Of a stretch of 42,207 nt of DNA, positions 1 to 42,207 are shown one piece after another. A program made the position numbers and the translations under genes. Below the pieces are notes generated by a model. The model saw nothing but the letters and a program-made list of their open reading frames with translations, did not search any database and had not been told where the DNA came from. The stretch spans positions 1 to 42,207 of the forward strand of contig JAUZPB010000028.1 of the NCBI GenBank assembly GCA_030706145.1. Reading direction: 5' to 3'. Positions within the stretch are counted from its first letter, which is position 1, and each line of letters opens with the position of its first letter. The stretch is from Bacteroidota bacterium (GTDB lineage: Bacteria > Bacteroidota > Ignavibacteria > Ignavibacteriales > SURF-24).

Positions 1-40
1 AGATTTTCATTCTCAAGGACTTCATTCTCAAGGTTTTCAT
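1..40 (-). CDS. Possible start of a minus-strand gene cut by the window edge
   Basis: Read on the minus strand from position 40, an ATG opens a frame that stays open to the edge for 13 codons (MKTLRMKSLRMKI). An AGGTG stretch lies about 4 bases upstream and could be a ribosome binding site. Three in-frame ATGs occur at 40, 25 and 10 because a 15-base unit is tandemly repeated. Too little sequence is present to name a product, and it may not be a gene at all. The speB terminator lies between this start and the next gene to the right. Confidence 0.3.
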   Translation of the reverse strand, partial: MKTLRMKSLRMKI

Positions 41-120
41 ATGACACCTATTTTTCTGAGCTAAAGATATATAAATTTCCTCGAATATTCTAGGTGGAGG
101 CTTGAGGGGAAAATAATAGA

Positions 121-174
121 AAACGAAAAAAGAGAAAGTGCCTAATCAGCCTAAGACAGGGCAAAATCAGGCAC
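121..174 (-). terminator. Rho-independent terminator after the agmatinase gene
   Basis: On the minus strand, just after the agmatinase stop at 186, the arms GTGCCTGATT (174-165) and GATTAGGCAC (148-139) pair over about 10 positions including G-U pairs, with a further GCC/GGC pairing inside. A T-rich tract (CTTTCTCTTTTTTC) follows. This is the layout of an intrinsic terminator and closes the leftward transcript. Confidence 0.65.
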
Positions 175-185
175 ATATTAAAAGC

Positions 186-1076
186 CTATCTTTTCAGAAA
201 CGCATAGTTCAGAAGTTTATAAACAAGTTTAGCAGCAGTAAAATCAGAGGAATGACTATTTTTAACCGGGGCAAGTTCAACCACGTCAAAGCCGACTATT
301 TTTCTAGATTCACCTATCATCCGCAGCAGGTTCATTGTTTCATCCCAAAATAAACCACCAGGTTCAGGAGTACCGGTTGAAGGCAAAAAAGAAGGATCAA
401 AAGCGTCAACATCAAAGGAAATATAGACATTCTCTTTAAGAGAATTCAAAACTTCTTTTTCCCAGTTTTTACCATATTTATTCAATCTAATATTCCTGGC
501 ATAGAAAGTTTTAATATTGTTTTCCTTAATAAATTTTGATTCCTCAATGCATTGTGCGCGAATGCCAACCTGAACAATGTCCTTTGTTAATTCAGCAACG
601 CGAGCCATAACGGATGCGTGTGAATAAATAGATCCCTCGTAACTCTGACGTAAGTCAGAATGAGCATCAAACTGAAGAATCGAGAGATTTTCAAATTTCT
701 CCAGATGAGCTTTAACGGGAGCTAAGGATAATGAATGTTCGCCACCAAGAGTAACTACAAATTTGCCATCATCCAACAGTTTTATTACTTTATCATAAAC
801 AAAACTGATTGATTTTTTTGCGCTCATATTCTTAAAATCGATGGGAGTAAGAGAACAGATTCCCTTTTCAAAGGCTAATTCCCTATCGAGTTCTTCATCA
901 TAAAACTCGACATAGTGTGAGGCTTCCAAAATTCCTTTAGGACCATTCTTTGTACCATGTCCATAACTAACTGTTTTTTCAAAAGGAGCGGATAAAACAA
1001 CGATTTCAGAGGATTTATACTCAGAATACTGTTTTTCAATTGCAAGGAAGTTTTTCGAAATTCCAAGTTCTTTCAT
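186..1076 (-). CDS. speB: Agmatinase / arginase-family ureohydrolase
   Basis: A 296-residue ureohydrolase, a dimanganese enzyme that removes urea from a guanidino substrate. Agmatinase (agmatine to putrescine) is the usual assignment. The metal-binding motifs are all present and in order: GGEHS at 111-115, DAHSD at 137-141 and SFDVDAFDP at 220-228, followed by PEPGG near 238-241. Family members more often have GGDHS, so the Glu in the first motif is a small variation. Length is normal. The ATG is preceded by AGGA at suitable spacing. A strong hairpin separates it from ribBA upstream and another terminator follows. Arginase, formimidoylglutamase or guanidinobutyrase activity cannot be excluded from sequence alone. 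Confidence 0.85.
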   Translation of the reverse strand: MKELGISKNFLAIEKQYSEYKSSEIVVLSAPFEKTVSYGHGTKNGPKGILEASHYVEFYDEELDRELAFEKGICSLTPIDFKNMSAKKSISFVYDKVIKLLDDGKFVVTLGGEHSLSLAPVKAHLEKFENLSILQFDAHSDLRQSYEGSIYSHASVMARVAELTKDIVQVGIRAQCIEESKFIKENNIKTFYARNIRLNKYGKNWEKEVLNSLKENVYISFDVDAFDPSFLPSTGTPEPGGLFWDETMNLLRMIGESRKIVGFDVVELAPVKNSHSSDFTAAKLVYKLLNYAFLKR

Positions 1077-1097
1077 ATGGTTTTCCTAATGTATTTA

Positions 1098-1126
1098 TAA
1101 AAAGAGACTCAAAAAGAGTCTCTTTA
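1098..1126 (-). terminator. Intrinsic terminator at the end of ribBA
   Basis: A perfect 10-base inverted repeat, AAAGAGACTC at 1101-1110 and GAGTCTCTTT at 1116-1125, encloses a five-base loop. On the minus strand it is followed by TTTTTAT. The ribBA stop codon (1124-1126) lies within the hairpin, so the terminator starts right at the end of translation. It should limit read-through into the agmatinase gene. Confidence 0.7.
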
Positions 1127-2338
1127 TAAAACAATCTTGTCATTTAATAAAATAAGATGTCCCATCTTATCACGTTTTGTAATAAGATATTTCCTGTTTT
1201 TGTCATTTGGTGTAATCTCCAGTGGGACTCTTTCAGTAACTTCAAGTCCATATCCTTTAAGACCAATAATCTTTTTAGGATTGTTAGTCAAGAGTCTCAT
1301 TTTTCTTACACCCAAATCAAGCAGTATTTGTGCACCAATTCCATAGTCTCTAAGGTCAGCATGAAATCCTAAATCTTCATTAGCCTGGACAGTATCACGA
1401 CCTTTATCCTGAAGAGCATAGGCTTTAATTTTATTTAGTAATCCAATACCTCGGCCTTCCTGGCGCATATAGACGAGAACGCCATTTCCTTCCTGCTCAA
1501 TTTTCTCAAGGGCAGCATGGAGCTGATCGTGGCAATCACATCTTAAAGATTGGAAAACATCACCAGTAAGGCATTCAGAGTGAACTCTTACAAGAGTAGG
1601 TTTTTCGGGATCAATTTCACCTTTAAGCAAAACGACATGCTCCTTGTTATCAAGGTAGCTTTTGTAAACATAAAGGTGGAAAGCTCCTTTTTTTATTGGA
1701 AAATTGACATCAGCAGCTCTGACTACCAGTTTATCCTTTTGAATCCTATATTTAATCAGATCACTAACAGTCATTATTTTCAAATTATACTGACTAGCAA
1801 ATTTTTCCAAATCAGGAACCCGTGCCATTGTACCATCCTCATTTAGAATTTCACAGAGGACACCGACGGGCTCTAGATTAGCAAGCTTGCATAAATCGAC
1901 AGCCGCCTCAGTGTGACCAGCACGCCTGAGTACCCCCTCGTCAAAAGCACGCAGAGGGAAAATATGTCCGGGTTTTGCAAAATCCTCATTCGTAGCATTC
2001 TTTTCAGAAAGTTTCTTCAAAGTTATAGCCCGGTCACTTGCAGAAATTCCAGTAGTAGTACCTTCGGCTGCATCAACTGTGACAGTGAATTGTGTACCAT
2101 GCAAGGCAGAATTTGAATCAACCATCAACTGAAGGCCAAGGTTGTCAAGTTTTTTCCCAGACATAGGAGCGCATATCATTCCCCTACCATACTTAGCCAT
2201 AAAATTAACGATCTCAGGAGTTATGAACTGTGCAGCACAGACCAAGTCTCCTTCATTTTCCCTGTCTTCATCATCAACCACAATAATTACTTTGCCATTC
2301 TTAAAATCCTGAATAGCCTCTTCAACTGAACAGAACAT
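1124..2338 (-). CDS. ribBA: Bifunctional 3,4-dihydroxy-2-butanone-4-phosphate synthase / GTP cyclohydrolase II
   Basis: A 404-residue fusion catalysing the two entry reactions of riboflavin synthesis. The N-terminal RibB domain (about 1-200) turns ribulose 5-phosphate into the butanone phosphate and shows the acidic motif DDEDRENEGD at 22-31 and GHTEAAVDL near 141. The C-terminal RibA domain (about 205-404) opens the GTP ring and shows the zinc ligands C256, C267 and C269 in SECLTGD and RCDC, then MRQEGRGIGL at 291-300. Both halves look catalytically intact. A GAAGGT ribosome binding site lies six bases before the ATG. Only 22 bases separate it from yajC, so it probably belongs to a tgt-yajC-ribBA operon. 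There is no room for an FMN riboswitch in that gap. Confidence 0.95.
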   Translation of the reverse strand: MFCSVEEAIQDFKNGKVIIVVDDEDRENEGDLVCAAQFITPEIVNFMAKYGRGMICAPMSGKKLDNLGLQLMVDSNSALHGTQFTVTVDAAEGTTTGISASDRAITLKKLSEKNATNEDFAKPGHIFPLRAFDEGVLRRAGHTEAAVDLCKLANLEPVGVLCEILNEDGTMARVPDLEKFASQYNLKIMTVSDLIKYRIQKDKLVVRAADVNFPIKKGAFHLYVYKSYLDNKEHVVLLKGEIDPEKPTLVRVHSECLTGDVFQSLRCDCHDQLHAALEKIEQEGNGVLVYMRQEGRGIGLLNKIKAYALQDKGRDTVQANEDLGFHADLRDYGIGAQILLDLGVRKMRLLTNNPKKIIGLKGYGLEVTERVPLEITPNDKNRKYLITKRDKMGHLILLNDKIVL

Positions 2339-2360
2339 TTTAATACCTTCTATTTCATTT

Positions 2361-2666
2361 TTATTTCAGAACGGTAGCAATTGCAGAACGTTCGATCTTA
2401 ATTTTAACATGGTCATCGATTTTAACGAGAGCTGTTTTTTCTTCAAGGCCCTCAATAGTTCCATGGATACCACCATTTGTAATAATCTTATCTCCTTTTT
2501 GGAGATTAGATAAAAGTACATCTCTTTCTTTAGCCTTCTTTTGCTGAGGTCTGATTATCATAAAGTAAAATATCAAGAATATAGCACCGAACATAATAAA
2601 AGTGCTAATCAAACTTCCGCCACCTTGTTGGCCTGGTTGAGGAGCCATAGCAATTAATAGATCCAC
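2361..2666 (-). CDS. yajC: Preprotein translocase subunit YajC
   Basis: A 101-residue inner-membrane accessory protein of the SecDF-YajC complex, which assists protein export through SecYEG. It has a glycine/glutamine-rich N-terminus, one membrane segment at about residues 20-38, the family signature IIRPQQKKAKER right after it, and a small soluble domain with GDKIITNGGIHGTI. The start is GTG at 2666: the perfect AAGGAGG at the end of tgt sits six bases upstream, whereas the next ATG (six codons in) would be too far. The tgt stop and this start abut as TAAGTG, so translation is probably coupled. A tgt-yajC pairing is common in bacteria. Confidence 0.92.
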   Translation of the reverse strand: MDLLIAMAPQPGQQGGGSLISTFIMFGAIFLIFYFMIIRPQQKKAKERDVLLSNLQKGDKIITNGGIHGTIEGLEEKTALVKIDDHVKIKIERSAIATVLK

Positions 2667-3888
<1,222 letters not shown>

Positions 3889-4011
3889 ATAGTACAATTT
3901 GCCCAAAGCTTAATATTCGATTTTCTAATTTACGTGAATTTTTGCTTAAGTGCTATAGAAAGTCAGAAGGAGAATTGAGTTTTAGGAGGTAGATTTTCAA
4001 TAAAGAATGTT

Positions 4012-4140
4012 GTGACATATTTCAAAAAGAAAAAGCAAAAGGATTCAGGAAAAGGACAAAAAGAAGAGTATTTTCAAACTTTAAATAAATATTATAACAA
4101 TTCTAGTGTCCAGCTTCCTGATCCTGAAGCAATAAATTAG
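4012..4140 (+). CDS. Candidate small plus-strand protein of about 42 residues
   Basis: The gap between tgt and trxA holds a plus-strand frame with the stop TAG at 4138-4140, overlapping the trxA stop codon on the other strand. The product would start VVTYFKKK, has a lysine-rich first half and a more ordinary tail ending LPDPEAIN. A perfect AGGAGG at 3984-3989 lies upstream, but the only standard start in frame is GTG at 4012, 22 bases away, which is too far. An ATA at 4000 sits at better distance. The frame is closed upstream by TGA at 3976. I do not recognise the protein. It could be a real small gene with a base error or a chance frame. Confidence 0.25.
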   Translation: MTYFKKKKQKDSGKGQKEEYFQTLNKYYNNSSVQLPDPEAIN

Positions 4141-4460
4141 TTCAATATACTTTGAATTTTCTGAACAAACTGAGGTTTTTGAACTGCACCAATAATAGTA
4201 TCGACAACTTTACCATCTTTTAAGAAAAGAACAGTTGGGATACTTCTAACGCCATATTTGATGGCAGTCTGCTGGTTTTCATCAACATCAAGCTTTCCAA
4301 CTTTAACTTTCCCCTGGTATTCTACAGAAAGTTGTTCTATTATGGGAGCAATCATTCTGCAGGGGCCGCACCATGTTGCCCAGAAATCAACAATAACAGG
4401 AACATCAGACTTTAAAACTTCAGATTCAAAATTAGCATCAGTAAACTGAACAGGCTTCAT
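4137..4460 (-). CDS. trxA: Thioredoxin
   Basis: A 107-residue cytoplasmic thiol-disulfide reductant. The active site WCGPC is at residues 30-34, the cis-proline is in SIPT (about 75), and the length is that of classical thioredoxin with no signal peptide. It therefore looks like the general electron donor for ribonucleotide reductase and similar enzymes. AAGGAG lies seven bases before the ATG. A TATTTTTG at 4536-4529 on the minus strand matches the Bacteroidota -7 consensus TAnnTTTG, but no matching -33 element is evident. It is transcribed alone, as judged by the gaps of over 200 bases on each side. Confidence 0.95.
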   Translation of the reverse strand: MKPVQFTDANFESEVLKSDVPVIVDFWATWCGPCRMIAPIIEQLSVEYQGKVKVGKLDVDENQQTAIKYGVRSIPTVLFLKDGKVVDTIIGAVQKPQFVQKIQSILN

Positions 4461-4625
4461 ATTTATTCTCCTTGCCTAAGGTTAATCAATTCAAAAGACC
4501 AAGAGCCTAATGCTCAAGGCTTTATACTCAAAAATACACATTAAAATAAAATAATCCAGTAAAATTCAGAATCGGTTAATATAGAAGAGTAAAGATACCG
4601 GATTGGGCTGAATAATAATTTGAGA

Positions 4626-4668
4626 TTGCGGAAAGATAGATAAAAAAAATGATCTATCGAATCCGCAA
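4626..4668 (-). terminator. Hairpin downstream of the acyl-CoA dehydrogenase gene
   Basis: Two nested inverted repeats, TTGCGGA/TCCGCAA (4626-4632 and 4662-4668) and GATAGAT/ATCTATC (4635-4641 and 4652-4658), form a long stem 30 bases beyond the stop codon at 4700. The outer and inner stems are separated by unequal short bulges. The minus-strand tail is only AT-rich (CAAATTATTATT) with no true T-run, so termination efficiency is uncertain. Confidence 0.5.
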
Positions 4669-4699
4669 CCAAATTATTCAAATAAAAAATCTAAGGGAT

Positions 4700-5842
4700 T
4701 TACATTGCCCCATTTTTCTTCAGAATATCTCTTGCAATAATGCCTTTCTGAATTTCGTTAGTACCTTCAAAGATACGGTTAATTCTAGCATCTCTATAAA
4801 ATCTTTCAATAGGAAGCTCACGTGAGTATCCCATTCCACCATGAACCTGAACAGCAAGGTCAGCGATCTTATCAAGAGATTCAGAACAGAAATATTTTAC
4901 AATAGCAGACTGGCGCGAAACGCTTTTCTTAAGGTCATAATCAACAGCTGTGCGATAAACTATAGATTCCATATTATAAATCATTATAGCCATTTCTGCA
5001 AGCATGAATTGAACAGCTTGAAAATTACTAATAGCAGTATCGAACTGAACTCTTTCCTTAGCATACTTAGTTGAAAGAGCAAGGAGTTCTTTTGCAGCAC
5101 CAAGGCAAGCAGCGCCAAGTCCCAATCTACCTGCATCGAGAGTTTTCATAGCAATAAGGAATCCGCGGCCATCTTGTCCAATCATATTCTCCTTAGGTAC
5201 ACGCACATTATCAAAAGTAATAGCATTAGTAGTACTTCCCTTAATACCCATTTTCTTTTCAGAAGGGCCAGCATGGAATCCAGGCCATTTAGTTTCAACG
5301 ACAAAAGCAGTGATACCCTTAGGAGTGCGGGCAAAAACTGATACTATATCAGCAATTCCCCCATTTGTAATCCACAATTTATCACCATTTAATACCCACT
5401 CATCTCCATCTAAAACAGCTTTAGTCTTAAGGTTAAAAGAATCACTTCCAGCCTGAGGTTCGGTTAAGCAAAATGCGCCAATAGCCTCTCCCTTAGCAAG
5501 TCTAGTAACATATTTTTTCTTTAATTCTTCTGAACCACCTAGATAGATGGCATTAGTACCTATAGATTGATGAGCGCCTATAAAAGTAGCAGTCGACATG
5601 CAACCGCGAGCAATTTCTTCTTGACAGATGCAATAACCTACTTCACCAAATCCACTGCCGCCATATTCTTCAGGGAAAGAGACACCAAGTACACCAATTT
5701 CGGCCAGTTTATCGATTAATTCTCTTGGAATCTTTTCGTCAGCATCAATTTTTTGAGCTATTGGCTTGATCTCATTATTTGTAAAGTCGCGAACCATTTC
5801 GCGCAACATATTTTGTTCTTCAGTGAAAGTGAATTCAAACAT
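4700..5842 (-). CDS. Acyl-CoA dehydrogenase
   Basis: A 380-residue flavoenzyme that introduces the alpha-beta double bond into acyl-CoA and passes electrons to ETF. The protein has the normal three-domain layout: an N-terminal helical domain, a beta domain with CLTEPQAGSD and WITNGG, and a C-terminal helical domain with VQVHGGMGY and the end motif RINRIFEGTNEIQ, where the Glu of FEGT is the expected catalytic base. This is the short/branched-chain (Bcd/AcdA-like) pattern, but the chain-length preference cannot be read. AAGG precedes the ATG. A TATATTTG at 5902-5895 on the minus strand resembles a Bacteroidota -7 element about 50 bases upstream. Its neighbour is a fatty-acid synthesis reductase. 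Confidence 0.93.
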   Translation of the reverse strand: MFEFTFTEEQNMLREMVRDFTNNEIKPIAQKIDADEKIPRELIDKLAEIGVLGVSFPEEYGGSGFGEVGYCICQEEIARGCMSTATFIGAHQSIGTNAIYLGGSEELKKKYVTRLAKGEAIGAFCLTEPQAGSDSFNLKTKAVLDGDEWVLNGDKLWITNGGIADIVSVFARTPKGITAFVVETKWPGFHAGPSEKKMGIKGSTTNAITFDNVRVPKENMIGQDGRGFLIAMKTLDAGRLGLGAACLGAAKELLALSTKYAKERVQFDTAISNFQAVQFMLAEMAIMIYNMESIVYRTAVDYDLKKSVSRQSAIVKYFCSESLDKIADLAVQVHGGMGYSRELPIERFYRDARINRIFEGTNEIQKGIIARDILKKNGAM

Positions 5843-6038
5843 GTCAAAATAACCTTAAATTGTGTGTTATTAAAAATTTGATTAAAAATTCCTCCAAATA
5901 TACTGAAGAATTTTGAATAATGATGCAGGCCTTACTATTTTTTTCAGATGAAGAGCAGGTATAGCAAGAAGACAAATTGAGCAGTAAAATTTCAGATCAG
6001 AGGTATGTTTTGGAATGAATTTTTATAGTTTAAGAAAT

Positions 6039-6069
6039 GAAAAGAAGCACATCTGGCGTGCTTCTTTTC
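6039..6069 (-). terminator. Intrinsic terminator after the enoyl reductase gene
   Basis: A perfect 12-base stem, GAAAAGAAGCAC (6039-6050) and GTGCTTCTTTTC (6058-6069), has a seven-base loop. On the minus strand the stem ends in a T-rich arm (CTTCTTTTC) followed by ATTTCTT. It lies 45 bases past the stop at 6114. The A-run on the other side would also give a T-run on the opposite strand, as is common for terminators. Confidence 0.7.
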
Positions 6070-6113
6070 AAAAAAAAAGCAATTTTCACGATTTCCTTAA
6101 GAATAACTGGTTT

Positions 6114-6959
6114 TTATTTAAAACCCTTGCAAACTTTTTCGCCAATATAGTTTACGACATATTCTCCGCCATCAACACCTATGACATTTCCAGAAATCCA
6201 ACCTGCTTTTTCGTCGCACAAAAGAACAATTGCCTTAGCAACTTCTTCAGGAACAGTAAGTTTACCCATAGGATTTTTCTGTTCAGCAGCCTGAAGCATT
6301 TTTTCGACTCCAGGAATTTTTCTTGAAGCAGGAGTATCAGTAACACCAGCCATGATTGCATTAGCTGTTATCTTCATAAATCCAAGTTCAACAGCAATTT
6401 GACGGATATGAGCTTCAAGAGCAGCTTTAGCAGCAGAGACAGCGCCATAGCTAGGGATAACGGTCTGCGATCCTGCACTTGTCAAAGCAAATATTCTTCC
6501 GCCTTCAGCAAAGAGGTTATTATATATCAAACCCTGAATCCAATAAACAAGGCTATGAGCCATAACATCAAGTGTCATAGTCATTGAAGCCTGAGAGACA
6601 GCATCTTCAGGTCGTTTTGCAAAATAAGGTCTAAGTGTACCGAAGGCCATAGAATGGATCAGGACTTTGACTTTGCAATTATCTTTACAGGATTCGAATC
6701 TCTCCTTAATTTCGTCAATAACTTCTTCTCTTTTAATTGGATCGGCTGCATTAATATTAAAAAAAACAGCGCTTTGCCCAGCTTTTTCAATTTTCTTTAT
6801 AATTGCATTAACATTAGGCATTGTTGCCTGTCTGTCGAGGTGAATTCCAAAAATGTTATAGCCATTTTTGGCTAGTTCAACAGCAGCAGCACCACCAAAA
6901 CCACTTGAGGCGCCCAAAATGACAGCCCAAGCTTTATCTGTAGATTTTTTTGCTTCCAA
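6114..6959 (-). CDS. fabL: SDR-family enoyl-[acyl-carrier-protein] reductase (FabL/FabI-like)
   Basis: A 281-residue short-chain dehydrogenase fold protein. The nucleotide-binding motif GASSGFG is at residues 16-22. The catalytic pair is Y171 and K178, i.e. Tyr-x6-Lys, the spacing typical of enoyl-ACP reductases, whereas ordinary SDR enzymes have Tyr-x3-Lys. With the ASSG-type cofactor motif the best match is the FabL type, which carries out the last step of each fatty-acid elongation cycle with NADPH. The start is TTG at 6959, nine bases after AAGGA; no ATG is available upstream in frame. A different SDR reaction is possible, so the symbol is tentative. Confidence 0.72.
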   Translation of the reverse strand: MEAKKSTDKAWAVILGASSGFGGAAAVELAKNGYNIFGIHLDRQATMPNVNAIIKKIEKAGQSAVFFNINAADPIKREEVIDEIKERFESCKDNCKVKVLIHSMAFGTLRPYFAKRPEDAVSQASMTMTLDVMAHSLVYWIQGLIYNNLFAEGGRIFALTSAGSQTVIPSYGAVSAAKAALEAHIRQIAVELGFMKITANAIMAGVTDTPASRKIPGVEKMLQAAEQKNPMGKLTVPEEVAKAIVLLCDEKAGWISGNVIGVDGGEYVVNYIGEKVCKGFK

Positions 6960-7116
6960 TTTTATGATTCCTTTTTAAAATAATTTTAATTATTAAATGC
7001 TATAATAACAAAATCGTGATAGTTATTCAATAATAGGGCCAAAACTTGTTTATAAATTCAACAACTCTTAACACAAACAAGAAATATTTTCTATATTTTG
7101 GAAAAAACATTTTTAA

Positions 7117-10100
7117 CTAAGCACAAAGTAAGATTGAGTCATCACCAAGCAGCTGAGTCATTGCGCTTAGGAACTCATCACAAATCCTAACACGGTATTT
7201 CTGGACCTGGAACAATCTGGTTCGATCGCCATTATTCTGGAAATGAATAATAGGGAGTATATTTCCCTTATATTTTTCAAAAAGATTTTTGAGTTCAGAA
7301 ATAACATTTATGTCTTGAAACTTTTCGTTGTCGATCACAATTTTCAAGCTTTTTGTCAGGTTACGGACCTCTTCAAAGGACATAGCATTTTCAATCTGAA
7401 GCTTAATAGCATCGCCACTACTTTCAGGTTTACCAATCAGAACAACAGGAGCTTCCTCCTCAATATATTGGTTAATTTTCTCAAAAGTAGATCCAAAGAC
7501 AAGGCATTCACAAGATCCTGAAAAGTCATCCAAAGTAAAAAATGCCATTGTCTTACCGGAGCGATCAATTTTTTTCTTAAGTCCAGTAATAACGCCACAA
7601 GCCCTTACCTGTTCGACATTTGTAAGCTCACCTTCAGTTTCACCCAGATGAATTGTAGCAAAGGATTTGTATTCGAGTTCATATTTACGCAAAGGATGAT
7701 TAGTAAGATAGAAGCCCAGTACTTCTCTTTCCTTCGATAATTCTTCCTTTGATGTCCAGCTATTAACGTCGGGCAGTGAAGGCTCAGGAATTTCGACAGT
7801 TTCAGCTATTCCCCCAAAGAGGCTATCTGTAATAGAGAGTGCCGAATTACGGACCTTGTTACCAAAATCAAGTGCGGACTCAACGGCACAGAGATTTTGT
7901 TCTCTTGTTCCACTAAGTTTATCGAAGGCACCTGCCAGGACCAATCCCTCAAGTGCCCTTTTATTAACCAATCTTGTATCGACATTAGAACAAAGGTCAA
8001 AGATACTTTTGAAGTCGCGGCCAAGTTCCTCTTTTTTTCTAATAATCTCTTCAATTGCGCCAATACCTACATTCTTAATAGCGCACATTCCAAAAACAAT
8101 TTTTCCATCCAAAACATCAAAGTATACTGAAGGAGTATTAATATCAGGGCATAAAACTTCAATCTTTAATTTTCTACAATCTTCCAGAAAGGTTGTAACT
8201 TTATCTGTATTTCCAAATTCATTTGTAAGGTTGGCTGCAAGAAATTCAGCCGGGTAATGAGCCTTCAGGTAAGCTGTATGATAAGCCACCACGCTATAGG
8301 CAACAGCGTGGCTTTTATTAAATCCATAGTTAGCAAATTTATCAATTGCTTCAAATATAGCAATAGCTACTTTAGGGTCGATTCCATTTTTGGAGGCGCC
8401 ATCAACAAACTTGGTCTTTTGTTCGGCCATAGCCTGAAGATCTTTTTTACCCATGGCGCGGCGGAGAATATCAGCCTCGGCAAGGCTCATTCCACCAGCT
8501 TTATTAGCAATTTGAATAACCTGTTCCTGGTACACAATAATGCCATAAGTTTCCTGTAGTATGGGTTCAAGTACAGGGTGCAAATATTCAGGTTTAGCTA
8601 TACCATGTTTGCGCTTAATAAAGTCATCAATAAACTCCATAGGACCAGGACGGTAGAGAGCATTCATAGCCGAGAGGTCCTTGATGCTTGTAGGTTTAAG
8701 CTTTTTCAGATACTCGCGCATAGGGCCACTTTCAAACTGAAAGACTGCCGTTGTCTGGCCTTTAGCAAAGAGCTGATAAGTTTTTTCATCATCGATGGGT
8801 ATATCGTCAGGATTAATCTCAATGCCATGGTTTTTCTTAATAAGCGCAATTGTATCCTGTATGATAGTAAGCGTCCGCAGCCCAAGAAAGTCCATTTTAA
8901 GAAGACCGGCTGATTCGATCTCCTTCATGTTATACTGGGCAATAAGGTCATTTCCAGTTCCTTGTGTAGCCAAAGGAACATAGTTACTAACATCTCCCGG
9001 AGAAATAACGACGGCAGCGGCATGCTTAGAAGCATTTCTATTCATACCCTCAAGAATTCTAGCATATTTAATAAGTTCACGAATAGTAGGGTCATTTGAT
9101 TCTCTGACCCATTTTAATTCAGGAACTTCAGCCAAAGCCTGTTCAATAGTATAAACCTTGCCAAACTTAGAAGGGATAAATTTGGTTATGCTATTAACCG
9201 TAGGTATAGGAATTCCGAGCACTCTGGCCACATCTTTTAGAACAGCCTTTGAAGACAATCTGTTAAAAGTAACAATCTGACAGACAGATTTTTCACCATA
9301 TTTTTCTTTAACATATTCAATAGCAAGTCCGCGCTTATCATCGCCAAAATCAACGTCAATATCAGGCATTGATTTTCTTGCCGGATTGAGGAATCTTTCA
9401 AAGAGCAGGTCATAATCTAGGGGATTAACATTTGTAATACCCGTAGTGTAAGCCACAAGACTTCCAGCCGCACTTCCTCTACCAGGACCTACAGCGATTC
9501 CTCTGCTTTTTGATGCATTAATATAATCCTGAACGATCAAGAAATAGCCAGAATAACCCATTTTCTTAATGGTTTCCAGCTCATAATTAAACCTATCCTC
9601 TATTTCAGGGGTTAGTTTTTTAAATCTTTTATGGAGACCTTCACGAGCAATTTGTTCAAAATACTCGTCCAGATTTTTTGCATTTGATTCGGGAGGGATT
9701 GGGAAATGAGGACTAAGGTAGCCTTCAAATTCAAGCTTAAAATTTATTTTCTCATTTATTTCGAGTGTATTTTCGACAGCGCCCGGATATTTTCTAAAGA
9801 GGTCTGCCATCTCATCAGAAGATTTAAAGTAGATCTGATCGGTGTTATATCTTAGTTTCTTATAATCGGCTGTTCCAGACTTATCTCCAAGAAGGAGCAG
9901 AATATTGTGAGCAATAGCATGGTCTTTTTCAACATAATGACAATCATTTGTGGCAACTAACTTTATACCTAATTCTTTAGAAAGTTTTGGCATTCCCTCG
10001 AGTATTGGTTTATCAATATCCATATTGTGATCTTGTATCTCGAGATAGAAGTCATCACCAAAAAGCTCGTGATATTGTATAGCAACACTCTTTGCCTTAT

Positions 10101-10581
10101 CATAATTATTGTTCACAAGATGTACAGAGACTACACCGCTAGCGCAAGCAGATAATACAATAAGGCCTTCCTTGTACTGCTTAAGTAATTCGAAATCGAT
10201 TCTGGGCTTGTAATAAAATCCTTCAGTATGCCCAAGAGAAGAAAGTTTCATCATATTCTTATAGCCAGTTTTATTTTTGGCCAGAAGAATCAGATGGTTA
10301 TAGTGTCTGGATTTCTTTTTATCAGAACCATCTTCACTTTTACCTTTGTCAAATCTGGAGCCATCAGGAACAATATAGGCTTCCATACCTGCAATAGGTT
10401 TAACTCCTTCTTTTTCAGCCTTATGAAAAAATTCGGAAACGCCGAACATCACACCGTGGTCTGTAAGAGCAACAGCTGGCTGGTTATTTTTTTTTGCAGC
10501 TTTAAGGAGTTCGGGTACTGTACAAGCAGCATCCTGAAGACTATAATGAGAATGATTGTGTAGATGTATAAATTCAGCCAT
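7117..10581 (-). CDS. dnaE: DNA polymerase III alpha subunit
   Basis: The 1154-residue replicative polymerase subunit of the DnaE1 type. The N-terminal PHP domain starts with HLHNHSHYS (6-14) and has ALTDHG near 38-43. The polymerase domain contains GPGRGSAAGS (365-374) and the catalytic acidic motif PDIDVDFGDD (406-415). A helix-hairpin-helix region and an OB-fold (VRACGVITGL..., about residue 1000) follow, with the tau-binding tail at the end. Length and motifs are normal and no proofreading exonuclease domain is fused. It is 11 bases downstream of dut and is presumably co-transcribed with it. Confidence 0.97.
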   Translation of the reverse strand: MAEFIHLHNHSHYSLQDAACTVPELLKAAKKNNQPAVALTDHGVMFGVSEFFHKAEKEGVKPIAGMEAYIVPDGSRFDKGKSEDGSDKKKSRHYNHLILLAKNKTGYKNMMKLSSLGHTEGFYYKPRIDFELLKQYKEGLIVLSACASGVVSVHLVNNNYDKAKSVAIQYHELFGDDFYLEIQDHNMDIDKPILEGMPKLSKELGIKLVATNDCHYVEKDHAIAHNILLLLGDKSGTADYKKLRYNTDQIYFKSSDEMADLFRKYPGAVENTLEINEKINFKLEFEGYLSPHFPIPPESNAKNLDEYFEQIAREGLHKRFKKLTPEIEDRFNYELETIKKMGYSGYFLIVQDYINASKSRGIAVGPGRGSAAGSLVAYTTGITNVNPLDYDLLFERFLNPARKSMPDIDVDFGDDKRGLAIEYVKEKYGEKSVCQIVTFNRLSSKAVLKDVARVLGIPIPTVNSITKFIPSKFGKVYTIEQALAEVPELKWVRESNDPTIRELIKYARILEGMNRNASKHAAAVVISPGDVSNYVPLATQGTGNDLIAQYNMKEIESAGLLKMDFLGLRTLTIIQDTIALIKKNHGIEINPDDIPIDDEKTYQLFAKGQTTAVFQFESGPMREYLKKLKPTSIKDLSAMNALYRPGPMEFIDDFIKRKHGIAKPEYLHPVLEPILQETYGIIVYQEQVIQIANKAGGMSLAEADILRRAMGKKDLQAMAEQKTKFVDGASKNGIDPKVAIAIFEAIDKFANYGFNKSHAVAYSVVAYHTAYLKAHYPAEFLAANLTNEFGNTDKVTTFLEDCRKLKIEVLCPDINTPSVYFDVLDGKIVFGMCAIKNVGIGAIEEIIRKKEELGRDFKSIFDLCSNVDTRLVNKRALEGLVLAGAFDKLSGTREQNLCAVESALDFGNKVRNSALSITDSLFGGIAETVEIPEPSLPDVNSWTSKEELSKEREVLGFYLTNHPLRKYELEYKSFATIHLGETEGELTNVEQVRACGVITGLKKKIDRSGKTMAFFTLDDFSGSCECLVFGSTFEKINQYIEEEAPVVLIGKPESSGDAIKLQIENAMSFEEVRNLTKSLKIVIDNEKFQDINVISELKNLFEKYKGNILPIIHFQNNGDRTRLFQVQKYRVRICDEFLSAMTQLLGDDSILLCA

Positions 10582-10592
10582 AAAATTCGATT

Positions 10593-11051
10593 TCAGTCCT
10601 TTCCTGTATGTCCAAATCCGCCTTGACCGCGGTCGCTATCATTCAAATCATTAGTTTCAATTAAATCAGCAACAAAAACCTTTGATAAGACCATTTGTGC
10701 AATCCTATCACCGCGAGTAATAATGAAATCCGAATCACTGAAATTAATTAGAATTACTTTTATTTCTCCTCTGTAATCCGAATCAATTGTTCCCGGTGAA
10801 TTAAGAACTCCAATAGCATATTTAGCAGCAAGTCCACTTCTTGGGCGGACCTGCAACTCATAGCCTTCAGGAATTTCAACGGAAAGATTCGTTGGGACAA
10901 GTGCAATTTTACCGCTTGGGATTATGATCTTCTCTAATACAGCAGCTCTAAGATCAAGTCCAGCACTTCCTTTTGTAGCATATTCAGGGAGAGGAATATC
11001 GGGAAAATCTGTAGAAACTCTTTTTACCTTTAATAGAATCTTTTCATTCAT
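10593..11051 (-). CDS. dut: dUTP diphosphatase (dUTPase)
   Basis: A 152-residue trimeric dUTPase that hydrolyses dUTP to dUMP and pyrophosphate, keeping uracil out of DNA and supplying dUMP for dTMP synthesis. All five family motifs can be seen: AGLDLRA (30-36), RPRSGLA (69-75), NSPGTIDSDYRGEI (84-97), RIAQMV (116-121) and the flexible C-terminal RGQGGFGHTG (141-150). The ATG is preceded by AGGAAAG. It leads directly into dnaE, which fits a small DNA-replication operon. Confidence 0.96.
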   Translation of the reverse strand: MNEKILLKVKRVSTDFPDIPLPEYATKGSAGLDLRAAVLEKIIIPSGKIALVPTNLSVEIPEGYELQVRPRSGLAAKYAIGVLNSPGTIDSDYRGEIKVILINFSDSDFIITRGDRIAQMVLSKVFVADLIETNDLNDSDRGQGGFGHTGKD

Positions 11052-11171
11052 AAATATCTTTCCTAGACAAAATATCAGTAGTAAAATAATATTAAAACGT
11101 TTTGAAAGGTACTATGAATTTAGCTTCAACAAAGGTTAAATGCAATCTTGATTATTAATAAAATTAAAGAT

Positions 11172-11194
11172 GAGAAAAGGCAAAGCCTTTTCTC
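11172..11194 (-). terminator. Intrinsic terminator after the GT9 gene
   Basis: A perfect 10-base stem GAGAAAAGGC (11172-11181) / GCCTTTTCTC (11185-11194) encloses a three-base loop. It begins seven bases past the stop codon at 11201 and is followed on the minus strand by ATCTTTAATTTTATT. It separates the polysaccharide-related genes from dut-dnaE. Confidence 0.65.
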
Positions 11195-11200
11195 TCACGT

Positions 11201-12313
11201 TCATGTGTTTAAATTTTGATTTACAGAGAGCAGAACCCTTTCCGGGTAGATGTGTTCAATGCATCTATAATCCTCATTTTTGCATTTAGGAGTAAAATAG
11301 CATTGGCAAGGTTTTTCGGGTTCCAGAATCTCTCCTCTACCAAAAAGTTCGAATTCATTTTTGTTAAAAATATTATTAAAGAGTATAAGTTTCTTCTTTA
11401 AGCCAATTGCAATATGCATTCCCATGGTTACTGCCGAAACGATAAGATCGCATTCATTCATAAGTCCCATAAAGGTCTTTAGGGGCATAACGCCGAAATA
11501 TTTTGCATTTGTTTTTTGTTGAAGTCTTTGATTTTTTTCCTGTTCTTCAGGGCCGCCAAGTATAACAACTTCGTAGCCGGAAGCTTGGAGTCCTTTTATT
11601 AAATCAAGCCAATACTCTTCTGGCCACAGCCTAGAAGTCCATCTTCCACCACATCCAGTATTTAAGCCAACAACCTTTTTCGAATGGTCAATTTCAAACT
11701 GTCTACTCGTATCGAAGGCTGGAAGGATATATTGCTGTAAATTATATTCGAATCCACAAATCTCGAATATTTCCTGCATATAGTTTTTCTTATTTGCAAT
11801 ACTGACATCATCAAAAATGCCGGTCATATACTTATGGATCGCTAAATCGTTTGCAGGATAAGGTTTATTATCTTTTAGGATATAGCCAAAAACATTTTTT
11901 ATATCACTTAAAGATTTGACTAAAGCGCAGGCTTGTTCATCTTTATCAAGATTAATAACAACATCATAGAGAGAATTCTTAACAATTGTCAAAGATGTTT
12001 CATTCCATCCAAGAATCTTATCAACCCCTAGTGAATTTTCTTTGGCAGAAGGAACCAGATCTGGGAACTGAGTAAGCCAAGTAAGATGTGCATCTGGATA
12101 CTTTTCCCTAAGAGCATATAGTAGTGGAGTAGTTCTAATTACATCACCTGCAGCTCCAAGTTTAATAATCAGTATGTTTATAGAAGCAGGATTATAGAAT
12201 TTGCAAACCTCTCCGTTTTCCTCCTGGCAATGAACTCCATGTTGTTTATTTGGTTTGCATGGTATATAGCCTACGAAATGCCGGCAGTCGAATCTGATCT
12301 TATTAAAATCCAT
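11201..12313 (-). CDS. Glycosyltransferase family 9 protein with N-terminal four-cysteine motif
   Basis: A 370-residue GT-B fold protein resembling heptosyltransferases of LPS core assembly. The GT9 body begins near residue 45 with INILIIKLGAAGDVIRTTPL; the second domain shows GLNTGCGGRWTSRLWP and SAVTMGMHIAIGLKKK, the sugar-nucleotide binding region. Before it sits a 40-residue extension with C10, C19, C29 and C37 (CRHF-x5-PC spacing), which looks like a metal-binding site. More cysteines occur near the C-terminus (PCQCYFTPKC). The sugar donor and acceptor cannot be told. It lies 82 bases after a flippase gene and is followed by a terminator, suggesting a role in envelope glycan synthesis. 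Confidence 0.83.
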   Translation of the reverse strand: MDFNKIRFDCRHFVGYIPCKPNKQHGVHCQEENGEVCKFYNPASINILIIKLGAAGDVIRTTPLLYALREKYPDAHLTWLTQFPDLVPSAKENSLGVDKILGWNETSLTIVKNSLYDVVINLDKDEQACALVKSLSDIKNVFGYILKDNKPYPANDLAIHKYMTGIFDDVSIANKKNYMQEIFEICGFEYNLQQYILPAFDTSRQFEIDHSKKVVGLNTGCGGRWTSRLWPEEYWLDLIKGLQASGYEVVILGGPEEQEKNQRLQQKTNAKYFGVMPLKTFMGLMNECDLIVSAVTMGMHIAIGLKKKLILFNNIFNKNEFELFGRGEILEPEKPCQCYFTPKCKNEDYRCIEHIYPERVLLSVNQNLNT

Positions 12314-12395
12314 AAAGTTAAGTTAAATTTTGAATTAGTTTATTTTAGACAAAAATAAAAAATAATTAAACAAAAAAGTAATACACAAGAAGTAA

Positions 12396-13856
12396 TTATA
12401 CTCTTTTTCCAGGAATTCTAATCAGTTTCTTAAATAGAAGATTTTTAAGTGACAAGATTTCCTCTTTATTTATAATTCTAAAGACAAGCAAAAGCATAAA
12501 AAACAATATCAGCAATCCTGTTTTATATAGAAGGTTTGCCCCGCCAAAGGTATAAAAACCCAAAGCATAAATACCAATTGCAAAGAATATCCTTAGTATT
12601 TTACTATATTCGTAGTCAATTTTGTAGAATCTTTGAGTAATAAAGAAAAGAACAATGGCCATAATAAAGTAACTTGCAAGAGTAGCCAAAGCCGCACCAA
12701 TCATTCCCCAGACTGGGATCAAGAGAAAATTAACAACAACATTAGTCAGAGCACCAATTCCAGTAATATATGGAAGATGTTTTGTTTTCTCTTTAATAAA
12801 AATCCCTGCTGTGAAATTTATATAGATTCCATTAAAAAGATAGCCAAGCAGTATAATTGGAATAATAGATAATCCGCTCCAATACCCCTGTCCAATCAGT
12901 AACTTAATAATATCCAGGTAAGAGGAAATAAAGACCAATATCACACTTCCAGCCAAAACGAAATAAGTAAGCACTTTGGCAAATATTTCTTTTGCATTAG
13001 CCTCCTTAGCATTATTCAAAAAGAAAGGCTGCCAGGCGTATTGGAACATAGAGACAAAAAGCATCATAAAAATTCCGAGCTTATAATTTGCTCCGTAAAT
13101 ACCAACAAGGTTCTGATTAGTCAAGGCTTGAAGTATAGGTCTGTCAATTACCTGAATAACCATTGAGGCAATTCCTGCAGGCAGATAAGGAATGCCAAAT
13201 TTCAACATTGTCCTCAAGGTTTCTTTGTTTATCTGCAACTGAAGGTTTTTTAATATATCTGGCAAAAGCACAAGGAAAGAAAACAATGAAGAAACAACAT
13301 TACTTATAAAAACTGCTTTGACACCAATATTAAAAAATCTTATAAGTATAACATTAAGAGCAACATTCAGTAAAATACTAGCAGTCCTAATAGCAGCAAA
13401 TCTCTTTGCCCTTCGTGCAAGTCGAAGATAAGCAAAAGGTATTACAGAAAGAGCATCAAAGAGCAAAATAAAAATAATGTAAGTTGTAATAATTGACTGT
13501 CCTTGTGGAATTTCCATAAAAGAGGAGACAGAATTGTGAAGAATAAGCAAAACAATGGAAATCATGACCGAGGTAAACAGGACGAACAGAAAAGGAGTAG
13601 AAAATACTTCTTTTCTTTCATTTTCTTTTTTAAGCGAAGCATACTTCATATAGGCAGAATCCATACCATACAAATAGACAATATTGAAAAATGCAATATA
13701 TGAGTAAGTTGTATTTACAATACCATATTCAGAAGTCAGAAGTACATGAGTATAGAACGGGACAAGCAAAAACGAAATAAATCTGCTTAAAATCGTACTT
13801 ATGCCATAGATTGCGGTATCTTTTGTTAATTCTTTAACTTTATCTTTCATCAACAT
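12396..13856 (-). CDS. Flippase of the polysaccharide transporter (Wzx/MATE-like) superfamily
   Basis: A 486-residue polytopic membrane protein with about 12-14 hydrophobic segments throughout. It begins with the typical LTKDTAIYGISTILSRFISFLLVPFYT-like first helix and contains GIPYLPAGIASMV in the middle, as in Wzx-type lipid-linked oligosaccharide flippases. Its likely role is to move an undecaprenyl-linked glycan across the inner membrane. It lies between nadC (21 bases upstream) and the GT9 gene, and is the first of two flippases in the window. Two possible ATGs (13856 and 13850) exist; the stronger choice is not clear. The substrate is unknown. Confidence 0.85.
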   Translation of the reverse strand: MLMKDKVKELTKDTAIYGISTILSRFISFLLVPFYTHVLLTSEYGIVNTTYSYIAFFNIVYLYGMDSAYMKYASLKKENERKEVFSTPFLFVLFTSVMISIVLLILHNSVSSFMEIPQGQSIITTYIIFILLFDALSVIPFAYLRLARRAKRFAAIRTASILLNVALNVILIRFFNIGVKAVFISNVVSSLFSFLVLLPDILKNLQLQINKETLRTMLKFGIPYLPAGIASMVIQVIDRPILQALTNQNLVGIYGANYKLGIFMMLFVSMFQYAWQPFFLNNAKEANAKEIFAKVLTYFVLAGSVILVFISSYLDIIKLLIGQGYWSGLSIIPIILLGYLFNGIYINFTAGIFIKEKTKHLPYITGIGALTNVVVNFLLIPVWGMIGAALATLASYFIMAIVLFFITQRFYKIDYEYSKILRIFFAIGIYALGFYTFGGANLLYKTGLLILFFMLLLVFRIINKEEILSLKNLLFKKLIRIPGKRV

Positions 13857-13877
13857 CTCAGTTATCGTAGTCCCGTA

Positions 13878-14729
13878 TCAAATTACAAGAGAAAGGTCAA
13901 GTGAAATATCAAGAGCTTTAACGCTATGTGTTAAGGCACCGACAGAAATAAAATCAACACCTGTTTCAGCAACAGCCCTAACAGTATCAAGGTTAATTCC
14001 ACCAGAAGCTTCAATAAGAGCCTGGTCGTCAATAAGGCTTACAGCCTCTAGCATCATATCCAAGTCAAAGTTATCCAACATAATAATATCGGCTTTACTA
14101 TCAAGAGCTTCCCTGGTTTCTTCCAGGTTTGTAACCTCAACCTCAATCTTAAATGATTTATTATTAGTTTTCATAAAATCGCGGCATGCAGAAACTGCTT
14201 TAGTAATAGAACCGGAGGCAGCGATATGATTATCTTTAATAAGGAACATGTCGTAGAGTCCAATTCTATGGTTACGGCATCCGCCAGCTTCAACAGCCAT
14301 TTTATCTAAGATGCGAAGACCAGGGACAGTTTTTCTTGTATCAATTATTTTTGTTTTTGTATGTTTTATGCTATTCTTAAAGCTGTTAGATAAGGTGGCA
14401 ATTCCACTCATTCTCTGCAAAAAATTTAGAGCTGTTCTTTCAGTAGTCAAAATTGAAGAGGCTTTCCCTTTTACAGAAGCAATTATGTGTCCATATTCAA
14501 CTTTATCGCCATCGCTAACAAATCTTTGAAAATTCAGAGAAGCGTCATAAAGCTGAAACACTCTTTGAACAATGTCCAGTCCTGCAATAATGCCCTTATC
14601 TTTTGCTAAAAATTTAGCTTCGCCAATAATATCTGGAGAAATAGTAGCCTGGGTAGTAATATCGCCAGGTCCAATATCTTCCTTAAATGCTCTTTGAATA
14701 ATTTCGTCTATTTCTTTTTGAAATTTCAT
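13878..14729 (-). CDS. nadC: Nicotinate-nucleotide pyrophosphorylase (carboxylating), quinolinate phosphoribosyltransferase
   Basis: A 283-residue enzyme of de novo NAD synthesis that turns quinolinate and PRPP into nicotinate mononucleotide with loss of CO2. Motifs include EDIGPGDIT near the start, RTALNFLQRMSGIAT, DTRKTVPGLR, the substrate-binding GGCRNHRIGLYD and IKDNHI, and EASGGINLD near the end. Length is normal. Its ATG overlaps the stop of the upstream thioesterase gene by four bases (ATGA), so the two are probably translationally coupled, although no shared pathway is known. Confidence 0.96.
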   Translation of the reverse strand: MKFQKEIDEIIQRAFKEDIGPGDITTQATISPDIIGEAKFLAKDKGIIAGLDIVQRVFQLYDASLNFQRFVSDGDKVEYGHIIASVKGKASSILTTERTALNFLQRMSGIATLSNSFKNSIKHTKTKIIDTRKTVPGLRILDKMAVEAGGCRNHRIGLYDMFLIKDNHIAASGSITKAVSACRDFMKTNNKSFKIEVEVTNLEETREALDSKADIIMLDNFDLDMMLEAVSLIDDQALIEASGGINLDTVRAVAETGVDFISVGALTHSVKALDISLDLSLVI

Positions 14730-15151
14730 TTTTCTTCTTCAATAGTTAAATGTGGAGATAAAGCTTCTAAATAAAATTGTGGAGGTCTTACAGCCTTCTT
14801 TGTATCTTCTTTAATAAAGATATGCTCGGTATACCCCTCTGCAACAATTTCTTCAGTTTCACTTCTTCTAATTACATAATCAATATGTATTTTGGGATGC
14901 GGGAGTTCTTTGACTATAGCCTCAACTTCAAGAAGATCATCATAGCGACCTGCATTTTTATATTTAATAAAAGATTCCAATACAGGAAGCTGGTAGCCTA
15001 AAGATTCTATTTTCCTGTAAGGTAAGCCAATATTTCTTAAGAGTTCAGTTCTCCCTACCTCAAAATATTCAAGATATTTACCGTTATAAACAAACTGCAT
15101 CTTATCAGTATCAGCATAACGGACTCTAATTAAAGTTTTATTTACTAACAT
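14726..15151 (-). CDS. Acyl-CoA thioesterase, YbgC/4-hydroxybenzoyl-CoA thioesterase type hotdog fold
   Basis: A 141-residue single hotdog-fold protein. The N-terminal signature YADTDKMQFVYNGKYLEYFE (12-31) matches the YbgC-like group, in which an Asp of the DTD motif is catalytic; the usual His after the tyrosine is an Asn here. Such enzymes hydrolyse acyl-CoA or acyl-ACP thioesters in the cytoplasm. It follows accA by 18 bases and overlaps nadC, so an accA-thioesterase-nadC operon is likely. The true substrate is unknown. Confidence 0.85.
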   Translation of the reverse strand: MLVNKTLIRVRYADTDKMQFVYNGKYLEYFEVGRTELLRNIGLPYRKIESLGYQLPVLESFIKYKNAGRYDDLLEVEAIVKELPHPKIHIDYVIRRSETEEIVAEGYTEHIFIKEDTKKAVRPPQFYLEALSPHLTIEEEK

Positions 15152-15169
15152 TCAATACTCAAAAAAAAT

Positions 15170-16120
15170 TTATTCGTTGAAGACGCCCATTCTGGCAAAT
15201 TTCTCATATCTATTATCAACCAGTTTATCTGGTTTAAGTTTAACTAGCTGACTTAATTCTTCTTTCAGGACCATTTTAAGATGTGCAGCCATTGCAGGAG
15301 GGTTAGTATGAGCTCCACCTAAGGGTTCGTGCACGATTCTATCTATTATTTTTTGCCTTAGCAGGTCAATTGCTGTAAGTCTTAAAGCTTCTGCGGCCTG
15401 CTCCTTGAAGTCCCAACTTTTCCACAAAATACTTGAACAAGACTCAGGACTAATAACCGAGTACCAGCAGTTTTCGAGCATAAGGATTCTATCACCTACA
15501 CCGATGCCAAGGGCACCACCGCTAGCCCCCTCACCAATAATAACTACAACAATTGGAACCTTAAGTTTGCTCATCTCGAAGAGATTTCTTGCAATAGCTT
15601 CAGCCTGTCCTCTTTGTTCAGCTTCAAGTCCCGGATAAGCACCAGGAGTATCTAACATGGTAATAATGGGTGTGTCAAATTTTTCGGCAAGTTTCATCAG
15701 TCGAAGAGCTTTTCTATAACCTTCGGGGTTAGGCATTCCGAAGTTTCTATAGACATTAGATTTTGTATCTCTACCTTTCTGATGACCAATTATCATTACT
15801 TTATATTCATCTAGTTTTGCAAAGCCGCCAACAATGGATTTATCATCCTTGCACAATCTATCACCATGGAGCTCCACAAAGTCTTTTGTCATAAGTTCAA
15901 TATAGTCGAGTGTATATGGACGTTCAGGATGCCGGGCAATCTGTACTTTCTGCCATCTAGTCAAATTGTTGTAAACGTTTTCCTTCAACTTTTGCACCTT
16001 TCTCTCGAGTTTTACTATTTCATCATCAATATCAAGTACTTCAGAATACTTCCTCATCTCAACAATTTTATTTTCAAGATCCAAAATCGGCTTTTCAAAT
16101 TCCAACACAGTTTTATTCAT
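15170..16120 (-). CDS. accA: Acetyl-CoA carboxylase carboxyltransferase subunit alpha
   Basis: A 316-residue subunit that, with AccD, transfers the carboxyl group from biotin to acetyl-CoA to form malonyl-CoA. The N-terminal helical region holds the family start [12 protein letters not shown], followed by [35 protein letters not shown] and the oxyanion region [12 protein letters not shown], then [10 protein letters not shown]. All are diagnostic for AccA. The ATG at 16120 is chosen over a TTG one codon upstream because AGAGG lies eight bases before it. It lies only 11 bases after the GT2 fusion gene, so it may share a transcript with the polysaccharide genes. Its partner accD is at 37921-38760, some 22 kb away. 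Confidence 0.96.
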
Positions 16121-16131
16121 CAAAGCGCCTC

Positions 16132-18111
16132 TTAATTTATCATTTTACTAAAAGTTTTGCCCAAAATCTCCAGATCAAGCCAAATATTTTGATTTTTGGC
16201 ATAAAAAATATCCAATTTAGTTATGTCGTTTTTATCGTTTTTATCAATTAGTTCAGTATACCATAGGCCTGTAAGTCCCTCTTTTCCCAAATAAAGTTGG
16301 GGATCAGCCTGATATAGCATAGGCCCCACGAGGCTCTTTTTTTGAAGAAAGACCTTTGGCAAAGCAAGAATAAATTTTATAAATTCATTGCTTATTCCAG
16401 TAATTTTTTCACAAAGATATACAAACGGATATATCAAAATCAAGGATGGAATAGTTAATATCTCATCCATCAGAAACTTGAAAACTTTATTGGTAAAGGA
16501 AGAGATGTTAAAAGAGACCTCAAGAAGAGGAATATCATCGAGCATAGTAATAGAAGATTTACCGACCAGGAAGTCAAGTTCACTTCCTGCTACCTTAAAA
16601 TCTACGTTTTCCCCCTGACAATCAGAGACAATGGCCAGCATCTGATTATAGCTTAATTCATTGGAAGAGAAAATAACCTCATTAATTCTTTCTTCTTTTA
16701 TGATCTTTTTTAAGTTATCCAAACTTCCAATAACTTTGAAATCCTCTATTTTCTCTCCAATTGTCTTTCGTGTAATTCCTATTAGCCCAGTAATAGTATG
16801 GACAGCAGCAGATCTAGATTTAACTCTTTTTGCAAGTTCTACAGAATTTTTATCTGTTCCGACTATTAGAGTCTTATATTTTTGAAAATTCTCTGTTCTA
16901 CCAAGCTTAAATAAAAGTTTCAGCAACATTCGCCACAAAGGAAATGCTAAGAAGAGTAACAGATAAGTAATTATTACAACAGCACGGCTATAAGCGTATT
17001 GCTTAAAGAAATATGTTACAGAAGAGAGTACAAAGAATCCAATAAAAATGGAATATATCGATCTTAGAACAGAAAAAGAGTCTCTTTTATAGCTTTTCGT
17101 AATAAAACCGATCAAGATCTGTATAGCAGCCGGAATCGAATACACAATAATTACCGAGTATTGAGGAAAGCCTCTCCAATGTTCGGCATGATAAAATTTA
17201 GAAGCAAGAAAAAGAGTAAGGTCAAAAAAGAAAAAATCAAGTGTAACGGCAAGAAAAATCAATCTATAAACATTTACAAAAGCAAGAGTTTTTCTAAGAG
17301 CAATGGCAAATTGAAGAATTACTTCAACAATAAAAGAAGAAGAAAAGTGTTTTTTAACAAACAGATGCATAGCATCATAAAAGACCTTTGTTTCATCCAT
17401 ACTTGATCTTTTTGTGCTCTCACCCTTGTAATGAATAATTTGCGTGTTATGGAAATAATAGACCTTATAGCCAGCTTTTTGAATCCGGTAGCATAAGTCA
17501 AGATCCTCCCCATACATAAAGAACTGGGAGTCAAAACCACCAACGGCCTGATATACCTCTCTTTTCATTAACATAAAAGCGCCAGAGATGGCATCTACTT
17601 CATAAGTTTTATTTTCATCTAGGTAAGTAAGGTTATATTTAGCGAACAACTTACTTTTAGGGAAAAAAGAGCTAAGTCCAGTTACTTTGCAAAACGAAGC
17701 CCATGGCCCAGGGAAGCCTCTACGGCAAGCAAGTTGAAGAGTTCCATCTGAATTAAGGACCTTGCAACCAGCAAGTCCCGCATCCGGAGTAGATTCAAAA
17801 AAAGCGATAAGTTTTTCAAATGTATCCTCCTGAACAATTGTATCAGGATTGATAAGAAGAATATACCTTCCTGATGAAATCTCAAGGCCCATATTGTTAG
17901 CAATACCAAAGCCTACATTTTTTTTGTTGGCAATGAGTTTAACGCCGGGAAATTTCTCTTCAAGCATTTCCACACTACCATCATCAGAGGCATTATCGAC
18001 TACGATTATTTCTTTTGAGATGCTGGGAGAACTTCTCTGAATTGAATTAAGGAGATTTTGAAGAAACTCTTTAACGTTAAAATTGACTATAATTATAGAT
18101 AGGTCTATCAC
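16132..18111 (-). CDS. Fusion of a GT2 glycosyltransferase and a degenerate polyprenyl-phosphate sugar-transferase-like domain
   Basis: A 659-residue membrane protein. Residues 1-260 form a GT2 domain of the rhamnosyltransferase type: SIIIVNFN (5-12), [19 protein letters not shown], the acidic NPD (88-90) and [10 protein letters not shown] (200-209). About four membrane segments follow (280-400), then a Rossmann-like domain ([10 protein letters not shown] at 411-420). The end (540-659) resembles a bacterial sugar transferase: a membrane helix, SLVGP (593-597), GLTGLWYTE (612-620) and the terminal [20 protein letters not shown] (634-653). The catalytic KFRSM and DE-x-PQ motifs of active enzymes, both present in the gene at 20148-21550, are missing, so this half is probably inactive in transfer. 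The start is GTG with a weak ribosome binding site. Substrates are unknown. Confidence 0.78.
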
Positions 18112-18165
18112 TTCGATAATAATATTATATTACAATTAAATAAAAAAGTAATGGTAGAAAAGAGT

Positions 18166-18206
18166 TGAGGCAACAAGTTAAGATCACATTAACTTCAGTT
18201 GCCTCA
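18166..18206 (-). terminator. Terminator after the Dpm1-like gene
   Basis: The arms TGAGGCAAC (18166-18174) and GTTGCCTCA (18198-18206) pair perfectly. Inside them AAGTTAA (18175-18181) pairs with TTAACTT (18189-18195), with a two-base bulge on one side. The minus-strand tail contains ACTCTTTTCTACC. It starts ten bases after the stop at 18216 and would separate the aminotransferase/Dpm1 transcript from the GT2 fusion gene and accA. Confidence 0.65.
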
Positions 18207-18215
18207 TAAAAATCA

Positions 18216-18938
18216 TTAATTCAGAACTCCGAAGATACTTTTTAACCTGAGCTTCCAAACCATAAAAATAGCTTCACGCACTATTTTTTTTGACATTTTG
18301 GATCTTCCCTTGACTCTATCGACAAATATAATTGGAATCTCCTTTATTCTAAAGCCGCCCTTCCATGCCTTAAAATTCATTTCAATCTGGAAAGAATAAC
18401 CATTTGAGGTAATTTTATCGAGGTTAATTGATTCAAGTACTTTTCTTCTGAAGCATTTGAATCCGCCTGTTGCATCGGCTACGGGTAATCCTGTAACAAA
18501 CTTAGTATATTTATTGGCATAATAGCTAAGTAATAATCTTCTCATAGGCCAGTTAATAACATTAACTCCGTTACTATAGCGGCTACCTATGACAAGGTCA
18601 TTTTCCTTTATGGTTTCAAAAAAGGTGGCAATATCTTTAGGATCATGAGAGTAATCGGCATCCATCTGAATTGCAAATTCATATCCATTTTTGAGCATAT
18701 AGTGAAAACCAGCAACATAAGCAGTCCCCAAGCCCATTTTTTGGGGACGCTCAATTATTTTGATACAATTATCCGACTTTTGTTTTTCCTTAACAAACTG
18801 CGCAGTTCCGTCTGGGGAGTTATCGTCAACGACGAGAATATCCAAAAAGGGATAGCGCGCCCTTAGATCCGGAATAAGCATTTGAAGGTTATCCAGTTCA
18901 TTATAAGTAGGTATTATGACGATTGACTTCCCATTCAT
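18216..18938 (-). CDS. Polyprenol-phosphate mannosyltransferase-like GT2 glycosyltransferase
   Basis: A 240-residue soluble GT2 enzyme of the Dpm1 group, which transfers a hexose from a nucleotide sugar to polyprenyl phosphate on the cytoplasmic face of the membrane. Motifs: IIPTYNELDNLQ (8-19), VVDDNSPDGTA, GLGTAYVAGF, the metal-binding DADYSHDP (about 93-100), IGSRYSNG and the late ATGGFKCFRR. It lacks the C-terminal membrane domain of longer homologues. It follows the aminotransferase gene by four bases (TAA GTTC ATG), so it is probably co-translated. The lipid-linked sugar could serve as donor for the glycan of this locus or for protein glycosylation. Confidence 0.86.
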   Translation of the reverse strand: MNGKSIVIIPTYNELDNLQMLIPDLRARYPFLDILVVDDNSPDGTAQFVKEKQKSDNCIKIIERPQKMGLGTAYVAGFHYMLKNGYEFAIQMDADYSHDPKDIATFFETIKENDLVIGSRYSNGVNVINWPMRRLLLSYYANKYTKFVTGLPVADATGGFKCFRRKVLESINLDKITSNGYSFQIEMNFKAWKGGFRIKEIPIIFVDRVKGRSKMSKKIVREAIFMVWKLRLKSIFGVLN

Positions 18939-18942
18939 GAAC

Positions 18943-20046
18943 TTATTTCTTCCCTACAAATTCAATAATACTAGAAGCGATATAATCAATTTCTTCAGCT
19001 GATAATTCAGGATACATAGGAAGAGACATAATTTCTTTAGCAACCTTTTCAGCAACCGGAAGGACAAGACCTTCACTTAAGTGTTTGAATGCAGGCTGCT
19101 GGTGAAGTGGTATTGGATAATGAACAGCCGATGGGATATCCTTAGAAGCTAAAAACTCCTGAAGGCCTTTTCTATCCTGAACTCTAATGGAGAACTGATG
19201 GTAAATATGGTTTGAGAAATCAGCTACATAAGGGAGAACGACGTTTGCATTGCAGAGCTTTTCCGAATAAAGTTTAGCATTATTAGCTCTGGCTTTGTTC
19301 CATTTATCAATATATTTTATCTTGACATTAAGAATTGCAGCCTGAAGAGTGTCCATCCTTGAATTAAGTCCAAGTATCTCATGAACATATCTTTCTTTTG
19401 AACCGTGAGCAGCAATCATTTTTATCTTTGTAGCCAGATTTTCATTCTGGGTAAAGACCATACCTGAATCACCATAGCATCCCAGGTTCTTGCTTGGGAA
19501 AAAGCTTGTAGCAGCAGCATCAGCCAAAGCGCCAACTCTTTTTCCTTTATATTCAGTACCGAAAGCCTGAGCAGCATCTTCAATAACATAGAGATTGTGT
19601 TTCTTAGCAATAGAAATAATTGGATCAAGGTCTGCAGCTTGGCCAAAAAGGTGAACTGGGATAATAGCTTTTGTTTTTTCAGTTATAGCAGCTTCAATCT
19701 TAGTAACATCAATATTGTAAGTTTTTTCATCAATATCGACATAAACAGGTTTTGCACCGAGTAATGCAATAGTCTCAGCAGTAGCAACGAAAGTAAAAGG
19801 TGTAGTAATAACCTCATCACCAGGTTTAATATCCAGAGCCATAAGGCAAATCTGAAGAGCATCGGTACCGCTAGCACATGCAAAAGCGTATTTAGAATTC
19901 AAATAACTGGCGCATGCACCTTCAAACTCACCTACTTGCTTACCCAGAATAAACTGAGTAGAGCTAATAACCTCATTAACTGCAGAATCAATTTCATCTT
20001 TAATTGTAGCATATTGCTTTTTTAGGTCAACCATTGCAATTTTCAT
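18943..20046 (-). CDS. DegT/DnrJ/EryC1/StrS sugar aminotransferase (WbpE-like)
   Basis: A 367-residue PLP enzyme that converts a keto nucleotide sugar to an amino sugar. The PLP lysine is in SFFPSKNLGCYGD (K186), and CASGTDALQI, VIEDAAQAFG and the late VHYPIPLHQQPAF agree closely with WbpE-type UDP-3-keto sugar aminotransferases. The start at 20046 (MKIAMVDLKKQY) has GGAG six bases upstream; the longer frame to 20073 begins inside the leader and lacks this site. The role is to supply an amino-sugar precursor for the surface glycan. No sugar-nucleotide dehydrogenase or acetyltransferase partner is present in the window, so the product is uncertain. Confidence 0.88.
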   Translation of the reverse strand: MKIAMVDLKKQYATIKDEIDSAVNEVISSTQFILGKQVGEFEGACASYLNSKYAFACASGTDALQICLMALDIKPGDEVITTPFTFVATAETIALLGAKPVYVDIDEKTYNIDVTKIEAAITEKTKAIIPVHLFGQAADLDPIISIAKKHNLYVIEDAAQAFGTEYKGKRVGALADAAATSFFPSKNLGCYGDSGMVFTQNENLATKIKMIAAHGSKERYVHEILGLNSRMDTLQAAILNVKIKYIDKWNKARANNAKLYSEKLCNANVVLPYVADFSNHIYHQFSIRVQDRKGLQEFLASKDIPSAVHYPIPLHQQPAFKHLSEGLVLPVAEKVAKEIMSLPMYPELSAEEIDYIASSIIEFVGKK

Positions 20047-20147
20047 TTGTGCTCCAAGGTTTATTATTTTCAAAATTTATATTTTCAAATTCTTTAGTGT
20101 GCTATACTAAAGGAACAAGTAAAAAGTTTCACTTTCGAATAACAAAC

Positions 20148-21550
20148 TTATTCAAAATGTCCTTTCCCAAAAAGGACGACAAAAATTGTTCTAAACAAAA
20201 TCTTAAAATCCATTCTCAAAGACATATTTTCGATATAGAAAAGATCATACCTAAGCTTAGCCTTGACATCCTCTATGCTCTCGTCATATTTATGTTTAAC
20301 CTGCGCCCAACCAGTTACACCTGGCCGAACTTTAAGCCTCTTTTTATACAAAGGAATTTCCTTTGAGAGCTTTTCGACAAAAAATGGTCTTTCAGGTCTA
20401 GGGCCAACCAAGCTCATTTCACCTTTCAAGACATTAATCATCTGAGGAATTTCATCTATTCTAACTTTTCTGATAAATCTACCAATCCTTGTAATTCTGG
20501 GATCATTTTTCTGTGACCAGACCGGACCGGTTAGTTTCTCAGCATCACTACGCATTGAACGGAATTTATAGACATTAAACTCTTTTCCATTAAGACCCAC
20601 ACGGCACTGTTTATAAAGAATAGTTCCTTTACTATCAAGCTTAATAAGTATAGAGACCATTAAAGTTACAGGAAAAGAGACAATTAAAATAAGTAAAGAA
20701 ACAATAATATCCATTAGCCGTTTCATCTTTTTTTCCCACTCCGGCATCAGTTGCGGCATTATATCAATCAAAGGGAAGCCATAAATCTGAGAGGTCCTGG
20801 CTTGTCCGCTGATTATTTCATAAAGATCGGGTACAATCTTTATTCCCACGTTATGGGAATCACATAGAGAGATCAGATCGACAAATATATCTTCTTTATT
20901 TTTATCCAAAGCCAGGATAATTTCTTTAGCTGAAGTTTGTTCAATTACTGCTTGGATATTCCTGTAATAATCTAAAACCTTAACTCCTTTACATTCCTTA
21001 CCAACATTTTCCTCATTAACGGCAATAAAGCCCTTTACATCCAGACCCAGGGCTTTATAATTAATTATTTTCTCGCAAATACTGAAAGCTTTTTCATTAA
21101 ATCCGACTATAAGGGCATTTTTTCTTCCATAGCCATTACAAGAAGGCTTCTTTGCAGACTTCTAATAAAAAGCCTGCCAAAGCTGACAAAGAAGAAAAAT
21201 ATTCCCCAATAGACAAATATTAGGAAACGATTTGTACTAGATTCATTTTGTATATAATCATCAAAAAGAATAACAAAAAAGATGACAAAAATACCAACAA
21301 AGGAAGACTTAAAAAGAGTTGAAATCTCATCAAACCTGGAAGAAGCAAACCAAGTACGATACATTCCAACAAAAAGGAAAATAATGAACCAGAAGGTATA
21401 AACGATGACCATTGGGATCCAGAATTCGGGCTGGGAGAACACGCTGAACCATTTAATTTCAACCCGAAACAAATAATAGGCAAACCAAGCCAGATTGATA
21501 GCAAAGAAATCAACAAGAAGAATCAGTATTTTTTCGATTTTTTTATCCAA
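20148..21550 (-). pseudogene. Polyprenyl glycosylphosphotransferase (initiating sugar transferase) split by a one-base frameshift
   Basis: Two minus-strand frames form one gene of about 467 residues. The first (21550-21107) gives the N-terminal membrane half with about four helices. The second carries the Rossmann-like middle (KNALIVGFNEKAF) and the catalytic C-terminus: FNVYKFRSM, RIDEIPQ, SLVGPRPERP and PGVTGWAQV, all intact. They join near 21115-21135, where the reading frame moves by -1 around an A-run of six; the restored join reads YGRKNALIVG, as in relatives. The enzyme attaches a sugar-1-phosphate to undecaprenyl phosphate, the first step of the glycan. A real mutation, phase variation, programmed frameshifting and an assembly error are all possible. 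The start is TTG with GGAAG upstream. Confidence 0.8.
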
Positions 21551-22018
21551 AACTCTTCCAAATAAATATCAAATTATCTTTCGATCCATTCAAATTGGAG
21601 GAATGTTACACTAAAATAAGCATTTTCAGTATTTTTTTGAAACATAGTCTAAGAAACTTACAAATTTGAATTTAACCTATAAATATAAAAAAACTTAGCA
21701 AATCTATGTAATTAATCTTGATTAACTTTAGAGAAGAAAACATTTAATCAATCAGGATTAAAGAATAATAGAATGGAAATATGTAAAAAATCCGACATTA
21801 CATAAAAATCACATATGATTATAGAGAGAAAACTCTGTAATATTATTAATAGAAGCAAAAAGGGCAGAGTTGTCAGGAAATGAACTGATGATTTTAACCT
21901 TTGTAACCAGAAAAAGTAACGGTCTTATCAAAGGGGAACAGAAAAGACAAAAGTAAATTAACTATTTGATGATATTTACACCAAATCTTCATTTTGCTTA
22001 TTTAGTGTATTACCAAAT
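21551..22018. other. Long intergenic region upstream of the split sugar transferase
   Basis: A gap of 468 bases without a convincing gene. It probably holds the promoter of the leftward sugar-transferase transcript. Two short inverted repeats with the same arm sequence occur close together: TTAATC-tt-GATTAA (21712-21725) and TTTAATC-aatcag-GATTAAA (21743-21762). They could be an operator pair but are weak in such AT-rich DNA. I see no decayed coding sequence. Confidence 0.4.
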
Positions 22019-23218
22019 TCAATTACATTTATGTTCGGTAATCCTGTTTTTAAGAAAATTCACGAAATTACCAATAACTGTCTCCCATCCCAAGAGTTTA
22101 AAAACGACCTCTTTTGCTTCAACTAACATATCAGTTCGAATAGAAGGATTATTAAAGATGTAGCCAATCTGGTCAGCGAACCTTTCTGGCGAATCGCCAA
22201 CAAATATATACTTTTTAAGTTCATTAGGCATCCCCATAACCGCCATAGGAGTAGTAACAACAGGAACACCTAGAATAAGAGATTCCAACACTTTGTTCAA
22301 AGTGCCAGCCCCAAACCTTATGGGTGCAACATTAACTTCACTTTTCAGATATTCCATTTTTATATCTTTTACGAAGCCGGTGACAACAATCTTATCAGAA
22401 TTCAACTTTTTTACTTTACGAGGTGGGTACTGCCCAACGATATAGAACTTTGAATCAGGGTACCGTTTGTTAACTTTAGGGAAAATATCATTAGCGAAAT
22501 AAAGCGCAGCATCATAATTAGCAAAATAGGGCATATTACCCGTAAAAATGATTCTATGTTTTTGATACTCAATATTTTCTGGATGAAAGTACTCGGTATC
22601 TATTCCATTGTTGAGTATTTGTACATCGGTTTTAATTCCCTTTTTAATCAGGAATTCCCTATCTATTTCAGAGCATACAAATAGGTTATCAAATTTTTCA
22701 ACAATATTCTCATAATCATAGATCCTTTTGTATTCACTCCAAATCACCATTTTTCTGAAAGGATTTTTCTCAACTTCGAGATACCGTTTAAGATATAAAG
22801 AAACAGCATCTGTAAAGTCAATTATCTTGAGTGAATTTGAATTTTCCAAAGCTGAGATATACTGTGCAGTTCTAACTAAATGGAAATAAACGACATCGAA
22901 ATGCTCAGAAGAAAAAACCGTCTTTAATTTCTGAAACATCTCTTTTGATGAATAGTAAGCCACTTGAAATGGAGTCTTTGTAAAAGCGGCATTAAAGGCA
23001 TTAATAATGGAAGAAATTTTTGAAAGCTTAATTGTTTCAATTTTTACATTATATTTTTTTAGCTCATCGGCGTTTTTAAGGTCTTCATCATCATTATGAA
23101 ATGTAATGATCTTAACTTCATTATTGCGGGAAAGATTTCTTACAATATTAAATATTTTTAATTTATCGCCTCTATAAGGAGGATAAGGAATCCTTGGTGT
23201 TATTATTAAGATCTTCAA
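22019..23218 (-). CDS. GT4-type glycosyltransferase
   Basis: A 399-residue GT-B fold enzyme. The N-terminal domain opens with KILIITPRIPYPPYRGDKLK, as in sugar transferases of the TIGR03087-like group found in exopolysaccharide loci. The C-terminal domain shows ILNNGIDTEYFHP, RIIFTGNMPYFANYDA and the donor-binding PIRFGAGTLNKVLESLILGVPVV, in which the Glu of KVLES is the conserved GT4 acid. No membrane segment is evident. It lies in the polysaccharide cluster and is 94 bases downstream of another GT4 of similar design. Donor and acceptor sugars are unknown. Confidence 0.85.
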   Translation of the reverse strand: MKILIITPRIPYPPYRGDKLKIFNIVRNLSRNNEVKIITFHNDDEDLKNADELKKYNVKIETIKLSKISSIINAFNAAFTKTPFQVAYYSSKEMFQKLKTVFSSEHFDVVYFHLVRTAQYISALENSNSLKIIDFTDAVSLYLKRYLEVEKNPFRKMVIWSEYKRIYDYENIVEKFDNLFVCSEIDREFLIKKGIKTDVQILNNGIDTEYFHPENIEYQKHRIIFTGNMPYFANYDAALYFANDIFPKVNKRYPDSKFYIVGQYPPRKVKKLNSDKIVVTGFVKDIKMEYLKSEVNVAPIRFGAGTLNKVLESLILGVPVVTTPMAVMGMPNELKKYIFVGDSPERFADQIGYIFNNPSIRTDMLVEAKEVVFKLLGWETVIGNFVNFLKNRITEHKCN

Positions 23219-23312
23219 TTACATTCCATGTCTGTTTCTACTCAAACTCACTTTAAAAGAATTCAACCATAAAAATAAAAAAAAATGAGAGATATTCATA
23301 CTCCTTACAAAC

Positions 23313-24506
23313 TTAGACTAATAAATCCAGGTATGCTTTTTCAAATTTTCCGGAAATAACTTCCCAGATATAGTTTTCCCTAACAAAGTCTTTTGATTTT
23401 TCTGTCATTATTTTTGTGTCAAATTTACCATCAAAGAACTTTACAGTTTTATCGATAAATTCCGCAGGGCCATCTGCTATAAGAATTTCATTCATGTCAT
23501 TAACCTGAATGCCTTCTTTACCGATAGAGGTACTTAAGATACTTTTACCTGCGGCCATCATCTCCAGAATCTTTATTCTTATTCCACTACCAACTCTAAG
23601 AGGAACAATACAAAGTTGTTTATCTAAGAGTTGATCCCATATATTTTTCACGTATCCTACAACAGTAATATTATGTTTCAGAAATTCGGGTATTTTTAAG
23701 TTTTCATTACCCTTACCATAGAGATAAAGCATTATCTGTGGGATTTTTTTTATTACTTCCGGAAAGACCTCATTTAGGTACCAGGTAAGTCCATCATAGT
23801 TTGGAAGCCAGCTCATATCTCCGATATGAGCTATAGTAAATGGCAGTATTTTGCTGCATTGAAGATCTAAAAGAGAACTACTTACACCAGCAGGTATAGT
23901 AAGAGTTTTTGTTTTGGGATTCAGACATTTTAAGACAGATTCATCTTCTTCAGAGACCATTGTACAAAGGTCAAATTTCTCACAAAGCGAGATCTCGTAC
24001 TTCTTTAATTTCCTGAATTGAATATCAGAGTACTTTTTAATAAGTGGGTTATGTGCCTTTTCGGAATACCTCTGCATTATTTTATATTCCAAATTATGTT
24101 CTCTTAAGGCAATAGGAGCATTAGTTAATTCCCTTAATATACTAATACACCACCCCATATGAAGGTGATCAATATGTATAATATCCGGATTGTTGTTTTT
24201 AAAGTATTTTCTTAAGAATTGCTCTAATTCAACAGAGAAAAATTTAGAAATATTATATGGTACGTCAGAAAAGAGGTTTAACAAGGCTTTTACTGGATTG
24301 TTTTCTGTCTGAACATCGAGTATTTCAGGTTTTGAGAATAGACTTAGTTCGTTATAGGCATAATTATAATCTGTTTCTTTTCGATAACAAACAAAGTCAA
24401 TCTCATGTCCCCTATTAGCCAAGTATTTAGCTATTCCATAGATTCCAATTCTTCCTCCATTATCTAATGGGAAAGGCACCTGTGGAGAAATCTGAAGTAT
24501 TTTCAT
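23313..24506 (-). CDS. GT4-type glycosyltransferase
   Basis: A 397-residue GT-B enzyme similar in plan to its downstream neighbour. The N-terminus reads KILQISPQVPFPLDNGGRIG, the middle has the REHNLEY motif seen in this group, and the donor domain has IAHIGDMSWLPNYDGL and VPLRVGSGIRIKILEMMAAGK, with the conserved Glu in LEMMAAG. The resemblance to the gene at 22019-23218 suggests an old duplication, but I could not measure identity. It is the first leftward gene after the plus-strand pseudogene, so it must have its own promoter in the 24507-24698 gap. Confidence 0.85.
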   Translation of the reverse strand: MKILQISPQVPFPLDNGGRIGIYGIAKYLANRGHEIDFVCYRKETDYNYAYNELSLFSKPEILDVQTENNPVKALLNLFSDVPYNISKFFSVELEQFLRKYFKNNNPDIIHIDHLHMGWCISILRELTNAPIALREHNLEYKIMQRYSEKAHNPLIKKYSDIQFRKLKKYEISLCEKFDLCTMVSEEDESVLKCLNPKTKTLTIPAGVSSSLLDLQCSKILPFTIAHIGDMSWLPNYDGLTWYLNEVFPEVIKKIPQIMLYLYGKGNENLKIPEFLKHNITVVGYVKNIWDQLLDKQLCIVPLRVGSGIRIKILEMMAAGKSILSTSIGKEGIQVNDMNEILIADGPAEFIDKTVKFFDGKFDTKIMTEKSKDFVRENYIWEVISGKFEKAYLDLLV

Positions 24507-24630
24507 TTAATTTTCTTTTTCTCTTAAACTCTTCATAAATAGTATTATATGAGGATCAAATATATTAAAAAAGGAGAAATACAAAAAATTCCTTGATAAT
24601 ACTATTGGGTCAATAAAAGTCACAATTGTC

Positions 24631-24660
24631 TTGATTTTCTCAGAAATATAAGTGTACAAT
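24631..24660 (+). promoter_or_regulatory. Possible sigma70-like promoter of the plus-strand pseudogene
   Basis: TTGATT (24631-24636) and TACAAT (24655-24660) are separated by 18 bases, 38 bases before the ATG of the broken methyltransferase. The elements are near consensus, but the region is very AT-rich and Bacteroidota-type sigma factors may use other signals. Confidence 0.3.
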
Positions 24661-24698
24661 TAAATATAGAGGGCAATTATCCATAAACAGATACAAAA

Positions 24699-25491
24699 AT
24701 GGATTACATTCAATTCTTTGATATCTTCGAAAATGAGATTAATTCATATAGCAAACAGAATGTTTTGAAGGACTATTATAAGTTCATCAAAAAAGGGGCT
24801 TTATATTATTGGCGTAAAGCATATTTACTCCAAAGATTAAAGTACATCCAGTCACAAATGCTTGTTCCTGAAGAAACAAATAAACAAATCTGGGATGTTT
24901 GATGCGGCTATGGAACTTCAAATCTATTCCTTTCGCTAAATGGGATAAAATCCATTGGTTCAACTTTAGAATGGTATCATAAATATATACCTGAAAGAAA
25001 GAAATACTGGGAATCTCATGGTAATCCTAATCACTTTATTGTAAAGGTTGAAAACATTTTTGAAACAAGTTATGAAGATTAATCTTTTGATTACATTCTT
25101 GTCCAAGATACACTTCACAATTGATAAAGCTCTTGAAATATTTTCAAAGGTCCTAAAGAAATATAGTAAAATAATTGTTATTGAAGAAAATGGTAATAAT
25201 ATTCTTCAGCGCACAAAACTGTATTTAAGACAAGGAAACAAAAGGATCATCAATTATTATGACGATAATATAAAGAAAAATCTACTTATGGGTAATGAGA
25301 ATATCAAAACATTACAGCAGTGGAGAAAAATATTTAATAATCATGGCTTCAAAATATCAAATACTCAGTATATACGAGCTTTTCCACCATTTCTTATGAA
25401 TAAGAATAATTATAGCAAATTTATTGAAACCGAACAGACGATATGGAAGAAATCAGCCCGATTGAGGGAATATTTCTATTGGGGATCATAA
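24699..25491 (+). pseudogene. Broken class I SAM-dependent methyltransferase
   Basis: The only plus-strand gene in the window. Joined, the frames would encode about 264 residues. The first part ends at a TGA (24900-24902) exactly where a glycine of SAM motif I is expected: IWDV-stop-CGYGTSNLFLSLNGI. The same frame continues to a TAA at 25080-25082 (YED-stop-SFDYILVQDTLH, where the acidic motif and LHH are typical), then the frame shifts near 25117-25120 and continues as IDKALEIFSKVLKKYSK to 25491. Two nonsense changes and a frameshift make a sequencing slip unlikely; this is a true pseudogene. It diverges from the GT4 gene at 24506 and converges with that at 25666. It may once have methylated a sugar of this locus. 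Confidence 0.82.
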
Positions 25492-25665
25492 TTTACGATA
25501 GAAAGATAATTTTACAAAACATTTTTTCAAAACACTATAGGTCCACAGTTATATTTAATTAGAATTGTAGTGCAAAATGGGATAAACATAAGTGTAACTA
25601 TATGGTATAAATCGTAAATTCTTTTGATCGAAATTTGAAGAAAAATACTTTCAACTTAAAGGGAT

Positions 25666-26805
25666 TTATTCTACAAGTATTTTCATTATTTTTAGCATCT
25701 TATCAATATAAGCATTCCATGTAAAATCTTTAACAGCAAAATGTGCATTTGAACACAATGTGGCATAGTCTTTATTGTGTAGAATATTTTCAATTGCCAA
25801 ACATAGTGATTCTACAGAATGATCCTTACAATATATCCCAAAACCAATTTCATTACCAAATGTTTCAATAAATTCATTATAATCTGTAACTATTACGGGA
25901 TTATAGAAATACATAGCTTCAATAGAAGCTGAAAAAGCTCCCCACTTTGGAGTAGTATTGATAAAAACTTTAGCATTCTCCAGCAGTTGATAATATTCTT
26001 TTCTCTCTTTTTCAACACCTTTATTAAGAAATCCATGACAAATAACACCAGAGGGAAGGGATTCGAAATCCTTTGAAGTCATGCCTACAATATCTAAAGA
26101 CAAATTACAGTATTTTTTCTTTAAAATATCAAAAGCTTTAATAAGAGATTTAGCTCCTTCCAGATATTTTATATCTCCAATAAATAGTAAGCTATATGAG
26201 TTAGACTTCTTTTCTAAGATTATCTCTTCTGATGCATGGATCAATGAATTAATTACATTTCCAAGATAGAATATTTTATCATTTTTGTAGTGATCTTTCA
26301 TATACTCAGTAACACCTGGAAACAATGGGAATACTAAATCGGCATTTTCTATCTGCCTATTTTCTCTTAATACAGCTCCTTTTTCAAATGGACCAGGCTC
26401 CCTGTTTTCAAAATAATCAAAGTAATGATCATATGTCCAATCACCAAATAAAACAATGGGCTTACCAATTAAATCCAATGAAGAAAAACTAAATGTTAAA
26501 AATATATTTATTTGAGAATCCTTGTATTTCATCACAGCTTTTTTAATTCTATGTCTTGTCTCATGATAATTAATATAAGAACGGAAATAATCGTATGTAG
26601 AATTTGGGAATATTTTCTTTATCAACTTCCAAAATAATAATTCATAAATTTTCCTCAAGATCCTTGATGGGCTAATATCCACTCTATTAACTTTTATTCC
26701 CTTTGAAGATAATGTCTCAGTAAAAAAATAAGGTACATTAGACCAGGTCGATATTTTAGATGAATCACCCAATGTAAAAACATTCACTTCTCTTATATTA
26801 TACAT
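25666..26805 (-). CDS. GT4-type glycosyltransferase
   Basis: A 379-residue protein without membrane segments. The C-terminal half has the GT4 pattern: SLLFIGDIKYLEGAKSLIKA, the VICHGFLNKG region, VFINTTPKWGAFSASIEAMY and NPVIVTDYNEF. The Glu in SIEAMY fits the conserved catalytic-site acid. The N-terminal domain is not closely recognisable, as is usual for variable acceptor domains. It stands between the FkbM gene and the plus-strand pseudogene, with its 3' end facing the 3' end of that pseudogene across 174 bases, in which I see no clear terminator. The donor sugar is unknown. Confidence 0.8.
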   Translation of the reverse strand: MYNIREVNVFTLGDSSKISTWSNVPYFFTETLSSKGIKVNRVDISPSRILRKIYELLFWKLIKKIFPNSTYDYFRSYINYHETRHRIKKAVMKYKDSQINIFLTFSFSSLDLIGKPIVLFGDWTYDHYFDYFENREPGPFEKGAVLRENRQIENADLVFPLFPGVTEYMKDHYKNDKIFYLGNVINSLIHASEEIILEKKSNSYSLLFIGDIKYLEGAKSLIKAFDILKKKYCNLSLDIVGMTSKDFESLPSGVICHGFLNKGVEKERKEYYQLLENAKVFINTTPKWGAFSASIEAMYFYNPVIVTDYNEFIETFGNEIGFGIYCKDHSVESLCLAIENILHNKDYATLCSNAHFAVKDFTWNAYIDKMLKIMKILVE

Positions 26806-27069
26806 ATTTTATTCTTTTAGATGAATTTTCAATACTTACTTTCTTGTTGCAACAGTTCAAAGCCGCACGATTTAACTATTTGTTTATTTGTCAGAACCTA
26901 TTAAGATCTAAGACTTTATTCAGCGGTGAATTTAATTCATAATAAATGAAAATCTTTTCGTTATATTTTTATTTAATAAACTATCTTACAATTATTTATT
27001 TGAATAAAATCATCTCAATTAAAAGACTATAAATTGACAATAAACTTAATAAATTACAAATCAATAAGC

Positions 27070-28014
27070 TCATGATTTCACAGCACGAACAAGACCTTTT
27101 CTAAAATAAGGAGGAGTCAACTCTCCATAAATAAACAGCATATACCCCTCAGAAAACGAATAATTTAATTTTTTATTTCTTAATATTTTCTCTATCTTTT
27201 TGGCATCATTCTTTCTATGATATGTACAGATTGCAAGCTTCAGTAATTTATTATTATTCAATATTCTGTCAATACTCTTTAAGATTTTTATTTCTGCTCC
27301 TTCCACATCCATCTTAATAAAATTAATTGTCTGATTCTCCAAAATATTATCCAATCTTATACAGGTTTCATTATTAACATCTGAAACATATTTATTAATA
27401 ATTTCCACTTTTTTCCCCCACGGTTCAAATGTGGCATTTAGTGCTTCAATCCATTTTTCATCAGTTTCAAATATAAATAGTTTACTAGCCTTTTCTATTA
27501 TTTCTAAGGAAAAATTTCCCTCTGCTGCCCCAATGTCTACTACCACATCGTCTTGAGCAACAGAGAAACTATCGTTAATATATCTATGAGGCGACGCGTC
27601 ATCTTGTTCTATAGAAATCCAGTAATATGCCTTTTGTACTTCAATCTCCTCTTTATAATCTCTGCTATAATATAGTTTCTTACCATGATGTAAAACATAA
27701 AATAGTCCATTTTTGACATCCTTATATACCTTGACATTACAATAGTCATATTTCAGCGAGAAAGGATATGGAAATATGAAGGATAATGGATTATCAATAT
27801 CGGTATTTCTTAAGAGATGATTAATTTCGTCGCGATATTTAGCTTTTTTAAATGGTGCAAAAACATAATAAACACTTATTTTATTTTTTAAAGCATTTAA
27901 TCCATTTTCAAACCTTAAAACAAAGGGGAAATATAAAATATTATAAAAGATCTTTTTTATACCTTCTCTTCGCTCTATTGGTATAATCATTTTAAGAATC
28001 TTAATAAAAAGCAT
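27070..28014 (-). CDS. FkbM-family methyltransferase
   Basis: A 314-residue protein with a class I methyltransferase domain in its second half. SAM motif I is VVDIGAAEGNF (about 158-168), motif II contains LFIFETDEKWIEAL, and the FkbM hallmark FIKMDVEGAEI follows, where the Asp-Val-Glu-Gly-Ala-Glu run is diagnostic. The FkbM family methylates hydroxyls, often on sugars. The start at 28014 has AAGGA eight bases upstream; a TTG-started longer frame reaches 28074 without such a site. Unlike the plus-strand methyltransferase, this gene is intact and could provide the O-methylation of the glycan. A 264-base gap with no visible gene lies downstream before the GT4. Confidence 0.84.
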   Translation of the reverse strand: MLFIKILKMIIPIERREGIKKIFYNILYFPFVLRFENGLNALKNKISVYYVFAPFKKAKYRDEINHLLRNTDIDNPLSFIFPYPFSLKYDYCNVKVYKDVKNGLFYVLHHGKKLYYSRDYKEEIEVQKAYYWISIEQDDASPHRYINDSFSVAQDDVVVDIGAAEGNFSLEIIEKASKLFIFETDEKWIEALNATFEPWGKKVEIINKYVSDVNNETCIRLDNILENQTINFIKMDVEGAEIKILKSIDRILNNNKLLKLAICTYHRKNDAKKIEKILRNKKLNYSFSEGYMLFIYGELTPPYFRKGLVRAVKS

Positions 28015-28190
28015 TTGATTATTCCTTTTTGGGTATTTACATACTTTATTATTGCATCTTTCAATTATGGACAATATTTATCACTAACTATTTAAGTCCG
28101 ATAAAGGACGACTGTTATCACAAAAACATTTTTATGAAATAAAATAGACAATTATCAAAACAGTAGTATACAATTAATAAGCTGACAATA

Positions 28191-29135
28191 TTAAAATACA
28201 TTTTTTGGGTAAACACATAATTGTCTGGCACAATAATAAGACTTCATTACGTATGATTTTTTTTGTAGTATTAGGCCAGCAACTAAAGAGATAGGGATTC
28301 TAATAATGAGACCAAAATAATGCAATAAAATAACAATTATAAAATTAATTCCTTTAAAATGCTTTTGATAAAACTGTATATATGAAGATACTTGATTTCT
28401 GTATTTAAACCATGGCATTTTCTCAGTAGTTGCCCCCCCAAGATGAATTACTTTTGTAGATGGATAATAATATACTTTTCCACCATTCATTTTTAACCTA
28501 TAGCAAAGGTCTATCTCTTCAAAATAGAAAAAGAAACGCTCATCGAAACCCTTTAATTTGTTCAAAGTTTTCCGTGAGCTAAAAATAAAAGCTCCAATAA
28601 CTACATCAACTTCTATAGGATCTGTGATTAGTTTTCTAGAAAGATAATATTTATTTAGTACTGGTGAATTTGGGAATATTTTATAAAGAAATAGATTAGA
28701 TGACAATACATTTGCAATTGAAGGGAAATTGGATACTGATTTTTGAACTGATAGATCCTGGTTTAACAATTTACAACCTACTAAAACGTCCTCGCCTTTT
28801 TGCTTTATAAATTCCAAGACTTTTTGAATAGAATTTTCAACAAATACTGTATCGTTATTTAATAATAAAATATATTCTCCTCTTGCAATAGCAAGCCCCT
28901 GATTATTAGCAACTGAAAAACCAAGGTTTTGGGAATTTTTTATAAGTATTGTGTTATTGTAATTTTTAAGTATGTCTTCAATATTTCCTGTCTTAGAATT
29001 ATTATCAATAATAATTATCTCATAAGAAAAAGTAATGGAATATTTCACCAATGACTTTAAACATTCGCTCACAAGTTCAAGTCCATTATAATTTACTATT
29101 ATTATTGAAACATCGATTTTTATTTTTTCTTCCAT
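28191..29135 (-). CDS. GT2 glycosyltransferase, rhamnosyltransferase-like
   Basis: A 314-residue GT2 enzyme. The N-terminus has VSIIIVNYNGLELVSECLKS, IIIDNNSKTG, NLGFSVANNQG and the acidic LLNNDTVF. The acceptor side has VVIGAFIFSSRKTL, GFDERFFFYFEEIDLCYRL, with EEID as the catalytic-base region. A hydrophobic stretch near the C-terminus (about 270-290) suggests membrane attachment. It starts one base after the stop of the upstream GT4 (TGA C ATG), a sign of co-translation. The architecture equals the GT2 half of the fusion protein at 16132-18111, though here there is no sugar-transferase-like tail. Donor and acceptor are unknown. Confidence 0.86.
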   Translation of the reverse strand: MEEKIKIDVSIIIVNYNGLELVSECLKSLVKYSITFSYEIIIIDNNSKTGNIEDILKNYNNTILIKNSQNLGFSVANNQGLAIARGEYILLLNNDTVFVENSIQKVLEFIKQKGEDVLVGCKLLNQDLSVQKSVSNFPSIANVLSSNLFLYKIFPNSPVLNKYYLSRKLITDPIEVDVVIGAFIFSSRKTLNKLKGFDERFFFYFEEIDLCYRLKMNGGKVYYYPSTKVIHLGGATTEKMPWFKYRNQVSSYIQFYQKHFKGINFIIVILLHYFGLIIRIPISLVAGLILQKKSYVMKSYYCARQLCVYPKNVF

Positions 29136-29136
29136 G

Positions 29137-30345
29137 TCAAGTAATTGAAATACAATAATTATATATCTTGTTTAATGTGTTTTCAGAATTATAATATTTT
29201 ATTGTTTTTTTATATCCATTCGATCCTAAAAATGAAGAATAGCTTTGGTCATTTAAAAGTTGGAGTATTGCTTTTGATAATTCCAAATAATTACCATTTT
29301 CAATTAATAATCCATCTATTTTATCATTAATTAAATTTTCTGCATGAGGATTTCTATAACTTATTACAGGTTTCTTTAAAGCCCACGCCTCAATAGTCGG
29401 TCTTGAAAAATGACTTTCAGTTTGCGGAGAAATCAATATGTCAGAACAAAATATTAGTTCCTCTGGATTATTAATCGTACCTGTCCACCTAAAGTATTTC
29501 TTATTATGTTCAGAATTGATTATTAAAATACAATTATCGAAGTATTTTTTTTCTTCTAGTGAGTTATTAATCTCTTTTCCTGCAATAATGAAAAATACAT
29601 TTTGATTAACTTCAATAACCTTTTGTGCGGCTTGCAAGAAATCTAAAGTCCCTTTAATTTTCAAAATTCCACCTAGCATAAGCACAACTTTTACTTTATC
29701 AGGAATCATAAAACTACTTTTTAGTTCATTTATATTCTTTTCTATTATAAAGTTTTTTTGATTTAGAAATTCGCCAACAACTTTAACTTTATTTTCCTCA
29801 TGTTTTTTTATATATAGTTGAATTTTTTCCTGTTCTGTAATTGGAAATATTAAATCATTATATTTCACAATAGCTCTTGAAATTAAATATCGACGGATAC
29901 CAAACATTCCGTTAATAAAACGGCTACGGACATGAATAACTGTCGGAATATTTAAATAATAGCCAACAAGAGATGATTGAATCACTACATACTCATTAAC
30001 ATATATTAAATCCGGCTTAATATTTTTTACAGTATTAAATGTGAACTTTAATCCAACAATAAATTTAATTATATTTTTAATTATTTTTATCCAACCTTGA
30101 AGAGAAGAAATAGAAGTATTTTCGGTAAAGTGAAGATCAAGAGTAAAGGATTTCATAAATATAGATTTAAATCTTGTAATCTTAATATTTTCATTAAGAT
30201 ATTCTTTAGAGTTTGAATAATCCTTTGGAGTAAGAACAAATACTTGATTTCCTTCACTAATAAATTTCTCAATTAAATAATTCATGCTTACTGTGGAGCC
30301 TGAATTATAAGCATCATGATCTATAAATAGAATCTTCTTATTCAC
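29137..30345 (-). CDS. GT4-type glycosyltransferase
   Basis: A 402-residue GT-B enzyme. The N-terminal domain begins KILFIDHDAYNSGSTVSMNYLI and has LIYVNEYVV and IHVRSRF further on. The donor domain has KVVLMLGGILKIKGTLDFLQA, FRWTGTINNPEELI and the SDILISPQTESHFSRPTIEAWALKKP region, with the conserved Glu in PTIEAWA. The sequence is intact. It belongs to the tightly packed run GT2-GT4-GT2 that follows the flippase, consistent with stepwise assembly of a repeat unit in the cytoplasm. Confidence 0.86.
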   Translation of the reverse strand: MNKKILFIDHDAYNSGSTVSMNYLIEKFISEGNQVFVLTPKDYSNSKEYLNENIKITRFKSIFMKSFTLDLHFTENTSISSLQGWIKIIKNIIKFIVGLKFTFNTVKNIKPDLIYVNEYVVIQSSLVGYYLNIPTVIHVRSRFINGMFGIRRYLISRAIVKYNDLIFPITEQEKIQLYIKKHEENKVKVVGEFLNQKNFIIEKNINELKSSFMIPDKVKVVLMLGGILKIKGTLDFLQAAQKVIEVNQNVFFIIAGKEINNSLEEKKYFDNCILIINSEHNKKYFRWTGTINNPEELIFCSDILISPQTESHFSRPTIEAWALKKPVISYRNPHAENLINDKIDGLLIENGNYLELSKAILQLLNDQSYSSFLGSNGYKKTIKYYNSENTLNKIYNYCISIT

Positions 30346-30432
30346 TTATTTTTACCCAATATTCATATGTGTTGTGGAATATTTAAATAGAATAATACTT
30401 GTTCTTTTCTAGAGATTAACTAGTTCATAATT

Positions 30433-31218
30433 TTATTTAATTTTCTTCCTAAGAGGAGTTAAGATTCTTTTTATGAAGTTTTTATCATCTGCTGCATTAA
30501 GCAATCGGCCAATAAAATACTTATATACTATTGGATTCTTAATATTAGCATTTTTCATCACTACTTTAAAAAGCTCACATATCTGCTTCTTTTCAAGTGA
30601 AATTGTTTTAGTTTCATTATAGACTCTATAATAACTAAGATTTTCACTTATATAATATAATTTGAATTTTTTAGCAATTTTTAAAATATAATCATAATCC
30701 ATAGCAAGATGGAGATCTTCATTCAAAGGTCCAATCTTCTCAATAATCTCTCTTGCCCAAAAACTACTTGGTTGCCTAACAATATCAGGATTTCGGATTA
30801 AGTTTTTATAATTAACATTATCTCCGGAGACTTTAAAAAGCACATTTTTATATTTATCAATATATGTAATATCGCCATAAATGAACTTGCAATTATCATT
30901 CTTAGAAAAGTATTCTGCAATTTTCTTAAATATATCATTCTCGTAATAATCATCCGAATTTAACCAGGCGATAATATCACCTGTTGCTAAGTTGAAACCT
31001 TTATTTATTGCATTACTTTGGCCATTATCTTTTTCAGAGATCCATCTAAGATGTTTATATTTTTTTAAAATATCAATCGTTCCGTCAGTGGATCCACCAT
31101 CAACAATAATATGCTCAAAGTTAGAATAGTTTTGATTTAAGACAGAATGTATTGTATCCTCAATATAATGAGCCTGATTTAATGTTGGAGTAACGATAGT
31201 AAATTTAAGTTCTTTCAT
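30433..31218 (-). CDS. GT2 glycosyltransferase, WcaA-like
   Basis: A 261-residue GT2 enzyme of the short, soluble kind. Motifs: FTIVTPTLNQAHYIEDTI, HIIVDGGSTDGTIDIL, WISEKDNGQSNAINKGF, and the metal-binding WLNSDDYY. It ends soon after the region with PSSFWARE and LAMDYDY. The frame is open to a TTG at 31272 overlapping the flippase gene, but ATG 31218 gives the usual family beginning (MKELKFTIVTP); neither has a clear Shine-Dalgarno site. It is transcribed with the upstream flippase. The transferred sugar is unknown. Confidence 0.86.
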   Translation of the reverse strand: MKELKFTIVTPTLNQAHYIEDTIHSVLNQNYSNFEHIIVDGGSTDGTIDILKKYKHLRWISEKDNGQSNAINKGFNLATGDIIAWLNSDDYYENDIFKKIAEYFSKNDNCKFIYGDITYIDKYKNVLFKVSGDNVNYKNLIRNPDIVRQPSSFWAREIIEKIGPLNEDLHLAMDYDYILKIAKKFKLYYISENLSYYRVYNETKTISLEKKQICELFKVVMKNANIKNPIVYKYFIGRLLNAADDKNFIKRILTPLRKKIK

Positions 31219-31258
31219 TTTATAATATATGTAATTTAGACATAATTCTTGGTCATAT

Positions 31259-32749
31259 TTAATACTGAGCAATTATTCTTGATTTAGCAATATTAAGTAA
31301 AATAGAGATGTAAGATTTTATTTCTTTTATAAAGATCAATGAACATGATAAAGACAATAATGAAGCGGCTAGAAATACATTTGTTTTATTGAATAAAAGA
31401 ATAATTGAAAGAATTGTAAATAAATAAAATAGAATTAATTTAAAAAGCTTTATTCCCTTTAGCCAGTCTTTTATAGAAATTCCTGTCTCCCCTTTCAAGA
31501 AATAGAGCATTACTAGATTATCAATTAATACAGAAACAAAATAGCCAAATAAGCCCAAATAATTCTTAAAGATCAAAAAACCGACAATCAAAAATGTACT
31601 GACTAAAATGACATTTGTTAACTGAACTATTATAAGGTAAACAGCTTTTCCTATTCCCATAAAAAAGACATAAACCATAAAGCCAATATTGTTAATGGAC
31701 TCAGCTAATGCTAGAATAAAGAAAATAATGACACTCTCGTTAAAACCGAACCATAATTTAATTATGCTTGCAAAAAACAATGCTCCAGTACCAAACACAA
31801 TTCCAGAATAGGCTATACCAAGTTTTAACATACTTGTACCATCTTTTAGAATATAGTCCTTAAATTCCTGTTTAGTATTCAGAACGCTTGTCTGTGGAAG
31901 GAGAGTTTTGAATGTAGTAGCAAATAGTCCAGAAATAGCTAGTGAGAACCTTCTTGCAACTTCATAAAAAGGTACAACTTCAACAGAAGCATAATTACTA
32001 ATAACATACTTAATAATTGGATCAATAAAGGAACCTAATAACGAAGAAATTTGAATATTAACGCTAAATCCAAATATTTTTTTAATTTCAATGAAATCCA
32101 TTGTGGATCTTGAAAAATGATATTCCTTATGGTTGAGCCTGAAAGTGATGAAATATAATAATAAGGTAACGAAAGATGCGCTCATATATGCGAGGGACAA
32201 AAAAACAATAGATAACTTAAACAATGTTATCAAGGAGACTAAAATCAAAGTTAAGACATAATTTGCAATCAAGAGTCTACTGGTTAAAACAAAATTGCTT
32301 AGTCCTTCAAAGAAGGATCTAAAAAAAATCGATATATATTGAAAATAGAATGAGACTCCCAAAATTAAAAAGACTATTCTCATTAAACTTTTTAATTCAA
32401 GAGGTACAATATTAGGATTATTATAGAATATAATTTCTGCTATTATATTTCCACCAATTAGTATACATATTCCAATTGTTAAAAATAGAATCAATCCAGT
32501 CGAATAAATTACATTAATTTTTTTCTTATCATTTATTTTTTCAGCTTCGGCAATATATTTGACTATAGCAGTACCAAATCCAAAGTCAAGGACAGAACCT
32601 ATACCCCATATAGAAGCCAAAGTTATCCAAATCCCAAAATATTTCGCACCATAATTCATAATATTTAGTTTTAATGTAACAAATGATACCAGAAGCGACA
32701 CCATAAATTGCAATCCTAGCCATAAGTTATTCTTTTTATTATGGTACAT
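31259..32749 (-). CDS. Wzx-like O-antigen/repeat-unit flippase
   Basis: A 496-residue integral membrane protein with about 12-14 hydrophobic segments along its full length. The first helices (LGLQFMVSLLVSFVTLKLN, YFGIWITLASIWGIGSVLDFGFG) are typical of the polysaccharide transporter family, and the internal VEVVPFYEVARRFS region also fits. It would flip lipid-linked repeat units. It sits directly between the ligase/polymerase and the glycosyltransferases, the classic position for wzx. Its closest functional relative here is the second flippase at 12396-13856, which is in a different gene context. Confidence 0.84.
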   Translation of the reverse strand: MYHNKKNNLWLGLQFMVSLLVSFVTLKLNIMNYGAKYFGIWITLASIWGIGSVLDFGFGTAIVKYIAEAEKINDKKKINVIYSTGLILFLTIGICILIGGNIIAEIIFYNNPNIVPLELKSLMRIVFLILGVSFYFQYISIFFRSFFEGLSNFVLTSRLLIANYVLTLILVSLITLFKLSIVFLSLAYMSASFVTLLLYFITFRLNHKEYHFSRSTMDFIEIKKIFGFSVNIQISSLLGSFIDPIIKYVISNYASVEVVPFYEVARRFSLAISGLFATTFKTLLPQTSVLNTKQEFKDYILKDGTSMLKLGIAYSGIVFGTGALFFASIIKLWFGFNESVIIFFILALAESINNIGFMVYVFFMGIGKAVYLIIVQLTNVILVSTFLIVGFLIFKNYLGLFGYFVSVLIDNLVMLYFLKGETGISIKDWLKGIKLFKLILFYLFTILSIILLFNKTNVFLAASLLSLSCSLIFIKEIKSYISILLNIAKSRIIAQY

Positions 32750-32867
32750 ATTTACCTTGTTTTAATTCCGGAACAATAATTTCAATGTTTATAATATATA
32801 GATTTATTAATTGTTAATATTAGGCTGCAATTATTAAAAATATTCAATAATTAACTCTCTCAATTAA

Positions 32868-34277
32868 TCAAGTAATTAAATTTGCCTTCTTAACTATTCT
32901 ATAATTAGCAACGAACATTGCTAAAGTTACGCCCCAAAGCATTAATCCATGTCCCCTTAACCAGGCATCAGACATCGTCATTGAAAAAAACAAATAAACT
33001 TGAATCCAAAATAATATTAATGAATAAAAATAATAATCTCCAAATTTAGCTTTTTTAAGTACCTCTTTACTTACTTTAAGTATTGAAAATAATAAAAATA
33101 AAAAGCCCATCATTCCAACAATACCGGTTTCTGTTAGAATCGCCAAATATGTTATATGTGGAGATAGATCTTTCACAAAAGCTTTATACAGTATAGGAGA
33201 AATGGTACTATAATTCGATGAGACAAAAGGGAAGTTGTAAAGTCCAATTCCAATAAATGGATGTGCTAAAAAAGCGTTCCAAGCTGTAAACCAAATAAAG
33301 AACCTAGTGGCAAGAGATCCGAACCTAGAAAGATCTGGCTCATTTAAATTTGCATTTGATGGAACTCCAGCACTAGATAATCTATTAAAGGAGCTTGGGT
33401 GAAGAGCAACAGTTAAAAATATGATACATAATATTCCTAAAAGTAATGCTGTAGTAATAAATAATATTTTTTTTCTATTATAATTTAATTCTTTGCTTTT
33501 TCTAATGAACTGAATAATAATCAATAGAATAGTTATACCACAAGATATCCATGTATTCCTGGTCTGTGTAAATATTGATCCTGCCAAAAATATTAAAGTT
33601 AACAATAAATAAAACATGAGTTTTTGTGGTTTATAGATCATAGATAAGAAAGAAACTATAATGCCAATAGATACATAATCTACATACATAATACCGGCAA
33701 AACCAAAAACTCTACCTCCAGTTGAAATAGCTAAATATATTACATGTAATGAATTCAAGATGCAAAACAACAGGAATAAATTTATTAGCTTTTTTATTAA
33801 CTCATAATCCCTTAATGAGACAGGTATCAGTATAATTAATCCTGCAAATACAACAACTCTTAGAGAAATAAATAAAGTAAAAAAAGCACTATCAGCATTA
33901 AAAAAAGATGGAATCATTGTTATTAGGAAAACACCTAACGGAAGGACTAAGGGATTTTCTAGATCAGTTTTATTAAATAGATGAGTTACAAGAAAAGATA
34001 TTATTAGTAAACCACCTATTAATTCTGAAGAAGTAAATTCTGATACTTGAATGTTGACAAAAAATGATATAAAAAGACAATAAATCGCAAGCTGAAAATT
34101 AAAGGCAAATATGCAAGTAACTGGAATAATACACATTAATAGAATACTATGGTAAGTCACTCCTAGTTTTATTATTATTAATGGAATGACTAGTATCAAT
34201 AACAAAAAAGTAATGGATAATGATTTATTTTTTACAAACAGACTTGTCATAACTTTATTTGTCATTGATTGAATCAA
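32868..34277 (-). CDS. O-antigen ligase / polymerase family membrane protein
   Basis: A 469-residue protein with about 11-12 membrane segments and one long periplasmic loop near residues 290-350. The family hallmark AHPFIGIGLYNFP and, later, LAILTETGIVGMMGFLFLL are present, as in WaaL/Wzy-type proteins. It either polymerises repeat units or ligates the finished glycan to an acceptor lipid or protein; sequence alone does not separate the two. It overlaps the upstream Wzz-like gene by four bases, suggesting coupled expression of the two. Confidence 0.83.
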   Translation of the reverse strand: MIQSMTNKVMTSLFVKNKSLSITFLLLILVIPLIIIKLGVTYHSILLMCIIPVTCIFAFNFQLAIYCLFISFFVNIQVSEFTSSELIGGLLIISFLVTHLFNKTDLENPLVLPLGVFLITMIPSFFNADSAFFTLFISLRVVVFAGLIILIPVSLRDYELIKKLINLFLLFCILNSLHVIYLAISTGGRVFGFAGIMYVDYVSIGIIVSFLSMIYKPQKLMFYLLLTLIFLAGSIFTQTRNTWISCGITILLIIIQFIRKSKELNYNRKKILFITTALLLGILCIIFLTVALHPSSFNRLSSAGVPSNANLNEPDLSRFGSLATRFFIWFTAWNAFLAHPFIGIGLYNFPFVSSNYSTISPILYKAFVKDLSPHITYLAILTETGIVGMMGFLFLLFSILKVSKEVLKKAKFGDYYFYSLILFWIQVYLFFSMTMSDAWLRGHGLMLWGVTLAMFVANYRIVKKANLIT

Positions 34278-35461
34278 TTATGACCTATAATACTTTTGCT
34301 ATTCTTACTAAAGCTAAAGAACTCATTTTTTATCATTTTCAATTTAGGATTATTAGATTTATTCAAAAATTCCCGTATAATCAAAATTGAGATAGCAAAA
34401 AGCAAAATAACAACAGAGATTATCAAGGAAAGAAGAGTCCGTTGAGGATATATTCTCTTTTGAGGTACATTACCATAATCAATAATCTGCAAAATCGGCA
34501 TATCTTTTTGTTCTTCAAATTTAGCTTGTTCATATAATGGGACAAGAAACTCAAGAATTGTATTATAAATTTCTACATTCCGATAATATCTTATGTACTC
34601 CTTTGTCTTTTCAGGAAGGATATTTAGTGGTTGTAATAAATTCTCACCATCACCTTTGTCTATTAATTTGCTAAATGTAGCTTGATATTCGTTTAGTTGT
34701 GTTCTAAGAAGATTCAACTGAGGAGAGTCTTTTGCAACCATCTTTTCCATTATTGAGAATTCAATCTTCTTTGTCATAATTTCATTCTCAAGTTTTGAAA
34801 AATTATTCAATATGATCCTTGGTTGCTCTTTTGCATCTAATATACCAGACCTCTGTTGGAAGATTTGTAAAGAATCTTCAGCATATTTCAGATCTCTTTT
34901 TATTTCCTGATAACGCTTTTCCAGAAACTCTCTATTATTTTTTGATTTGGAAACGTTTAATTTTATGACATATTCGTTCAAATAACTTAAAATATAGTTT
35001 ACCATTTCAGCGGCCTTTTTTGGTGAACTAGCTCTTACCGTTATACGGAATGAATTATCATCTGCAACATCAGCAGAAACTTTTTTCCTTAGTATTTTAA
35101 CCGCCTCATCCATTAGCTCAACTTTGTACTCATGCTGAAGATTAAATTTTCTTACAAGATTTTCAAGGCTTGTACGACTATAAATAATTGTAGAATACAA
35201 ATCGGTTTCTGAATTTTTACTTTTTCCTCCAAGTCCCAATGGCAAATCTTTTAGACTTTTCATCATCCCTGAAATTGCACCAAGTTGACTATCCTCAGTT
35301 GGAATAACAACAGCAGTTGATTCAAATTCTTCTTGGACAAGAAAATATATTGCTAAATAAGAAACTACTAATGAAGAAAGAAACAGAAGGATTAATAATT
35401 TCTTCCATCTCACAATTAGAATAAGATAATCTAAAATATCGAAACCTTTATTATCTACCAT
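34274..35461 (-). CDS. Wzz/Wzc-type chain-length determinant protein without kinase domain
   Basis: A 395-residue inner-membrane protein with one membrane helix near residues 18-38 and a second near 340-362. Between them is a periplasmic domain rich in predicted coiled coil (SKNNREFLEKRYQEIKRD and following). Just before the second helix is PQKRIYPQR, the proline-rich motif of polysaccharide co-polymerases. The cytoplasmic tail is only about 30 residues and has no Walker motifs or tyrosine cluster, so this is not a Wzc-type kinase. It should govern glycan length or export together with the Wza-like protein just upstream. Confidence 0.87.
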   Translation of the reverse strand: MVDNKGFDILDYLILIVRWKKLLILLFLSSLVVSYLAIYFLVQEEFESTAVVIPTEDSQLGAISGMMKSLKDLPLGLGGKSKNSETDLYSTIIYSRTSLENLVRKFNLQHEYKVELMDEAVKILRKKVSADVADDNSFRITVRASSPKKAAEMVNYILSYLNEYVIKLNVSKSKNNREFLEKRYQEIKRDLKYAEDSLQIFQQRSGILDAKEQPRIILNNFSKLENEIMTKKIEFSIMEKMVAKDSPQLNLLRTQLNEYQATFSKLIDKGDGENLLQPLNILPEKTKEYIRYYRNVEIYNTILEFLVPLYEQAKFEEQKDMPILQIIDYGNVPQKRIYPQRTLLSLIISVVILLFAISILIIREFLNKSNNPKLKMIKNEFFSFSKNSKSIIGHN

Positions 35462-35505
35462 TTTGATTCTTTTTAATTTTTTAAAAATAAAGCTATTAAA
35501 AATAT

Positions 35506-36957
35506 CTAGAATTGTTTTAACAAAAGAAGGATCGTAGCAATTGTTCCTATTATACTTGAAAAAACGCCGACCCTCTGGAGATAAAAACTAAATGTTCTTG
35601 GAGCTTTTTTGGGAACCCAAATATAATCTCCCGCCTCAATTTTTACATCTTTTTTATTACCAATTGTTGTCCAGGCTCTAGATTTAGCTTTAATAATACT
35701 AACATCCTCAACGTCTCTAGCCAATTCTCCCAAACCTCCAGCTTGTTCAATATAATAATAAACGTCCTTTCCTTCGTTATACTTAACATAACCGGCATTT
35801 GCAACTTGGCCAAAAATATAAACTAGATCTTTTTTTTCAGGCACAAGAATAATATCACCATCTTTCATAATGAATTTTGCTGCTGTTGAAGTATCAGAAT
35901 CAAGACTCGTAAAGTCTACAAGCCCATTACCTCGGAAAAATCTTAGTTGATTATCAATTTTAAAATAGAGGGTGTCTTCTTCAGTCAAATAAGACATTCT
36001 TTCCATCAGCAAATCTTCCATAATTCTATTATCTGTAAGAATTGCTTCCATTCTTCTATTATCATTTTTGTTCTGCTCAAAACTTTTGGTAAGAATATTT
36101 TTTTTATATAACGAATAACTATCATTTCCTCTAATAATCTCGGCATTTTTGAGAGAAGCAGTATTTTTAAATCCACCAGCTTTTGAAATTACATCTTTGA
36201 CAGAAGTATTATCTTTAGCAATTGAAATATAGCCTGGTCTATTTACCTCTCCTAATACAAGTACCCTGAAGTCCTTTCTATAAGTTTCATCAGCAAGTAT
36301 TCTTATTCTATCACCAGGTTGAAGGGCAATATCCGAATTCAAATTAACCAATATTGGATTTTGCGCTTGTCCCGTATAACTTAATCGGGTTATTTCGGCT
36401 TGAGTAACATTTTGGTAAGACCCACTTACTCCCTGTGCAAAAAGAAGCGCATCTGAAAGTTTATCTCCTTCAACATACTGAAATTTCAAAGAGTTATTCA
36501 CAGCTCCATCAATTGATACAAAATCCTTTTCAATGTCGTATTTGGGGAAAATCAAGACATCTTCATTTTTTAGGTAAGGGTTCAACCTGAAATCTCCAGT
36601 TAGATGAAATTTCTCCAGGTCCAGAATTAGTTCTTCACCATTAATTCTCTTCAATTTAATATTGCGCATAGCTATACTATTAAACTGCGCATTAATCAAT
36701 TCAATTGTAGTTCTATCAGTAACTCCGTTAAGTTGCTGTACTTTAGACTGATTAAATAATCGTGTAATAAATTGATCAACGCGTTCATACTGAGAAGCGG
36801 GAAATGACCCGTTAATAATAAACCCTCCACCAATTGTAACGCTTATAGTAGTGGTAGCTGTTATCATCTGATTTGCATTACTGCTAGATGAACTATTATC
36901 CTGGCACTTTAGAGTGGAAGCTAGGGAAACAAACAGAATTAATAATATTATACGCAT
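35506..36957 (-). CDS. Wza-like polysaccharide export protein with SLBB domains
   Basis: A 483-residue secreted protein, probably forming the outer-membrane channel for the glycan. The ATG at 36957 gives a clear signal peptide (MRIILLILFVSLASTLKCQD); a TTG-started frame reaching 37002 would bury it. Three SLBB-like stretches follow: one with FVSIDGAVNNSLKF, one with LVLGEVNRPGYISI, and one with VYIFGQVANAGYVKY, each followed by an AGG- or AQG-type turn. A hydrophobic helix at the extreme C-terminus (GVFSSIIGTIATILLLL) could cross the outer membrane as in Wza. No lipobox cysteine is clear. It heads the polysaccharide transcript, 65 bases after panC's stop. Confidence 0.87.
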   Translation of the reverse strand: MRIILLILFVSLASTLKCQDNSSSSSNANQMITATTTISVTIGGGFIINGSFPASQYERVDQFITRLFNQSKVQQLNGVTDRTTIELINAQFNSIAMRNIKLKRINGEELILDLEKFHLTGDFRLNPYLKNEDVLIFPKYDIEKDFVSIDGAVNNSLKFQYVEGDKLSDALLFAQGVSGSYQNVTQAEITRLSYTGQAQNPILVNLNSDIALQPGDRIRILADETYRKDFRVLVLGEVNRPGYISIAKDNTSVKDVISKAGGFKNTASLKNAEIIRGNDSYSLYKKNILTKSFEQNKNDNRRMEAILTDNRIMEDLLMERMSYLTEEDTLYFKIDNQLRFFRGNGLVDFTSLDSDTSTAAKFIMKDGDIILVPEKKDLVYIFGQVANAGYVKYNEGKDVYYYIEQAGGLGELARDVEDVSIIKAKSRAWTTIGNKKDVKIEAGDYIWVPKKAPRTFSFYLQRVGVFSSIIGTIATILLLLKQF

Positions 36958-37022
36958 TATCTTAAATTTTGGTTGAATAAAAAGTAATTTGAAATTTAAC
37001 AAAGGGTAAAATCAAAACAAAA

Positions 37023-37898
37023 TTAAATCGCTAAATCTTTTTCAGAAATGACTTTAACCAGTTGATTATCAATAAGCCTTGTATTCCCTATTTTGCAAGC
37101 AATTAGTATGTAATACTCTTTTCCAGAAGCAAGATTCTTGTCCTCATGGAAACTATCTATTTCAACTATCCTAACGTAATCGATATGCGCAGTGTCGACC
37201 TTTGCGATCTGCTTTGTCATTTCCATAATGATAGCATTTACATTTCTTTCGCCAGCTAATATCATCTGTTCAGCATATCTAAGAGAGCTACTTAGAATGA
37301 GAGCGTCTTTTCTTTCTTTTTCAGACAAGTAAATGTTCCGCGAGCTTTTCGCTAGTCCATCTGCCTCACGGACAATTGGAGCAATTATAATATTGATATT
37401 AAATTTAAGGTCTTTGACCATTCTTTTAATTACAGAGGCCTGCTGGGCATCTTTTTGGCCAAAGACTGCAAAATCGGGCATTACACAATTGAAAAGGATA
37501 GAGACAATCGTTGTAACTCCCTTAAAATGAGTCGGACGGAACTCGCCTTCCTGCTTTTTCGTAATTTCAGTTACATCAACATAAGTTTGATATCCAGGGC
37601 CATAAATTTCATCGGCTTGTGGGAAGAATATGGCATCAACACCCTTTTCTGATAAAAGTTTTTTATCTCTTTCCTCATCCCGTGGATATTGAGAAAAATC
37701 CTCATTTGGAGCAAACTGAGTAGGGTTAACAAATATAGAGACAACAACAACATCTGAAAATTCTTTTGCTTTGTCAACCAGTGAAAGATGACCTTCATGC
37801 AGAAAGCCCATAGTAGGAACAAGCCCGATCTTCTTTCCTTCACGTCTTTTTTCAGAAGAAAAGGCGTGCATTTCTTCAACTGTAGTAATAATTCTGAT
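37023..37898 (-). CDS. panC: Pantothenate synthetase, apparently starting at an ATC codon
   Basis: This enzyme joins pantoate and beta-alanine with ATP to make pantothenate for coenzyme A. It shows VPTMGFLHEGHLSLV (the HIGH-like ATP motif), FVNPTQFAPNEDF, GVTTIVSILFN, FGQKDAQQASVI and SSRNIYLS. The first standard start is ATG 37871, which would lose nine conserved residues and lies 33 bases from the AGGAG at 37905-37909. Six bases after that site is ATC (37898-37896), and starting there places the conserved proline at residue 28, exactly as in E. coli PanC from memory. The frame is closed just upstream by TAG at 37908-37910, so no other start exists. See the finding on the start codon. Confidence 0.9.
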   Translation of the reverse strand: MRIITTVEEMHAFSSEKRREGKKIGLVPTMGFLHEGHLSLVDKAKEFSDVVVVSIFVNPTQFAPNEDFSQYPRDEERDKKLLSEKGVDAIFFPQADEIYGPGYQTYVDVTEITKKQEGEFRPTHFKGVTTIVSILFNCVMPDFAVFGQKDAQQASVIKRMVKDLKFNINIIIAPIVREADGLAKSSRNIYLSEKERKDALILSSSLRYAEQMILAGERNVNAIIMEMTKQIAKVDTAHIDYVRIVEIDSFHEDKNLASGKEYYILIACKIGNTRLIDNQLVKVISEKDLAI

Positions 37899-37920
37899 GA
37901 TGAACTCCTAAAAAAAATTT

Positions 37921-38760
37921 TTATGCCAAGTATTCAAGTAAAGTAATGAGTTTACTTCTCATATCTTTTCTGTGAACAATAAAATCTACAAAACCATTTT
38001 CAAGCAAAAACTCTGAAGTTTGGAAACCTTCCGGAAGGTCCTTTCCAATAGTCTGTTTAATTACTCTTGGTCCGGCAAATCCAATAAGGGCTTTTGGTTC
38101 AGCAATAATAATATCACCAAGCATAGCATAGCTTGCAGTTGTTCCGCCGGTTGTAGGATCAGTTAAAATTGAAATATAAGGAAGTTTAGCTTCAGCAAGT
38201 CTTGCCAGACGAGAGCTTGTCTTTGCCATCTGCATAAGAGAGAATGCGCCTTCCATCATTCTGGCACCGCCGCTTGAAGAGATAATTATCATAGGGATTT
38301 TATTTTTATATGCACGGTCAATAGCGCGCGATATTTTTTCACCAACGACAGAGCCCATACTGCCGCCAATAAAACTAAAATCCATACAGGCAAATGAAAC
38401 CTCTTTATCATGGATCTTTCCAATACCTGTTCTTACTGCATCATTCAAGCCAGTTTTCTTGATAGTATCGGAAACTCTTTCAGTATATTTTTTACTATCA
38501 ACAAAATCTAGCGGATCGGCAGATCTCATCTTTTTATCATATTCTTTAAAGGAAGCTTTGTCGAGCAATATCGAAATATATTCCTGGCTTCCTATCCTGA
38601 AATGATGATCACATTTTGTACAGGTCCACAGGTAAGTTTCCAGTTGTTTTTTATGAATTATTTCGCCGCAACCAGGGCATTTTTCCCAAAGCCCGTCAGG
38701 CAGTTCCATTTTCACGCTATCGGAAGCTATATTTTCTTTTGATCTTTTAAACCATGCCAT
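37921..38760 (-). CDS. accD: Acetyl-CoA carboxylase carboxyltransferase subunit beta
   Basis: A 279-residue partner of AccA in malonyl-CoA formation. The N-terminal zinc ribbon is CPGCGEIIH...CTKCDHHF (four cysteines within residues 28-53), followed by the carboxyltransferase crotonase-like domain with [37 protein letters not shown] and [12 protein letters not shown]. All are typical of AccD. It lies 22 bases before the panC frame and is separated from accA by the whole polysaccharide locus. The 130-base gap upstream holds no clear gene or terminator. Confidence 0.96.
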
Positions 38761-38890
38761 AATATATTAAGTCCAGTCTCCAATAAATCTTTAGATTCCA
38801 CTAAGAAATCTGACTAACAAGGTTTACTACTTCTTCCGGATCAGAAAGAATTATTGGAACAGATTAAATTTTCAAAACACAAACATGTAA

Positions 38891-39586
38891 TTATTTTTGA
38901 TGAACATCGGCATAAATAACAATAGTCTGTTCAGGTTTATCAGCATCATTAGACAAAATTGTTACATTCCTTGTAATTTTGCCCGATTTATGGGCCGAAT
39001 CAAATTCAATTCTAAGGTTACCTGATTTTCCTGGTTCAATTTTCTTACCGCTAAGGATAGCAGCAGTACACCCGCAGTCAGTTTTTACTTCTTTAATTTC
39101 AAGAGTAGCTTTTCCATCATTCTTAAAATTAAGCGTCCAATCAACAACTTTCCCCTCTTCTATCATCCCAAAGTCATGCTGAGTATCAGAAATAACCAAT
39201 TTTGGGAAGCTTTCTCTTATTACATTTGCAGTGAAGGCTAATCTTACTTCAGGGTTTTCCTTATCATTTGAATTAACATACACGTATTTATGCTGTGTCC
39301 CCTCACGTCCAATTGTATTAAACTTCACATTAATCTTAGTTGATTCACCTGGTTTAAGAATATCTTTTTCGGGTTTGGCGGCAGTGCAGCCACATGAAGC
39401 ACTTACGTTATAAATATATAACGAATCCCCACCAGTGTTTGAAACAATGAAATCATGTTCAACAAAGACATTTTGTTTAATATTGCCGAAATCAAAATCT
39501 TTCTGCAATACAGAGATCTTAGGTCCAACTATCTGAGCAAAATTAGCAACAGTCAAGGCTATGAAAAGCATAAATAGTTTTTTCAT
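38891..39586 (-). CDS. Secreted DUF1573-domain protein with two repeats
   Basis: A 231-residue protein with an N-terminal signal peptide (KKLFMLFIALTVANFA). Two DUF1573 units of about 100 residues follow, each with an HDF(I/G)-type strand, a conserved CGCTAA motif (one in the ASCGCTAAKPE stretch, one in TDCGCTAAILS) and PGES/PGKS turn. These immunoglobulin-like modules are frequent in secreted Bacteroidota proteins, but their role is not known. Its ATG overlaps the tsaB stop by four bases. Function in the operon cannot be inferred. Confidence 0.88.
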   Translation of the reverse strand: MKKLFMLFIALTVANFAQIVGPKISVLQKDFDFGNIKQNVFVEHDFIVSNTGGDSLYIYNVSASCGCTAAKPEKDILKPGESTKINVKFNTIGREGTQHKYVYVNSNDKENPEVRLAFTANVIRESFPKLVISDTQHDFGMIEEGKVVDWTLNFKNDGKATLEIKEVKTDCGCTAAILSGKKIEPGKSGNLRIEFDSAHKSGKITRNVTILSNDADKPEQTIVIYADVHQK

Positions 39587-40254
39587 TTGTGCTCCTTTAT
39601 AACAAAATTCTTAAGATAAAAGGGTTCAAGAAAATCATAATCATAAGTTAATGAATCTTTCCCAAATTTATAAGCCCATCTAGCTACCGAGGAAGCTGAA
39701 GGCCAGGCGACACTGCAGGTACTGACTGCAGTGTTTCCAGGGATAAAATTGCCAAAAAGAAGAGATTTATCATTTAACCGGTTTTCGAATTCCTCATTCC
39801 AAGTTACACTAAGTTTATCAATAAACTCATAACCATCTAAAATCTTGCGGAATTTTGCATTATATACCTCCTCAAGGTTGACTTTATTGGCTATAAAGAA
39901 TTCTGTTCCAACTGGAAGGTATGTGCAAATCTGGTAAGCCAAAGCTTCAAAAGTAGGTACAGCTATCAAAGGAAGACCAGATCCAAGAGCAAGACCTTTT
40001 ACAGCCGACATTCCAATTCTCAGGCCTGTAAAAGAGCCCGGTCCAGAGGAAATAGCAATTGAAGACAAATCAGAGAACTGAAGTTGAACCTGTTTTAAGA
40101 CCTCATCTATAATATCAATAATCTTTTCCGAATGGACATGTTTCAATCTAAGGTTAACCTCAGCAAATTTATACTGATCAAAGTAAACAGCAGCACTACA
40201 GAGCTCACCCGAGGTTTCAATAGCCAGAATCGGTTTTTTATCTGCAAAACTCAT
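39583..40254 (-). CDS. tsaB: tRNA threonylcarbamoyladenosine biosynthesis protein TsaB
   Basis: A 223-residue ASKHA-fold partner of TsaD in making the t6A37 base of ANN-decoding tRNAs. The start ILAIETSGELCSAAV and the hallmark SSGPGSFTGLRIGMSAVKGL are diagnostic, followed by VPTFEALAYQI. The C-terminal half is divergent, as usual in the family. The start ATG 40254 has AGGG upstream, preferred over a TTG two codons earlier. Its neighbour tsaE belongs to the same pathway; tsaD is not in the window. Confidence 0.93.
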   Translation of the reverse strand: MSFADKKPILAIETSGELCSAAVYFDQYKFAEVNLRLKHVHSEKIIDIIDEVLKQVQLQFSDLSSIAISSGPGSFTGLRIGMSAVKGLALGSGLPLIAVPTFEALAYQICTYLPVGTEFFIANKVNLEEVYNAKFRKILDGYEFIDKLSVTWNEEFENRLNDKSLLFGNFIPGNTAVSTCSVAWPSASSVARWAYKFGKDSLTYDYDFLEPFYLKNFVIKEHK

Positions 40255-40386
40255 TAACAAACCCTAAAAAGATTTAAATTCAAATTAAAAGTTAAAACTA
40301 CTTCGGAATCAGGAGAAAAAAAAATCAAAACCGAAATGCAAAAATACTCAAAATTTCCCATTAATCATTTATAAATATTATAATTA

Positions 40387-40406
40387 TGCTCAACTTTTTA
40401 TGAGCA
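40387..40406 (-). terminator. Weak hairpin between tsaE and tsaB
   Basis: TGCTCA (40387-40392) and TGAGCA (40401-40406) form a six-base stem with an eight-base loop; the following minus-strand bases are only AT-rich. A second short inverted repeat, GGTTG/CAACC (40441-40456), lies nearer to the tsaE stop. Together they occupy the 216-base gap, which otherwise appears empty. Termination here is uncertain. Confidence 0.25.
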
Positions 40407-40470
40407 AATTCTATTTATTATCCGCTTAATGTAGAGCATGGGTTGGAGCATCAACCTTTTTTTCATCAAG

Positions 40471-40899
40471 CTAAGAAATTCGCCTAATTGTTATATTCCT
40501 AGAAAAGTCATCATTTACAAGGAAATTTATTTCCAATCTTTTCTTTGGCAGCACTTCAGGAATCATATCTGCCCATTCGATAAGAGTCAAAGAGTTATCG
40601 CGGATAAGATATTCTTCGAAGCCAATATCATAGAGTTCTTCGAGCCTGTTAATACGGTAGAAGTCAAAATGATTAATATTAAAAGTCCCACTATATTCAT
40701 TGACAATTGAAAAAGTGGGGCTATTGACGTAATCAATTCCGAAGTTTTTGAGCAGGTGTTTAATAAAAAAAGTTTTTCCTGCTCCAAGCTGACCATTAAG
40801 AGCAACAATATCACCAGGTTTCAGGATTTTTGAGAAATCATTTGCCAGGTCAATTGTATCCTGCTCAGTAAAAACTTTAAGAGAAAGAGGAAGTTTCAA
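40471..40899 (-). CDS. tsaE: tRNA threonylcarbamoyladenosine biosynthesis ATPase TsaE
   Basis: A 142-residue P-loop ATPase that cycles the TsaBD complex during t6A synthesis. The Walker A region LNGQLGAGKTFFIKHLL is followed by VNSPTFSIVNEY and HFDFYRI, all characteristic of TsaE, then LIEWADMIPEVLP. The start is TTG 40899, two bases after the stop of the upstream PglZ gene; a GGAG some 15 bases upstream is rather far. The close spacing suggests co-transcription with the PorX-like gene. Confidence 0.93.
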   Translation of the reverse strand: MKLPLSLKVFTEQDTIDLANDFSKILKPGDIVALNGQLGAGKTFFIKHLLKNFGIDYVNSPTFSIVNEYSGTFNINHFDFYRINRLEELYDIGFEEYLIRDNSLTLIEWADMIPEVLPKKRLEINFLVNDDFSRNITIRRIS

Positions 40900-40901
40900 T
40901 T

Positions 40902-42207
40902 TTATGATTTAGACTCCATAGTTATGACAGGGAGTATCATTTCCTCCATAGAGACTCCTCCATGTTGGAATGTATCTTTATAATAGCTAAGATACTTATG
41001 ATATTCTGTCGGATAGACGAAATAAAAATCTTCTTTTGCAATAATATAATTAATTGTAACACCGCGTTTTGGCAGTTTATATTCGGCAGCATTAGTAATA
41101 TAGATCGCATGTTTATCATCAACTTTAAGATTTCTACCGAACTTAAATCTAAGGTTAGTAGAAGCTTCCCTATCGCCAAGTACCTTAGCGCCTCTCATAG
41201 CTCTTATACTGCCATGATCTGTAGTAATAACTATTTTAGCATTTTTTATCTTTGCAATCGAACGCAGAGTTGATAAAAGAGATGAATGTGCAAACCAGCT
41301 ATTTGTTAATGAGCGGTAAGCAGGTTCATCAGGAGCAATTTCCTTTAAGATATCCGAATCAGATCTGCCATGAGCAATCATATCTAAAAAATTAACGACA
41401 ACAGCAGTCAGCTGGCTATTTTGGTAAGAAAGGATATTTTGTTCAAAGTTCCTACCTACTTCAGGATCAATTATCTTAATATATTTAAGTTCATTTTTAA
41501 GTTTTATTCTTCTGCGATCAAGTAAGAGTTGCAGGAGCTCTTTTTCATACTTATTGCAGCTTCTTTCATCGTCATCACCACCGGACTGCCAAAGATTCGG
41601 GTAATGCTTTTCTATTTCTGAGGGATAAAGCCCTGCAAAAAGAGCATTTCTAGCATAGGGTGTAGCAGTTGGAAGAATTGAATAGTAATATTTTCTATCA
41701 ATGTTAAAAAGATCAACCAGATATTTCTCCATTCCGAACCACTGATCCATTCTCAAGCAATCAAGTACAAAATAGAAAACAGGTCCCTTTGCCTCTTCAA
41801 GGTGACAGAGGACATAATCATTTGTAATTGAGGGAGAAAATGGGGGGACATCAAATGAGCTTTTAGCATTGATCCATTTGAGATAATTTTTTTCTATAAA
41901 CCGGCTAAATTCCTGGTTGCATTCCTTTTTTTGGTCCGTCAGAGTCTGTCTTAGGCCAACTTCCGGATGGGCATCAAGTTCGAGCTCCCAGTTAACAAGT
42001 TTCAGATAGATATCAATCCATTCCTCCCAATCAGGGCCAGACATCACGGTTCTGGAAATCTCATTAAAATCCAGCAGATAATCTTTTGCAACATATTCAC
42101 CAGAGATCTGTTTTGCCTCAAGGACTTTTTTACAGACCAGAAGTACCTGACTTGGGTGGACAGGTTTAATCAGGTAGTCAGTAATTTTCCCCCCAATAGC
42201 ATCGTGC
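40902..42207 (-). CDS. PorX-like response regulator with PglZ domain (N-terminus outside the window)
   Basis: A frame of at least 435 residues, open to the right edge. The first visible codons hold the end of a receiver domain: GGKITDYLIKPVHPSQVL, with the conserved Lys-Pro pair. A helical linker (MSGPDWEEWIDIYLKL) and a PglZ/alkaline-phosphatase-superfamily domain follow, with FVLDCLRMDQW, the ATPYARNALFAGLYPSE nucleophile region, VVNFLDMIAHGRSD and ITTDHGSI. This matches PorX, the response regulator of the Bacteroidota type IX secretion system, in which the PglZ domain is reported to be a phosphodiesterase. Its partner kinase PorY is not present here. The ATG at 42047 is internal. Confidence 0.85.
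   Translation of the reverse strand, partial: HDAIGGKITDYLIKPVHPSQVLLVCKKVLEAKQISGEYVAKDYLLDFNEISRTVMSGPDWEEWIDIYLKLVNWELELDAHPEVGLRQTLTDQKKECNQEFSRFIEKNYLKWINAKSSFDVPPFSPSITNDYVLCHLEEAKGPVFYFVLDCLRMDQWFGMEKYLVDLFNIDRKYYYSILPTATPYARNALFAGLYPSEIEKHYPNLWQSGGDDDERSCNKYEKELLQLLLDRRRIKLKNELKYIKIIDPEVGRNFEQNILSYQNSQLTAVVVNFLDMIAHGRSDSDILKEIAPDEPAYRSLTNSWFAHSSLLSTLRSIAKIKNAKIVITTDHGSIRAMRGAKVLGDREASTNLRFKFGRNLKVDDKHAIYITNAAEYKLPKRGVTINYIIAKEDFYFVYPTEYHKYLSYYKDTFQHGGVSMEEMILPVITMESKS

Follow-up and report, generated by a model that had tools for sequence, protein, structure and literature searches.

A GT2 glycosyltransferase fused to a large PGT scaffold that lacks the catalytic core, conserved in Ignavibacteria and other Bacteroidota

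Large PGTs (Lg-PGTs) and bifunctional PGTs (Bi-PGTs) are both known classes, as set out in the available text of PMC10942596, where the Bi-PGT class is cited to O'Toole et al. 2021. In Bi-PGTs, a second functional domain is fused to a monoPGT. The Lg-PGT WbaP from S. enterica (8t53, 9s7s) is built, in order, from a four-helix bundle, a PF13727 domain, a re-entrant helix and C-terminal docking helices, and PglC from Campylobacter (8g1n, 8e37) is a small monotopic PGT. The protein analyzed here can be compared with each of these. It keeps the domain order of WbaP but differs in carrying an N-terminal GT2 domain, in lacking 55–59 residues that include the catalytic dyad and KFRSM, and in having lost the GPRP arginine. 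The fold of its gutted PGT domain is like that of PglC, with equivalents of Lys7, Pro24 and Asp169, but this domain is without a catalytic core and is not free-standing. As in Bi-PGTs, a second functional domain has been fused to a PGT; in contrast to Bi-PGTs, where the partner is the PGT catalytic domain, the core is excised here and the scaffold is that of an Lg-PGT. The protein therefore shows the fusion that marks a Bi-PGT without the active core to which a Bi-PGT domain is fused. The GT2 half resembles in fold and motifs the GT2s of polysaccharide and Und-PP glycan pathways, among them the rhamnosyltransferase TIGR01556 and the WrtF fucosyltransferase (9omm), although its matches to TIGR01556 and other named GT2 subfamilies fall far below their cut-offs. 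To our knowledge, neither the TIGR01556 rhamnosyltransferase nor WrtF-type GT2s carry a PGT-derived module. In the literature searched, we found no GT2-fused large PGT with its core excised. Nor did this literature describe a PGT family that is inactive or pseudoenzymatic, the one related match dealing with point variants of PglC; most subscription journals lay outside the scope of this search, which is no proof of absence.

The window (the whole stretch of DNA analyzed, 42,207 nucleotides) is one contig, C201, of a 5.3 Mb genome in 345 contigs. The fusion gene occupies 16132..18111 on the minus strand and is a single open reading frame with a GTG start, encoding 659 amino acids. Its GT2 catalytic domain (residues 1–240; 17392..18111, −) was delimited by a Pfam match (PF00535, residues 5–189, E = 3.6e-26), by conservation, and by VIA-align comparison of the predicted model with 6p61 (Z 25.6, rmsd 1.9, 184 residues aligned). 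For conservation, we retained homologues with BLAST bits >250, a query start <80 and a query end ≥480, a filter that deliberately leaves out trimmed forms; of 185 loci, 174 passed, representing 155 distinct homologues. D39, N40, D44, N88-P89-D90, E202-D203 and H227 of the GT2 domain all have a frequency of 1.00 in this set. The GT2 half is very likely active.

The remainder of the protein follows the plan of a large PGT. A linker and four-helix membrane bundle (residues 241–405; 16897..17391, −) contains predicted helices at residues 283–306, 317–337, 348–372 and 376–401. From residue 291 it is covered by the better of two stretches matching the NCBIfam model EPS_sugtrans (residues 291–566 to profile positions 2–279 of 445, 1e-36, below the family cut-off). 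The Rossmann-like domain (about residues 406–540; 16492..16896, −) is supported by the Pfam match to CoA_binding_3/PF13727 (residues 338–506, E = 1.7e-11) and by VIA-align to 3nkl (Z 12.7) and to WbaP 8t53. What is left of the PGT domain spans residues 541–659. It opens with a re-entrant membrane helix (residues 539–571; 16399..16497, −), predicted as a helix-break-helix (539–559/561–571) that carries K545, D549 and P562. It closes with a retained docking part (residues 607–658; 16138..16293, −) that includes the GLTG loop, Y637, N640 and D646 and was placed by alignment with PglC and by a Bac_transf (PF02397) match. The latter covers only residues 607–658, corresponding to profile positions 126–178 of 179 (E = 6.4e-7; 29.5 bits against a cut-off of 27). 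Taken together, the EPS_sugtrans and Bac_transf matches indicate that the fused partner is the whole large PGT plan and no fragment. Pfam, NCBIfam and the predicted structure all place the four-helix bundle and PF13727 ahead of the PGT domain, as in Lg-PGTs. Thus, the earlier reading of this gene, an intact GT2 domain joined to a complete initiating sugar transferase plan, agrees with Pfam, EPS_sugtrans and the predicted helices.

Homology to the PGT family rests on the above-cut-off Bac_transf match and on a fold match to PglC. Because VIA-align of the whole model covered the GT2 part alone, the PGT half was folded separately; the models are of moderate confidence (pLDDT 80.3 and 78.4; pTM 0.60 and 0.46). 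The half-model aligned with PglC 8g1n over residues 537–659 (Z 10.4, rmsd 3.4, 121 aligned), and Foldseek matched it to WbaP 8t53 at E = 9.7e-10. Over residues 1–376 of the half, VIA-align to 8t53 gave Z 12.5 with an rmsd of 15.8, which is large because domain placement differs.

The preliminary description had noted that KFRSM and DE-x-PQ were missing while SLVGP and the membrane-docking end were kept, and alignment with PGTs of the same genome bears this out. The motifs were not, however, lost by substitution; the entire block that held them is deleted. Between the re-entrant helix and the loop preceding SLVGP, at the site now occupied by residues 572–592 (16336..16398, −), approximately 55–59 residues bearing KFRSM and the DE-x-PQ dyad are gone. 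As a result, the distance from the lysine to SLVG is 48 residues in the fusion protein, against 103–107 in four distinct canonical PGT genes of the same genome (seven ORF copies). Among the 155 homologues, this distance is 33–76 residues in the 151 that reach this part, while the other four stop short of the pseudo-PGT. DE.P[QH] does not occur after residue 500 in any of the 155 (0/155). KFRSM is likewise absent from the catalytic position in all 155; eight contain a K[FLYM]R[ST] string elsewhere after residue 500. With the dyad found in none of the homologues, the expectation that the PGT half is without canonical activity holds across the family, and on sequence grounds this half cannot carry out canonical PGT chemistry. 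By the same two motifs, the protein is judged to be built on a PGT scaffold and yet not to be a PGT by function.

The preliminary description had left it to a search of other genomes whether this domain order recurs or is a chance event in one. Near-full-length orthologues, each encoded by a single open frame and matching over no fewer than 646 of the 659 residues, are present in 57 of 59 relatives, so the fusion is not unique to this genome and hence no chance event. The two exceptions are G014, which has none, and G048, in which the gene is split across two contig ends. Counted by eye, 230 of 245 sampled Ignavibacteria genomes have a strong match (E ≤ 6.4e-86), and the remaining 15, several of them incomplete, have a weaker one. 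For other Bacteroidota classes, a count by eye gave a lower bound of 61 out of 260 genomes with the long fused form (match past residue 500). Named records carrying the fusion belong to Ignavibacteria, Melioribacter, Stygiobacter and similar taxa, including Stygiobacter electus strain 09-Me. In a plasmid collection, none of 426 matching records covers 80% of the query; in the 12 listed, the match is confined to the GT2 part. That the same protein has been kept across a large bacterial group suggests that the gutted half still has a job.

Phylogenetic trees place this half apart from active enzymes. A branch with 100/100 support and a length of 1.2 changes separates the 25 fused PGT halves from 27 active PGT rows. 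Going by this tree, the gutted half is of single ancient origin, and the protein is best described as a GT2 with a membrane module, the latter a large monotopic PGT made into a pseudoenzyme by one ancient excision of its core. Recent duplication of the neighboring PGT was considered as an origin and rejected, since the long 100/100 branch sets the fused halves apart. An active fused GT2-PGT surviving as a living ancestor was also rejected, there being none among the 155 homologues. At the four loci examined for it (L178 5986-8208, L088 6510-8710, L182 4492-6706, L177 6719-8929), the same order occurs unfused: a separate GT2 gene ends 8–27 bases, stop codon included, upstream of the active Lg-PGT gene. 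This GT2 belongs to another clade and therefore offers only an analogy for the state before fusion.

We favor, with a probability of roughly 0.6, the explanation that the conserved pseudo-PGT docks its GT2 to the membrane and to a lipid acceptor, onto which the GT2 adds an early sugar. According to the available text of PMC6133551, the determinants of the PglC re-entrant helix are Lys7, Arg8 and Ser23/Pro24, with Lys7 bridged to Asp169; activity requires both Pro24 and Lys7, and Pro24 is a proposed polyprenol contact. Taking the PDB chain index as 4 ahead of the paper's numbering, PDB and family alignments map Lys7, Arg8, Ser23/Pro24 and Asp169 to K545, position 546, Y561/P562 and D646 of the fusion protein, and the spacing from K545 to P562 equals that from Lys7 to Pro24. 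Position 545 is lysine in 143 of 155 homologues and arginine in 7 more, P562 is proline in 144 of 155, and D646 is aspartate in all 151 rows with a letter there. Position 546 is arginine in 81 of 155 and phenylalanine in the protein under study. Thus, the re-entrant helix with its Lys ... Pro pair and the Lys-Asp staple are both retained. The interpretation in the preliminary description is partly supported: the inactive fused half, its recurrence in other genomes, its linkage to an active Lg-PGT in Ignavibacteria and these helix determinants all agree with it, and the holding of the Und-linked sugar, docking to the active enzyme and addition of the second sugar are putative.

In the mechanism we propose, the neighboring active PGT would make the Und-PP-linked sugar, onto which the GT2 would add an early, probably the second, sugar. 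The re-entrant helix, the Lys-Asp staple and the amphipathic helices would seat the GT2 at the cytoplasmic face of the membrane and may also hold the acceptor by its polyprenyl chain. The assignment to the second step probably holds, given the gene linkage and the kind of GT2. The Rossmann domain and its hairpin may additionally dimerize the fusion protein. The relevant segment, residues 516–533 (16513..16566, −), aligns with WbaP 251–268, the domain-swap β-hairpin; G517, K518 and L524 are invariant in 41 sequences, and two short strands are predicted there with low pLDDT in the monomer models. From the alignment, pairing through the Rossmann domain and this segment is plausible, either of the fusion protein with itself or with the active PGT. 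According to the available text of a 2025 study (PMC12802240), dimerization of a large PGT can be promoted by a partner protein.

It is possible, at odds well short of even, that the half, inherited from an ancestral bifunctional enzyme, binds neither a lipid acceptor nor the active PGT and serves only to anchor the protein in the membrane and as a scaffold for folding or homodimer formation. Constraint on the gutted domain is indeed slightly relaxed: dN/dS is 0.059–0.249, against 0.026–0.076 for the GT2 domain, in the 25 listed of 36 qualifying close pairs, which share sequences and so are not independent. Purifying selection thus maintains the half, if a little less strictly than the GT2. 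Additionally, the arginine of GPRP, following SLVGP, is mostly lost (R in only 18 of 155), so any contacts with phosphate or nucleotide at this position are gone.

Progressive loss in Bacteroidia points in the same direction. In several Bacteroidia the GT2 has been kept without the membrane helices and the pseudo-PGT, the proteins ending after the GT2 domain itself or after about 110 further residues that resemble the end of the Rossmann domain. We obtained proteins from 8 of 14 such loci examined, and six of the eight gave weak matches to the Rossmann remnant (17.0, 14.1, 10.0, 10.0, 5.5 and 4.4 bits, with E-values for 8 targets). In the GT2 tree, with a midpoint root, 27 fused proteins, the 8 trimmed ones and an odd long ORF (L175) form one clade (100/99) against 34 paralogues. 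The trimmed forms are nested within the fused ones at about four places, which suggests that a fused ancestor was trimmed more than once. In L128, L156 and L161-L164 the re-entrant helix and C-terminal loops have decayed; L156 and L161-L164 come from other classes of the phylum. The existence of trimmed and decayed relatives means that the dock is not indispensable everywhere. Two of the decayed genes, L156 6001-7827 and L128 5704-7659, have nearly lost these elements and are intermediate between fused and trimmed forms. One trimmed orthologue, in Parabacteroides distasonis (L216 3980-5146), consists of the GT2 and a short C-terminal remnant, is annotated as glycosyltransferase family 2, and sits between recR, which it directly follows, and a GNAT gene. 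Against a bare anchor stands the retention, across the 155 homologues, of the Pro24 equivalent (144) and the Lys-Asp staple (143–151), which seems beyond an anchor's needs; a four-helix bundle with a re-entrant helix would also be a costly anchor.

Rather unlikely, in our estimate, is a second alternative, in which the pseudo-PGT half docks onto the active Lg-PGT as a heterodimer, through the Rossmann hairpin and membrane helices and in the way WbaP protomers pair, so that the Und-PP-sugar is passed on directly. The active enzyme that the preliminary description placed 2 kb upstream (20148..21550, −) does carry all the canonical motifs and is intact in relatives, but in this assembly it is frameshifted and lies in two reading frames, the C-terminal one open for 337 amino acids and the N-terminal piece (21107–21550) in another frame. 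Between it and the fusion gene lie a conserved polyprenyl-phosphate-sugar-synthase-like GT2 gene (DPM1-like; 18216..18938, −) and a variable DegT/DnrJ/EryC1 aminotransferase gene (18943..20073, −); the gene-order display covered loci of at least 9 kb. Downstream of the fusion is a conserved accA gene (15170..16123, −), and more glycosyltransferase genes are found upstream in the window. Over 11000-16123, the fusion is followed by the fatty-acid gene accA, a thioesterase gene, nadC and a flippase-like gene, an order conserved in Ignavibacteria. Elsewhere in the same genome, three more PGT genes are clustered on one contig (G000:C17:10306-13246; L002, L003, L005).

Gene order favors docking within Ignavibacteria, where an active Lg-PGT gene lies less than 4 kb upstream of the fusion in all 53 named loci with enough flank; the DPM-like gene is upstream in 51 of 53 and accA downstream in 65 of 66. 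The linkage weakens at loci from the class sample, beyond the order, where the corresponding counts are 19 of 28, 19 of 28 and 25 of 27. Outside Ignavibacteria the linkage is loose, with an active Lg-PGT at 1 of 20 loci, the DPM-like gene at 3 of 20 and accA at 7 of 26. Orthologues of the active Lg-PGT form one clade alongside the fusion (90/79). The segment aligned with the WbaP hairpin is conserved and yet poorly modeled in the monomer, and the hairpin was likewise anomalous in the WbaP authors' own monomer model, as related in the available text of PMC10942596. The Rossmann domain is also what the trimmed Bacteroidia relatives still show. However, WbaP itself is a homodimer, the fused half is no recent duplicate of the neighboring PGT, and the loss of membrane helices and pseudo-PGT in several Bacteroidia that kept the GT2 argues against obligate docking.

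A broader version, which we regard as distinctly unlikely, would be a phylum-conserved two-enzyme initiation complex in which the active Lg-PGT and the GT2/pseudo-PGT are joined by the scaffold they share and the lipid-linked first sugar is handed directly to the GT2. The GT2 could then belong to a phylum-wide pathway for the O-glycan core disaccharide. It is a candidate because this clade of GT2 orthologues extends through Bacteroidota, with trimmed forms in Bacteroidia and a position next to recR in Parabacteroides. The available text of a review describes the enzymes for the Bacteroidota O-glycan core as unidentified (PMC12871550).

It is very improbable that the half is an active PGT with a rebuilt active site. 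Its strong conservation and full Lg-PGT architecture would fit such an enzyme, but the strongly conserved polar residues (K545, D549, S593, Y637, N640 and D646) are all common to canonical PGTs and lie outside the excised core. In the family alignment, the gutted domain shows neither substitute catalytic residues nor a family-specific acidic pair; the alternative catalytic set that the preliminary description had allowed for was thus not seen. Finally, an annotation or assembly artefact, with two genes read through by chance, has a negligible probability despite the frameshifted PGT gene on the same contig, and is refuted by the same single-frame fusion in the 57 relatives, single-contig genomes included, and in Stygiobacter electus strain 09-Me.

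For annotation, these proteins call for caution, since a PF13727/PF02397 match bearing the name 'sugar transferase' may belong to an inactive protein. Several envelope pathways draw on the same scarce Und-P, which makes the route from the first lipid-linked sugar to the next enzyme a question of interest. A pseudo-PGT that is under selection across the phylum and fused to a GT2 is a tractable natural case, a scaffold stripped of its chemistry that still has the elements for handling membrane and lipid, with trimmed relatives in culturable Bacteroidia as matching controls.
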